Source of the DNA: Phytoactinopolyspora halotolerans
GTDB lineage: Bacteria; Actinomycetota; Actinomycetes; Jiangellales; Jiangellaceae
DNA: 64,000 nucleotides
Direction: 5' to 3'
NCBI RefSeq assembly: GCF_010550675.1
Contig: NZ_JAAGOA010000016.1
Span: 62,001 to 126,000 of the forward strand
Under the pieces are notes generated by a model. It was not told the origin of the DNA, made no database searches, and was given only the letters and a program-made list of their open reading frames with translations. How positions within the stretch are numbered: the first letter of the stretch is position 1; every line of letters starts with the position of its first letter. The position numbers and the translations under genes were made by a program. Positions 1 to 64,000 of this stretch are shown piece after piece.

Positions 1-785
1 AGCGTCGAGTCAGCCGGACCGCCCGTGCCACCAGAGACAATGAATGCCTGGGTGAAAGACTGGAAGGACCCGATAACCCCGAGGACGAGGTTGAAGAAGA
101 TGATGGGGCTCAGCAGCGGCAGGGTGATCGACCGGAATTGCCGCCATTTTCCAGCTCCGTCGGTCGCGGATGCTTCGTAGTATTGACGCGGGATCTGCCG
201 GAGGCCGGCAAGGAAGATCACCATCGGCGCGCCGAATGTCCACACGTTGAGCGCCATGATCGTCCCAAGAGCGGTGTCAGGCGACGCAACCCAACTCGGC
301 CCCTCGATCCCGAAGATGCCGAGAAAGGCATTGAAGAGGCCTTCTTTGCCGAATACCAGGCGCCAGAGCACGGCGATCGCCACGCTACTGCCCAGCAGCG
401 AGGGCAAGTAGAGCGCTGAGCGGTAGAAAGCGAGACCACGTAGCCCGCGGTCGAGCACAACCGCGAGCGCGAGCGCCACGGCCAGTTGAATGGGCAACGA
501 GACCAGCACATACGTGAACGTGACCCCGAGCGATGAAGCCAGCCGCTCGTCGGAGAGCATCTGGGTGATGTTGTCGGTGCCGATGAAACGCGGGTTCTCC
601 AGAAGGTTGTAGTCAGTGAACGCGAGGTAGAGCGACGCGATCATCGGACCGATCGTGATGAGCAGCAGCCCGATCAACCAAGGCGCGAGAAACCCAGCGG
701 CAGCCCTATTGTCACGCGTGTCCGAGTCGATGGCGTGTCGCCGTTGACCTGTACCGAGAGCGCGGAGTTCTCCGAGTGCCGTCAT
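1..785 (-). CDS. Carbohydrate ABC transporter permease, MalF/UgpA type (3' end outside window)
   Basis: An open frame runs leftward from an ATG at 785 to the window edge without a stop, so the C-terminus is missing. After a short charged cytoplasmic start the translation reads as successive hydrophobic segments (for example LAPWLIGLLLITIGPMIASL). The visible part includes the EAA-loop region around residues EASATDGAGKWRQFRSITLPLL, the contact site for the ATPase. This is the MalF/UgpA-type membrane subunit of sugar ABC importers. It is divergent from the LacI regulator at 1046, with two palindromic operators between them, so repression by that regulator is likely. The sugar is unknown because the binding protein lies outside the window. 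Confidence 0.85.
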   Translation of the reverse strand, partial: MTALGELRALGTGQRRHAIDSDTRDNRAAAGFLAPWLIGLLLITIGPMIASLYLAFTDYNLLENPRFIGTDNITQMLSDERLASSLGVTFTYVLVSLPIQLAVALALAVVLDRGLRGLAFYRSALYLPSLLGSSVAIAVLWRLVFGKEGLFNAFLGIFGIEGPSWVASPDTALGTIMALNVWTFGAPMVIFLAGLRQIPRQYYEASATDGAGKWRQFRSITLPLLSPIIFFNLVLGVIGSFQSFTQAFIVSGGTGGPADST

Positions 786-903
786 CTCTCGGTCCTCACG
801 GATCCGCAAGTACCGTACTCACCGTCCGCTGTCCCTCGGATCACCACGAGGGCGACCTGGACCGAATGACTTCGCTGTCGCACGCGATGCTCCCCTGCAT
901 CAG

Positions 904-950
904 AGTGATCGATCACTTGGGAGCCGCACTGTAGCATGTGATCGATCACT
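904..950. promoter_or_regulatory. Paired LacI-type operators in a divergent promoter region
   Basis: Two copies of the perfect 12-bp palindrome GTGATCGATCAC lie at 905-916 and 938-949. The first extends to a 14-bp palindrome, AGTGATCGATCACT, at 904-917. The copies start 33 bp apart, about three helical turns, so dimers would sit on the same face. They lie between the permease start (785) and the LacI regulator start (1046). An even palindrome with a central CG is typical of LacI-family sites. Binding by the neighbouring regulator is inferred from position. Confidence 0.75.
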
Positions 951-1045
951 CGGAACCCACTCCATCGACGGGTCAGTCTTGGGCGATGTGTCAGAATGAC
1001 GCTCACCCAGCGTCGACATCGGTCGATTACCAGCGAGGACGCGGC

Positions 1046-2080
1046 ATGACGACGGACCAGACACCGAATCGCACCCGGCGAGCGACGATCTGGGAGGTGG
1101 CCAAAGCGGCCGGCGTCTCCCACCAGACGGTGTCTCGCTACCTACGTCACGACAAACGGATGCGCCCAGAGACGATCGCCCGCATCAGCAAAGCGGTACA
1201 GCAGCTTGATTACCGGCCGAATCTGACGGCCCGGTCCATGCGGACCCGCCGAAGCGGACGAGTCGCGGTATTCCTGCCGTCCGTGACGTCCTACGGCCCG
1301 TCCCGCATCCTCAGCGGGGCGATGGATGTGGCGCATGAGGCCGGATATGCGGTCGAGGTGCTCAGCGTCGAGGGGACGCCGACCGACCGGTTCGACCGGG
1401 TGCTGCAGCTCGCCGATTCCGGTCAGGTGGAGGGTGTGCTCGCGCTGGCTCCGCTGCCTCCGGAGAGTGAGAATCGCTATCCCGATCGGGCGGCGATCGT
1501 CGTATCAGCCGACTACGACGACAATCTCCGCGGTGTCGGCGAACTCGCCGACGGCTCTCCGGTGGCCACTCTCGTCGAGCATCTCGCCGAACTCGGTCAC
1601 CGTCGCTTCCTGCACGTCACAGGCGCGCTCGACTTCGCCTCCGCGCGCGGTCGCCGGGACGTCTTCGTCGAGACGGTGGAAACTCTCGGCCTCGGCCCTG
1701 CGCTTGTGCACGTCGGCGACTGGACACCGGAGGCAGGACGCGACGCGGTGCTCGCGCTTTCAGACGAGGAACCGCCGACGGCCGTCATCGCCGGCAGCGA
1801 TGTCATCGCCGCAGGCGTGGTCGAGGGCGCCCGGATGAGGGGCTGGAGCGTACCCGACGATCTCAGCGTCACCGGATGGGACAACCACCTCCTGGGCGCC
1901 TACCTTCAACCAACGCTCACAACCGTGGACGTCGACCACCGCAAGCTGGGGAGCGCAGCCATGGCACGACTCGTCGCCATGCTGAAGTCGGCTCCACCGC
2001 CCGCGTTCACACAGCGGCCGCTGAACACGATCATCTGGCGGGAGTCGACGGCACCTCCGCGATCCGCGAGCCGACGGTGA
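1046..2080 (+). CDS. LacI-family transcriptional regulator
   Basis: 344 residues. The N-terminus holds a LacI helix-turn-helix and hinge (ATIWEVAKAAGVSHQTVSRY at about 13-32, then PNLTARSMRTRRSGRVAVFL). It is followed by a periplasmic-binding-protein-like effector domain with the usual signatures LAELGHRRFLHVTG and VTGWDNHLLGAYLQPTLTTV. I chose the ATG at 1046, preceded by GAGGAC; the frame stays open back to 938 but that stretch would overlap the operators. It probably represses itself and the divergent sugar permease. The ligand is presumably the sugar carried by that transporter. Confidence 0.9.
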   Translation: MTTDQTPNRTRRATIWEVAKAAGVSHQTVSRYLRHDKRMRPETIARISKAVQQLDYRPNLTARSMRTRRSGRVAVFLPSVTSYGPSRILSGAMDVAHEAGYAVEVLSVEGTPTDRFDRVLQLADSGQVEGVLALAPLPPESENRYPDRAAIVVSADYDDNLRGVGELADGSPVATLVEHLAELGHRRFLHVTGALDFASARGRRDVFVETVETLGLGPALVHVGDWTPEAGRDAVLALSDEEPPTAVIAGSDVIAAGVVEGARMRGWSVPDDLSVTGWDNHLLGAYLQPTLTTVDVDHRKLGSAAMARLVAMLKSAPPPAFTQRPLNTIIWRESTAPPRSASRR

Positions 2081-2147
2081 GACGCTCAGAAGAAGGCATC
2101 CGCGCCACTGGAAACGTGCTGCACCGCAGCCAGACACCCGCCGCTGT

Positions 2148-3311
2148 TCACCCGGCAGCGGGAACGAGTTCGACCTCGACGAACCGCGGCCGGTAGATCG
2201 TGACGTCGTCGTAGAGGTCATCCGAGTCGAGGCTGTTCACGTTGTAGGTGATCAGGAGCCGGTCGCCGCGCCGCTGCCCCGGGTGCTCGTGCGCGTTGTA
2301 CGTGATGATGTTCCCGCCGACCTCGGGCATGTCATGCAGGGTGGTCGCCGACGTGAACGGTCCCCAGGGTGAGCACCCCACATACCCGGCGATGGTGCTG
2401 CTGAACAACTCATGAGTGTCCTGGGTGACCAGGAGGTACCCGTCGCGGAACCGGGTCACGCTGTATTCGTTGGCGACGCCGTCCATGATCGGTGCGGAGT
2501 CGGTCTCCTCGGACGACCAACCATCGCCGGTCCAATACTCCCACGCGTCGGCGAGGTCGCGGCCGGTCACACGGGCGAGGTGCATGTACTTCGTCGCGCC
2601 CTGGTCGTCGACGCCATAGATGTACGTGTGCGGACCGACGCGTTCGATCCACGACGCCCACTGCACCCCCGATTCGGACGGCATCGGGACGACGTCGCGG
2701 ACCGCGTAGGTCCGCGGGTCGAACCGCACGAGCTTGTTGGCGCTCCAGCCGAAGTCCCACATGCCGGGGCCGAATTTCTCGAACTCCAGGAACATCACGT
2801 CCAGGCTCCGCGGCGTGGCCATGCCAGCGCCGAGCCAGTTCCACGTGTCCGGCTTGTCCGGTGGTACCAGCGACTCCGGTTCGTCCGCCGTGCCGCCGGT
2901 GATGGTCCGCAGGGAGTCACCGCGCTGTTCGATGAACGAGTTGTTCAGGAACGGCGTATCGGCCGGCCGGGTGAGGTCGTCGTCGACCGGCCCGAGAAAG
3001 GTGTCCGAGAACAGCCACAGAGTCCGGCCGCGATCCAGCTCAACCGAGTACGTGCTGTCCCCGCCCGTCCAACCGACCCCGGAGTTCCCATACGCCTCGA
3101 AGAGCTCGGTACGGCCGGTCTCGGCCCGCGACGTGGCCTCCCAGCCGGTTTCCGTCAGGCTGCACGTGGCCTCCACGCCTGGTTCCGCGCGGCCTGTCAC
3201 ATTCCCGGCGGAAGGACTGTCGGCCGCGCCCGCGGACGCGGACAGCGAACCCACCAGTCCGGCTGCGGCAAGGATGGCAATCGCTGGACGAAACGGACGA
3301 GGACGGCGCAT
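2148..3311 (-). CDS. Secreted DUF4185 domain protein
   Basis: 387 residues with a Sec signal peptide (RRPRPFRPAIAILAAAGLVG, cleavage near ASAGAADS). The rest fits the DUF4185 family, which looks like a five-bladed propeller related to sugar-active enzymes; family motifs include a DSTYSVELDRGRTLWLFSDTFLG segment split over the first blade. I chose the ATG at 3311 because GGGAGG lies just upstream; an in-frame GTG at 3323 has no ribosome site. The gene is convergent with the LacI regulator. A GTGAT-TAG-ATCAC element upstream resembles that regulator's operators, so co-regulation is possible. The substrate is unknown. Confidence 0.75.
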   Translation of the reverse strand: MRRPRPFRPAIAILAAAGLVGSLSASAGAADSPSAGNVTGRAEPGVEATCSLTETGWEATSRAETGRTELFEAYGNSGVGWTGGDSTYSVELDRGRTLWLFSDTFLGPVDDDLTRPADTPFLNNSFIEQRGDSLRTITGGTADEPESLVPPDKPDTWNWLGAGMATPRSLDVMFLEFEKFGPGMWDFGWSANKLVRFDPRTYAVRDVVPMPSESGVQWASWIERVGPHTYIYGVDDQGATKYMHLARVTGRDLADAWEYWTGDGWSSEETDSAPIMDGVANEYSVTRFRDGYLLVTQDTHELFSSTIAGYVGCSPWGPFTSATTLHDMPEVGGNIITYNAHEHPGQRRGDRLLITYNVNSLDSDDLYDDVTIYRPRFVEVELVPAAG

Positions 3312-3345
3312 GGAACCTCCCACGACAATGTGGCCAGTTGAATAG

Positions 3346-3358
3346 GTGATTAGATCAC
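3346..3358. promoter_or_regulatory. Possible LacI-type half-site pair upstream of the DUF4185 gene
   Basis: GTGAT-TAG-ATCAC reads as two inverted GTGAT half-sites spaced by three bases. The neighbouring LacI operators have the same half-sites spaced by two bases (GTGATCGATCAC). It lies 35 bp upstream of the DUF4185 start. The extra base may weaken or prevent binding by the same regulator. Confidence 0.35.
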
Positions 3359-3521
3359 TTAACGACTATCGTGTCGAGTCAAAGACTTTCGCGTGGCCGC
3401 ACCGGCCTTCCCCGTAACGGTGATCCACATCCGGCTGACCTCGGCATCCCCATCTCCGCGCGGCACGCTCCCCAGCACGGTCGGTGTACCGCGCCGGCGG
3501 CGCCTCTGATAGGAATCCACC

Positions 3522-3992
3522 ATGGTGCCGAGACGCCGCCCCGCAGGACGGGGACGCCGGAACGTTCGACGCACCCCGCAACCGGCCCTCCCATCCGCGA
3601 CTGAGGTCGCGGTCTACGGCATCCTCGCCGCCCTCGTCGCCGCGGGATTGGTCGTCGCCGCCGGCCGTCCGCTCTGGCACGCTGCCGCGGTCCTGGCCGG
3701 CGCAGTGGGGTTGATCGGCATCCTCAGCGCCGCCATCGCACGAACCAGACAGCATCCGTACCACGACGGCCGCGGACCCCGCCCACCTGATCAGCACCCG
3801 CGCCACGACAGCCCCGCACCCCGCCCACCTGATCAGCACCCGCGCCACGACAGCCCCGCATACGACCCAACCGCGCCGCACCCGCCCATCCAGCACCCAC
3901 CGCACGGACACGCGTCGCCAGAGCCGGACGAGCAGCCGGGATCCGGTCGCGCGAGACACGCAGGCGGGCGAGGACGCAGGCGCAAGCGGTGA
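3522..3992 (+). CDS. Small membrane protein with a Pro/His-rich repeat tail
   Basis: 156 residues. A basic N-terminus is followed by two hydrophobic segments (VYGILAALVAAGLVVAAG and AAAVLAGAVGLIGILSAAIA), then a hydrophilic tail rich in Pro, His, Arg and Asp. The tail contains two exact 14-residue repeats beginning PRPPDQHPRHDSPA. The ATG follows an AGGA-like ribosome site and the gene ends 31 bp before orn. I do not recognise a family. The two membrane segments and the orn-side position support a real gene, but repetitive opposite-strand frames cover the same DNA. Confidence 0.5.
   Translation: MVPRRRPAGRGRRNVRRTPQPALPSATEVAVYGILAALVAAGLVVAAGRPLWHAAAVLAGAVGLIGILSAAIARTRQHPYHDGRGPRPPDQHPRHDSPAPRPPDQHPRHDSPAYDPTAPHPPIQHPPHGHASPEPDEQPGSGRARHAGGRGRRRKR
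3776..3860 (+). repeat. 42-nt tandem repeat (two copies)
   Basis: Two consecutive, essentially identical 42-nt units encode the 14-residue repeat PRPPDQHPRHDSPA in the tail of the small membrane protein. The period is a multiple of three, so copy-number change would keep the frame. Confidence 0.8.
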
Positions 3993-4023
3993 CCCTCACC
4001 CGGTTCGACGTATCGTTGGCGCC

Positions 4024-4635
4024 GTGAACAACGACCGGCTTGTATGGATCGACTGTGAGATGACCGGCCTGGATCTCAAGCGCGACGCGTTGATCGAGAT
4101 CGCCGTCCTGGTCACCGACGGCGAGCTCAACGTGCTCGGCGACGGCGTCGACGTCGTGATCCGCCCACCCAACGAGGCGATCGAGCAGATGCAAGGTCTC
4201 GTCCGCGACATGCACACGGAGAGCGGCCTCCTCGACGAGCTACACGAGGGCGTGACCCTCGACGAGGCGCGAGACCAGGCGCTCGGGTACATCAAGGAAT
4301 ACGTGCCCGAACCGGTGAAGGCACCGCTGGCCGGTAACACGGTGCACATGGACCGGCTGTTCCTTGCGCGCGACCTGCCCGAACTGGAGGGCTGGCTGCA
4401 CTACCGGAACGTGGACGTCTCCTCCATCAAGGAGCTGGTCCGACGGTGGTATCCCCGGGTCTATTTCGCCAGCCCGGACAAGACCGGCAACCACCGCGCC
4501 CTCGGCGACATCCAGGATTCGATCAACGAGTTGCGTTACTACCGTCAGACCGTATTCGTGCCGCTCCCCGGCCCGGACAGTGACACCGCACGGGACGCCG
4601 CGGCCAGTGTGGCGGGTGGCACACAAACCCCGTGA
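4024..4635 (+). CDS. orn: Oligoribonuclease (DEDDh 3'-5' exoribonuclease)
   Basis: 203 residues starting at a GTG. Degrades short oligoribonucleotides, including pGpG from cyclic-di-GMP turnover, to mononucleotides. The DEDD exonuclease motifs are visible: WIDCEMTGLD (Exo I) near residue 8, LAGNTVHMDRLFL (Exo II) near 104, and the HRALGDIQDSI Exo III with its catalytic His and Asp near 159. The length fits the family, with a short Ala/Thr-rich extension at the C-terminus. tRNA-His lies 60 bp downstream on the same strand, an arrangement common in actinobacteria. Confidence 0.95.
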   Translation: MNNDRLVWIDCEMTGLDLKRDALIEIAVLVTDGELNVLGDGVDVVIRPPNEAIEQMQGLVRDMHTESGLLDELHEGVTLDEARDQALGYIKEYVPEPVKAPLAGNTVHMDRLFLARDLPELEGWLHYRNVDVSSIKELVRRWYPRVYFASPDKTGNHRALGDIQDSINELRYYRQTVFVPLPGPDSDTARDAAASVAGGTQTP

Positions 4636-4694
4636 CGATCCACCCGCTCGAGGCCGTATACTTGTCGAGCCGTACCTTTGCGAAGGTGCGCCAT

Positions 4695-4771
4695 GGTGGC
4701 CGTAGCTCAGCAGGTAGAGCACCTGGTTGTGGTCCAGGATGTCGCGGGTTCAAATCCCGTCGGTCACCCCA
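4695..4771 (+). tRNA. tRNA-His (GTG)
   Basis: Cloverleaf built by eye. Acceptor arm GTGGCCG (4696-4702) pairs with CGGTCAC (4761-4767) with one G-T pair. The anticodon stem CCTGG/CCAGG encloses a loop with GTG at 4729-4731. The T-loop is GTTCAAAT. The extra G at 4695 is the histidine-specific G-1, opposite C73 at 4768, and CCA is encoded at 4769-4771. Confidence 0.95.
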
Positions 4772-4772
4772 T

Positions 4773-4803
4773 GAGCGGCCCGGTGGAGACACCAGGGCCG
4801 CTC
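4773..4803 (+). terminator. Hairpin downstream of tRNA-His
   Basis: GAGCGGCCC (4773-4781) pairs perfectly with GGGCCGCTC (4795-4803). The stem continues as GGTG/CACC around a GAGA loop, with one bulged A. It begins one base after the tRNA CCA. There is no strong T-run, as is usual for actinobacterial terminators. Confidence 0.7.
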
Positions 4804-4847
4804 GCCATGTGTGGACCCGCTCGCCGCGAGGTTCAGCTGCGGCGTCG

Positions 4848-5534
4848 TCAGACGGTGTCGCCGGTTCCTCGGTAGTCGACCTCACCGAGCGGATCGGTGC
4901 GCTTGGGCAGCATCTCAATCTCGGGAAGGAGCTCCTGAGCAAAGGTCTCCTTCTGCTTGTGCAGGTGGGCGAGCGGGTCATCCGCATCGTCGATGCGGAG
5001 ATCCCAGAGCGGGTAAAGCTCACTTCCCATGATCAAGACGGTGGCAGACCGGTGGCCCTGGGTATCGCCCCCGGCGTCCTCGCCTGCGTCAAGCGCAGCG
5101 ACGAGACGGTCCACGAGTTGATCGCCCGCACGTGCTTCATAAGCGTCGACGGCGGCGTCCAGCACCTGCGAACCGGCGAGCCGGTTTCCCTGGCACGCGT
5201 AATGCGGACCGGTGCGGTGCCCCTTCCAGTCCGCCGGAAGCGAGCCGGTATGGCCGGCAGAACGGCCCGCAAGGTCCACGATCCCGACCTGACGCCCCTC
5301 CCGTCCGGGGTCTTGATCGACAAGGTAGGCCAGCGCCTCGTCGGCGGGGACGCCCTGCCCGATCAGCGCCAACCCGTCGAACGCTAGGTAGGGATTCATG
5401 ATCGCCTGGGAGGCTGCGGCACCGCAGCGGGTACGGGCGTGCGCCACGATCTTTCCGACGCCGGGCATCGCCGTCATCGCGGCCACCCCCACCTGACCGG
5501 TCCCGGGATCGGCTACTGCCAGCGAGAATGTCAT
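4848..5534 (-). CDS. DUF1028 family protein (Ntn-hydrolase-like)
   Basis: 228 residues, soluble. Matches the DUF1028 family by its start TFSLAVADPGTGQVGVAAMT, the AHARTRCGAAASQAIMNPYL segment, the DQDPGREGRQVGIVDLAGRS segment and the HTGSLPADWKGHRTG region. The family has an Ntn-hydrolase-like fold and is often called a putative peptidase or pilus-assembly protein, but the activity is not established. The ATG at 5534 follows GGAGCTC; an in-frame TTG four codons upstream is less likely. It stands alone, convergent with the tRNA-His side. Confidence 0.8.
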   Translation of the reverse strand: MTFSLAVADPGTGQVGVAAMTAMPGVGKIVAHARTRCGAAASQAIMNPYLAFDGLALIGQGVPADEALAYLVDQDPGREGRQVGIVDLAGRSAGHTGSLPADWKGHRTGPHYACQGNRLAGSQVLDAAVDAYEARAGDQLVDRLVAALDAGEDAGGDTQGHRSATVLIMGSELYPLWDLRIDDADDPLAHLHKQKETFAQELLPEIEMLPKRTDPLGEVDYRGTGDTV

Positions 5535-5621
5535 CGGGAGCTCCAAACCGACGGCTCACGTCATCTGACGCTCGCCGATGTCCTTACCCGGCTGCCTCCC
5601 ATTGATCCCTGCCGCGAGTCG

Positions 5622-6566
5622 TCACGGCACGAGGTGCAGCGGCGGCAGATTGGCCTGTATGTCCTCCCGGCTGGGCTCCAGCCATGGAGGCAGCTTCAGC
5701 GAACGGCCGAGCTCGAGCAGCGGCTCGTCGATGTCGAAACCCGGTGTGTCGGTCGCGATCTCGAACAGCACGCCGCCGGGCTCGCGGAAGTAGATGGACA
5801 TGAAATACTGCCGGTCCATGATCTCGGTGACGTGGATACCGGCTTCGACGAGCTCGTCCCGCCACCGGGTCATCGTGGCGAGGTCAGGGGCGCGGAACGC
5901 GACATGGTGCACCGTGCCGCCGGCCTGCAGACCACGGTCGGCCTCACTGGCGGCCACGTCGACCAGAGCACCCGAGTTCCCTTGCGCCATGGAGAACCGG
6001 GCGCGGCTGCTCGCCTCGCCTCCCAATTCCATGCCGAGCTTGGCGGTCAGCATCTCCGCGGTCGGATCCAGTAGCCGCTCGCTCATGGTCACCGAGTGCA
6101 GCCCGCGCACGGCGTGGTCGGACGGGATACTGGCGACGCCGTCCCAACCGGAACGGCGATCGCCTGGCGCCGCGACGAGGTCCACCACCAGCCCGTCCGG
6201 GTCCCGGAACGTCACGACGTCCTCGCCGTCGCGGCTACGCGGCGCGTCGACCGGCACCCCGTACGCCTTCAGGCGCTCGTGCCACCAGCCGGTCGAACCT
6301 TCGGGCACGCTGAACGCCGTCGCCGTCGTCAGGCCCGTGCCCTGCCGCCCCGCCGGTACCCCACGCCACGGGAAGAACGTCAGCACGCTGGACGGCCGGC
6401 CCACCTCATCGCCGTAATAGAGGTGGTAGGTGTCCGGTGCGTCGAAGTTCACCGTCTGCTTGACCAGCCGTAGCCCCAGCACCTGCGTGTAGAAGTCCAC
6501 GTTGCGCTGCGGGTCGTCGGCGATGGCCGTGACGTGATGGAGCCCGTGCGGGGCGACCGTGCTCAT
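5622..6566 (-). CDS. Ring-cleaving dioxygenase, VOC family (MhqO/LinE-like)
   Basis: 314 residues with two vicinal-oxygen-chelate halves. Each half carries metal-ligand style segments: GLHHVTAIADDPQRNVDFYT near residue 8 and GLHSVTMSERLLDPTAEML near 158. The second half has GTVHHVAFRAPDLATM and the conserved C-terminal FREPGGVLFEIATD. The family includes hydroquinone-cleaving dioxygenases such as MhqO of Bacillus. I chose the ATG at 6566, preceded by GGGAGGA, 13 bp after the yceI stop, so the two genes form an operon. A divergent MarR regulator lies upstream; MhqR-type MarR proteins control such genes in response to quinones, which suggests a quinone or electrophile stress role. Confidence 0.85.
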   Translation of the reverse strand: MSTVAPHGLHHVTAIADDPQRNVDFYTQVLGLRLVKQTVNFDAPDTYHLYYGDEVGRPSSVLTFFPWRGVPAGRQGTGLTTATAFSVPEGSTGWWHERLKAYGVPVDAPRSRDGEDVVTFRDPDGLVVDLVAAPGDRRSGWDGVASIPSDHAVRGLHSVTMSERLLDPTAEMLTAKLGMELGGEASSRARFSMAQGNSGALVDVAASEADRGLQAGGTVHHVAFRAPDLATMTRWRDELVEAGIHVTEIMDRQYFMSIYFREPGGVLFEIATDTPGFDIDEPLLELGRSLKLPPWLEPSREDIQANLPPLHLVP

Positions 6567-6579
6567 CAGATCCTCCCGT

Positions 6580-7131
6580 TCAGGAAGCCTTCTTGATGGC
6601 GGACACCTCGAATTCGAGGGTGACCTTCTCACCGACCAGCACGCCACCGGTCTCCAGCGGAGCATTCCAGGTGACGTTGAAGTCCTTGCGGTTGATCTCG
6701 AGCTTTCCCTCGAACCCGACGCGGAAGTTGCCGAACGGGTCGGTGGCGGCGCCGCCGAACTCGAACGGGATGGTGACGGACTTGGTGACGTCCTTGATGG
6801 TGAGGTCGCCGGTCACCTCGAACTCCTCGTCACCGGCCTCACGGATGCCGGTAGTGGAGAAGGTGATCTCCGGGTACTTCTCGATGTCCAGGAAGTCATT
6901 GGTGCGCAGGTGCCCGTCGCGCTGCTCGTTACGGGTGTCGATGCTGGCGGTCTTGATGACCACCGTGGCACTGGACTTGCTCGGGTCCTCGCCGTCGATC
7001 TTCACAGTGCCTTCGAACTCGTTGAACGAGCCCCGCACCTTGGTCACCATCGCGTGCCGCGCGACGAAGCCCAGCCGCGAGTGCTCCGGGTCGATGGTGT
7101 ACTCACCGGTGAGATCGGTGTAGTCAGCCAT
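6580..7131 (-). CDS. YceI-like lipocalin-fold protein
   Basis: 183 residues with no signal peptide. Clear YceI family (PF04264) pattern: LTGEYTIDPEHSRLGFVARH at the start, GTVKIDGEDPSKSSATVVI, RNEQRDGHLRTNDFLDIEKY and TWNAPLETGGVLVGEKV near the end. YceI proteins are beta-barrels that bind isoprenoid lipids or quinones. I chose the ATG at 7131, which follows AAGGAG; the frame stays open further upstream through the promoter region. First gene of an operon with the ring-cleaving dioxygenase. Regulation by the divergent MarR gene is likely because a 12-bp inverted repeat brackets its promoter. Confidence 0.9.
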   Translation of the reverse strand: MADYTDLTGEYTIDPEHSRLGFVARHAMVTKVRGSFNEFEGTVKIDGEDPSKSSATVVIKTASIDTRNEQRDGHLRTNDFLDIEKYPEITFSTTGIREAGDEEFEVTGDLTIKDVTKSVTIPFEFGGAATDPFGNFRVGFEGKLEINRKDFNVTWNAPLETGGVLVGEKVTLEFEVSAIKKAS

Positions 7132-7180
7132 TGTCTTCACTCCTTCTACTCTCCTTGTGCCTGGTAGTACCCCAGCACGA

Positions 7181-7230
7181 TTTGGTTGACACATCACACA
7201 ATACACACTTTAGATGACGTGTCAACCAAA
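7181..7230. promoter_or_regulatory. Divergent yceI/marR promoter region with long inverted repeat
   Basis: TTTGGTTGACAC (7181-7192) and GTGTCAACCAAA (7219-7230) are perfect inverted copies 26 bp apart. On the minus strand a TTGACA -35 (7225-7220) and TATTGT -10 (7203-7198) with 16 bp spacing would transcribe yceI. On the plus strand the other arm supplies a TTGACA (7186-7191). The arms therefore overlap both -35 elements, the geometry expected for MarR repression of both genes. Confidence 0.7.
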
Positions 7231-7248
7231 TCTGGTAGACTAGGCCGC

Positions 7249-7716
7249 GTGAACGAGACACGGTGGCTTGACGACGAGGAACAGCGTGCCTGGCGCAGCT
7301 TCGTCCGGATGACGGAGAAGCTCAACGCGCGGCTGCATCGACAGCTGCAGACGGACTCTGAACTGTCGCTGTCCGACTTCGCCGTCCTCGTCGGCCTTAC
7401 CGATGTGCCGACGGAGAGCCTGCGCGTCTCCGAACTCGCAGCCGCCCTGGAATGGGAGAAGAGCCGAGTCTCGCATCAAATCACCCGGATGGAACGCCGT
7501 GGCCTCGTCGAACGCGTGGACTGCCCGAACGACGGACGGAGTGCCTTCGTCAACCTCACCGCCTGCGGCCGCAAGGCGATCGAGGCGGCCGCTCCGCAGC
7601 ACGTCGAGACCGTCCGCACCTTGTTCTTGGACCACCTGACCCGGGCCCAGTTGAAGGCTCTGGGGACGATCGCGGATCAGGTCCTGGAGTATCTCGACTC
7701 CGCCGACGCGTCGTAG
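7249..7716 (+). CDS. MarR-family transcriptional regulator
   Basis: 155 residues from a GTG start. Winged helix-turn-helix signatures: LSDFAVLVGLTDVPTESLRV, LAAALEWEKSRVSHQITRME (recognition helix near residues 65-84), RRGLVERVDCPNDGRSAFVN (wing) and LTACGRKAIEAAAPQHVE. It is divergent from the yceI-dioxygenase operon, and the inverted repeat between them is a good operator. It probably senses a phenolic or quinone compound, inferred from the dioxygenase neighbour. Confidence 0.9.
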   Translation: MNETRWLDDEEQRAWRSFVRMTEKLNARLHRQLQTDSELSLSDFAVLVGLTDVPTESLRVSELAAALEWEKSRVSHQITRMERRGLVERVDCPNDGRSAFVNLTACGRKAIEAAAPQHVETVRTLFLDHLTRAQLKALGTIADQVLEYLDSADAS

Positions 7717-7809
7717 TGTCCGGTCATCCGGTTCCATCCGCGCAAAGAACCAGGACCACACGACGCTAGCGGCACGCCGGCCGGCTGCCCGGGGCGGCAC
7801 GGACCGGCA

Positions 7810-8640
7810 TCAGCTGTCCGCCAGCATCGGAATCAGATCGGCCAGAGCGACGGCCACCAGGACGCCACCACCGACCAGCACGGCGCATGCGCCGGCCAGC
7901 GGGACATAATGTGCGAACCGCCCCAGCCACCGATACCGCCCGGCGCGCTCATTCAGCCAGTCCCGGCCGGCCAGTACGACGAGGCCGGTGGCCAGCACCG
8001 TGGTGCCGAGCCCCAGCCCGAACACCGCCACCATGACGACGGCGAGCTCGGCTCGGCCGGTGAGCAGACCACTGATCAACACGAGGAAGGCCGCCGGCGA
8101 CGGCACCAATGCACCCACCGAGGCGATACCCGCCAAGCCCGCTCTGGACCACGGATCAGCGCCGGCGGGTGGCCCGTGGTGGTGCGGGCTCACGTGATGA
8201 GGCGAGCTCCCGCGATGAGGCGGGCCGCCGTGGTGGTGTGACCCGTGTGATACATCGGCAGCGACCGGTACCCGGTCGCGACGGAAGGCCCTCCAGCGAC
8301 GACGGCTGACGGCGACGCCGAGCGTCAGCACCACGACAGCGACGAGCATCTGCCCCCACGTCGTCACCGTCTCGATCGAGACGGTTTCGTTGCCGGTGGT
8401 GACCCACCACAGCAGGCCGAGAGCCAGCACCGATGCCGTGTGCATCCCGGCGACGATGCCGGCCAGCGCCACCGCATGCCGCCGTCGGCCCTGCTCGCCC
8501 AGCAGGTACGCCGCCACCATCGTCTTGCCGTGACCTGGCCGGAGCGCATGCGCCGCACCGACGCCGGCCGCGATCAGCACCGCGACCGGCGCCAGGACCG
8601 TGTCGAACGCCCGGACCATCGCGGCGTCCAGCCCGTTCAC
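7810..8640 (-). CDS. NicO-type nickel/cobalt transporter
   Basis: 276 residues with about six membrane segments. The second segment holds the GAAHALRPGHGKTMVAAYLLG motif with the His/Asp-type metal site of NicO/RcnA-family transporters (here HALRPGHGK). Helix three gives GIVAGMHTASVLALGL. A cytoplasmic or periplasmic loop is very His-rich (HGSHHHGGPPH... and HHVSPHHHGPP), a probable metal buffer. The GTG start at 8640 overlaps the stop of the upstream gene (GTGA), so the two are translationally coupled. Direction of transport and whether the metal is Ni, Co or another ion cannot be read from sequence. Confidence 0.8.
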   Translation of the reverse strand: MNGLDAAMVRAFDTVLAPVAVLIAAGVGAAHALRPGHGKTMVAAYLLGEQGRRRHAVALAGIVAGMHTASVLALGLLWWVTTGNETVSIETVTTWGQMLVAVVVLTLGVAVSRRRWRAFRRDRVPVAADVSHGSHHHGGPPHRGSSPHHVSPHHHGPPAGADPWSRAGLAGIASVGALVPSPAAFLVLISGLLTGRAELAVVMVAVFGLGLGTTVLATGLVVLAGRDWLNERAGRYRWLGRFAHYVPLAGACAVLVGGGVLVAVALADLIPMLADS

Positions 8641-9371
8641 GGCAGCTCTCCGCCACCGGACGCGCCCGGCGCTACCGCCCGGTCCTTCCGCCGGCCCTTC
8701 GCACGCGCCGTCCACGCTGCGCCCGCAAGCGCCGCGATCGCGGCGCCGATCCACGCCGCCGCGGTGATCGACGGTCCGGTACCCGTGGCGGCGACCCCGA
8801 ACTCCCACGTCTGGACGTCGTCGTCGACTGTGTACAGCGCACGGCCGGGCGACGTCGAGCCGTCACCGATGGCCGCCGTCCGGTACGCCTCGTGAACATC
8901 AGTCAGCGTGGCGACCTCGATGTCCACCACGGTGACCGGCTCAGGACAAGAAAAGGTGAGCTCAGCGCCGTCCCCGACCAGCTCATCGAGACGCACCTTC
9001 CCGGCACACGGCTCGCCCGATTGCCGCACTGAGATCCGCTCCGCGAGGTAGGCGGCCACCTGGCGCGAGGACGTGAGGCGTTCGGCGTCGGTCTCGCCGA
9101 CCGGCTCGGGCGCGGCTGTGGGGCCGACGTCGAAGACGATCTCGCGCCGGTCTGGCAAGGCGCCTGACACCCCGCCGAGGACCAGCAGGTCGTCGGCGGG
9201 TGCGGACCAGCGCACGGTCACGACCTCGGCGTCCGCTGAAAGCTGCACGGTCTGGGGTTCCCCGAACGGGTGTGCCTGTGCCGGTTGAGCGGCCACCCCG
9301 ACGCCGAGCGCCGCGGTGATGGTGAGGGCGGCCACCCGCGCCCACGCATGGTGCGCCGGTTTCTCGTCCAT
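8637..9371 (-). CDS. Secreted, membrane-anchored partner of the NicO transporter
   Basis: 244 residues. Signal peptide (ALTITAALGVGVAAQPAQAHPFG), an extracytoplasmic beta-rich domain with two Cys (SGEPCAGKV and TFSCPEPV), then a C-terminal membrane segment (ITAAAWIGAAIAALAGAAW) and basic tail. Similar membrane-anchored proteins commonly precede NicO transporters in actinobacteria and may help bind metal at the surface. The ATG at 9371 was chosen because it directly precedes the signal peptide; it lies inside one arm of an 18-bp inverted repeat. Coupled to the transporter by a GTGA overlap. Confidence 0.65.
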   Translation of the reverse strand: MDEKPAHHAWARVAALTITAALGVGVAAQPAQAHPFGEPQTVQLSADAEVVTVRWSAPADDLLVLGGVSGALPDRREIVFDVGPTAAPEPVGETDAERLTSSRQVAAYLAERISVRQSGEPCAGKVRLDELVGDGAELTFSCPEPVTVVDIEVATLTDVHEAYRTAAIGDGSTSPGRALYTVDDDVQTWEFGVAATGTGPSITAAAWIGAAIAALAGAAWTARAKGRRKDRAVAPGASGGGELP

Positions 9372-9435
9372 GGTGCGCTGAGCGCTCACTGTTGAGCCCG
9401 AAATGTCCGCTCCGGGCGAGCGCTCAGCGCACCAT
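9370..9435. repeat. Perfect 18-bp inverted repeat around the start of the metal-transport operon
   Basis: ATGGTGCGCTGAGCGCTC at 9370-9387 recurs as its exact reverse complement at 9418-9435, with a 30-bp spacer. Each arm also contains the self-palindrome GAGCGCTC. It covers the start codon of the secreted metal-operon protein and lies just past the stop (9446) of the phosphoesterase gene. It could be a transcription terminator for the latter, or a metal-regulator operator or mRNA hairpin controlling the former. Confidence 0.8.
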
Positions 9436-9445
9436 GCCCGCGGCA

Positions 9446-12400
9446 CTACGACGCCTCCGCGGCCACATCCATCGACCAGACCGGCGAGAGAGCCCGGCGG
9501 CCGCCGTCGTCCTCGGAACGCACGTACCAGGCGTAGGAGGCGCCCGGCTCCAGGTCTTCCCAGACGATCGCCGCCTCGGCTCCCGCGGCCACGCGCTCGG
9601 CACCCAGTTCCGCCGACGGCGACTGCCACACCACCCGGTCGGCCTCGACACGCTTGTCGTACACGTTGTTGAGGTCGACGTCGACGGTGAACTCGTCATC
9701 GGCGTCGTCGTACCGGTCCTCCGGGTCGTACTCCCACGCGTTGTGCTCGTCCAGGCGGGGCGAGTAGGTGTTCACCGCCATCTTCTTGGCGTCCAGATCC
9801 ACCTGCAGCAGCCGCAGGAACCCGGTGTCCCGATGGCCGTCGCGCACGTAGCCCTGATAGTTCGCCATCATCTCGACGACGACCCGGCCCTCGACGCCGC
9901 CGACATCCCGCTTGATGTTCAGCGCCACGCCGTGGAAGTGGCCGGACAGCACCATGAAGACGTTCTCGTTCGGCAGGATCAGTTCGTCCCAGAAACGCTG
10001 CCCGAGCGAGGTCCACCGGTACGTGTCCGGGCTGGACAGCGTGCCGTCGGCGTGGATGTACTCGTGGGTGGCGAAGACCACGTTGTGGTCGGGATGCGCC
10101 TTGACCACCTCGTCGGCCCATTCGATCGCCTCGTCGCCGGCGAAGTATCCGAGGTAGACCATGAGGAACTTCGCGCCGCCGATCTCCATCACGTCGTAGT
10201 GGTTCTGGCTGTCGCCCTCACGCCAGGCGGCACCGAAGGAGTCCTGGCTCTCGAACCGCTCAACCGGGAAGTACTCGTTGAACAGCGTCTTGTCCCGGCC
10301 CCATTTGTCGTCGTGGTTGCCCGGCGTAACGCCGTACGGGTGCCCGCCACGTTCCAGGATGCCCATCACGTCGGAGGCGAACGCGTACTCGTTGCGCGCC
10401 CGGGCCTCGCTGTGCGTACCGTTCAACCAGCGCTGGATGAGGTCGCCGGTGTGGAACGTGTAGGCGATGTCGCGCGCATCCTGGTTGGTGACCAGCCAGC
10501 GGTTGATGTCGACGAACGACGGCCGGTAGCCCTCGCTGAGGAACTGCGTGTCCGTGACGTAGCCGAGCGCGAAGTCGTACTCGGCCGGATCCTTGAAGCC
10601 GAGGTTCGGCTCGTCGGCGTCGTCGGCGAACGCCGCCTGCGTCGCCGGGCCGTCCTGAACCAGGATGTCCATCCGGCGCCCACGCACGTGTACGCCGTAC
10701 TCCACCTCGCCGATCAGCGTGATGCCCTCGTCCGAGTAGCCACCCGCGGCGTCGACCAGGTCCCACGTTTCCCGCTTGTGGTTCCACGCGTACATCTGCA
10801 GCTCGTTGCCGCCCGTGGAGCGGCCGCTCCAGGCGATCTCGGCCGTGCCGCCGACGCCTTCGGACGCGGTCAGCTCGTAACGCTGGAACGGAAAGCCGTC
10901 GCTCGACTCCACGACGACCGGCTCGCCGCCCGCACCGGCGCCGTCGTCGGCACCGTTGCCGTTGCCGTCGCCGTGACCCGGCAGGGTCGTGCCGCGGCGC
11001 AGCCGCTCCCCCTCGATCCGGCGGCTCTCCGGCGGCGCCTGATCCGTGACACCGGTGTAGACGCGGGCGGCCCGCTCGTTCACCGCGATCTGCCGGGATC
11101 CGTGGAAGCTGAGCTCGGCGTCGTCGCCGGTCGTGTGGCCGGCGACGACGCTCAGCGTCGCATCCGTACCGTCGACCGCGTCCGGCGTGGCATCGTCTCG
11201 CTCGGCGGGCAACGGCCGCGGCGCCGGCTCCACATCCACCGGGGCCAGCTCGTCGTCGTCGAGATCCGTTGGGGCACGCAGATCCTCCGGCAGCCCGCCC
11301 GGAGTCCGGTCCGCGACGACGAAGTCCGCGGCGTTCTCGCCCGTGCCCTGGAACCGCTGGAATGTCTCTCCGGCGGCCGTGTCGGCGATGTTCATCACCG
11401 ACATGGTCTGAGTGCAGGGGCTGAACGACTCGTCGTAGACGCCGACACTGTCCGCGACCCGTCCATCCGCGTCGTAGACGACCAGGCCGAACCCGTCGGC
11501 GGCCATCCCGACGCCGTAGGACGCGTCGAAGTCGCCGTCGCGATACATCGGAGAGCTCTCGTGAACAGCCACGTAGGTTTCCCCCGGGGCGAGCACGACC
11601 CCGTCGTCGACGACGATCTGCGGGTTCGCGTTGCGTCGGCCGTCACCCTGACAACGGTGGACCGCCCAGCCTCCGATCGAGACCGGCTCGTCGCCCATGT
11701 TCGCCAGCTCGAAGAACTCGTCGGCGCCGCCGGCGGGTCCTTCGTTGACCAGTTCGCTGACCTGGACACCGGTCTCCACCCGCTCCGGGTCCACGTCCGT
11801 GTTCGGATCGGGGTCCACCAGCTCACCGATCGACCGAGGCGCCTTGGTGAAATCGGAGGCGTTGTCGCCGGTGTTCTGGAATCGCTGATACGTCTGGTCG
11901 AAGCCGTAGTCGAGCCGGTTCGGCAGCGCACTGCCCTGCGTGCATGGGCTGCCGACGGGTGCCTGATGGAATCCGTCCGCCTCGTAGACACCTGCCGCGT
12001 CCATGATGTTGCCGTCGGCATCCTCGAGCATCGCGCCGAAACCGGCATTGGCCAGGCTCACGCTGTACCGGGCGTGCGGTACGCCGTCGGGCACATCGAC
12101 GACGGTGTGCGCGGCGACGAACACCTGTCCCGGCTGCAGGACCGTCCCGTCCGGGACCTCCGACTGCAGGCTGTCCGGAGTCCGGCGGCCGGAAGCCCAG
12201 CAGCGGTAGAACTTCCAGCCGCTGATGTCGACGGCCGCGTCGCCGTAGTTGGCGAACTCCACGAAGTTGTCCGAGCTTCCGGCTGGACCGCCGTTGGTGA
12301 GCTCGCTGATCAGCACGTCACTGGGTTGCACGCCCTGATCGGGTTCGGTGGCGTTCGGCTCGCCCGGCGTACGGCCTGCCTTGATGAAGTCGACGGCCGT

Positions 12401-12961
12401 GTCCCCCGTGGTGTCCACCCGCTGGTAGGTCTGCGCGCGGCCGCCGTCCAGGTCGTTCGGCAACGGAGTGCCATTCAGCGCACACTCGCTGTCCACGGGC
12501 GCGGCGTAGACGGCCACAGAGTCGACGAGCCGTCGATCCGCGTCCTCGATCCATGCGCCGAAACCGGCGTTGGCGAGGCTGACGCTGTAATGAGCATCGA
12601 CGTTCTCACCGGTGAAACTGTCGTGTGCGATGACGAAGGTCTCTCCCGGCTCGAGTTTGACGCCCTCGAGCGTAGGCACCTGCGGGTCGTAGACCCTGCT
12701 GCCGGTCGCGGCGCACCGGTAGATGCTCCAGCCGTCCAGATCCGCTGTCTCGTCACCGAAGTTGGCGATCTCGATGAAGTTGTCCGGGCTGCCACCCGGA
12801 CCGTAGTTCGTCAACTCGCTGATCCGCACGTCCGGGCCATGGGCGGCCTGTGCCGACGAACTCGACACGACGAACAATCCGGAGGCGGTCAACGCGAGGA
12901 TCACCAGGGCCGACACCACGTGCGGCGAGAACCGATTTCTACCCGCAGACGAAATGACCAT
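9446..12961 (-). CDS. Large secreted protein: three lamin-tail domains plus calcineurin-like phosphoesterase
   Basis: 1,171 residues. Signal peptide VSALVILALTASGLFVV with cleavage near AQAA. Three lamin-tail-like domains start near residues 45 (DVRISELTNYGPGGSPDNF), 215 (DVLISELTNGGPAGSSDNF) and 397 (GVQVSELVNEGPAGG). They share a pattern of FVEFAN / GWKFYRC / SLANAGFGA. A linker with a Gly/Asn/Asp-rich stretch follows. Near residue 796 a metallophosphoesterase domain begins (YVTDTQF, FHTGDL, TPGNHDD, ATHEYIH, LSGHFHG), with the metal-ligand Asp, His and Asn all present. A fibronectin-like tail ends the protein. It is probably exported to act on extracellular phosphoesters, with the lamin-tail domains as adhesion or DNA-binding modules (inference). 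Confidence 0.85.
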   Translation of the reverse strand: MVISSAGRNRFSPHVVSALVILALTASGLFVVSSSSAQAAHGPDVRISELTNYGPGGSPDNFIEIANFGDETADLDGWSIYRCAATGSRVYDPQVPTLEGVKLEPGETFVIAHDSFTGENVDAHYSVSLANAGFGAWIEDADRRLVDSVAVYAAPVDSECALNGTPLPNDLDGGRAQTYQRVDTTGDTAVDFIKAGRTPGEPNATEPDQGVQPSDVLISELTNGGPAGSSDNFVEFANYGDAAVDISGWKFYRCWASGRRTPDSLQSEVPDGTVLQPGQVFVAAHTVVDVPDGVPHARYSVSLANAGFGAMLEDADGNIMDAAGVYEADGFHQAPVGSPCTQGSALPNRLDYGFDQTYQRFQNTGDNASDFTKAPRSIGELVDPDPNTDVDPERVETGVQVSELVNEGPAGGADEFFELANMGDEPVSIGGWAVHRCQGDGRRNANPQIVVDDGVVLAPGETYVAVHESSPMYRDGDFDASYGVGMAADGFGLVVYDADGRVADSVGVYDESFSPCTQTMSVMNIADTAAGETFQRFQGTGENAADFVVADRTPGGLPEDLRAPTDLDDDELAPVDVEPAPRPLPAERDDATPDAVDGTDATLSVVAGHTTGDDAELSFHGSRQIAVNERAARVYTGVTDQAPPESRRIEGERLRRGTTLPGHGDGNGNGADDGAGAGGEPVVVESSDGFPFQRYELTASEGVGGTAEIAWSGRSTGGNELQMYAWNHKRETWDLVDAAGGYSDEGITLIGEVEYGVHVRGRRMDILVQDGPATQAAFADDADEPNLGFKDPAEYDFALGYVTDTQFLSEGYRPSFVDINRWLVTNQDARDIAYTFHTGDLIQRWLNGTHSEARARNEYAFASDVMGILERGGHPYGVTPGNHDDKWGRDKTLFNEYFPVERFESQDSFGAAWREGDSQNHYDVMEIGGAKFLMVYLGYFAGDEAIEWADEVVKAHPDHNVVFATHEYIHADGTLSSPDTYRWTSLGQRFWDELILPNENVFMVLSGHFHGVALNIKRDVGGVEGRVVVEMMANYQGYVRDGHRDTGFLRLLQVDLDAKKMAVNTYSPRLDEHNAWEYDPEDRYDDADDEFTVDVDLNNVYDKRVEADRVVWQSPSAELGAERVAAGAEAAIVWEDLEPGASYAWYVRSEDDGGRRALSPVWSMDVAAEAS

Positions 12962-13117
12962 GGCGGGCAGACTGTCGGAGCACGGTGAACCTCAGGTGTC
13001 CGGAACCTCACTAACGCCCGACGTCGTCCTCAATGTTCTGTCTGCGCCGTTGGTCCGACTGCCACGCCCCGGCGCGCCGGTAAACCCGTCGGCGCCGGCA
13101 CGGATCGCGGCGGCGAG

Positions 13118-13432
13118 TCAGGAGTCCTCGCTGCGTTTCTCCTTCTTGCTATACGAGCGCTCCCACATCGACAGCTGCTTCTCCAGGCCCTTCATGATCT
13201 CGAAGACCTGACTCGGTGGGATGCGCACGCGGGACACCACACGGGTGGGAACCTTCGTCACTCTCTCCCCGTCGTCGCTGACGACCGATTTGGGCGGCCG
13301 CTTGACCACAGCGAAGTCGAGAACGAACGCGTCGGGCGTATGCCATATCGAGGCGAAGTCGGCGTACGTGCCCGGCTCCACCTCGCTAGGGATGTCGATG
13401 TCGTACTCACGCCGGCCGGACTGGTTTGCCAT
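13118..13432 (-). CDS. DUF3467 domain protein
   Basis: 104 residues. Matches DUF3467 by IPSEVEPGTYADFASIWHTP, EFVLDF-like FVLDFAVVKRPP and RVRIPPSQVFEIMKGLEKQL. Small soluble protein of unknown function, widespread in actinobacteria and other phyla. The ATG at 13432 begins at the MANQSGRREYDID core; the frame stays open upstream but without conservation-like composition. It stands alone between the phosphoesterase gene and tRNA-Lys. Confidence 0.8.
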   Translation of the reverse strand: MANQSGRREYDIDIPSEVEPGTYADFASIWHTPDAFVLDFAVVKRPPKSVVSDDGERVTKVPTRVVSRVRIPPSQVFEIMKGLEKQLSMWERSYSKKEKRSEDS

Positions 13433-13542
13433 GGTTGTTACGATCTCACAACCCTTCCCGGCCCGTGCCCGCGGCTGGCACACGGCGGTGTCCATATCGA
13501 TTTCACCGTGCGGGCAAGCAGGTGCTAAGCTTCAGCGTCGTT

Positions 13543-13618
<76 letters not shown>

Positions 13619-13700
13619 CTCGACTTCTGACCATAGGCGATACAGGCGGCATATCGTCTCGGGGACGCGATCCCCCAAACGTCTCTTTTCCGGTTCGCCC

Positions 13701-14792
13701 TCATAGCCGCACCGGCATGAGCAGCGAGACGAAGTGCTCGTTGTCGGGCACGCTGATCGCGAGCGCCGATGTCGGTCCGCCGAGTTCGAATTCGAGCTGC
13801 TCCGCGCCCGGAGCGTCCAGTGCGTCGAGAAGAAACGCCCGGTTGACCGCGACCGACCCTGGACCTGGAGCCTCATCGCCGTTCGCGACGGCAATCTCTC
13901 CCCCAGGCCGGGCGACGAGAACGACGACATCGGTCATCATGCCGTCCTGCTCTCGGTACATCTCCTTCGTCGGCCCCTCCGCGAGGCGCTCCTTCAGCTG
14001 TCCGGCGTCGACCAGGTGCCGCGAGCCGGCCACACGCTGCTGCAGCAGCCGGCGGTGGTCCGGGAACTCGCCCTTGACGTCGCAACCACTGATCTGACCT
14101 GCGGTGGCTGTGATGGTGATCTGGTCACCTTCGAGATCCACAGTCGCTTCGCCGTCGTCGTGGTCGAGCAGCATGCGCGCGTGGTCGAGCACGGCGACCG
14201 GCGCGACGACGCTCGCCGGACCTCCCGTCCGCACGCGGGCGGGCACGTCACATACGGCGAGGCGGTACCGGTCTGTGGCGACCAACCGCAGGCACGACTC
14301 GCGCACCTCGACGAAGACGCCGCACAGCGCTGGCCACGCGGGGTCGTCGCTGACGGCGAAGCGCACACCGTCCACCGCGCGAACGAAGTCACTGGGGTCG
14401 AGATCTGCACTCGCGGTCGCCACCGGCCACGTCGCCGACGTCGGCTGTCCATCGGCGAGCAAACCGCGAAGCCGCTGCACCTCGCGACGGGCGTCCTTCA
14501 GGCCGTCCTCGAGCCGCCGCAGGTGCACGTCGAGGATATCCCCGGCCGCGGAACCACCTGCGTGCTCGTCCAGCACGGTGACGATCTCATCCAGCGGCAT
14601 GCCCACCCGGCGCATGCCGGCGACAAGGCGGGCGAGGCGGACCTGCCCCGCGGCATATCGGCGATACCCGGTCGCGGGGTCAACAGCGGCAGGGACCAGG
14701 ACCCCAGCACGGTCGTAGAAGCGCAGCGCGCTGACACTCAGGCCGCTGACCCTGGCCATATCACCGATGCCGCGGAGCTCGTCGTCGTTCAT
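13701..14792 (-). CDS. MerR-type regulator fused to DNA polymerase III beta-clamp-like domains
   Basis: 363 residues. Residues about 8-75 are a MerR helix-turn-helix (GDMARVSGLSVSALRFYDRA, then TGYRRYAAGQVRLARLV and RRVGMPLDEI), followed by a coiled-coil-like linker (LRRLEDGLKDARREVQRLRG). From about residue 133 the protein resembles the bacterial sliding clamp. FVRAVDGVRFAVSDDPAWPAL, VFVEVRESCLRLVATDRYRL and GEFPDHRRLLQ correspond to clamp domain 2. VNRAFLLDALDAPGAEQLEF and the terminal HFVSLLMPVRL correspond to clamp domain 3. Clamp domain 1 is absent, its place being taken by the MerR head. The clamp part may act as an effector or dimer module rather than in replication. Such fusions are annotated in actinobacteria but I know of no established function. 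Confidence 0.85.
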   Translation of the reverse strand: MNDDELRGIGDMARVSGLSVSALRFYDRAGVLVPAAVDPATGYRRYAAGQVRLARLVAGMRRVGMPLDEIVTVLDEHAGGSAAGDILDVHLRRLEDGLKDARREVQRLRGLLADGQPTSATWPVATASADLDPSDFVRAVDGVRFAVSDDPAWPALCGVFVEVRESCLRLVATDRYRLAVCDVPARVRTGGPASVVAPVAVLDHARMLLDHDDGEATVDLEGDQITITATAGQISGCDVKGEFPDHRRLLQQRVAGSRHLVDAGQLKERLAEGPTKEMYREQDGMMTDVVVLVARPGGEIAVANGDEAPGPGSVAVNRAFLLDALDAPGAEQLEFELGGPTSALAISVPDNEHFVSLLMPVRL

Positions 14793-15084
14793 GAACGAGA
14801 CCCTGGCACCTCAACCAGGTCGAGAGTCAAGCGCAATCCGTTGATGCCCGACACAAGGCCGCGCATCACGGTGACCAGTTCCCGCGCCCTCTGATGTCGC
14901 CGATTACGCGTTCCTGTGGATAGACGAGTGCTCGCCGGAGAGTTGTCCACACAGACAGCAACCAAGTAGATCTCATTCAGAAAAACGGAAACTATAGGTG
15001 GCATGCACAGCTTTACTGGCTCAAACATCATCTTAGTGCTGCCATCGTTCTCAATCACCGCCCCCTGCGTGGCCATGCCCGTAC

Positions 15085-15501
15085 ATGAGCATGGAAGCGG
15101 TGGTAGTCTTGCAATCTAGAACGTCAGGCTTCTATGGCTCCGACGGCCTATGGGCCGTGTATGAGCATCCGGAGGTACACGAATGGTTGTTGTCTCTCAA
15201 GGGGACTGATGCGGCTACGCGGGTTCAAGCTGCGATCGACCTACTCAGCGAACACGGCCCGGGGCTAGGGCGACCGGTGGCAGACGTCGTCCGGACCTCG
15301 CGCCACACGAACATGAAGGAACTGCGGACAGGCAGTACCCGCATACTCTTCGCGTTCGGCCCCAGGCGGCAGGCAGTTCTGCTGGTGGCGGGCGATAAGA
15401 GGGATAAGTGGCAGAGGTGGTATCGGACAGCGATTCCACTTACCGACGACCGGTTCGACGAATGGCTCGTCAACCTATCAGCGGACAGGAGCGAGCGGTG
15501 A
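15085..15501 (+). CDS. RelE/ParE-superfamily toxin (Gp49/HigB-like)
   Basis: 138 residues from the first ATG; the true start may be a later in-frame GTG at the YEHPEVHEWLLSLKG core. Family signs: EHPEVHEWLLSL, GLGRPVADVVRTSRHTNMKE, LRTGSTRILFAFGPRRQAVL and LVAGDKRDKWQRWY, the pattern of phage Gp49/HigB-like toxins that cleave mRNA at the ribosome. Its TGA overlaps the GTG of the XRE antitoxin (GTGA), with the toxin gene first, as in higBA-type modules. The upstream 290 bp is more AT-rich than its surroundings, which fits an acquired module. Confidence 0.8.
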   Translation: MSMEAVVVLQSRTSGFYGSDGLWAVYEHPEVHEWLLSLKGTDAATRVQAAIDLLSEHGPGLGRPVADVVRTSRHTNMKELRTGSTRILFAFGPRRQAVLLVAGDKRDKWQRWYRTAIPLTDDRFDEWLVNLSADRSER

Positions 15502-15830
15502 CAGAAGCACAGAGGATGAACGACATGTGGCCTCGCTGGGATGAAACGAGAGATCACCTCGGCAACGATCCTGGACGAGTTACAGACGCCCGCGCCGAGC
15601 TCGAGGCGGAGATCGCCGCCTACCGCCTAGCGGAGATCCGAAAAGGGCAGCACCGGACACAGGCAGAGCTTGCAGACGAGATCGGCGTAAGCCAGCGGCG
15701 CGTGTCCGAGATCGAGTCGGCTGACATAAGCCGAGCCGAGGTCCGAACGGTGAGTAGATACATTGAGGCGCTCGGCGGCACGATGCGACTGGTTGCCGAG
15801 TTCCCTGGTCGAAGCGTCGAGCTCCGCTGA
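15498..15830 (+). CDS. XRE-family antitoxin (HigA-like)
   Basis: 110 residues from a GTG that overlaps the toxin stop. A charged N-terminal helix (RAELEAEIAAYRLAEIRKGQ) leads into an XRE helix-turn-helix: RTQAELADEIGVSQRRVSEI near residues 52-72. The end is a short toxin-binding-type tail (ALGGTMRLVAEFPG). Expected to neutralise the toxin by direct binding and to autorepress the pair. Confidence 0.8.
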   Translation: MTEAQRMNDMWPRWDETRDHLGNDPGRVTDARAELEAEIAAYRLAEIRKGQHRTQAELADEIGVSQRRVSEIESADISRAEVRTVSRYIEALGGTMRLVAEFPGRSVELR

Positions 15831-15909
15831 ACGAGCCGTCACCCGTAGCGTCAGTTCGGCGGGCAGCGCTCGTCAGCCCCGTCCACGGTAGCCCCGTCAT
15901 GCCGCGACA

Positions 15910-16827
15910 CTAGTCGAGGGTCAGGACGACCTTGCCCTGGACGTGACCGGTCTCCACCTCGCCATGCGCGACGGCGGCCTGGTCGAGCGGATATGTGGCC
16001 TCGACACGTAGCCGCAGCTCACCGGCCATATACAGCTCGACGAGCTCGGCGAGGCGTGCGGCCGAGTTCTTCAGGCCGAGGATGCGGATACCGTAGTCGC
16101 CCGCGTACTCCTGCCCGGCCAGGGTGCCGATCCGCTCCTTGTCGCTCACCAGCTCCGTCGACGCCCGGATCGCCTCCTCGGTGCCGACCGCGTCTAGCGC
16201 GGCATCGACGCCGTCCGGCGTCGCCTCGCGGACCCGCTGCACAAGGTCGCCATCGTACGTCACCGGCGTCGCACCCAGCTCCCTCAGGTAGTCATGGTTG
16301 GGTTCGCTCGCCGTCCCGACGACGGCGGCGCCCCAGGCACGAGCGATCTGGACCGCCATCGTCCCGACACCGCCGGCCGCCGCATGGATGAGGACCGTCT
16401 CGCCGGCGCCCACACGCAGCGCCTGCAGCGCGGTGTGCGCCGTCTGCCCGGACGCCGAGAGCGCGCCGGCCTCCGCCCACGACATGCCGGCGGGTTTGGC
16501 GACCAGCTGGTCCGCCTTGGCCAGGGCGAACTCGGCATGCGCAGCACCGACCGTAGGCCCGAGCACCTCGTCGCCCACCGCGATGCCGGCCACCTCGTCG
16601 CCCAAAGCGTCCACGACACCGGCGGCTTCGCCCCCGCTCCCCTGCGGGAACCTCGCGGGCGCCCAGGCCGCCGTCTCCCCGCGACGCTGCTTGACGTCGA
16701 ACGGTTGAACCCCCGCGGCCTTCACCCTCACCCGCACCTGACCGGGACCCGGTTGCGGCGGCTCGACCTCGACGATCTTGAGCACGCCGGGATCGCCGTA
16801 CTCCTCGTACACCACTGCTCGGCTCAT
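15910..16827 (-). CDS. NADP-dependent zinc-type/quinone oxidoreductase
   Basis: 305 residues. Medium-chain dehydrogenase/reductase of the quinone-reductase type. GroES-like N-terminus (MSRAVVYEEYGDPGVLKIVE, GVQPFDVKQRRG) and a Rossmann NADP site, HAAAGGVGTMAVQIARAWGA, near residue 148. The zinc-ligand Cys set of alcohol dehydrogenases is missing, which fits the zinc-free quinone oxidoreductases. It likely reduces quinones or enones in the cytoplasm. The gene stands alone. Confidence 0.85.
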   Translation of the reverse strand: MSRAVVYEEYGDPGVLKIVEVEPPQPGPGQVRVRVKAAGVQPFDVKQRRGETAAWAPARFPQGSGGEAAGVVDALGDEVAGIAVGDEVLGPTVGAAHAEFALAKADQLVAKPAGMSWAEAGALSASGQTAHTALQALRVGAGETVLIHAAAGGVGTMAVQIARAWGAAVVGTASEPNHDYLRELGATPVTYDGDLVQRVREATPDGVDAALDAVGTEEAIRASTELVSDKERIGTLAGQEYAGDYGIRILGLKNSAARLAELVELYMAGELRLRVEATYPLDQAAVAHGEVETGHVQGKVVLTLD

Positions 16828-16990
16828 CGACGGCTCATCCTCCTCGCTGCCTCGCCCACTGATGACACCGTCTCACGTCGTGGCCGCGCCTCACGACAGG
16901 CAGGCTCGCCGGGCGGAAGTCGAGTCGGCCGCCGGGCCGCCGGGCCGTCGAGTCTGCCGTCGAGGGAGTCGCTACACGGTCCAGCCGTGG

Positions 16991-17860
16991 CTAGCCCTGG
17001 TCCGCGACGGACGCCTCAGCGCGGCGCAGGGCATCCCGGTAAATCGGGCCTTCCCGGATCGGCAATACGCCGATCACGCTTCGCAGTCCACGGACGGCAA
17101 AGGTCGCCGAGATATCCGTCGTCACGATTCCGGGTGCCCGGTACAGGCGGCGTGCCCAGCGCGGGAGCAGGGCGAACGCCGTGCTGGAGACAGCCAACCA
17201 GGCTGGCCGCCCGATGGTCCAGGAGAGCCGGCGGGGCATCGGCGGCACGGCCAGGAATCTAGCGACGTCCCGCGCGGCCGGCGTCAGTGCGAGCTCCGGA
17301 CGGACCGTCCGGTAGTACTCGGCGATGTCCGCCGCGGATGCCGGGACGATGGCCGGGTCCAGCCCGACCAGCTCAGCGGCGCGCAGCTGCTCGGCGTAGT
17401 AGCGGTCGACCTCATCGGCGGTCAGCCGGACACCGGCGCGCGTGGCCGTGGAGAGGAACGACTCGACCTCGGTGACGTGCACCCAGCGGAGCAGATGCGG
17501 CTCGTCGATGCGGTATTCCTCGCCGGTGTCCGGGTCGTGCGCACGCAACGGTTCGTGGATGCGGCGGATACGCTCTCCGGCGCGGCACGCGTCGTCGGTG
17601 GTGCCGTAGACGACCGTCGTCACATACTCAGCGGTGCGCATGAGTCGGGCCCAGCAGTCCCGGCGGAAGTCGGAGTTCTGCACTACACCGGCAACGGCCC
17701 GAGGATGCAGCGCCTGCAGGTACAGCGCCCGCAGGCCGGCGAGCCAGAGGATCGGCTCGGCGTGGACCCGCCAGCTCACGCTCTGCGGTCCGAACAGCCC
17801 GAGGTCGGGCCTCTCCGCCGCCTGGGAGCGCCCGACGTCAGACGTGACCGACATGCTCAT
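16991..17860 (-). CDS. Oxygenase MpaB family protein (DUF2236)
   Basis: 289 residues from the ATG at 17860; an ATG 13 codons upstream is possible, and neither has a clear ribosome site. Family signs are DLGLFGPQSVSWRVHAEPIL, a helical start ending in QALHPRAVAGVVQNSDFR, the RWVHVTEVESFL segment with the heme- or metal-linked His, and AIFALLPRWARRLY-like end. MpaB/DUF2236 proteins include fungal MpaB' and latex-clearing-type heme oxygenases. The substrate here is unknown. A strong hairpin upstream separates it from the MMPL gene. Confidence 0.75.
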   Translation of the reverse strand: MSMSVTSDVGRSQAAERPDLGLFGPQSVSWRVHAEPILWLAGLRALYLQALHPRAVAGVVQNSDFRRDCWARLMRTAEYVTTVVYGTTDDACRAGERIRRIHEPLRAHDPDTGEEYRIDEPHLLRWVHVTEVESFLSTATRAGVRLTADEVDRYYAEQLRAAELVGLDPAIVPASAADIAEYYRTVRPELALTPAARDVARFLAVPPMPRRLSWTIGRPAWLAVSSTAFALLPRWARRLYRAPGIVTTDISATFAVRGLRSVIGVLPIREGPIYRDALRRAEASVADQG

Positions 17861-17900
17861 ATCGTGACATATCGGACACGAGTGCCCGCGCATCGCCATG

Positions 17901-17946
17901 ATTGCCGGGGATCGCTGGTGTGATCACCCCAGCAATCCCCGGCAAT
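17901..17946 (-). terminator. Hairpin terminator after the MMPL gene
   Basis: An 18-bp arm at 17901-17918 pairs with 17929-17946 with a single mismatch, around a 10-nt loop. The arm begins ATTGCCGGGG. It follows the MMPL stop at 17969 and precedes the MpaB-like start at 17860 on the same strand, so it probably insulates the two. Confidence 0.75.
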
Positions 17947-17968
17947 ACGGCGTACGACGAGCCGTGAT

Positions 17969-20173
17969 CTACCCGATGGGTTCGAGAACGCGCGTGTCCT
18001 CACGCGTCGGATCCTCCCGGCGGCCGCGCAGGAACCTCGGCGCCCACCAGTTGGCGCGGCCGAGCAGCACCATCAGCGACGGCAGCACGACGGCCCGAAT
18101 CACGACCGCATCGATGAGCACGGCGACCGCCAGACCGACGCCCATCTGCTTCATCTCCACCACACGCATCGCGCCGAACAATGCGAAGATCGCCACCATG
18201 ACCAGCGCCGCACTGGTGACCACGCCGGCCGAACGGGTGATCCCCTCACGGACGGCGTCCGGTGTGGACAGACCGTTCCGCACAGCCTCCCGGATCCGGC
18301 TGACCACGAAGACGTGGTAGTCCATGGACAGTCCGAACAGGATCACGAACAGGAACAGCGGAATCCACACCACCACCGAGCCGGTCGAGGTGAAGTCGAG
18401 CAGGCCTTCGGCCCAGCTGTTCTGGAAGACGAGCGCGAGCACCCCGAACGCGGCCGCTGTCGACAGCAGGTTCACCGCCACCGTGGTCAGGCCGACGACG
18501 ACGGAGCGGAACGTCAGCGTCATCATGATGAACGCCAGACCCAGCACGAACGCGATGATCCACGGCAGCTTGGAGGACAGGTTGTCGGTGTAGTCGAAGT
18601 TGCCGGCGATCTCGCCACCGACGGCGTGCTCGGCGTCGACACCGTCGAATGCCTGCGGGATCAGCTCCGCCCGTAGCACCTCCAGCGACCGCTCGGCCTC
18701 GTCGGAGTCCGCCGAGAACGGCACGCCCACGGTCAGCATGGCGGCCGAGCCGTCCTCGGCGACGTCGATCTCCGGCGCCTGGTCGTGGGCGAAGCTCTCG
18801 TCGCGCTCGACCAGCGTCGACAGCTCGTCCAGCGCGGACGAGACCGCGCCGATGTCCTCGCCGGTGGCCTCGACGGCCACCACGTGCGTCGCGCCGGTGC
18901 TAGGGAATGACTCGACGAGGCGGTCGTAGGACTGCATGACGGGCAGGCTGCGCGGGAAATTCTCCTCGTCCGGATTGCTCAGGTTCATTCCGAGCGCAGG
19001 AATCGCCAGCGCGATGAGCGCGGCCACCGAGGCCATCAACGTGGTCCCCGGGTGTCGCAGCGCGGGGCGCAGCACCGTCGGCCAGAACCACGCCGGGCGC
19101 GACTGCGCCGTGAGCCGCCACACCAGCGGTACCCGCGGACGGTCGACGAACCGGCCGAGCTTGGCCAGCAAGGCGGGCAGGACGGTCAGCGAGCCCGCCA
19201 CGGCGACGGCCACCACCAGGATCGCCCCGGTGGCCATCGAGGCGAAGTTCATGTCGCCGGCCAAGTACAGACCGGCCATCGAGACCGCCACTGCCACGCC
19301 CGAGACCACCACCGAATGCCCGGAGGTCGCCGCCGCGATCTCCACCGCCTCGATCGTGCCCCGTCCCTTCGCCCGTTCCTCGCGCTCCCGGCGCAGGTAG
19401 AACAACGAATAGTCGACCCCGACGGCCAGCCCGATCAGCAGCACCAGGTGCGTCACCGTGCCGCCGTCCGGAACCGCGTGCGACGCCAGCGCGTACAGCC
19501 CGATCGCCGAGCCGACGGCGGAGATGCCCAGCAACACCGGGACGCCGGCCGCCAGCAGCGCACCGAACGCGAGCAGCAGTACCCCCAACGTCACCGGCAC
19601 GCTGAGCATGGCGACAGTACCGAGGTCTTCCTCGAGCATCTCGAAGAAGCTGTCCGTGACCGACGCACCACCCGCCTGCTCCACCAGCACGTCCGGATAC
19701 GCCTGGTTCACCTCGGCCGTCACGTCGAGCAGCGGCTGCACCCGCTCGTCGGCGGTCTCCGGGTCACCGTTCATGGTGACCGGAACCAGCAGCGCGTCGC
19801 CGTCCGGGGACGGCACGGCCTCACCCACGCCAGCGACCTCGTCCAGCGCAGACATGCGCTCAGCGACGTCCGTTGCCGCCGCGTCCGCGGCACCGGAGTC
19901 GAACGCGCCGGCCTCCGCGGTGATCAGGACGTTCTCGGTCATCGGGCGTTCGAGTCCGGCGTCGGCGATGATCTCATCTGCTCGACCCGCCTCACCGACG
20001 CCCAACTCCACGTCCGTGGCTTGTTTGATCCCGGAGAAGCTCATGGCGCCGATGCACAGCGCGAGGAAGACGAACCATCCCGCGATGGCTCGCCATGGAT
20101 GGGTCGCGCTCCAGCGCGCGACCCGGACGGTCACGGGTTGACGGGTTGATCGTGTTGATCGTGTCGTGGACAC
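17969..20173 (-). CDS. MMPL-family (RND-type) membrane transporter
   Basis: 734 residues, with the two-repeat MMPL layout: an N-terminal helix (AIAGWFVFLALCIGAMSFSG), a large extracytoplasmic domain, a five-helix bundle near 190-340, a second domain and a final bundle. Proton-relay-type motifs are visible in GLAVGVDYSLFYLRRERE and FGLSMDYHVFVVSRIREAV, the paired GxxxDY signatures of MMPL/MmpL proteins. These export lipids or drugs using the proton gradient. The gene stands alone with a hairpin terminator downstream. The cargo cannot be inferred. Confidence 0.9.
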   Translation of the reverse strand: MSTTRSTRSTRQPVTVRVARWSATHPWRAIAGWFVFLALCIGAMSFSGIKQATDVELGVGEAGRADEIIADAGLERPMTENVLITAEAGAFDSGAADAAATDVAERMSALDEVAGVGEAVPSPDGDALLVPVTMNGDPETADERVQPLLDVTAEVNQAYPDVLVEQAGGASVTDSFFEMLEEDLGTVAMLSVPVTLGVLLLAFGALLAAGVPVLLGISAVGSAIGLYALASHAVPDGGTVTHLVLLIGLAVGVDYSLFYLRREREERAKGRGTIEAVEIAAATSGHSVVVSGVAVAVSMAGLYLAGDMNFASMATGAILVVAVAVAGSLTVLPALLAKLGRFVDRPRVPLVWRLTAQSRPAWFWPTVLRPALRHPGTTLMASVAALIALAIPALGMNLSNPDEENFPRSLPVMQSYDRLVESFPSTGATHVVAVEATGEDIGAVSSALDELSTLVERDESFAHDQAPEIDVAEDGSAAMLTVGVPFSADSDEAERSLEVLRAELIPQAFDGVDAEHAVGGEIAGNFDYTDNLSSKLPWIIAFVLGLAFIMMTLTFRSVVVGLTTVAVNLLSTAAAFGVLALVFQNSWAEGLLDFTSTGSVVVWIPLFLFVILFGLSMDYHVFVVSRIREAVRNGLSTPDAVREGITRSAGVVTSAALVMVAIFALFGAMRVVEMKQMGVGLAVAVLIDAVVIRAVVLPSLMVLLGRANWWAPRFLRGRREDPTREDTRVLEPIG

Positions 20174-20503
20174 CGCACGGCCCTCCTGGGCGTTCGAGAA
20201 CGGTCAAGATCATGAGTCGGCTTGTCGGTTCCGCGGGTCCGACGCATCGAGAATCGGGCAGATCCCCGACGCCACCTCCAGGACCGCGGTGGTGGATCGA
20301 TCCGGTGTCTCACATACTTGTCGCCGGCGAGCACGTGCCGCGCTGGTGCCATCCGCCGAGCCTTAGTGGGGGTAGCCCCAGGGCTCTCGATTCGCCGACG
20401 TCCCGGCGGACCGGCAGAATTTCTTCCGTCCGGCCGACAACCGATCTCCCGCGCGCTCCGTTTAGTGGTCGACAGGGAAATGACGCCAGGGAGGAAGGTC
20501 TTC
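20174..20503. other. Intergenic region between the MMPL transporter and the ECF sigma gene
   Basis: About 330 bp between divergent genes. It should hold both promoters, but I see no convincing -35/-10 pair or palindrome. The only clear element is the ribosome site GGGAGGAAGG just before the sigma GTG at 20504. Confidence 0.5.
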
Positions 20504-21019
20504 GTGAGTAGACATCAGACACGAGCTGACGAGTTCGTGGAATATGTCAATGCCCGACGGGGATATCTCCGCCGCGCCGCATACCTGGTGTGCGGTGATT
20601 GGCATCTCGCCGAGGACCTGGTGCAGACGGCGCTGGTCAAGCTGTACGCCGCGTGGCCGCGCATCCACACCGACGGCGCGGAGGACGCCTACGCGCGTCG
20701 CATCATCGTCCGGGCCTACCTGGACGAGAAGCGGCGCCCCTGGCGTCGAGAGAAGGTCGGCCTCGATGGCTTCGACGAGGCCGCACCGGAAGCCCTCTCG
20801 CTGGAGGACAACGACGCCCTCCTGACCGCGCTGAAGGCGTTGCCTCAGCGCCAGCGAGCGACGATCGTGCTGCGCTACTGGTTCGAGCTGTCCGTCGAAG
20901 AGACGGCCAGCGACCTGAACTGCTCCACGGGAACGGTGAAGAGCCAGACCGCTCGCGCGATCGCCAGCCTGCGCACCACCCTGTCGGCGGATGACATGAC
21001 GATGGAGAGGCGACCATGA
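20504..21019 (+). CDS. SigE-family ECF RNA polymerase sigma factor
   Basis: 171 residues from a GTG behind GGGAGGAAGG. Region 2 reads ARRGYLRRAAYLVCGDWHLAED then VQTALVKLYAAWPRI. Region 4 reads ALPQRQRATIVLRYWFELSV and CSTGTVKSQTARAIASLRT. This is the short actinobacterial SigE-like ECF group. Its TGA overlaps the ATG of the next gene (ATGA), so the pair is coupled. The partner is probably its membrane anti-sigma factor, releasing the sigma on an envelope signal (family-based inference). Confidence 0.9.
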   Translation: MSRHQTRADEFVEYVNARRGYLRRAAYLVCGDWHLAEDLVQTALVKLYAAWPRIHTDGAEDAYARRIIVRAYLDEKRRPWRREKVGLDGFDEAAPEALSLEDNDALLTALKALPQRQRATIVLRYWFELSVEETASDLNCSTGTVKSQTARAIASLRTTLSADDMTMERRP

Positions 21020-22527
21020 TGAACGACGACGACCAGATGCGACGGTTGTTCCGGGGCGTCAAGTTCCCCGATGAGCCGGCCGCGACCTCGACGGCCGCCG
21101 ATGACCTCAAGCGCGGCGAGCGGTACGTGCGACGCCGGCGGGTGGCGTCGTGGAGTGCCGGTGTCGCGGGCGTCGCGGCCGTGGCGACTGCCGCGGCCTT
21201 CACGTTCCCGGGCGACGACCCGGCGAACGGCCCCGAGCTCGACGTCGCCGGCAACGAGACGTTGACCCAACAGGACAACACAAGCCCGGCCCCCGAACCG
21301 GAGCCCGAGCCGGATGAGCAGCCGGCGGGTGCCGAGCTGAGTTTCGACTCCACCAGACAACTCCTGCTCGACACGGCGGTGGAACACCTCGACCCCGCGC
21401 ACGAACACCTTCCGGGAGAGAGCGCTAACGCCGGCACCGGCAACGACGGGGATGGCAACTGGCGCATCTCCACCAAGCTCGATTGGACCGTCCCCGGGGA
21501 GAGTGGCCTGGGCATGATCCAGGCCGGAGTGACGACCCCCGGCTACGTGTCCTCCGATGAGCATGCGCTGGACGACTTCGCGGTGACCATGGGTTGCGAG
21601 ATCGGCACCGATGCGTGTACCGAACAGACCATCCCGGGAACCGACGAGACAGTGTGGGTCAGCGACGGCGACCCCGCGAGGGACCTGGTGTTCAGCGTCG
21701 TCTACGAGCGCGCGGACGGATCGCTGACCGGGATCGGCGTGCACACGTTGTTCGGCAACAACAGCACCGAGCCGGTCTCGGAGGTCGATGTCGACCTCGA
21801 GCAGGCGTTCGCATTCGTCACCGACGAGGACCTCAGCGTCGATCCACGAGAGACCGAACGGGCCGAGGTGATCGAAGCCGAGGAGTACGAGCAGCGCCGG
21901 ATGGAGGAGTCACAGCAGGAGGGTGACTTCTCCAGCACCGAGCAGGTACCGGCGCCGGAAGCCGTCGACATGACCGACGACGAGGTCCAGGCCGCGTTCG
22001 CCGCCTGCACCGAGAGCGTCGAGGAGTGGAGTGAATACGAGCCGCTCTTCGGTATCCGAGCGGAGGTCGATGCCGAACCGACGACCCCCGCGGCCTGGCT
22101 CATCGCGGAGCAGGGCGACACTAAGCTCCACTGCTCGCTGAACGGCTCCGGCCGGTTCGCCGGTGCCGGTCTCTTCGGCAGCGCGGCGGCCAAGGACCTG
22201 CCCTACCTCCGCGGTCCGGTCGAGGCGAAGCAGGCCGACTACGGGCTGTACACCAGCACCATCGACCGCGTCACGGTGCAGGTCTCCGGCGGACCGGAGC
22301 AGGATGCGATCATGCGGGACGGCTACTGGTTCTTCCCGACCGACGAGGTCGACACCAGGATGATCGCGCTGCGCGGCTACGACGCCGCCGGCGAGCTCGT
22401 GTACGACTCCACCGAGGACGACGCCGAGTGCTACGCCGACCCGGACCGCACCGAGGTGCTCATCCCCGGCGAGGACGAGGACGTCGCACCCGAGGCCTGT
22501 AAGCCGATGGTGGAGTGGGACCACTGA
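21016..22527 (+). CDS. Membrane-anchored partner of the ECF sigma (probable anti-sigma/sensor)
   Basis: 503 residues. A short cytoplasmic part (residues 1-45: MRRLFRGVKFPDE, basic ERYVRRRRVA), one membrane helix (AGVAGVAAVATAAAFTF), then a large acidic extracytoplasmic domain with several Cys. These include GCEIGTDACTEQT near residue 195, AACTE, LHCSLNG, AECYAD and EACKPM. No ZAS zinc motif is visible in the cytoplasmic part, so if it is an anti-sigma factor it is not the ZAS type. Overlaps the sigma gene by four bases and is followed by a strong hairpin. The extracellular domain is unfamiliar. Confidence 0.65.
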   Translation: MMNDDDQMRRLFRGVKFPDEPAATSTAADDLKRGERYVRRRRVASWSAGVAGVAAVATAAAFTFPGDDPANGPELDVAGNETLTQQDNTSPAPEPEPEPDEQPAGAELSFDSTRQLLLDTAVEHLDPAHEHLPGESANAGTGNDGDGNWRISTKLDWTVPGESGLGMIQAGVTTPGYVSSDEHALDDFAVTMGCEIGTDACTEQTIPGTDETVWVSDGDPARDLVFSVVYERADGSLTGIGVHTLFGNNSTEPVSEVDVDLEQAFAFVTDEDLSVDPRETERAEVIEAEEYEQRRMEESQQEGDFSSTEQVPAPEAVDMTDDEVQAAFAACTESVEEWSEYEPLFGIRAEVDAEPTTPAAWLIAEQGDTKLHCSLNGSGRFAGAGLFGSAAAKDLPYLRGPVEAKQADYGLYTSTIDRVTVQVSGGPEQDAIMRDGYWFFPTDEVDTRMIALRGYDAAGELVYDSTEDDAECYADPDRTEVLIPGEDEDVAPEACKPMVEWDH

Positions 22528-22573
22528 GATCCGGGTGACCGGGACGAGGTTCCGCTGGGCCACGTCGTCAGCA

Positions 22574-22617
22574 GCGAGGGTCATGGAGCTGATGCAGCGC
22601 AGCTCCATGACCCTCGC
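22574..22617. terminator. Bidirectional hairpin terminator
   Basis: A perfect 17-bp stem: 22574-22590 (GCGAGGGTCATGGAGCT) pairs with 22601-22617 around a 10-nt loop. It lies between the convergent sigma operon (ends 22527) and the alcohol dehydrogenase gene (ends 22697). Confidence 0.85.
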
Positions 22618-22696
22618 ATGCTGCTGCGCACCCGGCATGACCAGGGCCGGCAACGAAGGCGCGAGGCGACGGCCCGAGACGACGGACGGCCCCGGT

Positions 22697-23725
22697 TCAG
22701 GGCACGAGGACGGCGGCGCCGCGCACGGCACCGCCGGCCAGGTCGCGTACTGCCTGGTCGGCCCGGTCCAGTGGATACGCCACGGTGGCGACATGCAGCC
22801 GGTGTTCGGCGGCGAACCGCAGGAATGCTCGGGCGTCGGCGCGCGTGTTGGCCGTCACGGTCCGCAGCTGGCGCTCGAGGAATAAGTGTTGCTGGTAGTT
22901 CAGTGCCGGAACGTCCGTGAGATGGATACCGGCGACGGCGAGCGTCCCGCCACGGTCCAGCGCGGCGAGTGCCACCGGTACCAGATCGCCGGACGGTGCG
23001 AACAGAATCGCGGAGTCCAGCGCCTCCGGCGGCCCGTCGGCGGGGTCCGCGGCGGACGCCGCGCCGAGGTCGAGCGCCAACTCGCGCGCCAGCGGATTGC
23101 GTGTCAATACATGGACGACGGCACCCTGGGCGATCGCCACCTGTGCCGCGAGGTGCGCGCTGCCCCCGAATCCGTACACTCCGAGCCGGCCGCCCGGGGG
23201 GAGTTCTGCGCGTTGCAGCGCACGGTATCCGATGATGCCGGCGCACAACAGCGGCGCCAGCTCGACGTCGGAATAGCCTTCCGGCAGCACCAGGGCGTAA
23301 TCTTCCGGCACCGTGGCGAATTCGGCGTACCCGCCGTCCTCGTCCCACCCGGTGTAGACGGAGCGCGGGCACAGATTCTCCGCTCCGCGCAGGCAGTAGC
23401 GGCACCGTCCACAGGTGCCACGGAGCCAGGCGATGCCGACGCGATCACCCACCCGCACCGCCCCGCCGGCCCGGTCCGCAGCGGCGACCGCCACCACCTC
23501 ACCGACCACCTCATGCCCCGGGATCACCGCCGGGCGATGCACCGGCAGATCACCCTCGGCGACATGCAGGTCGGTCCGGCACACGCCGCACGCCAGCACC
23601 CGGACCAGAAGCTCGCCCGCCGCCGGTTCCGGTCGAGGCTCCACCACGAACCGCAACGGCCCGGCGGCCACAGGCCCTGGTTCAAAGGCCCGCCAGGCAC
23701 GGTGCCGATCCGCATGTGCGCTCAT
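22697..23725 (-). CDS. Zinc-dependent alcohol dehydrogenase
   Basis: 342 residues. Catalytic zinc site: CGVCRTDLH with GHEVVGEV. Structural zinc site: [18 protein letters not shown] with four Cys. Then a [20 protein letters not shown] helix and a Rossmann-fold nucleotide site [15 protein letters not shown]. The C-terminus has [20 protein letters not shown]. It belongs to the AdhP-like/NADP aldehyde-reductase-like MDR group. The ATG at 23725 follows GGAGGTG at ideal distance; an in-frame GTG five codons upstream is not preferred. The gene stands alone. Confidence 0.9.
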
Positions 23726-23986
23726 CCGCAACACCTCCACGCACCCAGTTTCGCCCGAGCGCCGTCCCGCACAGCCGGCGAAACCCGCACCCGTCGCTAC
23801 TTCTGGGCGAAATGCCCGACTTGGACCTCTGACCAGCGACAGTACGTCCGTGTCGGCCTAAGCTGCTCTATCACAGTGGCCGTCGGCTCAAGACCGGCAC
23901 CCACCGCCCCCTCCACCGCAGCACAGGGAGAAGATAGTCTCACGCGAAGGCGACATCCATCACATTGCGACCATGAAAGGGATTAT

Positions 23987-24000
23987 CGGGAGCGCTCCCG
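23987..24000. promoter_or_regulatory. CebR-like LacI-family operator upstream of the GH3 gene
   Basis: The 14-bp perfect palindrome CGGGAGCGCTCCCG lies about 100 bp upstream of the GH3 start. The known CebR box of Streptomyces, which controls cello-oligosaccharide use, is TGGGAGCGCTCCCA; 12 of 14 positions match. The 373-bp gap (23726-24098) contains no gene, and the rest of it shows nothing I can interpret. Confidence 0.65.
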
Positions 24001-24098
24001 GGAGAAGATCATAGCGGTATGATCCACTTCTGTCGGAGACAGCGGTAGGTCGCTCTCGATAGTGGGCTTAGGGCGGACGACATGGAAACGTTAGGGCA

Positions 24099-25268
24099 AT
24101 GATGCAACTCCCCACGATGACGCTCGACGAGAAGATTGCTCAGCTGTTCGTGCTCCGCGTGTACGGCGCCACCGCCGATGCGACAGACGAGGAATCCGTC
24201 CGGCGCAACCAGCAAGCGTACGGCGTCGACAACGCAGCCGAACTCGTCGCGGAGTACCAGCCGGGGGGTGTCGTCCTCTTTCGTAACGCCGGGAACATCC
24301 GCAACCCTGCACAGATCGCCAAGCTGTCCAACGGCATACAGCAGGCGGCCATGGACCGTCCGGCGACCGACCCGGTTCCGCTGCTGATCGGCGCGGATCA
24401 GGAGGGCGGCAAGGTGGCCCGGCTGTCTCCGCCGGCTACCTGGCTCCCCAGCGCCAGAGCGCTTGCCGGTCTGGGCCCGCACGCCGCGGAAGAGGGGGCG
24501 ACACTGTTCGCCCGGGAGATGCGCGCCATGGGCATCATCCAGGACTACGCACCGGTCGCCGACGTCAACATCAACCCCGAGAACCCGGTGATCGGCGACC
24601 GTTCGTTCGGGACGAACCCGGAGACCGTGTGCACGTTCGTCAAGGCACAGATCCAGGGCTTCCACCAAGGCGGTGTGGCCGCGACGGTCAAGCACTTCCC
24701 GGGACATGGAGACACCACGGCCGACACGCACACCAGCCGGGCGGTGATCACGCACAGCCGGAGCCAGTGGCGTGAAATCGACCTCCCGCCGTTCGAAGTC
24801 GCGATCAATGCGGACGTGGATGCGATCATGACCGGACACCTCGTGTTTCCCGCGCTCGATCCCTCCGAGTCGATCGCTACCACCTCCCGGCCGATCATCA
24901 CCGACATCCTCCGCGGTGAGCTCGGCTTCGACGGTGTCGTGATCACCGACGGCCTGGAGATGTCCGCCGCCCGCATCGCCTACAACGACGAGGAGACGCC
25001 GCTGCGTGCCCTGCAGGCCGGTGTCGATCAGCTCCTGCTGCCCACCGAGGGTTCCTTCGCCGCGGCCGCGAAGACCATCCGCCGGGCCGTCGAGGACGGA
25101 GACCTCAGCGAGGACCGGATCGACCAGTCCATCGAGCGCATCGTGCGACTCAAGCGGCGGTACGGGCTATTCGACAACCCGTTGGTGGACGCGGGGCACG
25201 TGGGACACACGGTCGGCTCGCGCGACCACCTGGAGATCGCCCGCCGCCTGGCCAACGCGGCCGCATAG
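24099..25268 (+). CDS. Glycoside hydrolase family 3, NagZ-like beta-N-acetylhexosaminidase
   Basis: 389 residues, no signal peptide, single TIM-barrel domain. The NagZ hallmark KHFPGHGDTTADTH (with catalytic His on the flexible loop) lies near residue 198. The GADQEGGKVARLSP segment is near 92, and the catalytic nucleophile Asp sits in VVITDGLEMSA near 283. NagZ-type enzymes release GlcNAc from cell-wall or chitin fragments in the cytoplasm, some acting as phosphorylases. The start has two adjacent ATGs with only a weak AGGG site. A CebR-like operator upstream suggests sugar-responsive control. Confidence 0.85.
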   Translation: MMQLPTMTLDEKIAQLFVLRVYGATADATDEESVRRNQQAYGVDNAAELVAEYQPGGVVLFRNAGNIRNPAQIAKLSNGIQQAAMDRPATDPVPLLIGADQEGGKVARLSPPATWLPSARALAGLGPHAAEEGATLFAREMRAMGIIQDYAPVADVNINPENPVIGDRSFGTNPETVCTFVKAQIQGFHQGGVAATVKHFPGHGDTTADTHTSRAVITHSRSQWREIDLPPFEVAINADVDAIMTGHLVFPALDPSESIATTSRPIITDILRGELGFDGVVITDGLEMSAARIAYNDEETPLRALQAGVDQLLLPTEGSFAAAAKTIRRAVEDGDLSEDRIDQSIERIVRLKRRYGLFDNPLVDAGHVGHTVGSRDHLEIARRLANAAA

Positions 25269-25389
25269 CACTACCGCCACGCGACGGCGACCCGCCGCCA
25301 TGTCGGAACGGTGGCCCCGAGCGGAACAGCCTAGAACGACTCGATCTGCCTCTTCGCCCACCAAGCTGCTCAACACCGACCGGCGGCAG

Positions 25390-25797
25390 TTACGGTTGCG
25401 TCCCCGATTCGCTCTGCAGCGGAGCCCGTACCGCGGCCGCCGCACGTATCACCCGGCCATGCTGCTCCGCGTACGGGGCGTATTCGGGGGGTGGCTCGCC
25501 GGGGCCATACAGCGGGCGTACCTCGGCCGCGATATCGTGCAACGCCGCCCGGTCGAACCCCTCGTGAGCGAGCCGACCCGCCTCATTGGCGGCAAAACGG
25601 AGGTCCTCCACTCGACCGCGCCACCCCGGATTCGACATGCGTTCCTCATCGCCGGCCATCGCTCGCGCGAGATCACGCAGTGCGTTCTCCAGCTCGTCGA
25701 GCTGGGCGCGACGCGTGTCGACGTCGAGCGGCAGGTCCGGCGGCGTCTCCCCGCTGTCCCCGCTGAACAGGTCCTTGACTCGGTCGAACAGTCCCAT
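25390..25797 (-). CDS. Conserved hypothetical protein, small and soluble
   Basis: 135 residues: GLFDRVKDLFSGDSGETPPD at the start, then a helical charged middle (RRAQLDELENALRDLARAMA, EGFDRAALHDIAAEVRPLYG) and a low-complexity end. No signal peptide, membrane segment or Cys cluster. The ATG at 25797 follows GGAGG. Coding composition and a proper ribosome site support a gene. I do not recognise a family. Confidence 0.6.
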   Translation of the reverse strand: MGLFDRVKDLFSGDSGETPPDLPLDVDTRRAQLDELENALRDLARAMAGDEERMSNPGWRGRVEDLRFAANEAGRLAHEGFDRAALHDIAAEVRPLYGPGEPPPEYAPYAEQHGRVIRAAAAVRAPLQSESGTQP

Positions 25798-26119
25798 CAG
25801 GCAACCTCCTCCCACGTACCCTAGCTGCCGTCGTCGCTCCCGCTGCGCGGCCGGTCCGGTCAGACATGCTCATCCACGAACTGGTGCGATACCCGGCAGA
25901 TCGAGAGCAACGGTCGGCGGAGACGCGTCGGGCTCATTCGACAATGGACATCGGCAGTAAGTGTTGTGCTTAGTCGTCAACCCGGGCCGGCACGCGTTAA
26001 TCAGCATCAGTCCTGGACACACGGTCATGCAGGAGAGAAAGGGACCGGGCCGCGTCAGCCGAACGGATGATCCGTATCCTGGTCGAATGGACTATCACCG
26101 CGTATCACGGGAGCGGTTC
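25798..26119. other. Intergenic region without recognisable features
   Basis: About 320 bp between divergent genes, slightly more AT-rich in its right half. No hairpin, palindrome or clear promoter seen apart from GGGAG just before the MBL start. Confidence 0.4.
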
Positions 26120-26728
26120 ATGACTTTAAACATCGACCACGTGGTCACGTCCGGTACTTTCAACCTTGACGGGCAGACAGTCGATGTTGACAACAACGCC
26201 TGGGTACTCGGGGATGAACACGAGTGCATGCTCATCGACGCTCCCCACAATGCCCACGCTATTCTCGAAGCGGTGGGGGCCCGCACCGCCACCGCTATCG
26301 TGCTCACCCATGGACACGACGACCATCTCAGCGCCATCGGAGCGCTGTTCGATGCCACCGGGGCTGCGATCCACCTGCACCCCGCCGACCGGATGCTCTG
26401 GGATCGTGTCTACCCCGATGTCAGCCCCGACCACGATCTGGCACACGGCGATGTCCTCCGCGTCGGCGGAACCGAGGTCCGGGTGATCCACACACCAGGG
26501 CACTCGCCCGGGTCCGTCTGCTTACACGTCCCGTCGATCGGCGCGCTGTTCAGCGGAGACACGCTGCTGCACGGTGGGCCGGGCGGCACCGGGCGTTCGT
26601 TCAGCGACTCGCATGCGCTCCTCAGCTCGATCCACGACCGCCTGTTCACGCTGCCTGGCGAGACCGTGGTACATCCGGGCCACGGCGACACCACGACGAT
26701 CGGGGCCGAGGCGAGCAGGATCGGCTGA
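26120..26728 (+). CDS. MBL-fold metallo-hydrolase (glyoxalase II-like)
   Basis: 202 residues. The metallo-beta-lactamase metal motif THGHDDH is near residue 58. It is followed by IHTPGHSPGSVCLH (third ligand His near 125), FSGDTLLHGGPGGTGRS (bridging Asp) and VHPGHGDTTTIG (last His). Length and motifs fit hydroxyacylglutathione hydrolase-like enzymes that cleave thioesters; in actinomycetes the thiol may be mycothiol. The ATG at 26120 follows GGGAG; the upstream open frame looks non-coding. It converges with the LAL regulator gene, 12 bp away. Confidence 0.85.
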   Translation: MTLNIDHVVTSGTFNLDGQTVDVDNNAWVLGDEHECMLIDAPHNAHAILEAVGARTATAIVLTHGHDDHLSAIGALFDATGAAIHLHPADRMLWDRVYPDVSPDHDLAHGDVLRVGGTEVRVIHTPGHSPGSVCLHVPSIGALFSGDTLLHGGPGGTGRSFSDSHALLSSIHDRLFTLPGETVVHPGHGDTTTIGAEASRIG

Positions 26729-26740
26729 TGCGTCGTCCGG

Positions 26741-29692
26741 CTACGGCGCCGGAGCCGGCACGTCCCCGGCCAGCCCTTCCCGGTACGCGACGGCCGCGGC
26801 CTCTCCGCGACCCGACACGCCCAGCTTGGCGAGGATGTTCGACACATGCACGCTTGCGGTCTTGGTGCTGATGAACAACGCCTCCCCGATCTCGCGGTTG
26901 CTCTTGCCGGCCGCGATCAGCGTGAGCACCTCACGTTCTCGTGCCGTCAGTCCGAACGTCCGCTCGGTCTCGGCTTTCCCCCAGGCGCCGTCGGCTCCAG
27001 GTCCGTCGAGTCCCAGCCCCGATCGGGCGCACAGCTCCTCGATCGACGACAGGGTCAAGGTCGCACCCAGAGCGCGCGCCTCGGCGGCGGCCTCATGCAG
27101 AACAACCTTGGCCGCCGCCCGCTCGCCGTTCGCCAGCAACGCTGCGCCCTTGCGGTGCTTGGCGTAGGAGATCAGGTTCACCGGACCCTCGATCGTCGAC
27201 AGCTCGGCCAAGACCACGTCCCACGCCGCCGGGTCGTCGCCCGCACAGCCGAGCCCGCCGAGCTCCGCCTCGACGAGCAATCGCCACAGCGGCATCGGAG
27301 AACTCTCCGAAAGCCGCGCCGCGGCGCCACGGAGCCATTCGACATCGGCACGGTTCTCCGCGTCATCGAGCCCGCGCGCACGGATCCGCTCCGCCAGCGC
27401 CCGAGCGCCGGCGAACGCCAGCGGCAGATCGAACCCCGGAGCATCGGCCTTGCCCGGCTCGCGCAGCACCTCGGTCACCGCGGACCAGGCCCCGTCCACG
27501 TCGCCACGGGCGAGCAGCAGCTCCGCATAGGTCCGAGCGATGTATCTGCTGTGCTGCGGGTACGTCGCGTTTCGGGCGACGCCACGGCGCAACTCGGCCA
27601 CGATCTGCTCCGCCGTGTCCAGCTCGCCCCGCCATAGCGCGAGCCGGCCGCGCAGGTTGTGCAGGTGACCCACATGGTCCGTCGCCGGCCGCAGCTCAAG
27701 GCCGCGGGTGATGAGGCGCTCGGCGCGGTCCCATTCGCCGAGCGCCAACAACGGCTCGGCCGCGTTGCCGGACAGCATCGACCCCTGGGTGCGTTTGCGA
27801 CCGACCGCCGCGGCGCGCGTCTTGCCCTCGGTGGCGACCTCCACCGCCTCGCTGTACCGGCCGAACAGGTTCAGCGCATGCGAGACATTGACGTGGTAGC
27901 GGATCTGGGTGCCTGGAACATCGGTCTGCACAGCGCGTGCCCGCGCGAACTCGGCCATCGCCTCGTCGGCGCGCCCTTGCTCTGCCCAGACGGATGCCCG
28001 GGTGATCCGCACCGACGCGACCAGGTGCTCGGCCTCCGCGCTGGCGGCAGCCTGCTCTGCCTCGTCACACGCGGCGAGCGCCTCGTCGTACCGCCATTCG
28101 AGCATGAGCATCATGGCCACGGACTCCAGTACCTGGGCGCGGGTGACCGACGGTGGGGACGCCGGGATCAGCTCCGCCGCGCGCACCAGGGTGTCCACCG
28201 CACCATGCATACCGGTCCGGCACATCATCCGGCCGATCCAGCCCATCACCTCTCCGGCCAGCACCGGTTCGGACTCGACATCGACGTGTTCGAGCGCTGC
28301 CCGCGCCAACGCCGTCGCACGCTCGTCCTCACCGGCCTGACCAGCCTCCTTACAGGCACGCAGCATCAGATCGACCCTGGTGCCGCCCGACGCCTTCTCC
28401 GGATCCTCCACCTGATCCCACAGTTCCAGGGCCCGTTCGAGCATCAGCAGCGCGGATGCGTGTGCATACTCGCCGACGAGTTCGTCGGCCGCGCGCAGCG
28501 ACCATTGGAAGGCACGCTCGACGTCATGTGCGAAGTACCAGTGGTGCGCGATCGACGCGGCTACCCGTCCGTCGCGCACCAGCGCCGGACGTTCCTCCAG
28601 CGTGCGCGCGTAACGTGCGTGGACCCGGGCGTGTTCGCCGGGCAGGACGTCGTCATGGACGGCCTCGCGCAGCAGCGCATGCCGGAAGCTGTAGCCATCG
28701 CCGTCGACGACGATGACGCCGGCGGAGATGGCGTCGCGCAGCGCCGACTCCAATGACCCAACGTCGTATTCGGCCACTGCCTCGAGCATGGAGTGGTCCA
28801 CATACTGACCGGCCAGGGACATCAGCCGGATCAGCCTCTGGGTCGGCTCCGGCATCGACTCGAACCGCACCAGCAGCAGATCCCGCAGCGACTCCGGGAG
28901 CTGGCCGTTGTCACCATCCTGATCCACCAGCGCGAGTTCTTCCACGTAGAACGGGACGCCCTCGCTGCGTACCCAGACCCGCTCGATGTGGTCTTGATCC
29001 ACCTCGCGTCCGGCGATGCTCTTCAGCTGCGCCGCGACGTGTTCCCGGCTGAGCCGGCGCACGTCCAGCCGCGCCCCACGCCGGCTCCGTTCCAACTCCG
29101 CCAGCAGCGATCGGACAGGATGACCACGCCCGACCTCGTCCGCACGGATCGTCATCACCAGCATCACTCGGGTGCCGATCATGCTCCGCACGAAGAAGCG
29201 CAACAGGTCGCGGCTGGGCCCGTCCGCCCATTGCAGATCTTCCACGACAGCGACCAGCGGTTTCTCGGCGGCGACGCGCTCGAGCAGGGTGGTGAACACC
29301 TCGTACAGCCGCCCGCGCCCTTCTGCGCCGCGGTCCGGTGCGCCACCGAGCTCGGGCAGCAGTGCCGTGAGAGCCTGGCCACCCGGACCGGCGAGTTCCA
29401 CGAGCTTCTCCGGCCCGAGCTGAGTGAGCAGGCCGTTCAGCAGCCCGATGATCGGGACGAAGGCCATCTCCTCGCCGTCGAGTTCGACCGCCTGCCCGAC
29501 GACGACCCGCGTCCCCTCGGCAGCGACCTCGGCCGTGAACTCTTCGACCAAGCGGGTCTTGCCGATGCCGGCCTCGCCGCTGACCAGGACGGCCGCCGGC
29601 TCACCGGCGGACACGCCCTTGTAGACGGCGCGCAGATCCGCCAGCTCAGCCTCTCGCCCGATCAGAGTCGAGCGAGTCACCCAGGTGTTCAC
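26741..29692 (-). CDS. LAL-type LuxR regulator with AAA/STAND ATPase domain
   Basis: 983 residues from a GTG. N-terminal P-loop ATPase: LIGREAELADLRAVYKG, then Walker A GEAGIGKTRL near residue 40 and Walker B-like PLVAVVEDLQWADGPS near 145. A long TPR-like helical middle follows. The C-terminus is a LuxR/GerE helix-turn-helix: LTAREREVLTLIAAGKSNRE and FISTKTASVHVSNILAKLGV near 915-965. Large ATP-binding LuxR (LAL) proteins include MalT and pathway-specific antibiotic regulators. Neighbours (MBL hydrolase, arabinofuranosidase) give no clear target. Confidence 0.9.
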   Translation of the reverse strand: MNTWVTRSTLIGREAELADLRAVYKGVSAGEPAAVLVSGEAGIGKTRLVEEFTAEVAAEGTRVVVGQAVELDGEEMAFVPIIGLLNGLLTQLGPEKLVELAGPGGQALTALLPELGGAPDRGAEGRGRLYEVFTTLLERVAAEKPLVAVVEDLQWADGPSRDLLRFFVRSMIGTRVMLVMTIRADEVGRGHPVRSLLAELERSRRGARLDVRRLSREHVAAQLKSIAGREVDQDHIERVWVRSEGVPFYVEELALVDQDGDNGQLPESLRDLLLVRFESMPEPTQRLIRLMSLAGQYVDHSMLEAVAEYDVGSLESALRDAISAGVIVVDGDGYSFRHALLREAVHDDVLPGEHARVHARYARTLEERPALVRDGRVAASIAHHWYFAHDVERAFQWSLRAADELVGEYAHASALLMLERALELWDQVEDPEKASGGTRVDLMLRACKEAGQAGEDERATALARAALEHVDVESEPVLAGEVMGWIGRMMCRTGMHGAVDTLVRAAELIPASPPSVTRAQVLESVAMMLMLEWRYDEALAACDEAEQAAASAEAEHLVASVRITRASVWAEQGRADEAMAEFARARAVQTDVPGTQIRYHVNVSHALNLFGRYSEAVEVATEGKTRAAAVGRKRTQGSMLSGNAAEPLLALGEWDRAERLITRGLELRPATDHVGHLHNLRGRLALWRGELDTAEQIVAELRRGVARNATYPQHSRYIARTYAELLLARGDVDGAWSAVTEVLREPGKADAPGFDLPLAFAGARALAERIRARGLDDAENRADVEWLRGAAARLSESSPMPLWRLLVEAELGGLGCAGDDPAAWDVVLAELSTIEGPVNLISYAKHRKGAALLANGERAAAKVVLHEAAAEARALGATLTLSSIEELCARSGLGLDGPGADGAWGKAETERTFGLTAREREVLTLIAAGKSNREIGEALFISTKTASVHVSNILAKLGVSGRGEAAAVAYREGLAGDVPAPAP

Positions 29693-29823
29693 GTATCCAT
29701 GGTGCCACCAGCCACCGACAACTCTCCCGCGATTATTCGCCTGATGTGCTCGACTATGGACCGTTTCCGCAGGCGATGGTCACCACAGCGCGACGAGCGT
29801 CACATCGGCCCCCTGAAGTCCGG

Positions 29824-31350
29824 TCACGGCTGGAGGCCAAGCTGTACGGTGACGAACGAGTGAGCTGGCACATCGACGACGAGCGCGTCCCCGTCGCGGT
29901 CCGCGCCGTCGAACTTCTGCGGCGACACCGCCGACGGATCGTCGAACGTGTTGTGCGACCGCACCGCCGGAGCCGTCAAGATCCGCGCCTCGCCCAGCGT
30001 CCAGGGGCCACCGCGCAGGTCCAGCCGCAGCCGGGCGTCGTCGTGCAGATCCAGATTGGTCGCCGAGACGAGCACCCGCCCATCCTTGACGCTGGCGGAG
30101 GCGGAGACGGCGTCGAACTCGAGGCCGTCCGCCTCACGCCGCGCACTGTCCTGGATGACATGGAGCGGCAGCAGGGTCGCGTCCTGGTGACCCTTGTTCA
30201 TCTCGAACACGTGGTAGGTCGGCGTCAGCAGGAAGCGGTCACCCTCGGTGAGGATCATCGCCTGCAGCACGTTCACCGTCTGCGCGATGTTCGCCATGGT
30301 CAACCGGCGTGCGTGCCGGTGGAAGATGTCGAAGTGCAGGCTGGCTACCAGCGCGTCGCGCAGCGTGTTCTGTTGGAAGAGGAACCTCGGGTTCGTATTC
30401 TTCTCCGCCTTCCACCAGGTGCCCCACTCGTCGCACACCAGACCGATGCGAGCCTGCGGGTCGTAGCAGTCCATCACGCGAGAGTGCCCGGTGATGATCT
30501 CGTCGATCCGCCAGGCTTTGGCCATCGTGAGGTCGTATTCCTCATCGGTGAACGACGTGGCCCTGCCCTTGTTCTCCCACGTCGGCGCGGACGTGTAGTA
30601 GTGGAAGGAGGTAGCTTGGTAGAGGTCGCGCGGACCCGGCGAACCGCCGAGTGAACCGATCGACTTCATCAGGGTCTCGGTCCACGAGTAGTCGTCGTCA
30701 CGGGCACCGGAGGCCACCCGGTAGAGCACGTTGTCGTCGTGGTTCTTGCAGTAAGTGGCGTACTGACGGGCGAGGTCGGCGAAGTACTCGGCACGCATGT
30801 TGCCGCCGCAACCCCAGGTCTCGTTGCCGATCCCCCAGAATTTCACCTTCCACGGCTGCTCGCGTCCGTTCTCCTTGCGTAGCCGCGACATCGGCGAGTC
30901 GCCCGAGCGGGTCAGATACTCCACCCACTCGCTCATCTCCTGCACGGTGCCACTGCCGACGTTGCCGGAGATGTACGGCTCGGCACCGAGCATCTCGCAC
31001 AGCTGCATGAACTCGTGGGTGCCGAAGTGGTTATTCTCCACGACATTGCCCCAGTGGGTGTTCACCATGCTCGGCCGCGACTCCTTCGGGCCGATGCCAT
31101 CGCGCCAGTGGTACTCATCCGCGAAGCAGCCACCCGGCCAGCGCAGGTTCGGGATGTCCAGCGCCCGCAGCGCCTGCACGAGGTCGGTCCGGATCCCGCC
31201 GATGTTGGAGAGCGCCGAGTCCTCCCCGACGTAGAACCCGTCGTAGATGCACCTCCCCAGGTGTTCGGCGAAGTGGCCATAAAGGTGCCGGCTGATCGTG
31301 GGTCCGGGGACATCGAGGTTGACGACGGCGGTCATGGTGGAGTTCGCCAC
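29824..31350 (-). CDS. abfA: Alpha-N-arabinofuranosidase, GH51
   Basis: 508 residues, cytoplasmic (no signal). Removes terminal L-arabinofuranose from arabinan or arabinoxylan oligosaccharides. Acid/base Glu lies in [14 protein letters not shown] near residue 174, and the nucleophile Glu in [12 protein letters not shown] near 293. The [20 protein letters not shown] segment is typical of GH51. The GTG at 31350 is preferred because GAAGGA lies upstream; an in-frame ATG five codons later lacks a site. A palindromic GAGTGTTAACGCTC lies just upstream, so control by a LacI-type repressor is likely. Confidence 0.95.
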
Positions 31351-31368
31351 GCGGGTCCTTCCATCAAC

Positions 31369-31382
31369 GAGTGTTAACGCTC
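31369..31382. promoter_or_regulatory. LacI-type operator upstream of abfA
   Basis: GAGTGTTAACGCTC is a near-perfect palindrome centred on GTTAAC, 19 bp upstream of the abfA GTG. Even palindromes of this size in front of glycosidase genes are usually LacI-family sites. The cognate regulator is not adjacent. Confidence 0.5.
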
Positions 31383-31500
31383 ACAACGTAAACATGTCAC
31401 TCACGTGTGTCAATGGAGCCCAGCCGCTGCCACTCCACGAGCTCATGCGATGGTCTTCCCGTGTCTCACACACCATGTGGGCTTCGAAGCCGGATGGTTG

Positions 31501-32025
31501 TCAGCTGAATGCCTGCGCGATGAACGGCTCCGCCAGTGCCATGAACTGCTCCGGCGCGTCGCGCCGCACGAAATGCGAAGCACCGTCGATGACCTCGACT
31601 CGGCCGCCGCGGTCGGTGATCATCCGCTGGTGTTCGGCCGTCATGCCAGTCTTTCGGGCTCCGGTGACGACGAGAAGCGGGACACCGGCGGCGGTGATCT
31701 TCTCTACCGCCTCCGGCCAAGGAGGACTGGGGATCGTGTCGCGGCTGCGGGCGATCGCCGGGTCGACGGCACGACGGGCCGCCACGACGGCCGCGGCGAC
31801 ACCTCCGCCGGCCGAGTGACCGTAGATCACGGCGGGCAACGCGTCCAACTCGGACTCCAGGTCCGCCAACAGTTCTCGCACGTCGTCGACCAACACATCA
31901 CCGTGGTGCAGTCCAAGCTGCTCGCTTGCCAGCGCGGTGACCGGCCATGCCCACGCAGGTCGCAGGCGACTACCGACTGTGACCGCCGTCTCCGCGCGCC
32001 GTCCGACCATGTGCAATAGGCGCAT
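31501..32025 (-). pseudogene. Frameshifted alpha/beta hydrolase remnant
   Basis: The C-terminal two thirds read cleanly in one frame: VLVDDVRELLADLESELDAL, the nucleophile elbow VIYGHSAGGGVAAAV, VPLLVVTGARKTGM and the catalytic-His region DGASHFVRRDAPEQF. The preceding conserved segment VVACDLRGHGRSP lies in a different frame (about 31930-31975), and the usual HGW-type oxyanion region is degraded (CTWSDGAR). At least one frameshift between about 31905 and 31930 and N-terminal loss are needed to explain this. A sequencing error is the alternative. Confidence 0.6.
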
Positions 32026-32162
32026 CCGGGAAGATGCGTTACTTCGCCCCCTATGACGGCTTGTTCGCGCCAAGTGCGCAGGTGCAACCCCCTCATGCCA
32101 ATGAGCGGGCTGTCGGGGCTGGTCGCCAGTCCGGCAACCTTCCACCTGTATGGTCTTGCGAC

Positions 32163-32687
32163 ATGGCCATTCTGCACTCCGCGACGATCCGGCCAACCAA
32201 GCCCGAGTTGCTAGAGGCGGTGCTCGGCGGGCCGGTCGAGGTGCTCTGCAGTTACAGGTTTGAGGACCCCGCGGGCGAGGTCGGCGTCGAGGCGTTCGTG
32301 GTACGGCACGAAGTGCAGCTGCAGCACGTGGTGTTCACCTACCGCGGCGCGCCACTCGTGGATGACGAGGCGCGGCTGGTGAGCACGGTGGAGCACTCCG
32401 AGCTGGGGCCACGTTGGGTGTACGACGGCACCACCGACCCGGTCGCGCTCGATTGCTTCCGCCGGGCCGTCCTGGGCGAGCAGGACCAGGCGGTCCTCGA
32501 GCTGTGGGAGGACGGCCGGCTGGTCGGGATCCGGGAGCCGACGGTGCGGCTGAGCGCAAGGGCGGGCGCATCGGCGGACGGCGCGACGGTGCGGATCGCC
32601 CGCAACCTAGGCGACGCAGTTACTGGTCCGGCGCTCGTGGCGAGCTGGGCCGGCGGCGAGTCGGTCGTCGCCGTGCTCATCGACTGA
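32163..32687 (+). CDS. CG0192-related protein with maltokinase N-terminal cap-like domain
   Basis: 174 residues. Starts MAILHSATIRPTKPELLEAV, the signature of the maltokinase N-terminal cap-like family, with no kinase domain attached. The rest is beta-rich (YRFEDPAGEVGVEAFVV, LQHVVFTYRGAPLVDDEARL). The Actinobacteria-specific CG0192-like proteins are of unknown role, possibly linked to trehalose or glycogen metabolism through the Pep2/maltokinase cap similarity. The frame is open back to 32034 but the ATG at 32163 fits the family start. A hairpin follows immediately. Confidence 0.7.
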   Translation: MAILHSATIRPTKPELLEAVLGGPVEVLCSYRFEDPAGEVGVEAFVVRHEVQLQHVVFTYRGAPLVDDEARLVSTVEHSELGPRWVYDGTTDPVALDCFRRAVLGEQDQAVLELWEDGRLVGIREPTVRLSARAGASADGATVRIARNLGDAVTGPALVASWAGGESVVAVLID

Positions 32688-32690
32688 CCA

Positions 32691-32710
32691 GGGCACGCTG
32701 TGGCGTGCCC
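32691..32710 (+). terminator. Hairpin terminator
   Basis: GGGCACGC pairs perfectly with GCGTGCCC around a TGTG loop, three bases after the stop of the CG0192-related gene. Confidence 0.8.
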
Positions 32711-33689
32711 TCGCCCTGCGTCGCCTCAAGGTAACCCCGATCTAGCGTCCGATCATGCCGCGATCCGGTCGCGCCCGACGTGCGTCATTTCGCCGCATAT
32801 TTACCAGAACCAGCGCCGCTAGGGACCCTCGTCGAAGTACTCGATCACAAGAGAGTTGCCGCGGAACCAGGAGCATGCGAGCGCTGGGCGAACGCCAGGG
32901 CGGCCGTACCCGGGTGTGGGCCGAGCACACCGCCTGGGGAGCTGATTGCACTCCTGAGCGGGAACACCGCCTCCTGGTTTGGACTTGTGCAGGCCTCGCG
33001 CCTGCGGAGCGCGCTGCGTGAGATCACCGATCCTGCCGATCTCATCGCCTGTACCCGGGGCCGGGCCAAGGTCCACCCGTTCACCGGGCACCCAGCCGCG
33101 GTGACCCGGCTGGTGGACATGATGGCCGTCGCCGACTATGCCACGCTCGGGCTCGCAAGCAGTCCGATCGGGCCCGACGCCGCCAAGGGTTACCTCCCGG
33201 CCGGCCCACTCGATGCCACCGTCTGGCCCTCGGCCTGCGTCACGACGCACCGGCAACGTCGTCGTGCGCGCCACGGGGTTCGACTTCACATCGTCGCCTA
33301 AATCGCTTCACGTACTGTGCCCCTCGCTGCCCTAGACGCTGCCACGTCCCCGATCCCCGCGTCCGCGGCGTCGGGGAGCGTGCAAGGCCCTCGACGACGA
33401 TGCCACCTCGGCCGCCGCGGGAAACGCGGTGCTTGCCGGTATTCATGCAGCGGATTGCGTGTCGGGATCCCTGCAGGGCAACCGATGCCCACCACGAGAC
33501 CATGCCCATTGGGTCTGGGGAGGCTGGGTAGCTCATCCAGGCTGCGGAACGTGCGCTTGCCGCTACTCGTCGGGCGTGCGGACGACTACCTAGGGACTAA
33601 CGATCCGGACTGTGCAGGGAGGCGGGTCCCGTGTCTCTTGGTCGCGAGACCCGCCGTCAATCGGATATCGGACAATGCCGACCGCAGGA
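32711..33689. other. Gene-poor ~1 kb region with only weak open frames
   Basis: The best frame is on the plus strand, 32780-33301 (about 173 residues). It has segments such as PGELIALLSGNTASWFGLVQ and RLVDMMAVADYATLGLASSP that look protein-like but match no family I recognise, and it ends in Arg-rich, non-coding-looking sequence. From 33300 to 33689 frames are Arg/Ser/Gly-rich on both strands and look non-coding. This may be a decayed gene. I see no insertion-sequence ends. Confidence 0.4.
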
Positions 33690-35384
33690 TCAGCCGACTC
33701 TAGTCAGGCGCCAGCGCTGCTGCGGCCCACCGTGATCGGTCCACTGGATCACCGATGCGCCATCCGTGGTGACGTTGCCGTTGTCCAACGCCTTCCCGCT
33801 GCGCTCACAGACCAGCTTGTGATAGCCGCCGCCAACGTCGATGACCTGCCACCGTTGCGGTGCGCCACCGTTGTCCGTCCATTGGATCGCCGACGCGCCG
33901 TTGTCCGGCACGTTGCCGTTGTCCAACGCCATTCCGCTGCGCTCACAGACCAGCTTGTAGTAGCCATCGCCGACGTCGGTGATCCGCCAGCGCTGTTGCG
34001 GCTCACCGTGGACCGTCCACTGGATCACCGACGCACCCTCGGTGGTCACGTTGCCGTTGTCCAACGCCATCCCGCTGCGCTCGCACACCAGCGTGTAGGT
34101 CGCGCCGGAGACGATATCCAGGCCATCACCACCTGAGAGCCTGGTACACGTGAGCGTGCCGAAGCCGAGTTGGTCAAAGCCACCGCTGGTGCTGCCGTAA
34201 TCGCCGCCCCCACCCTCGGGCCGAACATCGGTGGCGAACTGCTCCGTGTAGGGCACGCTCAAGCCACGGCGAACGGCGTAGTGGTTGTAGACCCGCTCCC
34301 ACACAGGACGGAACTGGCCCCGGCTGTGGTCGGAGATCTGGGTATGCCAGTTCGGATCACAGTTGTGGCCCGATTCCCAGTAGTAGTCGGTGAACGGCAC
34401 CGAGTTCCCCAGGTTGTACCTGGCGATGTACTCGCAAGCCTTCATGAACCTGTTGTCGTGGGCCCCGTACAGGTCATAACCCTGGTTCCAGGCCATCTCA
34501 CAGAACGCGCCCATCTGGCCGACACCCATCAAGGTGTGGCCCTGGTCGCGGCCGCTTTCCTGCCACTGCCCCAACGTGTCGTCCTCGTGCAGGTGCGGGA
34601 TCGCGTTCAGGATGGAGCCTTGCCCCACACCGTTGTAGAAATAGTCGACCACCCAATCGATCTTGGACTGGTCATCGGTCAGTATCCCGATCGCCAGGAT
34701 CGAGTTCATGTTGCACAGGTCCCAATTCGCCCAGTAGTGCGAATCGCAGGTCCCGTGGCGCCGGACGAGGAAGTCGAGATTCAGCGTATAGAAGATATCG
34801 TTCATCATCTGCTGGAAGCGGCCCAGATTGAAACCTGGGTAGTCGCGCATGATCTCGCCGACATTCGCGAATTGGTATCCGTAGATCCCCGCTGCTAAAG
34901 ACGCGTTCGTGTCCCCGGTGATCTCCTGTAGTGTCGCCGACCAGGCATTGCAGATGTCCCTGGCAGTATCGCCATGATCCGTGTTGTTCTGAATCTTCCA
35001 CCGCAGGGCGTTCTGATACGCGGCGTGGATGTCGTTGTACAGGATCGAATAGTTCTGGCCGGAGCCGCCTCCGCGCTTGATGGTCTCCTGCGGATTCGGT
35101 GTCCAGCCCGGATGCGAGTGCGAGTTGGCGATCAGCCGTTCCCAGCCCGCCTGCCACGGCTGGTCGCCGGCCATGACCCGGGCCCGCATCCGGTCGAAGT
35201 CGGCCTGGGTGTGCAGCATCCCGGGATGCGTCACCGCCGCCGACGCGGGTGTGGCCACGCCGAGCAGCCCTGTGCCTGCTCCGGCCACACCGACGCCGGT
35301 CGCCAAGGCGGTCTTCAATACGGTTCGTCGGCTGATCATGGAGTTGTGGCCGTGCACCGGTTGCTTGTTGTCGTGTGTCGGCAT
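33690..35384 (-). CDS. Secreted alginate-lyase-like enzyme with C-terminal ricin-type beta-trefoil repeats
   Basis: 564 residues. Twin-arginine signal (SRRTVLKTALATGVGVAGAG, cleavage near ASAAV). Residues about 55-420 match the alginate lyase superfamily (PF05426-like) helical fold: HPGMLHTQADFDRMRARVMA, SILYNDIHAAYQNALRWKI, DSHYWANWDLCNMNSILAIG and YYWESGHNCDPNWHTQISDH. The C-terminus is three copies of a 46-residue ricin/CBM13 unit with LVCERSG...QQRW. The ATG at 35384 follows AAGGGGAGG. It is the last gene of the permease-binding-protein operon, so it probably degrades a uronic-acid-containing polysaccharide whose fragments the transporter imports. The exact polymer is not readable. Confidence 0.8.
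   Translation of the reverse strand: MPTHDNKQPVHGHNSMISRRTVLKTALATGVGVAGAGTGLLGVATPASAAVTHPGMLHTQADFDRMRARVMAGDQPWQAGWERLIANSHSHPGWTPNPQETIKRGGGSGQNYSILYNDIHAAYQNALRWKIQNNTDHGDTARDICNAWSATLQEITGDTNASLAAGIYGYQFANVGEIMRDYPGFNLGRFQQMMNDIFYTLNLDFLVRRHGTCDSHYWANWDLCNMNSILAIGILTDDQSKIDWVVDYFYNGVGQGSILNAIPHLHEDDTLGQWQESGRDQGHTLMGVGQMGAFCEMAWNQGYDLYGAHDNRFMKACEYIARYNLGNSVPFTDYYWESGHNCDPNWHTQISDHSRGQFRPVWERVYNHYAVRRGLSVPYTEQFATDVRPEGGGGDYGSTSGGFDQLGFGTLTCTRLSGGDGLDIVSGATYTLVCERSGMALDNGNVTTEGASVIQWTVHGEPQQRWRITDVGDGYYKLVCERSGMALDNGNVPDNGASAIQWTDNGGAPQRWQVIDVGGGYHKLVCERSGKALDNGNVTTDGASVIQWTDHGGPQQRWRLTRVG
33693..34106 (-). repeat. Three tandem 138-bp repeats encoding the ricin-type units
   Basis: Three consecutive units of about 138 bp encode near-identical 46-residue blocks. 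Each carries LVCERSG, ALDNGNV, GAS-IQWT and QRW in the same positions. Nucleotide identity between units is far higher than needed to preserve a trefoil fold, indicating recent duplication or gene conversion. Confidence 0.85.
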
Positions 35385-35514
35385 CGTTGCCTCCCCTTGA
35401 GGGTCGAGTCCCCCGTGCGGACGGGTCCCCCGCATGCACGCGAATCGCCGCACCACCTCCTCGGGCGTACTCCCACGTCGCCAGGTCCCGCGAGCGGTCA
35501 ATCGGGTAGCCTCG

Positions 35515-37074
35515 TCACGCGTTGTTCGAGAGATACGCGTCGGCCTGTTTCTCCATCTCCGCCTGGAGCTTCTCGAGGCCGGCTCCCTCGGCGGCCTTCT
35601 TCAGCTTGTCGAGCTGGTCGTCGACGTCGACGATGCCGTAGTAGAGCGGGTTGGCGAACTCGGTGATCACCGATTCCATCGCCGACAGCTCCTTTTCCAC
35701 CGGTTCGGTGTCGGGGATGAACGACGCGAACGGGTCGACGGTGAAGTTGTCGAAGTCCTGTGCCCAGGCGAAGACCCGGTCCTCCGACTCGGTCATGTAC
35801 GACGCCTTGCGCTGCAGGCTCGCCCGCCAGCACAGCGAGTAGCCGGGGAACTCGTAGTCGCCCAGCGCCTCGAACTTGTCGTCACCGACCGGTTCCCAGT
35901 GGGTCCCCTCGATGCCGTACTCGACGAGGTCGTGGTTCTCCTTGATCGAGAGCCAGTCCTGCAAGGTCAGGGCGTTCTCCACGCTCCCGCCGTTGGCGTT
36001 GACCACAACCAGGTTGTCGGCCTGGAACGTCTGGTTCGGCTTGGCGTCGAACCCACCGGAATACGGAAGGACGTTGGCCAGCATCGCACCCGGGACGGCC
36101 TTGGTGAGGGCGGGCATGGCGTTGCTCGTCAGGCCATCGGTCATGGCCCAGTTCGCCGCGTACTTGCCGGCGGTCCATTGGTCGCCGATCGTATCGGAGT
36201 CGGTGTTGATGGCGTCCTTGTTGATGATGCCGTCCTGGTAGTACTGCCGGATCCGGTGCATGGCATCGATGGCGCCCTCGTCCTCCCAGAACGGCACGGG
36301 GCGGCTGGAACCGGTGTCGACGGCGTCGCGGGCGAAGATGAAGAACAGGCCGCGACCGGAGAACGCCTTGGCGATGGTATGCGGGTCCTCCCACGACGCG
36401 GCATTGAGCATGCCGGCGGGAACAGGCATCACGTTGAGATAGCCGCTGCCCGAGCCGACGCCGAAGGGGATGGTGCCGTCGTCCTTCTCCTTGACCGCGT
36501 AGAAGAATCGCTCCAGGGTCTCGAAGTCGGTGATCTCGGAGAAGCCCAGCTCGTCGGCGAGGTCCTGGCGCACCGCGAAGTGCTGGCACCGGCCCGCACT
36601 ATTGACCTGCGGAATCCCCCAGAGCTTGCCGTCCCAGGAGTTGGATTCGATCAGCCTGCTATCGAGCGTCGCACTCAGGTTCTCGTACGTGCCCCACTCG
36701 TCGGTGAGATCAGCCAGCGCGCCGTCCTGCTGCAGCTGGGCCATGTTGAGCCAGAGCGCCTGCAGGGCGTTGTCGAACTTCTCGCCGGCGGTGAACTTCA
36801 GCAGCGCCTGTTCCTGGTAATTCGACCAGTTGATGAACTCGGCCCGGAGGGTGAGCCCGGTGTCGGCCTCGAGCTTCTCATTCACCTGCTCCAGGACGGC
36901 GTCCCAGCCGGTCGGCACCGTACCGGGCATGATCGCGGTCACCGTACCGCCGCCGCCCGAGGAACCGGAGCCGGAGTCATTGCCGCAGCTGGACAGGCCG
37001 AACGCCGCCGCGAGGCCGAGGCTGCCGGTCATACCGAGGAAGCCTCGGCGGGAGAGTGTATGAGAGCTGGTCAT
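35515..37074 (-). CDS. Extracellular sugar-binding lipoprotein of ABC transporter
   Basis: 519 residues. Twin-arginine motif SRRGFLGMTG followed by a lipobox LSSC (Cys near residue 30) and a Ser/Gly linker. The mature part is a family 1-like solute-binding protein of the LipO/YtcQ type: VNEKLEADTGLTLRAEFINW, WGIPQVNSAGRCQHFAVRQD, GKLWGIP and VVNANGGSVENALTLQDWLS. It is encoded between two LplB/YtcP-type permeases and the lyase. These systems import oligosaccharides from uronic or other complex glycans. Confidence 0.85.
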   Translation of the reverse strand: MTSSHTLSRRGFLGMTGSLGLAAAFGLSSCGNDSGSGSSGGGGTVTAIMPGTVPTGWDAVLEQVNEKLEADTGLTLRAEFINWSNYQEQALLKFTAGEKFDNALQALWLNMAQLQQDGALADLTDEWGTYENLSATLDSRLIESNSWDGKLWGIPQVNSAGRCQHFAVRQDLADELGFSEITDFETLERFFYAVKEKDDGTIPFGVGSGSGYLNVMPVPAGMLNAASWEDPHTIAKAFSGRGLFFIFARDAVDTGSSRPVPFWEDEGAIDAMHRIRQYYQDGIINKDAINTDSDTIGDQWTAGKYAANWAMTDGLTSNAMPALTKAVPGAMLANVLPYSGGFDAKPNQTFQADNLVVVNANGGSVENALTLQDWLSIKENHDLVEYGIEGTHWEPVGDDKFEALGDYEFPGYSLCWRASLQRKASYMTESEDRVFAWAQDFDNFTVDPFASFIPDTEPVEKELSAMESVITEFANPLYYGIVDVDDQLDKLKKAAEGAGLEKLQAEMEKQADAYLSNNA

Positions 37075-37159
37075 GAGAGCTCCTTCGTGCTCGATACGGG
37101 TGGGTTGGTCTGCGGTGGGATGGAAGATCAGCGGTGCACCTGTCGGCCGTGCACGATGG

Positions 37160-38200
37160 TCAGCCCTTGGTGGCGCCGAGGGTCAGGCCCTTGACGAAGA
37201 ACCTCTGGGCGAAGGGATACGCGAGGATGATGGGTCCGATGGTGACGGCGGTGAGCGCCAGCCGGAGCTGGTAGACCGGAACCGTCGGCGCGTTGCCGCC
37301 GGGCAGCATCGCGGCGTTCGTGACATTCGCGATCATGTTCTGCAGCAGCTGCTGCAGCGGGTATTTGTCGGGATCGGAAAGGAACAGGATCGCCCAGAAC
37401 CACTCGTTCCAGTACGCCACCGCATAGAACAGGGCGATCACGGCGATGACCGCCTTGGACAGCGGCAGCACGATCCGGAAGAAGACCCGCAGCTCGCTGG
37501 CGCCGTCGACGCGCGCGGAGTCCAGGATCTCCTGCGGGATCTGGCGGAAGAACGCCACCGTGATGAACACCAGGAACGGCATCAGCATGTGCGGCAGGAT
37601 CACCGCGAACCAGCTGTTACGCAGCTGCAGCACCTGGGTGATCAGCAGATACATCGGCACCAGCCCTACGTTGAACAGCAGGGGCAGGTAGGCGAAGACC
37701 GTCAACGGGCGGCTGATCACCCGCATCCGGCGCGCGATCACCCACGCCAGGCCCGCGGTACACGAGACGGACAACGCCGTCCCGACGACGGTGATGAACA
37801 GGGTCGCCTGGTACGCCCTGCCGATCGCCTGGCCGGAGAACAGCGCCTTATACGCGTCCAGCGAGAACGGGTCGGGGAACAGGCTGTACCCGTCGAGCGA
37901 CAGCTTGGTCTCGTCCGTGAACGAGCCCGCCACAATCATCCACAGCGGGATCAGGCAGAACAGCGCGAACAGCGTGACCACGATGTAGCTGACCACGGTG
38001 AACGGCTCGGTCGTCCTGACCCGGGCGCGCTTCTGCGCGCGCTGACGCCCGGCCGGCGGCGTTCTCGGCCGGGTCGGTCCGTCCTGTCCCGGCTGGGTCG
38101 TCGAGTCTCCCGGCGGGGTCGTCGACGACGCCCGATGGGCGCCCGCCCGAGCCGTCGCGTCCGCCGGCGCAGTGGCGCTGCCATCGTTCGTGTACGCCAT
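37160..38200 (-). CDS. Carbohydrate ABC transporter permease, YtcP/LplC type
   Basis: 346 residues with a long N-terminal Ala/Thr/Pro-rich cytoplasmic tail (about 65 residues) and then six membrane helices. The EAA loop is visible as PQEILDSARVDGASELRVFFRIVLPLS. The end SPFAQRFFVKGLTLGATKG-like segment (YPFAQRFFVKGLTLGATKG) is diagnostic of the YtcP/LplC group. The ATG at 38200 follows GGGAGGAC. Paired with the permease at 38260. Confidence 0.9.
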   Translation of the reverse strand: MAYTNDGSATAPADATARAGAHRASSTTPPGDSTTQPGQDGPTRPRTPPAGRQRAQKRARVRTTEPFTVVSYIVVTLFALFCLIPLWMIVAGSFTDETKLSLDGYSLFPDPFSLDAYKALFSGQAIGRAYQATLFITVVGTALSVSCTAGLAWVIARRMRVISRPLTVFAYLPLLFNVGLVPMYLLITQVLQLRNSWFAVILPHMLMPFLVFITVAFFRQIPQEILDSARVDGASELRVFFRIVLPLSKAVIAVIALFYAVAYWNEWFWAILFLSDPDKYPLQQLLQNMIANVTNAAMLPGGNAPTVPVYQLRLALTAVTIGPIILAYPFAQRFFVKGLTLGATKG

Positions 38201-38259
38201 TGCGTCCTCCCGTCCTTCTTCGCTGTCGCCACCGGTCAGGTGGCGACTGGTCCAGGCGC

Positions 38260-39246
38260 TCATAGGATGCTGCTGTCTCGGGCGTAGCGGCGCTGAATCA
38301 GGACCGCGATGGTGACGAAGATGAAGCCGAGCACCGCCTGGAATAGACCGACGGCGGCCGTGGTCCCGAAGTCACCCAGGCTGCGCAGCGCTCGGAAGAC
38401 ATAGGTGTCGATGACGTCCGTCGTGGAGAACAGGACGCCGTTGTCGCCGATGATCGCGTAGATGACGGCGAAGTCACCGTAGAAGATCCGCCCGATTCCG
38501 AGCACCACCAGGATGGCCGCCGTCGGGCGCAACAGCGGCACCGTGATCGACCACGCCATGCGAGCCCGGCTGGCGCCATCGATCACGCCCGCCTCGTACA
38601 CGTCCGGCGGGATCGCCGTGATCGCGGCCAGGAAGATCACGGACATGTACCCGCCGAGCTGCCAGACCTTGACGACGGTGAGGATCCACGGCCACGCCCC
38701 TGGCTCGGTGTACCAGGTCAGGGTGGGGAGGTTGAAGACATTGAGCATGTCGTTCACAGCTCCGCCCTCGCCGCCGACGCCCGCCAGCAGCACTTGGAGC
38801 ATCACGCTGATCACGATGGGCGAGACGAAATACGGGAAGAACACCACCGACTGCGTGACCCGCTTGTACATATGCAGCCGGATCTCGTTCAGCATGATCG
38901 CCAGGAGCAGCCCCCACGCCAGCGTCGCCGTGAGAAACAACGCGTTGAGGAAGACCGTGTTCAGAATGATGCGCGCAGCGCTTCCGGTGGAGATGAAATA
39001 TTCGAAGTTATCCAGACCATTCCACGGGCTGCCGAATATGCCGTCGGAGACATTGAAATCCTTGAATGCGACGACCAGGCCGGCCATAGGCAGGTACGCG
39101 AAGACCAGGAAGTAGACCACACCCGGAACGGCCAGCAGGGCCAGCGACCACGACACCCGCTCGGTCGGTGCTGCGGGACGCCTCTTCTTGCCCTTCGAAC
39201 CGCCGGAGGCGTCAGTTTCCGGCCGTGCGCTCAACATCTCGGCCAT
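38260..39246 (-). CDS. Carbohydrate ABC transporter permease, LplB/YtcP partner type
   Basis: 328 residues, six membrane helices. LplB-type signatures: VPGVVYFLVFAYLPMAGLVV, VAFKDFNVSDGIFGSPWNGL, and the EAA loop PPDVYEAGVIDGASRARMAW. It ends in VAVLIQRRYARDSSIL-like sequence. The ATG at 39246 follows GGGGGTGAG. First gene of the four-gene operon (permease, permease, binding protein, lyase). No ATPase gene is present, so a shared MsiK-type ATPase encoded elsewhere is expected. Confidence 0.9.
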   Translation of the reverse strand: MAEMLSARPETDASGGSKGKKRRPAAPTERVSWSLALLAVPGVVYFLVFAYLPMAGLVVAFKDFNVSDGIFGSPWNGLDNFEYFISTGSAARIILNTVFLNALFLTATLAWGLLLAIMLNEIRLHMYKRVTQSVVFFPYFVSPIVISVMLQVLLAGVGGEGGAVNDMLNVFNLPTLTWYTEPGAWPWILTVVKVWQLGGYMSVIFLAAITAIPPDVYEAGVIDGASRARMAWSITVPLLRPTAAILVVLGIGRIFYGDFAVIYAIIGDNGVLFSTTDVIDTYVFRALRSLGDFGTTAAVGLFQAVLGFIFVTIAVLIQRRYARDSSIL

Positions 39247-39477
39247 TCCGGCTCACCCCCTTCGGTTCTTTCTATGGTGGTTATGCATGTGATCTCTATC
39301 TCCATCCGGAGCGGCTATGCGCATTCCGCATCCGCGAGCTCGGAACATTATGGGCGCGTGCCACAGCGACAAGACACATGAGGGCGACGCAACTGTTTTC
39401 GACATTTGTCGATCGGCAGCACGGCGACCACGCGGCCCCTCCTGTTCCACACACGTCGCACCTCCTTCTCAGTTCTT

Positions 39478-39528
39478 GATCATGTGCCGATTGAGGCCCC
39501 TCACGGGGCGCAAAGTGGTACATGATCA
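39478..39528 (-). terminator. Hairpin at the end of the 1,593-residue protein gene
   Basis: An outer pair GATCATGT/ACATGATC (39478-39485 with 39520-39527) and an inner GCCCC-TCAC-GGGGC hairpin (39496-39509) fold one structure. It begins within the stop codon of the large gene and precedes the permease operon on the same strand. The 230 bp between it and the permease start holds nothing else I can identify. Confidence 0.65.
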
Positions 39529-42500
39529 GGTGGCGGTCAGACCGTCGAGTGCCTGCAGGAGCCGCTCGGCCGCGTCGTCGATCTGTTGCTCAGTCGCCTG
39601 CTGGTCAGCCAGAACGGAGTCGCCGTGTTCGACGGCCTCATCCAGCGCGGCCAGGCTCGCTTCCGTGTACTGCGTTCGGTCGACGGCGGCCGCCTCGTCG
39701 AGCAGCAGGGTCAGCAACGTGGTGTCGTGCACCCGGGTCAGCAGCTCCACCTCGGCGAGGTTGCAGCGGCCGTCGTGGTCGTCCCAGATCCGTAGCCGCT
39801 CATAGACGTCGGTGCGTTCCTCCAGGTCGAACTGGTACCAGCGAGCCTCGTCGACGCCGCCGACGGTCAGCAGGTCGTCCCAGGTCGTGCCGTCGTCATC
39901 GGAACCCTGGAAGACCGTGCCGTTGGCGCGAGAGATGTGGCTCTCCCGCGGGTAGATCCGGATCGCGTCCAGGGCGACGGCGTTCTCCGCACCAAGCCGG
40001 ACGTCGATCCAGCTGGTCGGCTGCAGCGTGTCCGGGTAACTGGCGGTGTCGTCGTCGAACGCCTTCCAGCCGTTCTCCTGCTTGGTGCCCTCACCCGGCC
40101 ACACGATCGTCGACGCCTCCACCATGGACGGGTCGAGCTGCACCTCCTGCAGCAGCGTGTCGACGGAGACCAGCGCGTCGACGGCGTCGTAGATCGCATC
40201 GATCAGCGCGCGCTCGTCGTGCCCCGGCTCCTCCAGCTGTGCCTTCACGTCTTCCAGCACCTGGCTGAGCCGGTAATGACTGCCCTTCGTGTAGTCCTCT
40301 GCAGGCACGCTCTCCGCATAGGCGATGACGTCGGCGATCGGCTCACCGGCCGTGGTGACCTCCCCGGAATCGAGCTCCGAACCGTCCGCGCCGAAGGCGA
40401 CCACACGGTAGTGCCGGCTACCGTGGCGCAGGCTTTCGCCGTCGTAGGAGAAGGTCAACACGTGGTCAGCGATCTGCTCCCATTGGTCGCCGTCGTCGGA
40501 GCGGTACACGTCGAAGCGAACCGCCCGGTCGGGCTTGTTCCAGCGCACGGTCACCAGTTCGCGTTCGCGCTCGACGTACGGCGTCAGCTCGCCGTCCGCG
40601 TGCGGCGCGACGACGGCGTCCCCGAACGACGCAGCCGTATCCGCGACGACGCCGGCGTGCACGGCGTCCGGCATCGGGGTGAACAGCTCGCCGACGTGTT
40701 CCCATGCCGAGCCGTCCGCCGAGACGTACGCGTGCACGATGTGCGAGTCGGTGTCCCGGTCCAGCTTGACGTGCGGGTAGTCGTCGACGTGGTAGCCGTC
40801 CAGCTCGACGGTGAGCGGGCTGCGCTGCTCGTCCTGCCAGTCGTGGAAGCTGTCCCGGGACCGGTTCCGCAGGACGAGATCGCCGTCGGCGTCGGCCCCG
40901 AGGTAGATGTACCGGCCCTTCTCCGCCTCCAGGTGATCGCGGAGCATGACACCGTTCAGGTCGCCGCGCACCTGGTCGATCCGGGCGCGGACCGAACCGC
41001 TGCCGGTGAGGACCTGGTGGACGAAGTGGAACGAATCCTCGATGTCCCGCTCGTAGATGATGTGGTCGTTGCCGTCGCCCAGGCCTGAGCCGTTCGCGCC
41101 GGCGATCCGGATGCCTTGCTCGGATGCGCTGGCCCGGCCCCGGTCGACGTCGCCGACCCGGTCGTCCCGCCAATCGGTGCGGTGCAGTCCCTGGGAGACC
41201 GCTTCGCTCGCCTCCACCCCGGTCGCGTACGACGCCCAACCCGAGCCGCTCTCGTTCTCCCCGGCGACGGTGTAGTAGTAGGTCCGCCCGTTCTGCACCG
41301 ATTCGTCCACGTAGGACGTGCCCTCGACCCCGGTGGCGATCACCTCGAACGGCCCGTCGGCGTCCTGCGAACGCCGGATGGTGTACGACGACGCGCCGCC
41401 GGCCGCCTTCCAGCTCACGACGGTCTCGCCCGCATCGGGTAGCGCGGTCACGAAGTCGACGCTGCCCGGCGTGGGCTCCGGGTCGGCAGTGCCGTCGAGC
41501 TTGAGGACGACGGCGGTCTCCGGCGCGACGCTGACCGTCCCACCGTCGCCGACGGGGAGCTCCTCGCCGGAGACCAGGTCAAGCACCGTCGAGCCGTCGT
41601 GATCGGACGGCACGTCGACCTCGAACGTCTGGGCGTTGCCGTACTCGTCGCGGGTGGTGTTGAACGCGAAGAAGTAGTGGCCGTAGCGGGCGGTGAGGAA
41701 GTCGGCGTAGCCGGAGTACGGTGTGTCCGGCTCCAGCCCGTCGCGGTTCACCGTGCCGACGCCGGGCTGGTAGGCGATCGGCGCGATCTCACCGGCCAGC
41801 GCCTGCGGCAGGTTCCCGTCCCGGGTCTGCTGGTCCTCCATGAAGTCGACGTCGATGTTGTCGATGCGGGCGTAGTAGTCCTGCGCCTGTAGCCGCGCAT
41901 CCGTGTCGATCTGCACGATGGTGTCGTGCGTGGGGTTCATGACGTGCAGCCGCCCGTTGCCGGCGTAGCCGCGGTTGCGCTCGAAGAGTGAGCCGAAGAT
42001 GCGGGTATCACCGTCGCGCAGGGAGACGAACATGTTGTCGATGTCCACCCAGGCGAACCGCTCGTAGTCGGCCGGATCCACGCCCAGCTCGGCGATCTCC
42101 TGCTCGGTGTAGTAGTCGAAGTCGGTCTGCGGGTGCACGGCACCGGCGGCGACGCCGTCGAAGCGCTCGTACTCCGCTCGGCCCTCGGTGATGTACGCGT
42201 AGGTGTCGGCCAGCTGGTAGTCGACCTTGTTCTTCGACATCACGTTGCCGAAGTGGTTGAAGTACTGGTGATCGGCCAGCTGTTGCTGGGCGAAGGCCAC
42301 GGCTTCGCGGGCGTAGTCCCAGTACTCGTCCCACTCCTCGCCTGAGTATCGTTCGGCGTTCTCGGCCATGTGTTTCTCCAGTGACGCCCACAGCAGCGCC
42401 TTGCCCTCCGCGACCCGGACCGCGTAGCCGTCCCAGCCGGGGTACGACGCGTTGCGCTCGTCCACCACCTGCTGCATCCGCATGACCCGATGGCCGTCGC

Positions 42501-44307
42501 CGTCGACGCCGGTGTAGCGCGCATAGCCGCGGGCATGGATGTTCTTCAGAGCGCTCTTCAGGATCTGGTCGCCCAGCTCCTCGTCGCCGGCGTGGTCGAG
42601 CGTGCGGAACACCCACTCCGGGAGGTAGTTGACCGTCTCGCCGTAGTTGGCGACGTAGGTGTTCTCCCTGGTCAGGCCCGCCTTGGTGAAACCGGTGTAG
42701 TGCTCGCCGTAAGGTAGCCGCCGCACCACGTCGCCGTTGTCGTCCAGCTTCGACTGGGCGAGCCCCTTGCCGATGATCTGGACGTAGTCGTCGGTGAACC
42801 GGGCGTTCTGGTCGTGCCAGAACAGCGAGTGATACACATCCAGTTCCTCGCCCTCCGGACCGACGAGGACCTCCTCGCCGAGATACGGCTCCCAGCCGAG
42901 GGCCTCCCCCAGGATCTGGTGGCTGCGCTCCTTGCCCTCGTAGAACTCCGAGCCGATGACCCGCAGCCCTTCGTGCGCCTCCCAGGCGCCCTCGTAGGTG
43001 TAGAGGACCTGGTTGTAGATGTAGGAGTGCCGCGACCGGGCGAAGTCGAAGTTGGCCTTGAGCACCCGTTCGTACGCCTCCCGGCGGGTCAGCTCGCCGC
43101 CGTCCCAATCCTCGCTGGGCAGGGAGGTCTCCCCTTCCTCGGTGCCGGTCGCGAACGGCTGGTCGAGGAACGCCTCGAACTCGTCCGTGCCGTAGATGTC
43201 CTCGTCGGCCAGGAGGTTCTCGATGATGTAGAGCGCCTCACCGAGCGCGCCGTAGTAGCCGCCCCAATCGCCCTGGTGGCCGCCGCGCAGCAGCAGCCTG
43301 GTGTTGCCGTAGTAGTCGAGGACGTGGTTGTCGATGGTCTTGAGGATCCGGTCGACGGCCGTGCGCTTCTCGGCCTCGCTCTGGGCCGGACACCAGTCGT
43401 AGAACAGACACTGCGCGTAGAAGCGGAGTTCGTCCTGGTAGCGGACGATGGACAGCTTTCCGCCATCGCCGGCGTCGACCTTGGCCGAGTAGTCGTTGAA
43501 CAGCTTGACCTGGCTCGCGGTGTAGCCGTCGATGAGATCCTGCTTCTCCGCCTCGGAATGGTCCGGCCGAGGGTCGGCCGGCGGATCGAACCCTCCCTGC
43601 TCCTCGCCGGAGACGTCCAGATGCGCCGTGGTGTGCGTATAGGCGCGGTAATAGCCGCGCGAGTCCTCGGTCACGTCGCCGGAGAACCCGCCGTGGTAGG
43701 TGCGCACGGTGATCTCGACGAGTTCCTCCCCGCGGGTGTGCTCCAGCGGGAGCATGATCGTGTTGTAGTAGAACCGCCCGGGCAACGGGTTACTGGAGCC
43801 GATGTTGCTCGCCTCATAGTCACCGGAGCGCCGGTAGCCGATCTGCTCACCGTTGATGTAGGCGATGGTCTTGTAGCCGGACTCGTCGCCGCCCCAGAAC
43901 TTCAGCGTGAAGTAGTTCTGGGCGACCGGGTCCACCCGCATGGTGAAGCGGAGTTCGCCGCCCTTGATGTCGACCGGGTCCAGCGGCTGCGCCACCCGCG
44001 CCGGTTGACCGAGGCCGCCCTCGACGACGGCCGTCGACTCCGCCGCCAGCCCGTGCGCCGTTTCGGAGTCCGGATCCCCGAAGACGATCACGTCCTGGTA
44101 GCCGTCCGGCAGGCCGTGATCCTCCGCCGGCTCGCCGACGTCCTGCCCGGCCACGCCGCCGAGCGTGGGCGCGGCCGCGCCCACGACGCCTGACGCCGCC
44201 GTTCCGGCGACCGGCACGAACACCGACAGCACCAGGCTCAGCAGCGCGGTCACGGCGACCGTGCATGCCGAACGCCATGCGGGTCGACGACTGTCGCCAC
44301 GGGTCAT
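39526..44307 (-). CDS. Very large secreted multidomain protein, putative polysaccharide-active enzyme
   Basis: 1,593 residues. Signal peptide (ACTVAVTALLSLVLSVFVPV). Then, by approximate residue: a jelly-roll-like N-terminal domain (95-245, FTLKFWGGDESGYKTIAYIN); a long helical catalytic-type region (255-775; YNQVLYTYEGAWEAHEGLRV, RMQQVVDERNASYPGWDGYA, YFNHFGNVMSKNKVDYQLAD); beta domains to 940. These are followed by fibronectin III (949-1035), a DUF1349-like beta-sandwich (1043-1232), FIVAR-like helices (1324-1386), an F5/8C-like domain (1409-1520) and a FIVAR helix bundle (1531-1593). The helical part recalls heparinase- or alginate-lyase-like toroids, but no family is certain. Position beside the lyase/transporter operon suggests the same substrate. 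The ATG at 44307 follows GGGAAGG. Confidence 0.75.
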   Translation of the reverse strand: MTRGDSRRPAWRSACTVAVTALLSLVLSVFVPVAGTAASGVVGAAAPTLGGVAGQDVGEPAEDHGLPDGYQDVIVFGDPDSETAHGLAAESTAVVEGGLGQPARVAQPLDPVDIKGGELRFTMRVDPVAQNYFTLKFWGGDESGYKTIAYINGEQIGYRRSGDYEASNIGSSNPLPGRFYYNTIMLPLEHTRGEELVEITVRTYHGGFSGDVTEDSRGYYRAYTHTTAHLDVSGEEQGGFDPPADPRPDHSEAEKQDLIDGYTASQVKLFNDYSAKVDAGDGGKLSIVRYQDELRFYAQCLFYDWCPAQSEAEKRTAVDRILKTIDNHVLDYYGNTRLLLRGGHQGDWGGYYGALGEALYIIENLLADEDIYGTDEFEAFLDQPFATGTEEGETSLPSEDWDGGELTRREAYERVLKANFDFARSRHSYIYNQVLYTYEGAWEAHEGLRVIGSEFYEGKERSHQILGEALGWEPYLGEEVLVGPEGEELDVYHSLFWHDQNARFTDDYVQIIGKGLAQSKLDDNGDVVRRLPYGEHYTGFTKAGLTRENTYVANYGETVNYLPEWVFRTLDHAGDEELGDQILKSALKNIHARGYARYTGVDGDGHRVMRMQQVVDERNASYPGWDGYAVRVAEGKALLWASLEKHMAENAERYSGEEWDEYWDYAREAVAFAQQQLADHQYFNHFGNVMSKNKVDYQLADTYAYITEGRAEYERFDGVAAGAVHPQTDFDYYTEQEIAELGVDPADYERFAWVDIDNMFVSLRDGDTRIFGSLFERNRGYAGNGRLHVMNPTHDTIVQIDTDARLQAQDYYARIDNIDVDFMEDQQTRDGNLPQALAGEIAPIAYQPGVGTVNRDGLEPDTPYSGYADFLTARYGHYFFAFNTTRDEYGNAQTFEVDVPSDHDGSTVLDLVSGEELPVGDGGTVSVAPETAVVLKLDGTADPEPTPGSVDFVTALPDAGETVVSWKAAGGASSYTIRRSQDADGPFEVIATGVEGTSYVDESVQNGRTYYYTVAGENESGSGWASYATGVEASEAVSQGLHRTDWRDDRVGDVDRGRASASEQGIRIAGANGSGLGDGNDHIIYERDIEDSFHFVHQVLTGSGSVRARIDQVRGDLNGVMLRDHLEAEKGRYIYLGADADGDLVLRNRSRDSFHDWQDEQRSPLTVELDGYHVDDYPHVKLDRDTDSHIVHAYVSADGSAWEHVGELFTPMPDAVHAGVVADTAASFGDAVVAPHADGELTPYVERERELVTVRWNKPDRAVRFDVYRSDDGDQWEQIADHVLTFSYDGESLRHGSRHYRVVAFGADGSELDSGEVTTAGEPIADVIAYAESVPAEDYTKGSHYRLSQVLEDVKAQLEEPGHDERALIDAIYDAVDALVSVDTLLQEVQLDPSMVEASTIVWPGEGTKQENGWKAFDDDTASYPDTLQPTSWIDVRLGAENAVALDAIRIYPRESHISRANGTVFQGSDDDGTTWDDLLTVGGVDEARWYQFDLEERTDVYERLRIWDDHDGRCNLAEVELLTRVHDTTLLTLLLDEAAAVDRTQYTEASLAALDEAVEHGDSVLADQQATEQQIDDAAERLLQALDGLTAT

Positions 44308-44369
44308 GGCGTGAACCTTCCCGAGTTCCGAACTCACAGATCATCACCGTCCGATGTCCGATCCGGCCA

Positions 44370-44387
44370 TAGATAGCGGTTTCGATG
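44370..44387. promoter_or_regulatory. Operator-like motif upstream of the large secreted protein gene
   Basis: TAGATAGCGGTTTCGATG, an imperfect palindrome around a central CG, lies 63 bp upstream of the start at 44307. It matches 16 of 18 positions of the motif at 44572-44589 in front of the dehydrogenase gene. Likely operator of the LacI regulator encoded at 45673. Confidence 0.55.
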
Positions 44388-44571
44388 AAGTTACGGGTGG
44401 CGACGCTATCCGTCAAGAGTGAGTTACCAGAACGATGCACGCCGACATGCCTGAAACGTCGCCTACTGCATCTAAACGCCCACGTTAATTGAGGTAGGCG
44501 GGAGCAACGAGAGCCCTTCTCCGGGTCCGGCGGCGCCCGGCACTTGTCGTCGACGAGCCGGGCATCTACGG

Positions 44572-44589
44572 TAGATAGCGTTTTCTATG
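44572..44589. promoter_or_regulatory. Operator-like motif upstream of the hydroxyacid dehydrogenase gene
   Basis: TAGATAGCGTTTTCTATG lies 24 bp upstream of the GTG at 44613. Its core TAGATAGCGTTTTCTA is an imperfect 16-bp palindrome (TAGAwArCGyTwTCTA), the usual LacI-family layout, and it is shared with the site at 44370. Confidence 0.6.
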
Positions 44590-44612
44590 TAATCGTGAAG
44601 GGATCAACTCAC

Positions 44613-45623
44613 GTGGCCGATCGCCCTCCAGCGCTCTTCGTCATGCGCCCGGACCTCCCGCCCCTGCTGTTTCCGCGCGACACGACGATGCAGAGGCTGC
44701 GGGAGCTGGTCAGCATCGGCGAACCCGCCGTCGGCGCACGCTTCGACGACCCCGGCCTCGCCGGCGTGCTGTCCTCGGTCGAGATCCTGATCACCGGCTG
44801 GGAGTGCCCGCCCCTCGACACCGACGCGCTACGGGCCATGCCGCGGCTGCGCGCCGTGCTGCACGCGGCCGGCTCGGTGAAGGGGCACCTGACGCGGGAG
44901 TTCTGGGAACGCGGCATTCCGGTCTCGTCCGCGGCGTCCGCCAACGCGATGCCGGTCGCCGAATACACGCTCGCCGCCATCCTGTGGGCCGGCAAGGGCC
45001 TGTTCGGTCTGCGTGAGCGGTACCGCGCGGAACGCCGTTTCACCATCGGCGAGCTGGTCGACGGTGTGGGAAACTTCCGCCGGAAGGTCGGCATCGTCGG
45101 CGCCTCCCGCATCGGGCGGCGGGTGATCGAACTACTGCGCAGGTTCGACGTCGAGATCTACCTGACCGATCCGTACCTGGACGCGGACTCGGCCGACGCC
45201 CTCGGCGCGACACTGGTGGATCTCGAGACCATGCTCGCGGAGTGCGATATCGTCAGCTTGCATGCTCCCGAGACCCCGGAGACCCGGCACCTGCTCGATG
45301 ACAAGCGCCTCAAGTTGCTCCGCGACGGCGCCACCGTCATCAACACCGCCCGGGGCGCGCTGATCGACACCGATGCGCTGATTCCGCATCTCGTCGACGG
45401 CCGGATCTCCGCGGTTCTCGACGTCACCGATCCGGAACCGTTACCCGCGGACTCGATCCTGTTCGTCCTTCCGAACGTCGTGCTGACGCCCCACGTCGCC
45501 GGCTCGCACGGCAATGAGCTCGTCCGGCTCGGGGAGACCGTCGTCGCGGAACTGGACCGGCTGATCAGCGGCCGCCCGTTCCACCATGAGGTGCACCTGT
45601 CCCAGCTCGACCGGCAGGCGTGA
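44613..45623 (+). CDS. D-isomer-specific 2-hydroxyacid dehydrogenase
   Basis: 336 residues. NAD-binding signature KVGIVGASRIGRRVIELLRR near residue 158, then SLHAPETPETRHLLDDKRLK, LRDGATVINTARGALIDTDA with the catalytic Arg, and LTPHVAGSHGNEL with the catalytic His. The Rossmann motif has GASRIGR in place of the usual GxGxxG, so cofactor contacts may be altered. I chose the GTG at 44613 behind AAGGGA. A LacI regulator follows 49 bp downstream, probably in the same transcript. It likely acts on a sugar-acid-derived 2-keto or 2-hydroxy acid, consistent with uronate catabolism (inference). Confidence 0.85.
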   Translation: MADRPPALFVMRPDLPPLLFPRDTTMQRLRELVSIGEPAVGARFDDPGLAGVLSSVEILITGWECPPLDTDALRAMPRLRAVLHAAGSVKGHLTREFWERGIPVSSAASANAMPVAEYTLAAILWAGKGLFGLRERYRAERRFTIGELVDGVGNFRRKVGIVGASRIGRRVIELLRRFDVEIYLTDPYLDADSADALGATLVDLETMLAECDIVSLHAPETPETRHLLDDKRLKLLRDGATVINTARGALIDTDALIPHLVDGRISAVLDVTDPEPLPADSILFVLPNVVLTPHVAGSHGNELVRLGETVVAELDRLISGRPFHHEVHLSQLDRQA

Positions 45624-45672
45624 CTCCGTAAGATGAGCATCGGTCGAGATCAGTCCGCAAGGAGGCGTTGAC

Positions 45673-46734
45673 GTGGCAGGGCGGGCTGCTCCGCGTGGTC
45701 GCAAGCGGACCACCATCACCGACGTCGCGGAACGCGCCGGGGTCTCCGTGCCCACCGTCTCGCGCGTGCTCTCCGGCAACTACCCGGTGGCGACGGCGAC
45801 GCGGGCCAAGGTTCTGCGGGCCGTGCGGGAGCTGGATTACGTGGCCAACGCGCACGCACGGGCGCTGGCCGGAGCCACCACCAAGACGGTCGCCTTCGTC
45901 GTGCACGACATCACCTGGCCGTTCTTCGCCCACATCGCGCAGGGCGTCGAGGAGCAGGCCCGCCAGGAGGGCCGGATGTGCCTGGTCTGCACGACGCAAG
46001 GGGACCCGGAGCGCGAGCTCGAGGCCGTCGAGCAGATGCGGGAACAGCACGCCGACGCCGTGATCCTCGTCGGGGGCGGTTTCGAGGCGGAGGAGAACCG
46101 CCAACGGTTGGTCCATTTCGCTCGGCTGCTCGACGAAGCAGGATCCCGGCTCGTGCTGTGCGGTCGCCCGTCACCGGGCGACGACGTTCCGGCGACGATC
46201 GTCGAGTACGACAACGCCGGCGGCGCCTTCGCGATGACCAGCCACCTGCTCTCCCTCGGCCATCGACGCATCGCCTTCCTCGGTGTCCGACCCGGGTTCA
46301 CCACCGTCGTCGAACGCGTGGAAGGCTACCGGCGCGCGCACGAGACGTTCCGGGTCACGCCCGACCCGACGCTGCTCAGGGAGGGCGACTTCCTGCGTTC
46401 GTACGGCTACGAAGCCACTCGGGAACTGCTCGCCGAGCGGACCGACGTCACGGCGATCTTCGCCGTCACCGACGTCGTCGCGGCCGGCGTGCTGCACGCG
46501 CTGCGGGACAGCGGCGTGCGGGTTCCGGAGGAGATGTCCGTGGTCGGCTACGACGACATCCCGATGACGATGGAGCTCACGCCGGCGCTGACCACCGTGC
46601 ACATTCCACACGAGGAGCTCGGGCGGACCGCCGTGCGGCTGGCCCTGCACCGGCACGAGTCGACGGTGCCGCAGCACGTGGTCCTCGGCACGCACATCGC
46701 GGTCCGCGACTCCGTCGCGCCACCTCCCATGTAA
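45673..46734 (+). CDS. LacI-family transcriptional regulator
   Basis: 353 residues from a GTG behind GGAGG. Helix-turn-helix TITDVAERAGVSVPTVSRVL near residues 14-33, hinge ANAHARALAGATTKTVAFVV, and an effector domain with TSHLLSLGHRRIAFLGVRPG and VVGYDDIPMTMELTPALTTV. It follows the dehydrogenase gene closely. The shared motif in front of the dehydrogenase and the large secreted protein is the best candidate operator. It may also control the lyase operon, although I find no full site there. Confidence 0.9.
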   Translation: MAGRAAPRGRKRTTITDVAERAGVSVPTVSRVLSGNYPVATATRAKVLRAVRELDYVANAHARALAGATTKTVAFVVHDITWPFFAHIAQGVEEQARQEGRMCLVCTTQGDPERELEAVEQMREQHADAVILVGGGFEAEENRQRLVHFARLLDEAGSRLVLCGRPSPGDDVPATIVEYDNAGGAFAMTSHLLSLGHRRIAFLGVRPGFTTVVERVEGYRRAHETFRVTPDPTLLREGDFLRSYGYEATRELLAERTDVTAIFAVTDVVAAGVLHALRDSGVRVPEEMSVVGYDDIPMTMELTPALTTVHIPHEELGRTAVRLALHRHESTVPQHVVLGTHIAVRDSVAPPPM

Positions 46735-46803
46735 TGCGAACCCTCATCTCTTCCGGTGCCGCCTTGACCTTGTGCCGCGGCTGGAACCGACCACGGCGGG
46801 GCA

Positions 46804-48099
46804 TCACGCTACGGTTCGAGGACGCCGAAAGCTCCTCGCCGGCCCCTCCACGTGGGCACCTACAAGGTCGGCTATCCAGGTGGCGTGGTCCCGTAGCGAG
46901 TCGGGTACCACCACCTCATTAGCAGCGCGATGAAATGCGTCCGGAATCGCAGCGCGAAGCTCACGCGTACGTTCGCGAGCTTCTTCTGCGGGTATGCCTA
47001 GACTGCGCGCCACGATCATCCAATCCTTCTCAGACACTCGACGCATCTCCCACGAATCGCCGATCTTCATCGCGGACCTGTGATCCGCTCCCTGGTCATA
47101 GGGGAGAACGGTAGCGACGTCATAGAGCGGGCCCAGTTGAGCGCGGGATCCTGCGCCGATGAGCATCGAGTAGTTCTTGGCGTGGGCATCGGTGGCGCCG
47201 ATGGCAACGTTGAAGAACAAGGCATCGAAGAAGCGTTTCGCGCTCACCTGTCGGTCCGGAGCAGCAAGCCCGCTGAAGAGATGAGCGATCTCCCGGATCC
47301 CAGGACCCCCGTCGGATTGGTACTTCATGCTGGGATGCACGGAGAGTGCCTGACAGAGATCCTCTTGGTGTGCTCTTCTCCAGCGGCCGTCTTTAAACGT
47401 GCGATCGTACCTCTGGCAAATGAGGACCTCGACGTCACCGGTGGTGATTATCTCCGTTCTCGCCGCCGCAAGTCCGATCAGCTGGGCAGCTCGAAGGCAG
47501 AGATGCTCGTTGACATGATGGTGCTCGAGCCCAGGTATAGATGGCTTCAAGATGTGTGTCGTGGGCGTCGAGTCCCGAGGAACGCCCCAGTGCCCGTCGT
47601 CGCTACGGAAGAGAGCTACCTTGCTCTGAGCTCCCGCCAGGCTCCACCGACCAGTATCGCGGCCGGGATTCCAGTCCGCCGGGTGACTGGCCACATCGCG
47701 CAAGACCGCGGTTATGTCGTCATCTGTGAGCCACTCGATATCACCCTGCCGCGTCGCGGCGTCCAGGGATGGCTCACCTTCGGGAAGGATCTGAACCGCG
47801 CCGGCAGCGTCATGACCGACGTGAGCGAGTAGGGCAAAAGGATTACGGGGCGACACACCAAACTGGCGTCCCCATCGTTCAAGCGTCGGTTCGCTATCAG
47901 GCAGCAAGCCGGCTATGAACGCGTTCACAGCCTTGGGAGGGTGACTGGAGCGCCCGAGAGGGAGCGACAGCGAAAGCGGGACTGCGCCGGGTGGACGGTA
48001 GTCGTCGTAGTAGGTGAAGCCGACCTTGCCGGCGCTGTTCTGCGTCAATGTCCCTGCAGGAATGCCATCCAAGTAGACCGCCAGCCTTCGCTCAGCCAT
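46804..48099 (-). CDS. hipA: HipA-family serine/threonine kinase toxin
   Basis: 431 residues. N-terminal HipA_N fold (RRLAVYLDGIPAGTLTQNSA, VPLSLSLPLGRSS, FIAGLLPDSEPTLERWGRQF). The kinase core has the P-loop-like SLAGAQSKVALF, HVNEHLCLRAAQLIGL, VLICQRYDRTFKD, HQEDLCQALSV and the catalytic loop NVAIGATDAHAKNYSMLI. Full-length HipA toxins phosphorylate aminoacyl-tRNA synthetases and cause dormancy. The ATG at 48099 fits the family start and overlaps the antitoxin gene by 8 bp. All key kinase segments look intact. Confidence 0.9.
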   Translation of the reverse strand: MAERRLAVYLDGIPAGTLTQNSAGKVGFTYYDDYRPPGAVPLSLSLPLGRSSHPPKAVNAFIAGLLPDSEPTLERWGRQFGVSPRNPFALLAHVGHDAAGAVQILPEGEPSLDAATRQGDIEWLTDDDITAVLRDVASHPADWNPGRDTGRWSLAGAQSKVALFRSDDGHWGVPRDSTPTTHILKPSIPGLEHHHVNEHLCLRAAQLIGLAAARTEIITTGDVEVLICQRYDRTFKDGRWRRAHQEDLCQALSVHPSMKYQSDGGPGIREIAHLFSGLAAPDRQVSAKRFFDALFFNVAIGATDAHAKNYSMLIGAGSRAQLGPLYDVATVLPYDQGADHRSAMKIGDSWEMRRVSEKDWMIVARSLGIPAEEARERTRELRAAIPDAFHRAANEVVVPDSLRDHATWIADLVGAHVEGPARSFRRPRTVA

Positions 48100-48376
48100 G
48101 GGATCCTCCATCAGTGAGGTCGTCGAACAGCTCGTCGAAGGCCTCCACGTCAGCCTGACTTCCGCCTTCGTCGATCTCAACCGTGACAGTCACACGCACC
48201 GCGGAGAGCGCGTCCAGGAGAAGCTGGGCTTCCACGCGTGGGTGTCCGCCTTCGAGCCGAACCACCCACTCTCGGGAGACACCGACGGACCCGGCCAACT
48301 GAGCCTGCGTCATGCCTCGGCGCGTACGTGCTTCCCGTAGGACGGCCACAAGATCACGAACTGTACGAGCTTGCAT
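48092..48376 (-). CDS. hipB: HipB-like XRE antitoxin
   Basis: 94 residues. XRE helix-turn-helix RRGMTQAQLAGSVGVSREWV near residues 20-39, then a family-like tail ending in an acidic segment (FDELFDDLTDGG). The ATG at 48376 follows TTGGAGG. It precedes hipA with an 8-bp overlap. Three copies of a 16-bp site lie directly upstream, as expected for an autorepressor. Confidence 0.9.
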   Translation of the reverse strand: MQARTVRDLVAVLREARTRRGMTQAQLAGSVGVSREWVVRLEGGHPRVEAQLLLDALSAVRVTVTVEIDEGGSQADVEAFDELFDDLTDGGSHG

Positions 48377-48388
48377 CGCGCCTCCAAT

Positions 48389-48456
48389 GTGATCGAATGA
48401 CCACTTTATCAAAAGTTGCCGTTCGATCACATTCTTGGAAGTGATCGAACGATCAC
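48389..48456. promoter_or_regulatory. Three evenly spaced HipB operators
   Basis: The perfect site GTGATCGAACGATCAC lies at 48441-48456. A 14/16 match, GTGATCGAATGACCAC, lies at 48389-48404. On the minus strand a 13/16 match, GTGATCGAACGGCAAC, lies at 48430-48415. The three start exactly 26 bp apart (48389, 48415, 48441), just upstream of hipB, overlapping its promoter. Confidence 0.75.
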
Positions 48457-48470
48457 ACGGGCCTGTCAGG

Positions 48471-48512
48471 GCGATGACGAGCTACCTGCTCTCCCTCGGC
48501 CATCGGCGCATC
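48471..48512 (+). pseudogene. Remnant of a LacI-family regulator gene
   Basis: 42 bp match the LacI gene at 46231-46272 with three mismatches, in the frame coding MTSYLLSLGHRRI (intact copy MTSHLLSLGHRRI). Sequence on either side does not match. It sits just beyond the hipBA operators. It could be a fragment left by duplication of the LacI gene, or the residue of a paralogue. Confidence 0.6.
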
Positions 48513-48577
48513 CGCCGCCGGCCCGCTGAGGCGGTCCACCCGCGTTCACGGCCGGCACGTGGAACCACCGACGAGCG

Positions 48578-49693
48578 TCACACCGTCCCGTCCTCCATGC
48601 CCTCGTGGGTCTCAGCGTGGTCGACGAGCTCGAACGCGGTGACGGCCGGTGAGTGACGCACCTCCGCGACGACCTGCCCCGGGTCGAGTACGTCGGCGGC
48701 ATAGCCGACACCTCGCCCGACGCCGCCTTCCACGACGGCCTGCACGGCCAGCGCACCGACCGTGGCGATCAGCCGGTAGGCGTCACCGGTGCGCAACGCC
48801 GCGGTGCGGACTACAGACCGCCCGCCGACGACGCCGGTCATCCGGAACACCAGGGCGTAGTAGGGCTCACGGCCGAACAGGTCGAGCTCCGCCGCGCGGG
48901 TGAGCTCGGCGACGGCACGGTCCATCTCCTCCCCCGCGACCGGCCGGCTGCGCATCCGGGTGAAGGTCGTGACCAGCCGGTCGCCGACGAAGACGTTCCA
49001 GAAATCCATGGTGTCGGCGCCGATCGCGGTGGCCAGCCGCGCGGACTCTCCGCTGAAGAACGGATGCGCGCTGACCCGATCCGGGAAGAACGGCACCTCG
49101 ACATCCTTCTGCGGACGGAGCACCTTCTCCGCCAGCCGGCCGTTCCGCCAGCCCGCAAGCGCGTGCCCGTAGTCGTCTCCGTCGTCGGTATGCATGCTCA
49201 AGATCATGTCGGTGGCGCTGGACGGGCTGCACCGTTCGAGCCCGCCGATATAGGTGGACAGCGAGTCGACCTTGTCCATCTCCGTGGCCATCCAGCGCGG
49301 GATCAGGCTGGACAACCCCGGCAACATGCCGGCGGAGAGCACGACCGTTCCGGCGCAGTCGGCCGAGGTCAGCCGCCGGTGCACCGGCTCGTCACCGGAG
49401 ACGTCGACGTAGGCGGCGCCGGCCGCGATCGCCGCGCGGGCAAGCGTGTCCAGGATCAGGTACGACGGACCGGCGCAGTTGAGCACCGCCGTGCAGCCGT
49501 CGCAGAAGCGCGCCACGCTCTCAGGATCGTCGAGGTCGAACGGGAACGGCTGCGCCTCCGGTGTCTCGTCGGCGATCTGCCGCAGCGCATCCACCCGCCG
49601 GCCGCCCAGCCGCACCGGACCGATGCCCATGCGGGTCAGCTCGCCGACGGCCCAACGGCCGACGCTGCCGCTCGCGCCGGCGACGGCGATCAT
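48578..49693 (-). CDS. Saccharopine-dehydrogenase-like NAD(P)-binding reductase of the NRPS operon
   Basis: 371 residues. Rossmann start MIAVAGASGSVGRWAVGELT, then the VARFCDGCTAVLNCAGPSYL and AYVDVSGDEPVHRRLTSADC segments typical of saccharopine dehydrogenase-like proteins and trans-acting enoyl reductases. The ATG at 49693 overlaps the methyltransferase stop (ATGA). Last gene of the operon. It could reduce a biosynthetic intermediate or the released product; the substrate is unknown. After its stop there is no clear terminator before the LacI remnant. Confidence 0.75.
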   Translation of the reverse strand: MIAVAGASGSVGRWAVGELTRMGIGPVRLGGRRVDALRQIADETPEAQPFPFDLDDPESVARFCDGCTAVLNCAGPSYLILDTLARAAIAAGAAYVDVSGDEPVHRRLTSADCAGTVVLSAGMLPGLSSLIPRWMATEMDKVDSLSTYIGGLERCSPSSATDMILSMHTDDGDDYGHALAGWRNGRLAEKVLRPQKDVEVPFFPDRVSAHPFFSGESARLATAIGADTMDFWNVFVGDRLVTTFTRMRSRPVAGEEMDRAVAELTRAAELDLFGREPYYALVFRMTGVVGGRSVVRTAALRTGDAYRLIATVGALAVQAVVEGGVGRGVGYAADVLDPGQVVAEVRHSPAVTAFELVDHAETHEGMEDGTV

Positions 49694-50403
49694 GTGGACG
49701 CCCGGAGCACTCCGGCCTGCATGGTGAGCTGCTCGGCGACCATGCCGGTCTCGCGCGCCAGGTCTTCCAGGCCGAACGTGTGCCACTGGCTGGTGCCGTG
49801 CACGGTCCGGTCGGCGCCCGGTCCGCCGGTGATGTGCCAGGTCGAGTTGAGCACCATCAGGTCGTCGTCGCCGGGTTCGCCCTGCAACGTCGCCTCGTAG
49901 AGGTGGTCGCCGATGCGCTCCTTGGCGTACGGCATCGGCGGCAGCTGCTGGGGCTTGCTGATCGGGAGCAGTTCCACCGCGACCGGCGCGCCGGGTGCGA
50001 GCCGGGGCAGCAGCCGGTCCCACAGCTGCATGCGCTCCTCCCGGTCGAGCATGCCGATCACACCGAAGAGCACGACAGCGGAGAGCCGGTCCGGCAGCGG
50101 CATCGTCTGGGCCGGCTCGGGGAGGATGGTGACCCGCCGGCGCAGGTCGTCGTCGCCGGCCACCTGGTGGGTGAGCACGGTGCGCATCACCAGGTCCGGT
50201 TCGGTGGCGATGATGCGGGCTCCGGGCAGTGCGTCGGCGATGATCCGCACCGTCCGTCCGGTGCCGGCGCCCACGTCGAGTACGGGACCGGCCGTCGCGT
50301 CGACGTCGCCGAGCACGGAGCGCAGCGCGTCGCCGCCCTCGGAGTGGGTGCGGGTGACCAGGTCGTAGAACTCGACCGCCGGAGAGGGATTCAGCTTGCT
50401 CAT
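49690..50403 (-). CDS. SAM-dependent class I methyltransferase of the NRPS operon
   Basis: 237 residues. SAM motif I VLDVGAGTGRTVRIIADALP near residue 44, post-I IIATEPDLVM, and motif III-like LPRLAPGAPVAVELLPIS. No signal or membrane segment. The ATG at 50403 has AAAGG upstream. Its stop overlaps the reductase start. A likely tailoring O-, N- or C-methyltransferase for the thiazoline product, in addition to the MT domain inside NRPS2. Confidence 0.8.
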   Translation of the reverse strand: MSKLNPSPAVEFYDLVTRTHSEGGDALRSVLGDVDATAGPVLDVGAGTGRTVRIIADALPGARIIATEPDLVMRTVLTHQVAGDDDLRRRVTILPEPAQTMPLPDRLSAVVLFGVIGMLDREERMQLWDRLLPRLAPGAPVAVELLPISKPQQLPPMPYAKERIGDHLYEATLQGEPGDDDLMVLNSTWHITGGPGADRTVHGTSQWHTFGLEDLARETGMVAEQLTMQAGVLRAST

Positions 50404-50443
50404 GTCGATGCCTTTCAGGATGGGGACCTCGGTGATGGGACGT

Positions 50444-51214
50444 CTACGGTGTGGACAGCGGAGGGACGGATGCCGCGCCGAGCGTGGCCGCGACCAGGTC
50501 GGTGACGGCGCGGCGTCGATCCACCAGGTAGAAGTGGTCGCCGGGGAACTCGTGCAGCCGGAAGGCACGGTCGGTGTAGGACGCCCAGTCCCCCGCCTCG
50601 GCCACGGTCAGCTCACCGTCGTCGCTCCCGATCAGCGCGGTGATCGGCACCGGAAGCACGGTCCGCTCGCCCGGCCGGTAGCGCTCGATCAGCCGGTAAT
50701 CGTTACGCACGATCGGCAGCACCAGCGCGGCCAATTCGGGTTCGGAGAGCAGGTCGGCGTTGGCCGGGCTGAGCCGCAGCAGTTCCGTGCCCAGCCGGTC
50801 ATCATCCCAGGTATGGACGGTGCCGCCGCGGTGGTGAACCGGCGGCTGACGCCCGGAGACGAACAGGTGTGCCGGCGCGGGCAGCCCTCTCCGGTCCAGG
50901 AGCGCCGCCACCTCGTAGGCGATAGCGCCGCCCATGCTGTGTCCGAACAGCGCGTACCGGCGCCGGGTCAGCGGCGCGATCTCCGCGGCGATCCGGTCCA
51001 CCGCCGTCGCCATGTCGTCGACGAACGGTTCGCCGAACCGGTCCTCCCGGCCGGGGTACTGCACGGTGTGTACCTCGATCCGCTCGCCGACCAGCTGCGG
51101 CCATGCCCGGTACGCGCTGGCCGAACCGCCGGCGTGCGGCAGGCAGATCAGCCGGGTGGCGGCGTCGGGACGCGGCTGCAGGCAGCGCAGCCAGCGTGTG
51201 GTCGGTGTCTTCAT
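50444..51214 (-). CDS. Type II thioesterase (PchC/YbtT-like)
   Basis: 256 residues. Alpha/beta hydrolase with RLICLPHAGGSASAYRAWPQ near residue 20, the nucleophile motif ALFGHSMGGAIAYEVA near 91, and the catalytic His in FPGDHFYLVDRRRAV near 230. Such enzymes hydrolyse wrongly loaded groups from carrier domains. The ATG at 51214 overlaps the imide reductase stop (ATGA). Here the active-site residue is the usual Ser. Confidence 0.9.
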   Translation of the reverse strand: MKTPTTRWLRCLQPRPDAATRLICLPHAGGSASAYRAWPQLVGERIEVHTVQYPGREDRFGEPFVDDMATAVDRIAAEIAPLTRRRYALFGHSMGGAIAYEVAALLDRRGLPAPAHLFVSGRQPPVHHRGGTVHTWDDDRLGTELLRLSPANADLLSEPELAALVLPIVRNDYRLIERYRPGERTVLPVPITALIGSDDGELTVAEAGDWASYTDRAFRLHEFPGDHFYLVDRRRAVTDLVAATLGAASVPPLSTP

Positions 51215-52455
51215 CGCAACAGCTCCAGTAGGGGCACGGGTTCCGGCTCGGGCGGGTCGATCAACGTCACCGGACCGAGCCGGTCGGACAGCTCCTGCCA
51301 CAGGGTGGCGATGCTCAGCGCCCACTGCGACGCCTGCGCCGCCGCCGACGACGCCGGCCCCGGCCCTGGCGCTCGCGCGGGCGCGGCGTCGGCCGGCCCG
51401 GCGACGTCCGCGCGACGCTCGTCGATGTCCCGGTGCAACTCGACCAGCGCCGCAGCCACGGCGTCCGGCCAGATCCGGTCGAAGACCTCCCGGAACGTCG
51501 GCGCCGCGTGAGTACCGACGTGCTCGGTCGCGGCGACGTCCAGCCGTTCGGTGCCGGGCCCGTCGAGGACGAGCCGGCCGTCGCCGTCCCGGGTGCTGTG
51601 CAGGCGCGGACTCCACAGCACCGGGCCGTGGGTGTCCACCAGCGCCAGCACACCCGCTTCGAAGCCGATGCTGATCCGGTGCAGCAGCAGGGCGTGGTTG
51701 TCCGGGTCGGACGGGTTGAGCTGGTTCTGCACCCGCAGCGTCAGCGGCACCCCGCCGATCACGCCGTGCAGGCTCGTGTACGGCGCCGGCGCCGCCGCCA
51801 GGGCGGCCAGATCGGGCGGCAGCGATGCCGGCTCGCCGAACCGCCACGGCCGGACCCCGCCGACGGTGCGGGCGACGACGTCCAGCAGCGAGTACAGCAC
51901 CTGGACGCCGCAGGCCGCGTCGATGAAGAGCGGCGGCTGCCGGCGGCGCAGGATCTCGGCGGCGGAGGTGAACCGGCGGATCGGCTCGACGTGCGGGTAG
52001 AGGGTGTTCACCCGGTACCGCACGCCGTGTTCGCGGGCGGTGCGCAGGCAGTCGGCCAGCTCCTCCGGGTGCAGCGGATGCTCGTGCAGGACGTGGATGC
52101 CGCGTTCCAGCAGCCGTTGCGCCAGCTGCGCACCGTCGCCGGCCCCGGTCCCCGACGGCACGGCGACGCACGCGATGTCGATGTCGCCGGGCAGCTCCTC
52201 GACGGAGGTGTAGCAGGGCACCCCGTAACGCGCGGCGACCTTCCGGGAGGCGTCGCTGCCGCGGGACAGGACGCCGGCCAAGTCCAGGTCCGCGGAAGCG
52301 TGCACCGCGCGCAGGTGGATGCGGCCGAAGCCGGTTCCACAGACCAGCACTCGCAGGCGCCGCCGCCCGGTCGCGCCGTCGTCTTCGCGCATCCCGTTGT
52401 CTTCGCTCGCCCCGTTCTCTTCGTTCACTCCGCTGTCTTCGCCCACCCCGCTCAC
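51211..52455 (-). CDS. Thiazolinyl imide reductase (PchG/YbtU/Irp3-like)
   Basis: 414 residues from a GTG whose GTGA overlaps the NRPS2 stop; an in-frame ATG at 52392 is the alternative start. After a repetitive acidic N-terminal extension the Gfo/Idh/MocA-type Rossmann begins RVLVCGTGFGRIHLRAVHAS. ACVAVPSGTGAGDGAQLAQR, HVLHEHPLHPEELADCL and RYRVNTLYPHVEPIRRF follow. This matches PchG/YbtU, which reduce one carrier-bound thiazoline to thiazolidine in pyochelin and yersiniabactin assembly. Its presence directly after NRPS2 strongly supports a thiazoline-peptide pathway. The extension is not part of the known fold. Confidence 0.85.
   Translation of the reverse strand: MSGVGEDSGVNEENGASEDNGMREDDGATGRRRLRVLVCGTGFGRIHLRAVHASADLDLAGVLSRGSDASRKVAARYGVPCYTSVEELPGDIDIACVAVPSGTGAGDGAQLAQRLLERGIHVLHEHPLHPEELADCLRTAREHGVRYRVNTLYPHVEPIRRFTSAAEILRRRQPPLFIDAACGVQVLYSLLDVVARTVGGVRPWRFGEPASLPPDLAALAAAPAPYTSLHGVIGGVPLTLRVQNQLNPSDPDNHALLLHRISIGFEAGVLALVDTHGPVLWSPRLHSTRDGDGRLVLDGPGTERLDVAATEHVGTHAAPTFREVFDRIWPDAVAAALVELHRDIDERRADVAGPADAAPARAPGPGPASSAAAQASQWALSIATLWQELSDRLGPVTLIDPPEPEPVPLLELLR
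52383..52454 (-). repeat. 18-nt tandem repeat (four copies) at the start of the reductase gene
   Basis: Four head-to-tail degenerate 18-nt units (52383-52400, 52401-52418, 52419-52436, 52437-52454) each begin CTTCG on the plus strand. They encode an acidic six-residue repeat (E-D/E-N/S-G-x-x) in the N-terminal extension. They fill the space between the GTGA overlap and the folded domain. Confidence 0.8.
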
Positions 52456-55400
52456 CGCCGGACCCCGGTGAGTGCGGCGGCGATCGTGGGCGCGTTCGCC
52501 GCGGCCATGCAGCTGAAGTGATCGCCGGGAAGGTCGTGCACGCTCAGCTCGCCCACGCAGATCCGCTCCCAGAACCGGGCGACGTCGGCCCGGCTCCCCG
52601 GCAGCAGGGTCGACGATCCGCTGTTGCGCAGCAGCGTCGTCGGCCCGGCATACGGGTCGGGGCGATGCCGGGCGACGGCGAGCATGCTCTGGCGGAACAC
52701 GTCGAAGTAGCGGGTGAACTCGTCGAGGGTGTAACTGCCGGAGTTGTACGCGCCGTCGGCCGTCGCCACCCGGTGGATGGCCGCCAGTCGCTCGGGCCGC
52801 TCGGCGCCGGCGAACTCTCGGAACGCCGCACCGACGGACGCGTCTTCGCCATCCAGCCCGGTCAAGCAGCCGGGAGGGAGCCGCCCCGGGGAGCGCTGGA
52901 GAATGGACCGCACCGCGCGGCCGATCTGGTCGGCGTCCGCCGGCAGGCCCAGCGCGTCCAGGGCGGCGCCCATCGACTGCGCGAACAGGTACTCCACCAT
53001 GAGCTCGTCCTCGACCGCCGGCGGCTGATAGGAGCTGATCACGGTCAGTCCGTCGACGGTGGCCCCGGCCTCGGTCAGCGCCCGGGCCACCTCGGTGGCG
53101 AGCAGGCCACCCAGGCAGTATCCGACCACGGTGAACCTCGTGCCGTGCTCGAGCAGGTCGCGTGCATAGCCGGCGGCGAGCCGGTCGATCACCGCCTCCG
53201 GCGGCAGCGCGAGGTAGTGGTCGAGGTCGGTCATCTCGACGCCGAGAAGTCCGTGACCGCGATCGGCCCGCAGCCGGGACAGCAGCGGCTGGTATGGCTG
53301 CAGCGTCCCCGTCCCGGCGTGCACCAGCACGAACGTCGGCGCGTCGTCCGGCGCGGGGGCGAGAACGACGACGGGCGAACGCTTGGCGCCGGCCTCCGTG
53401 CCCGCGTCTCCGGCCGAGCTCAGGTATCCGACCAGCCCGCGGACGGTCGGGTCGTGCAGCATCTGCCGGAGCAGAACCGCCCAGTCCAGGCCGCCCGCCT
53501 CCGGTACCTGCTCGCGCAGCCGTCCCAACATCCGCGACAGCAGCAGCGAGTCCCCGCCGAGCGAGTAGAAGTCCTGGTCCCGGCCGACGACCTCGACGCC
53601 GAGCAGCTCCGACCACAACACGGCCACCCGCCGCTCCAGATCGTCCGCCGCGGGATCGGCGCCGGCCGGCAGCGGTGCGGCTCCGGCGCCCGGCCCAGGA
53701 CCGGGCGACCAGGCGGCCAGCGCCGAACGGTCCAGCTTGCCGTTGGCCGAGCGGGGCAGCGCGTCCACCAGCTGGATCGACTGGGGCACCATGTAGTCCG
53801 GCAGCTGCGTGGCCAGGTGTGCCAGCACGGCGTCGGGCGTGGTGTAGGCCCGGGCGTCGTCGAACCGGGCGAGAAAGACGCCCTGGCCGGCCAGTGCTAG
53901 CGCGCTGTTCTCGGGCGGCACGCAGACCGCGTCGGCTGCCCCGGCCCGGGCCAGCATCTGCAGCCACTGGTGCCGGGTGAAGAACGACTGACCGGTGCGG
54001 GCACGCTCGTCGTCGAAATCCTCCCGGGTGAACTCGAACTCCATCGACACCAGCTGGGAGTAGTTGTGCCGCCGGGTGGGCTCGATGAAGATCAGCCAGC
54101 CGCCCGGGGCCAGCACGTCGCGCAGCCGGGCCAGCACGTCGTCCGCGTGCCGGGAGTTGTGCAGCACGTTGGCACACAGCACCACGTCGGCGGAATTGGG
54201 CAGGTAGCCCTGCTCCCGCAGACCGGCGTTGATGTCGAACCGCCCGTACCGCATCCACGGATATCGATCGAAGGTGCTGCGCGCCTCGCTCAGGAAGAAC
54301 TCCGAGACGTCGGTGAACAGGTAGTCCGGCTCCAGATCCGCCACGGCGGCGACGACGTCGGCGCTGGTCCCGGCGATCCCGGCGCCCACCTCGAGGATCC
54401 GCAGCGGACCGGCGTCCGCGCGCCCGGCGTGCAGCTCGGCCAGCCGACGGACCGCGGCCGCGACCACCCCGTTCATGCTGCGGCCCACCTGGTTCTCCCG
54501 GTACACCGCGTGTGCGGCGCCGAACTCGCCGTCGGGGAAGAGGATGTCTCGGACGTCGAACTCGCCGCGCAACATCTCACCGAGCCGGCCGGTGCAGGTG
54601 CGCACGAACCGCAGCAGTTCGGCACCGTACGCGGCGCGGCGCTCCAGCTCGTCGACGCGTTCCCAGGCGGCGGATCGACCGGCGTCGTCGGCCGGCGCCA
54701 GGTCGCGGTACGTCCCGTCGTCGTCCAGGCGCAGCGCACCGGCGTCCACGAGTGCGTCGAGCCAGCGTCGCAGCAGCCGCCGGTGCCGGTCCGACACGCG
54801 GACGGCCGCCGCGATCTCGTCCGCGGTATGCGCCGCGCCTGGGGTAGTGAACAACCCGTCGGCGCGCAGCTGGGCTGCCATGGCCTGCACGGCCACCTCG
54901 TCGACACCCTGCATGAGATCGGTGAACGTTTCCGCCTCGATGGCGTTCTCGGCCGCCGTCCAGGCGGCCGTCGCTGCGTCGATGACCTGCGCCGCGGCCG
55001 CCCCGCCCGCGCCGTCGTCGGTGCCGGGATCACCCTGAGCCAGCTCGGCGAACCCGGTCAGCCGCCGCGACTCGCGCTCGCCGTCGGCGAGCACCGCGGC
55101 GTCGGCCACCGCCGGGTGCGCACGCAGCACCGCCTCGATCTCGCCGAGCTCCACCCGGTGGCCCCGGATCTTGACCTGCGTGTCCTCCCGGCCGAGAAAC
55201 TCGATGGTGCCGTCGGGCAGGTAGCGGCCCAGGTCGCCGGTGCGGTAGAGCCGTTCGCCGGTGGCCGGGCAGGTGATGAAACGCCGGCTGGTCCGCTCCG
55301 GGTCGCCGAGGTAGCCCTGCGCCAGCCCGGCCCCGCCGATGTACAGCTCCCCGGGCACCCAGTCGGGCCGGTCCTGCAGGGCGTCGTCGAGGACGCGGAA

Positions 55401-58058
55401 GCTCTGGTTGGTCAGCGGGGTCCCGTACGGGATGCTGCGCCACTCCGGCCGGACCTCTGCGATCGGGTACCAGATCGACCAGATCGCCGCCTCGGTGGCG
55501 CCGCCCAGACTCACCACCCGCAGATCCGGCACGGTGGCCCGGACCCGGTCCGGCAGGGCGACGGGAATCCAGTCGCCGGAGAGCAGCGCCAGCCGCAGCG
55601 TGCCGAGCCGGTCCGATCCGGCCGCGCTGTCCGCGTAGTCCTGGAGCATCTGCAGCTGCGACGGCACGGTGTTCCAGAGTGTGACGCCGTGCCGGTCGAT
55701 CAGCTCGGCCCAATGCGACGGGTCGCCGCGCCGTTCCGGGTCGGGAAGGACGACGGTGCCGCCGGCAGCGAGCACGCCGAAGATGTCATAGACGGACAGG
55801 TCGAACCCGAGGTTGACCACGCTGAGAACCCGGTCATCCGGGCCGATGTCGAACCGGGCGTTGATGTCCTCGATGGTGTTGGCGGCGGCGCGGTGACTGA
55901 TCACCACGCCCTTGGGCTCGCCGGTCGAGCCGGACGTGTAGATGACATAGGCGGGGTCGTCCGGCGACCCGGGCGGTGGGGAGGGGGAATTCCCGGCCTC
56001 GCCCGCGGCCAGATCGTCGCAGGGCTCCTCACAGGCCGATGCCCGAGCCTTCCCTGGCCGGGAAATTCCCCCTCCCCACTTTCCCTGGTCGCCTTGCGCG
56101 GATTCAATGTGAGGGCTGGCGATGTCGTCGACCGCGATCGACCGTACCTCTGCGGGCAGCTGATCTGCGGTTCCGCTCCAGGACTGGGTCAGCGCGAACC
56201 GCACCCCGGCGGAGCCGAGGATACGGTCCCGGCGGGCGGCGGGCTGCCCCGGATCGACCGGCACGTAAACCGCGCCCGCCAGCAGCACCGCGAGCACACC
56301 GACTATCTGGTCTGCGCCCTTGACCATGCAGATCGCCACCCGCTCGCCCGGCCGGCAGCCGGCGCCGCGCAGCCGTCGCGCCGCGGCCCGGGCGCGGGCG
56401 GTGAGCTCGGCGTAGGTCATAGTGGTCCGGGTGTCGATGACGGCGACGCGCTGCGGCGTCGTGTCCGCCCGGGCGAGCACCGGATCGTGCAGAAGATGGT
56501 CGGGAAGCGCCGCCGCGGTGTCGTTGACCTCGGACCGGCGCGCGCGCTGTTCCGGCGGCAGCGTGACCGGCGCCGCGTCGTCCCATGCCTCGTCGGTCGT
56601 GGCCAGCCTGCGGACCAGGTCGGCGAACGAGGAGAAGGCGTCGGCGGCGAGCCCGTCCGGGAACACGTCGTCGCGGACGTCCCAGGCCAGCAGCACCCCG
56701 TCGGCGTTCTCGACCACCTGGCAGTCGAGCCAGACCTGCGGCGTCTGGGTGACGCCGTGCACGAACCGGCCCAGTGGCGCCTCGGTGGCCGCTCCGGTGC
56801 CGATGGTGCTGGTGAACACCACCGGCATCAGCGCGGGACTGCCGTGGCGGCGGGTCAGCTCGGCCAGCACGTCCAACCCGGAGAAGAGCCGGTGATCGAG
56901 GTCATCGAAGAGCTGGCCGCTGACCGTGGCCACCCGGCCGGCGAAGGTGGGTGCGGCGTCCAGGTCGACGGCCAACAGGTTGACCGAGGTGAAGTCGCCG
57001 ACAACGGACCCGATCCGCTCGTGCAGCGGCAGCCGGTTGAACACCGGCAGGTTGAGGGTGAACCGCCGGTGCCGGCTCCATCGGCCGACCGTCTCCGCGT
57101 AGGCGGTGAGCAGGACGGCCGACGCGGTGACGCCGTTCCGCTCGGCCCGCTTGCGCAGCCCGGCCCATTCCGTCGCGGACAGCTGCCGGTCCAGCCGCCG
57201 GAACCGCACCGGCCCGGCACCCGGTGCCGGCTCCTCGCGGCCGGTGCCGGGCAGCTCGGGCGCCGGAGGCAGGTCGTCGATCCTGTCCAGCCAGTACGAC
57301 CGGTCCCGCTGGAACCTGGGCCCGGCGCGCAGCGACCGCTCCGCAAGCACGTAGTCGCGGAACGTGACGTCGAGCGGCGGTGGTGTGTGGCCGCGCAGTA
57401 GCGCGTCCAGCTCGCCGAGCAGCAGCTGCACGCTGGCCGAGTCGACCACGATCAGCTCCACCAGCAGGTGCAGGAGCGTCGCCTGATCGGTGACGGTGGT
57501 ACGCAGCGCGAACAGCGGCCACGTCTCGGTGGAGCCCGGCGTGCCGGTCAGCTCGCGCCGGACCGCGTCCAGGTGGGTCTCCACCGCGTCCGGACTCGCG
57601 CCGCGCAGGTCGGTGACCGGGATCCGGTACTCGTCCACCGCGGGCAGCACGCGCTGGTGACCGTCGCCGTGCACCACCGCGCGCAGCATGTCGTGCCGCC
57701 GGACGAGCTGGTTCCAGGCCCGCTCCAGGTCGTCCGGCGATACCGCGCCGTCGTAGGCGATATCCAGGTAACCGGTGCAGGCCACGCCGCCGTAGTCGAA
57801 GACCTGGTGCCGACCGAGCTGATAGGCGGACTGCATCTGCGTCAGCGGGAACGGCTCGTGCCGGCCGGCCGGGTCGGAGACCAGCTCAGCGGTGTCGGCG
57901 TCGAGGTAGGCCAGCAGGTCCGCCTTGTGCTCGACCAGCGTGGCCTTGCGCTCCTCGGTGAGGACGCCGCGCGGCGCCCGGTACCGGAGCCGGCCGTCGT
58001 CGGCCCATAGCCGGACTCCGAGCTGCTCGAACTCGGTGACCAGATCGCTGACGTTCAT
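52452..58058 (-). CDS. NRPS2: TubC-Cy-A(Cys)-MT-PCP-TE (PchF-like)
   Basis: 1,868 residues. Order by residue: TubC-type docking domain (1-52), cyclization-type condensation domain (66-490), adenylation domain with core YTSGSTGEPKG near 704, SAM methyltransferase inserted in the A domain (about 1000-1390; ILEVGAGIAG near 1218), end of A (NGKLDRS near 1443), PCP (LGGDSLL, Ser 1504) and thioesterase (1560-1868). Specificity positions read D-L-Y-N-L-S-L-I-W, the cysteine code. Three oddities: the Cy motif reads ELIVVDSAS instead of DxxxxDxxS (E201), the TE elbow is GYCLGG (Cys 1648 for Ser), and about 48 extra residues near 635-690 come from an inverted-repeat insertion. The domain order equals PchF of pyochelin synthesis. 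ATG overlaps the NRPS1 stop. Confidence 0.9.
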   Translation of the reverse strand: MNVSDLVTEFEQLGVRLWADDGRLRYRAPRGVLTEERKATLVEHKADLLAYLDADTAELVSDPAGRHEPFPLTQMQSAYQLGRHQVFDYGGVACTGYLDIAYDGAVSPDDLERAWNQLVRRHDMLRAVVHGDGHQRVLPAVDEYRIPVTDLRGASPDAVETHLDAVRRELTGTPGSTETWPLFALRTTVTDQATLLHLLVELIVVDSASVQLLLGELDALLRGHTPPPLDVTFRDYVLAERSLRAGPRFQRDRSYWLDRIDDLPPAPELPGTGREEPAPGAGPVRFRRLDRQLSATEWAGLRKRAERNGVTASAVLLTAYAETVGRWSRHRRFTLNLPVFNRLPLHERIGSVVGDFTSVNLLAVDLDAAPTFAGRVATVSGQLFDDLDHRLFSGLDVLAELTRRHGSPALMPVVFTSTIGTGAATEAPLGRFVHGVTQTPQVWLDCQVVENADGVLLAWDVRDDVFPDGLAADAFSSFADLVRRLATTDEAWDDAAPVTLPPEQRARRSEVNDTAAALPDHLLHDPVLARADTTPQRVAVIDTRTTMTYAELTARARAAARRLRGAGCRPGERVAICMVKGADQIVGVLAVLLAGAVYVPVDPGQPAARRDRILGSAGVRFALTQSWSGTADQLPAEVRSIAVDDIASPHIESAQGDQGKWGGGISRPGKARASACEEPCDDLAAGEAGNSPSPPPGSPDDPAYVIYTSGSTGEPKGVVISHRAAANTIEDINARFDIGPDDRVLSVVNLGFDLSVYDIFGVLAAGGTVVLPDPERRGDPSHWAELIDRHGVTLWNTVPSQLQMLQDYADSAAGSDRLGTLRLALLSGDWIPVALPDRVRATVPDLRVVSLGGATEAAIWSIWYPIAEVRPEWRSIPYGTPLTNQSFRVLDDALQDRPDWVPGELYIGGAGLAQGYLGDPERTSRRFITCPATGERLYRTGDLGRYLPDGTIEFLGREDTQVKIRGHRVELGEIEAVLRAHPAVADAAVLADGERESRRLTGFAELAQGDPGTDDGAGGAAAAQVIDAATAAWTAAENAIEAETFTDLMQGVDEVAVQAMAAQLRADGLFTTPGAAHTADEIAAAVRVSDRHRRLLRRWLDALVDAGALRLDDDGTYRDLAPADDAGRSAAWERVDELERRAAYGAELLRFVRTCTGRLGEMLRGEFDVRDILFPDGEFGAAHAVYRENQVGRSMNGVVAAAVRRLAELHAGRADAGPLRILEVGAGIAGTSADVVAAVADLEPDYLFTDVSEFFLSEARSTFDRYPWMRYGRFDINAGLREQGYLPNSADVVLCANVLHNSRHADDVLARLRDVLAPGGWLIFIEPTRRHNYSQLVSMEFEFTREDFDDERARTGQSFFTRHQWLQMLARAGAADAVCVPPENSALALAGQGVFLARFDDARAYTTPDAVLAHLATQLPDYMVPQSIQLVDALPRSANGKLDRSALAAWSPGPGPGAGAAPLPAGADPAADDLERRVAVLWSELLGVEVVGRDQDFYSLGGDSLLLSRMLGRLREQVPEAGGLDWAVLLRQMLHDPTVRGLVGYLSSAGDAGTEAGAKRSPVVVLAPAPDDAPTFVLVHAGTGTLQPYQPLLSRLRADRGHGLLGVEMTDLDHYLALPPEAVIDRLAAGYARDLLEHGTRFTVVGYCLGGLLATEVARALTEAGATVDGLTVISSYQPPAVEDELMVEYLFAQSMGAALDALGLPADADQIGRAVRSILQRSPGRLPPGCLTGLDGEDASVGAAFREFAGAERPERLAAIHRVATADGAYNSGSYTLDEFTRYFDVFRQSMLAVARHRPDPYAGPTTLLRNSGSSTLLPGSRADVARFWERICVGELSVHDLPGDHFSCMAAANAPTIAAALTGVRR
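55976..56079. mobile_element. MITE-like inverted-repeat insertion within the NRPS2 adenylation domain
   Basis: About 104 bp bounded by inverted repeats: 55976-55998 and 56056-56079, identical when inverted except for one extra base. Each arm contains GTGGGGAGGGGGAATT at its outer end. Between the arms are 57 bp of other sequence. The element is read in frame through the A domain as a Gly/Pro/Ser-rich insertion before the core motif, without a stop. No transposase is present. I cannot identify target-site duplications with confidence. Confidence 0.6.
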
Positions 58059-61000
58059 ATGATGCCGTCCTCCGTGCTCTCGGCTGCCTTGAGCTGGTCA
58101 TCGATGCTGCGGGCCAGGTCGGCGACGGTCGGGGCGGCGAAGAAGGCCCGCAACGACACGTCGACGCCGTAGCGCTTGACCGCGCTGGAGACCATCCGGG
58201 TTCCGGCCAGCGAGTCACCGCCCAGGGCGAAGAAGTTGTCCAGCCGGCCTGCCGGGGCCTGCCCCAGCACGTCACGCCAGAGGTCGGCCAGCTCCCGTTC
58301 CAGCGCGGTGGCCGGCGGCTCGGAGGAATGCGGCACGGTGGACGCGTGCTCCGCCGGAGGCGGCTCGCCGCGTGCTGACCCGCCTCGCGACGCGGCGTCC
58401 GTCCCCTCGTCGGAGAGCGCATCGTCGGGCACCGCGGCGGCGACCCCGGGCGGCAGCCCGGCCGCCAGCAGCGCCCAGTCCGTGTCGATGAGCCGCCGCA
58501 GCGTGGCGTCGTAGGCGGCGAACATCTCGTCGACCATGCCGTCGGGGAACAGCTCGTCGACGGAGTCCCAGCTCAGCAGGACGCCGTCGGCCAGCTCGAC
58601 GGCCTGGTGGTCGAGCCACACCTGCGGCGTCTGCGACGACGCGTGGTCGGGCCAGCGCACCGCCCTCGCCAGGCCGTCGTCGACGCCGAGCATGCTGGTG
58701 AACACCACCGGCACCGCCTCGGCCAGCCGCACGTCGCGGCGGGCCAGGTCTCGCAGGATGCGCACGCCGGACAGCTCCCGATGGTCCAGATCCCGCCACA
58801 CCTGCTGCTGGAGCCGTCGGGCGCGGGCGAGCCAGCTGTCGTCCTCGTCGAGTCGGTGTCCCACCAGCAGCAGCGACGTGAAGTCGCCGAGCACCTTGTC
58901 GATGTCGGGGTGGACGGGCCGGCGGTCGAACAGGGTGAGGTTGACCGTCAGCTCCCGTTGACCGCTCCAGGCCGCCAGTACCTCCGCGTAGCAGGCCAGC
59001 AGCACCGCCGACGGGGTGAGGTCGTGCCGCCTGGCCTGGCCCACGAGGATCCGCCAGCTCGCGGCGTCGATGTGCCGCTGACGGCGGCGGAAGCGCGGCG
59101 CGGTGATCTGCTCCGGCCGGACGCGGACCGGCAGGCGAGGACCCGGTGGCAGCTCCGGCACCCGTGTCCGCCAGTACTCCTCGGCGGCGGCCAGCCGCTC
59201 CGGGTCAGGCCGGGACTGGAGCACGTAGTCGCGGAAGGACAGACCGATCGGCGGCAACTCGGCATCCGGGTCCGCGTAGAGACGGTCCCATTCGGCGAAC
59301 AGGGTCAGCATGCTCAGCCCGTCGACGATCATGGTGTCGAAGACCACGGCGACCCGGGCCCGGCCGTCGCCGTAGCGCACCACCCGGATGTCGAACAGCG
59401 GCCAGGCCGACGCATCGTGAGTGGCGCGGCTCATCTCCTCGCGGATCCCGGTCAGCTCCGCCTCCACCTGGTCGTCGTCCAGGTCCGGACCGAGTTCGAC
59501 GACCGGGATGCGGTAACGCGGAACGTCGCGCTGAACGTACTGGGTGCCGTCGGCGGCGACGACCGCGCGCAGCATCTCGTGCCGCGCCAGCAGCCGGTTC
59601 CACGCCTCCTCCAGCCGCCCGACATCGAGGTCGGTGTACTCGCGCTCGGTGGCGAACAGCGCCGCGATGCCGCCCAGGACGAAGTCGTCCCGGCGGCCGA
59701 TCCAGTACGCCTGCTGCACGTCGGTCAGCGGGAACGGCTCGTGCCGATGCTCGGGATCCGCCCGGATCTCCGGCGCGGTCTCGGCCCGGCCCGGCGTGAG
59801 CGTCGCGGCGAATCCGGCCAGCGTCGGGGACGCGAACAGGTTCGCCAACCGCGCACCCGTCAGTCCTGCCGCCCGGAGCCGGCTCACCAGGCGGGCCGCC
59901 AGCAGGCTGTCCCCGCCCAGCGCGAAGAACCCGTCCTCGCGGCCGACCCGGTCCACGTCGAGCAGCTCCATCCAAAGCTTCGCCACCGCGATCTCGGCCG
60001 CACCGACGGGTGATTCGAACGAGGGGGGTTCCTCGCCGGCTCTGGGATCCTCGCCGGCTTGGAGATCCCCGTCGTGCCCGGCGTTCCCAGCGTCATTGAC
60101 GCGACGAGTCGTCTGTGTCGGCCCGGGTTGTCCGCCCACGACCGCGGGGACGACGGCCGTCTCCCAGTCCGCCTCCGCCAGGCCGCGTAGCGCCGCCTGG
60201 TACTCGGCGAACATGTTGTCGATCAGGCCCGCGGGGAACAGCTCGTCCACCGAGTCCCAGCTCAGCAGCAGCTCACCGGAGCGTTCGATCACCTGGTGGT
60301 CGAGCCACACCTGCGGTGTCCGGGTCCGGGTGTGATCGGGCCACCGGATGGACTCGGCGAGCGTGTCGTCGACGCCGAGCATGCTGGTGAACACCACCGG
60401 CATCGCTTCCACGGTGGCGTCGTGCCGCCGGGCGAGCTCCCGCAGCACGTGGATCCCCGAGACGTCGCGGTGGTCCAGGTCCCGCCACATCTGCTCCTGC
60501 AACCGCCGCCCGCGCGCGAGCCAGCTCTCCCCCGGCTCGGGCCGGTAGGCCGCGAGCAGCAGCGACGTGAAGTCGCCGACCACCCGGTCGATGTCCGGGT
60601 GGATCTGCTGCCGATCGAACAGGGTGAGGTTGACCGTCAGCTCCGGCTGCTCGCTCCATCGGCCGATCAGGTCGGCATAACAGGCCAGCACCACCACTGA
60701 GGGGGTGAGGCCGTGCCGCCTGGCCTGCTCGGTGATCCGCTGCCAGGTCGAGCGGTCCAGCCGCGCATCGCGACGTCGGAAGTGCGGAGCGTCGAGCCCG
60801 CCCGGGTCGGTCCGCAGCGGCAGCCGGGGCGCAGGCGGCAGGTCCGCCATCCGGTCCCGCCAGTAGTCGAGCGCCCGCTCGACGGCGGCCGGCGCCGGGC
60901 GCGCCTGCAGCAGGTAATCGCGGAAGGACAGACCGATCGGCGGCAGGTCGGCATCGAGGTCCGCGTAGAGCCGGTCCCACTCGCCGAACAGGGTGAGGAT

Positions 61001-64000
61001 GCTCAGCCCGTCGACGATCAGGTTGTCCAGCACGGTGCAGAGACGGGCCCGGCCGTCGCCGTACCGCACCACCCGGATGTCGAACAGCGGCCAGGCCGAC
61101 GCGTCGAGTGTCGCCCGGCTCATCTGCTCGCGGACCGCTGCCAGCTCGGCCTCCGTGACGTCGCCGGGCAGGCCCGGGTCGAGATCGACGACGCGGATGC
61201 GGAAGGGCGGGACCGCGCGGAGGATGCGCTGGGTCCCGTCGGCGTCCACGACGGCGCGCAGCATCTCGTGCCTCGCCACCAGTCGGTTCCACGCCTCCTC
61301 CAGCCGCCCGACGTCGAGGTCGGTGTGCTCGTACTCGACGTAGAACTGCGCGGCCACGCCGCCGAGCCGGAGCGCGGGGTCGCGTCCGATCCAATAGGCC
61401 TGCTGCACGTCGGTCAGCGGGAACGGCTCATGCCGATGCTCTGGATCGGGCCGGATGGCCGGTGCGTTCTTGACCTGTCCGGGCGCGAGCGTGGCGGCGA
61501 ATCCGGCCAGCGTCGGCGACAGGAACAGGTTCGCCAGCTCCGCACCGGCGATCCCGGCCGCCGGCAGCCGGCTCACCAGCTGGGTGGCCAGCAGGCTGTC
61601 CCCGCCCAGCGCGAAGAACCCGTCGGTGCGGCCGACCCGGTCCACGCCCAGCAGCTCGGCCCACAGCCCGGCCAGCGCCTCCTCCAGCGGTCCAGACGGC
61701 GGTTCGAACCGCGCCCCGGCTGCGTTGGTCTCCCCGTCGCGGTCCCCGACGCCGGTGCCGTCCCTGCCCCCGCCCGCCGCGCCGGTGCGGCCCGCGCGGC
61801 GGGTCAGTTCGGCCCGGTCGACCTTGCCGTTCGCGGTGAGCGGGAAGGCGTCGACGGCAACGATCCTGCCCGGGACGGCGTGGGCCGGCAGCCGCTGGGC
61901 CAGAAAGCCCGGCAGCACCTCGGCGACACCCTCGTCCGCCTGCACAAAAGCGGCCAGCCGCTTGCGATCCCGCTCGCCCGGAGCGACGACCACCGCCTGC
62001 GCCACCGCCGGGTGGGAGGCCAGCGCGGCCTCCACCTCGCCCAGCTCGATCCGGTGCCCCCGGACCTTCACCTGGGTGTCGGCCCGGCCGAGGAACTCCA
62101 GTGTCCCGTCCGGCCAGTACCGGCCGAGGTCGCCGGTCCGGTACCAGCGCTGCCCGTCGTGCTCGACGAACTTCTCCGCCGTCCGTTCCGGGTCGCCCCG
62201 ATATCCTTCGGCCACCCCGGTGCCGCCGATCCACAGCTCACCCGGCACCCAGTCCGGGCAGTCGCGACCGCGCCCGTCCACCACCCGGAAGCACTGGTTC
62301 CGCAGCGGGTAGCCGTACGGAACCGACGACCACGCCGGATCGACCCGCTCCACCTCGAACGCGTTGGACCAGATCGACGCCTCGGTCGCTCCGCCCAGGG
62401 CGACGAACCGGCAGCCCGGCGCGAGGGTGCGCACCCGCCCCGGAAGGTCCAGGCCCACCCAGTCACCGGACACCATCGCCAGCCGCAGCGACTCCGGCAG
62501 CCCAGTGTCGGTCTCGGCGACGGTGACCAGCATGTCCAGCAGCGCCGGCACCGTGTTCCAGACGGTGACGCGGTACCGGTGCGCCAGCTCCACCCACCGC
62601 TGCGCGTCGCGCCGCTCGTCCTCACCGATCAGCACCACAGCCCCGCCGGCGGCCAGCAGCCCGAACATGTCGTAGACCGAGAGATCGAAGTCGGCCGCCG
62701 ACACCGCGAGCACCCGGTCGTCCGGCCCGATGCCGAACCGCGTGTTCACGTCGTCGATCGTGTTCACCGCGGCGCGATGGGCGATCTGCACGCCCTTGGG
62801 TTCGCCCGTCGACCCCGAGGTGAAGATGGTGTAGGCCAGCTGTGCCGGGTCGACGGGGACCGGTTCGGCCAGCGGCGCGGCGTCGGCGGCGGCCGTGAGA
62901 TCGTCCAGCACCAGCACCGCCCCGGAGCTCTGGACCAGCCGCTCTCGTCGCAGCGGCGGCAGGTCCACGCCCACCGGGACGTACATCCCTCCGGCCGCCA
63001 GCACGCCCAGCAACCCCGCCACCTGGCCCGGGCCCTTCGGCAGGCTCACCGCCACCGCGTCACCGGGCCGCACACCGCGGTCCACCAGCCACGTCGCCAC
63101 CCGCAGCGCCCATGCGGCCAGTTCCCGATAGGACAGCTCGCCACCGTCCCACACCAGCGCCGGCCGGTCCGGCGCCTGGCCGGCACGCACGAAGAACCCG
63201 CCGTGCAGCAGCCCACCGCCCGGCGCGGACTCCGGCGCCGGGCCGGCCGTCGCGTTCACCCGGTCGCGTACCGCCGACTGCCCGGCCGGGAGCACCGCCG
63301 GCGCCGGCGAGTCCCACTCCGTTCCGGTCAGCCACTCGACCAGCTCCACGTAGGCGGCGAACATCGCGTCGGCCATCCCGGGCGGGAACAGCTCGTCGAC
63401 CGAGTCCCAGTCGATCGCCAGGCCGGCACGGGTTTGGGAGACCTTCAGGTCCAGCCACACCTGCGGCGTCTGGGTCACGCCGTAGACCGGCGCCGGGAAC
63501 GCCTCGGACAGCTCCAGCGAGGCGTCGTCGCCGACGCCGAGGACGCTGGTGAACACCACCGGCATCGCCTCCACGGTCGCGTCGTGGCGGCGCGCCAGCT
63601 CCCGCAGCACCCGCACCCCGGACACCTCCCGGTGGTCCAGGTCCCGCCACAGCCGCTCCTGCACCCGGCGGGCGGTGCCGAGGAAGCTCTCGCCGGTCCC
63701 GGCGCGGCATCCGACCAGAAGCAGCAACGAGAAGTCGCCGATCACCTGGTTGACGTCCGGATGCACGTCGTCCCGGTCGAACAGGGTCAGGTTCACGGTC
63801 AGGTCCGGCTGGCCGCTCCACGCTGCCAGCACCTCGGCGTATGCGGTGAGCAGCACGGCGGTGGGGGTGATCCCGTGCCGGCGGGCCCGCTCCGCGAGCA
63901 GCTCCCACCGCTGGGCGTCGACGAGAGCGTGCGAGCGGCGGAAGCGCGGCGCCGCCACCTGGTCGGGTTCGACGGCCAGCGGCAGCCGGGGCGCCGGCGG
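58055..64000 (-). CDS. NRPS1: Cy-A(Cys)-PCP-Cy-PCP-Cy-PCP (5' end outside window)
   Basis: The frame is open to the window edge (1,981 codons visible), so the N-terminus, possibly an aryl carrier domain, is missing. Visible order: C-terminal half of Cy1, A domain (core FTSGSTGEPKG), PCP1 (Ser codon 61595-61597), Cy2 with DNLIVDGLS (61001-61027), PCP2 (Ser 59906-59908), Cy3 with DTMIVDGLS (59312-59338) and PCP3 (Ser 58211-58213). Both complete Cy motifs satisfy DxxxxDxxS. The A-domain code read by eye, D-L-Y-N-M-S-L-I-W, is one residue from the cysteine code, so this A domain probably loads several PCPs, as in yersiniabactin HMWP2. The Cy2-PCP2 and Cy3-PCP3 units repeat every 1,689-1,695 bp. 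The stop overlaps the NRPS2 start (ATGA). Confidence 0.9.
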   Translation of the reverse strand, partial: PPAPRLPLAVEPDQVAAPRFRRSHALVDAQRWELLAERARRHGITPTAVLLTAYAEVLAAWSGQPDLTVNLTLFDRDDVHPDVNQVIGDFSLLLLVGCRAGTGESFLGTARRVQERLWRDLDHREVSGVRVLRELARRHDATVEAMPVVFTSVLGVGDDASLELSEAFPAPVYGVTQTPQVWLDLKVSQTRAGLAIDWDSVDELFPPGMADAMFAAYVELVEWLTGTEWDSPAPAVLPAGQSAVRDRVNATAGPAPESAPGGGLLHGGFFVRAGQAPDRPALVWDGGELSYRELAAWALRVATWLVDRGVRPGDAVAVSLPKGPGQVAGLLGVLAAGGMYVPVGVDLPPLRRERLVQSSGAVLVLDDLTAAADAAPLAEPVPVDPAQLAYTIFTSGSTGEPKGVQIAHRAAVNTIDDVNTRFGIGPDDRVLAVSAADFDLSVYDMFGLLAAGGAVVLIGEDERRDAQRWVELAHRYRVTVWNTVPALLDMLVTVAETDTGLPESLRLAMVSGDWVGLDLPGRVRTLAPGCRFVALGGATEASIWSNAFEVERVDPAWSSVPYGYPLRNQCFRVVDGRGRDCPDWVPGELWIGGTGVAEGYRGDPERTAEKFVEHDGQRWYRTGDLGRYWPDGTLEFLGRADTQVKVRGHRIELGEVEAALASHPAVAQAVVVAPGERDRKRLAAFVQADEGVAEVLPGFLAQRLPAHAVPGRIVAVDAFPLTANGKVDRAELTRRAGRTGAAGGGRDGTGVGDRDGETNAAGARFEPPSGPLEEALAGLWAELLGVDRVGRTDGFFALGGDSLLATQLVSRLPAAGIAGAELANLFLSPTLAGFAATLAPGQVKNAPAIRPDPEHRHEPFPLTDVQQAYWIGRDPALRLGGVAAQFYVEYEHTDLDVGRLEEAWNRLVARHEMLRAVVDADGTQRILRAVPPFRIRVVDLDPGLPGDVTEAELAAVREQMSRATLDASAWPLFDIRVVRYGDGRARLCTVLDNLIVDGLSILTLFGEWDRLYADLDADLPPIGLSFRDYLLQARPAPAAVERALDYWRDRMADLPPAPRLPLRTDPGGLDAPHFRRRDARLDRSTWQRITEQARRHGLTPSVVVLACYADLIGRWSEQPELTVNLTLFDRQQIHPDIDRVVGDFTSLLLAAYRPEPGESWLARGRRLQEQMWRDLDHRDVSGIHVLRELARRHDATVEAMPVVFTSMLGVDDTLAESIRWPDHTRTRTPQVWLDHQVIERSGELLLSWDSVDELFPAGLIDNMFAEYQAALRGLAEADWETAVVPAVVGGQPGPTQTTRRVNDAGNAGHDGDLQAGEDPRAGEEPPSFESPVGAAEIAVAKLWMELLDVDRVGREDGFFALGGDSLLAARLVSRLRAAGLTGARLANLFASPTLAGFAATLTPGRAETAPEIRADPEHRHEPFPLTDVQQAYWIGRRDDFVLGGIAALFATEREYTDLDVGRLEEAWNRLLARHEMLRAVVAADGTQYVQRDVPRYRIPVVELGPDLDDDQVEAELTGIREEMSRATHDASAWPLFDIRVVRYGDGRARVAVVFDTMIVDGLSMLTLFAEWDRLYADPDAELPPIGLSFRDYVLQSRPDPERLAAAEEYWRTRVPELPPGPRLPVRVRPEQITAPRFRRRQRHIDAASWRILVGQARRHDLTPSAVLLACYAEVLAAWSGQRELTVNLTLFDRRPVHPDIDKVLGDFTSLLLVGHRLDEDDSWLARARRLQQQVWRDLDHRELSGVRILRDLARRDVRLAEAVPVVFTSMLGVDDGLARAVRWPDHASSQTPQVWLDHQAVELADGVLLSWDSVDELFPDGMVDEMFAAYDATLRRLIDTDWALLAAGLPPGVAAAVPDDALSDEGTDAASRGGSARGEPPPAEHASTVPHSSEPPATALERELADLWRDVLGQAPAGRLDNFFALGGDSLAGTRMVSSAVKRYGVDVSLRAFFAAPTVADLARSIDDQLKAAESTEDGII

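Follow-up and report, generated by a model that had tools for sequence, protein, structure and literature searches.

The right-hand end of a 64,000-nucleotide stretch of the Phytoactinopolyspora halotolerans genome (hereafter the window; G000:C8:62001-126000 of a 7.3 Mb genome) carries a set of NRPS genes whose Cy-PCP units partly lack A domains. The question that this locus raises is whether it specifies a new metallophore pathway, as a first-pass annotation proposed, or a variant of a known one, and which metal its product might serve.

Gene content and extent of the cluster

The NRPS1 gene is cut by the right edge of the window, and we traced it further in the same contig, which places the cluster at window positions 48578-64000, continuing to about 80056 in the same numbering (Table 1). 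Across the entire contig the NRPS1 gene encodes a protein of about 3,373 aa with the order ArCP-Cy1-A1-PCP1-Cy2-A2-PCP2-Cy3-PCP3-Cy4-PCP4; as the full protein adds ArCP-Cy1-A1-PCP1 outside the window, NRPS1 and NRPS2 together contain five Cy and three A domains. The first-pass annotation had read the end of NRPS1 as Cy-A-PCP-Cy-PCP-Cy-PCP and the second NRPS as Cy-A-MT-PCP-TE, both of which we recover, the latter with a docking domain in front, but its four Cy domains in series become five because Cy1 lies past the window edge. The downstream imide reductase, type II thioesterase, methyltransferase and saccharopine-dehydrogenase-like gene are likewise as described, and the genes are joined by stop/start overlaps with the sole exception of the type II thioesterase and the methyltransferase, which are separated by about 30 nt. 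A HipA-like kinase gene (Couple_hipA and HipA_C; window 46804-48180) adjoins the left end of the cluster.

Table 1. Features of the cluster and of its promoter (window numbering unless another reference is given)
Feature	Position	Strand	Remarks
Saccharopine-dehydrogenase-like oxidoreductase	48578..49693	-	position of SrbE, MchE; family also includes EqbM
Free-standing SAM methyltransferase	49690..50412	-	position of SrbF/G, MchF/G
Type II thioesterase	50444..51211	-	PF00975
Thiazolinyl imide reductase	51211..52455	-	Irp3/YbtU/PchG type; TIGR01761 331 bits, cut-off 188.8; start codon approximate
NRPS2	52452..58058	-	TubC_N docking-Cy5-A3-MT-PCP5-TE; 1868 aa; start overlaps NRPS1 stop
TE	52455..53378	-	Cys nucleophile, GYCLGG
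PCP5	53421..53630	-	in NRPS2
Methyltransferase domain	53859..55031	-	inserted in A3, PchF-like position
A3	55059..56513	-	specificity code DLYNLSLIW (Cys)
Cy5	56553..57893	-	ELIVVDSAS / PVVFTS / TPQVWLDCQ
NRPS1, 3' part	58055..64000	-	gene extends to about 68176 (G000:C8:130176)
PCP4	58094..58312	-	divergent, 42-44% to PCP2/3; at NRPS1/NRPS2 junction
Cy4	58442..59782	-	DTMIVDGLS / PVVFTS / TPQVWLDHQ; 66% identity to Cy3; no A domain after it
PCP3	59816..60034	-	LGGDS; 76% identity to PCP2
Cy3	60140..61471	-	DNLIVDGLS / PVVFTS / TPQVWLDHQ; no A domain after it
PCP2	61508..61726	-	LGGDS
A2	61802..63220	-	specificity code DLYNMSLIW (Cys)
Cy2, C-terminal part	63284..64000	-	DSIALDGRS motif beyond window
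IdeR/DmdR-type iron box TTAGGTTAGGTTAACCTAA	68212-68230 (L008:6212-6230)		divergent promoter, just right of window
Zur-like sequence TGATAATCCTTTCTA	about 68283-68297 (L008:6283-6297)		near aryl-AMP ligase start; 3 mismatches; conserved in P. endophytica
Divergent operon	68322-80056		right of NRPS1
Other IdeR-type site	G000:C17:18995-19013 (L138:8996-9014)		5' end of Peripla_BP_2 protein gene

Genes for an aryl-AMP ligase and a salicylate synthase stand in the divergent operon together with those for an SBP_bac_5 protein, permeases, a double ABC ATPase and a pair of fused ABC transporters, so that the aryl starter functions and transporters that had been expected to the right of position 64000 are indeed found there. 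The salicylate synthase scores 437.8 bits against TIGR03494, above the cut-off of 325. The aryl-AMP ligase has its best match in TIGR02275, and given that the score is under the DHB cut-off of that model, salicyl is preferred by context as its substrate. The importer formed by the SBP_bac_5 protein, permeases and ATPase is of the Opp/Nik type (of its two permeases, the first was called by eye from its translation), while the first fused ABC transporter is similar in sequence to YbtPQ and IrtA. No cytochrome P450 comparable to SrbH or CYP105N1 and no PKS domains were seen among the cluster genes, and no VOC proteins in the cluster. Taken together, the locus is a complete cluster for a small metallophore, predicted to be of the salicylate-polyazoline type.

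Catalytic motifs and substrate specificity

All five Cy domains retain the Cy motif region together with the PVVFTS and QVWLD motifs, and every PCP has its serine. In Cy5 the first Asp of DxxxxDxxS, which is essential in HMWP2 Cy1, is replaced by Glu (window 57432-57458), a variant that among the terminal Cy domains compared is shared only by P. endophytica, Nonomuraea longispora and the related cluster G051. The last of these, which has four modules, also carries Ser in place of Cys as the TE nucleophile (GYSVGG; L101/L102).

Specificity codes were taken from an alignment at the standard code positions. For both A2 and A3 the code read in this manner is the standard one for cysteine, in keeping with the earlier assignment of both visible A domains. 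The code of A1, which lies outside the window, is DLYSMGLIH, with Gly at the sixth and His at the ninth position, and this variant is common to most actinobacterial family members whose code was read. The first A domain of the sorangibactin system was predicted to select Cys, but labelling revealed Ser (PMC10127202); for that of mupirochelin prediction programs disagreed (Cys or Thr), while the MS/MS data pointed to Thr (PMC10080011). From these two precedents we infer that A1 probably selects Ser or Thr through a family-specific variant code, rather than Cys, so that the product would probably contain an aryl-oxazoline followed by sulfur rings. The earlier proposal of an acyl or aryl starter followed by up to four cysteine-derived rings agrees with Cy2 to Cy5. 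When the Polyangium order was searched for a sorangibactin-like myxobacterial cluster with which to compare the A1 code, none with this tailoring set came up. In Streptomyces muensis and S. lincolnensis (L013 and L014) A1 is interrupted by some 300 aa, about the length of a methyltransferase domain, an insertion that A1 of the window organism lacks.

Relationship to known metallophore families

The cluster displays the traits of coelibactin/sorangibactin-type systems throughout: NRPS1 starts with ArCP-Cy-A-PCP-Cy-A-PCP; a separate terminal NRPS has the order Cy-A-MT-PCP-TE with a Cys nucleophile, as reported for sorangibactin and coelibactin (PMC10127202); a salicylate synthase is accompanied by an aryl-AMP ligase; and an Irp3-type reductase, a saccharopine-dehydrogenase-like protein and a free methyltransferase complete the set. 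Coelibactin-like clusters can be without a CYP105N1 homologue (PMC3430247), and hence the missing P450 does not strictly define membership. Accordingly, the cluster belongs with those of coelibactin, sorangibactin and mupirochelin, and probably with transvalencin A. Given the one-for-one gene match to sorangibactin and mupirochelin, P450 and VOC proteins excepted, and the products transvalencin A and the uniformides, this kind of system was already known; instead of a candidate new metallophore pathway we therefore see a known metallophore family in a variant whose line is lengthened and whose regulation is apparently by iron. What is new in it, as judged from the sequence, is the presence of two consecutive A-less Cy-PCP units derived from tandem duplication of a PCP-Cy segment, and we found no characterised cluster with the same domain order.

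Tantazoles and thiangazole had been offered as the closest structures, but transvalencin A and the uniformides, with an aryl group and four such rings, are closer. The tantazole/thiangazole pathway is a PKS-NRPS hybrid that forms alpha-methyl-cysteine rings; a pathway of that type does not fit the salicylate start and the lack of PKS domains among the cluster genes. Tetroazolemycin, an oxazoline/thiazolidine dimer rather than five rings in series, was likewise rejected as the product.

Distribution and origin of the tandem A-less units

Among the family clusters that we read, two A-less Cy-PCP units in a row, with five Cy domains in total, occur only in two Phytoactinopolyspora species, P. halotolerans and P. 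endophytica. By end-to-end matching no other tandem A-less pair was detected in 394 sampled genomes of the class, in 17 other genomes of the order or in 151 genomes of the Nonomuraea family; a scan of about 85,000 species genomes, which reaches close relatives only, recovered such a pair only in P. endophytica. A common arrangement resembles that of sorangibactin, with three Cy domains (G267, G180, G111, G384, G237, G346, G299 and others). Four Cy domains with one A-less unit are seen in Nonomuraea longispora (L012), Streptomyces muensis (L013) and S. lincolnensis (L014), and four with an A domain in every module in G051.

The similarity of PCP3 to PCP2 and of Cy4 to Cy3, together with the divergence of PCP4 (Table 1), points to PCP-Cy as the duplicated unit. 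In a tree of 57 Cy domains the extra internal domains fall within the Cy2-type clade, with separate duplications in Streptomyces and in G051 (Cy2 with Cy3 in each), and Cy3 and Cy4 of Phytoactinopolyspora group with Cy3 of Nonomuraea. By their domain coordinates only a short linker, like that in other A-less units, lies between Cy3 and PCP3 and between Cy4 and PCP4, and we rejected the idea of A-domain relics there. The cluster is present in two of five Phytoactinopolyspora genomes and in none of 17 other genomes of the order; this patchy presence, with the nearest outside relative in Nonomuraea, suggests its horizontal acquisition.

Substitutions between the two Phytoactinopolyspora species are dominated by third codon positions in every cluster gene, NRPS1 showing 325, 304 and 921 differences at the first, second and third positions, respectively. 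Pseudogenisation of NRPS1 and NRPS2 in P. endophytica was considered and rejected, all apparent frame breaks being runs of N in the assembly. Given both the third-position excess and the nature of these breaks, the tandem units are, by the pattern of codon substitution, kept under purifying selection in the two species. These observations bear on the possibility that one A-less unit is skipped or inactive, leaving four rings as in transvalencin A and the uniformides, the longest related products that we found. Although relatives with four Cy domains exist, we consider this unlikely, given the intact catalytic motifs and PCP serines of both A-less units and their joint retention in two species under purifying selection.

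The divergent promoter

The promoter between NRPS1 and the divergent operon contains a predicted 19-bp IdeR operator with one mismatch to TTAGGTTAGSCTAACCTAA (consensus: PMC8464063), and this is so in both Phytoactinopolyspora clusters. For a genome scan the pattern was relaxed at position 11, a choice made after the site had been seen, the quoted single mismatch being that to the canonical pattern. With this one central base relaxed and up to two mismatches allowed, only one other IdeR-type site is found across the 7.3 Mb, and the Peripla_BP_2 protein whose gene carries it at the 5' end probably binds an iron-siderophore complex. The organism also encodes two DtxR/IdeR-type regulators.

At the matching promoter of 13 other actinobacterial members there is instead a Zur-like box with at most two mismatches to TGANAATNATTNTCA, its score being reached in 0 of 300 shuffles for each member, even if these members are phylogenetically non-independent and do not represent 13 independent events. 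Such a box is absent from five further actinobacterial loci, some of which have a different gene order. In the coelibactin system Zur was bound at the SCO7681/7682 promoter, with the consensus tGaNNatSatNNtCa (PMC5472717). No clear Zur box was found at either Phytoactinopolyspora promoter; the best candidate, TGATAATCCTTTCTA, attains a score that is reached in about 3% of shuffles, and might possibly be a relic Zur site.

These findings invite the scenario of an actinobacterial zincophore family of which one genus made an iron siderophore, through tandem PCP-Cy duplication that extended the ligand to five rings, coupled with the exchange of a Zur for an IdeR operator in the divergent promoter that both operons share. 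We put this forward tentatively, as a conjecture somewhat short of an even chance. A different reading is that the product, whether a zincophore or a ligand for both zinc and iron, came under iron regulation by happenstance and retains the ancestral zinc function. The Zur-like boxes of the 13 relatives, the weak Zur-like sequence at the organism's own promoter and the isolation of transvalencin A as a zinc complex are consistent with it, but the near-perfect iron box in both Phytoactinopolyspora species and the want of a clear Zur box at their promoter make it rather improbable.

Predicted product and biosynthetic route

The reading that we favour, with a little more confidence than doubt, is that of a salicylate-primed line of the coelibactin/sorangibactin/transvalencin type with five heterocyclisation steps, whose predicted product is a siderophore that bears a salicyl cap and, after it, an unbroken row of five azoline/azolidine rings. 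Salicylate would be made by the salicylate synthase and loaded onto the ArCP by the aryl-AMP ligase, whereupon Cy1 would couple it to the residue chosen by A1, more probably Ser/Thr than Cys, with an aryl-oxazoline as the outcome. Cy2, Cy3 and Cy4 would each add and cyclise one cysteine. In keeping with the first-pass annotation, which pointed to HMWP2, charging of the A-less units must come from another A domain, and we propose that A2 charges PCP3 and PCP4 in addition to PCP2; there is a precedent in equibactin, where the single A domain of EqbE is predicted to charge three PCPs (PMC3672683). NRPS2 (Cy5-A3-MT) would add the last cysteine, and the Irp3-type reductase and methyltransferase would convert at least one thiazoline to an N-methyl-thiazolidine, in line with the earlier suggestion of a reduced and N-methylated last ring, which we regard as probable. 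Release would fall to the Cys-type TE, with homocysteine as a possible acceptor, as is the case for sorangibactin. The product would thus consist of an aryl group and a row of five five-membered rings, of which four contain sulfur; it would probably be produced when iron is scarce and reimported by the encoded importers. For the free acid with one ring reduced and N-methylated, the calculated [M+H]+ is 578.1019, 564.0862 or 580.0634 with Thr, Ser or Cys, respectively, as first residue, and 677.1161, 663.1005 or 679.0776 when homocysteine thiolactone is included; applied by hand to sorangibactin A, this way of calculating returns its published formula.

Some points count against the favoured reading: colinearity often fails in this family, the MS/MS structure of mupirochelin having one residue more than its modules predict (PMC10080011); the A1 assignment depends on a code that software reads as Cys or Thr in relatives; and Cy5 has Glu for the first Asp of its motif. 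Modules could also be used iteratively here, or extra reduction and methylation could occur, so that rings would be more numerous, or reduced in another pattern, than expected from the modules. Such reuse has been proposed for mupirochelin, sorangibactin has two N-methyl-thiazolidines with one Irp3-type reductase, and a free methyltransferase is present in this cluster; yet there would be less need to iterate once modules had already been duplicated, and we hold this to be quite improbable. Within the favoured five-ring route the reductase may nonetheless act on more than one ring, by analogy with the two N-methyl-thiazolidines of sorangibactin. The ligand may still serve zinc, since close actinobacterial relatives look zinc-regulated. 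That ring number may matter has a structural argument in its favour, in that coelibactin has been predicted not to be a tight binder of Fe(III), its carboxylate being too distant from the phenol (PMC3430247); taken by itself, this reasoning does not lead one to expect that a longer line prefers iron.

The family offers a natural series of three, four and five ring-forming modules in clusters that are otherwise much alike, permitting direct tests of the charging of A-less modules, of growth by PCP-Cy duplication and of ring number as a determinant of metal preference. That the lineage whose operator changed from zinc type to iron type is also the one with the longest line ties ligand length to the choice of metal in a concrete way that experiments can test.

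Comparison with characterised systems and close relatives

The sorangibactin (srb) cluster of Sorangiineae MSr11367 (PMC10127202) corresponds one-for-one in SrbB, C, D, E, F/G, I and K, sharing the salicylate synthase, salicyl ligase, NRPS pair ending in Cy-A-MT-PCP-TE(Cys), Irp3-type reductase, saccharopine-dehydrogenase-like protein and free methyltransferase, but it has three Cy domains, all with A domains, and in addition a P450, VOC proteins and a LysR regulator. Coelibactin (SCO7681-7692) of S. coelicolor shares the two-NRPS organization, metal transport genes, ABC pair and an actinobacterial host, whereas it is a Zur-regulated putative zincophore with the P450 CYP105N1 and three predicted rings, whose product was never isolated (PMC3430247, PMC5472717). 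Mupirochelin (mch) of Pseudomonas sp. NCIMB 10586 has the same tailoring set (saccharopine dehydrogenase, Irp3-type reductase, methyltransferases and TE) and is itself iron-repressed, binding both iron and zinc; it differs in having fewer modules, an extra ring ascribed to iteration, and a P450 and VOC proteins (PMC10080011). Transvalencin A and the uniformides of Nocardia (PMC11364655), compared by product, likewise have an aryl group followed by oxygen/sulfur-nitrogen five-membered rings in series, but with four rings, and transvalencin A and uniformide A were isolated as zinc complexes. Equibactin (PMC3672683) and yersiniabactin (HMWP2) provide instances of several PCPs charged by one Cys A domain and of Cy-PCP units without A domains, but with at most one such unit in a row per subunit and with other downstream modules. 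The clusters of Nonomuraea longispora, S. muensis and S. lincolnensis are of the same operon kind and contain one A-less Cy-PCP unit, differing from that of Phytoactinopolyspora in their four Cy domains and in bearing a Zur-like rather than an iron box.
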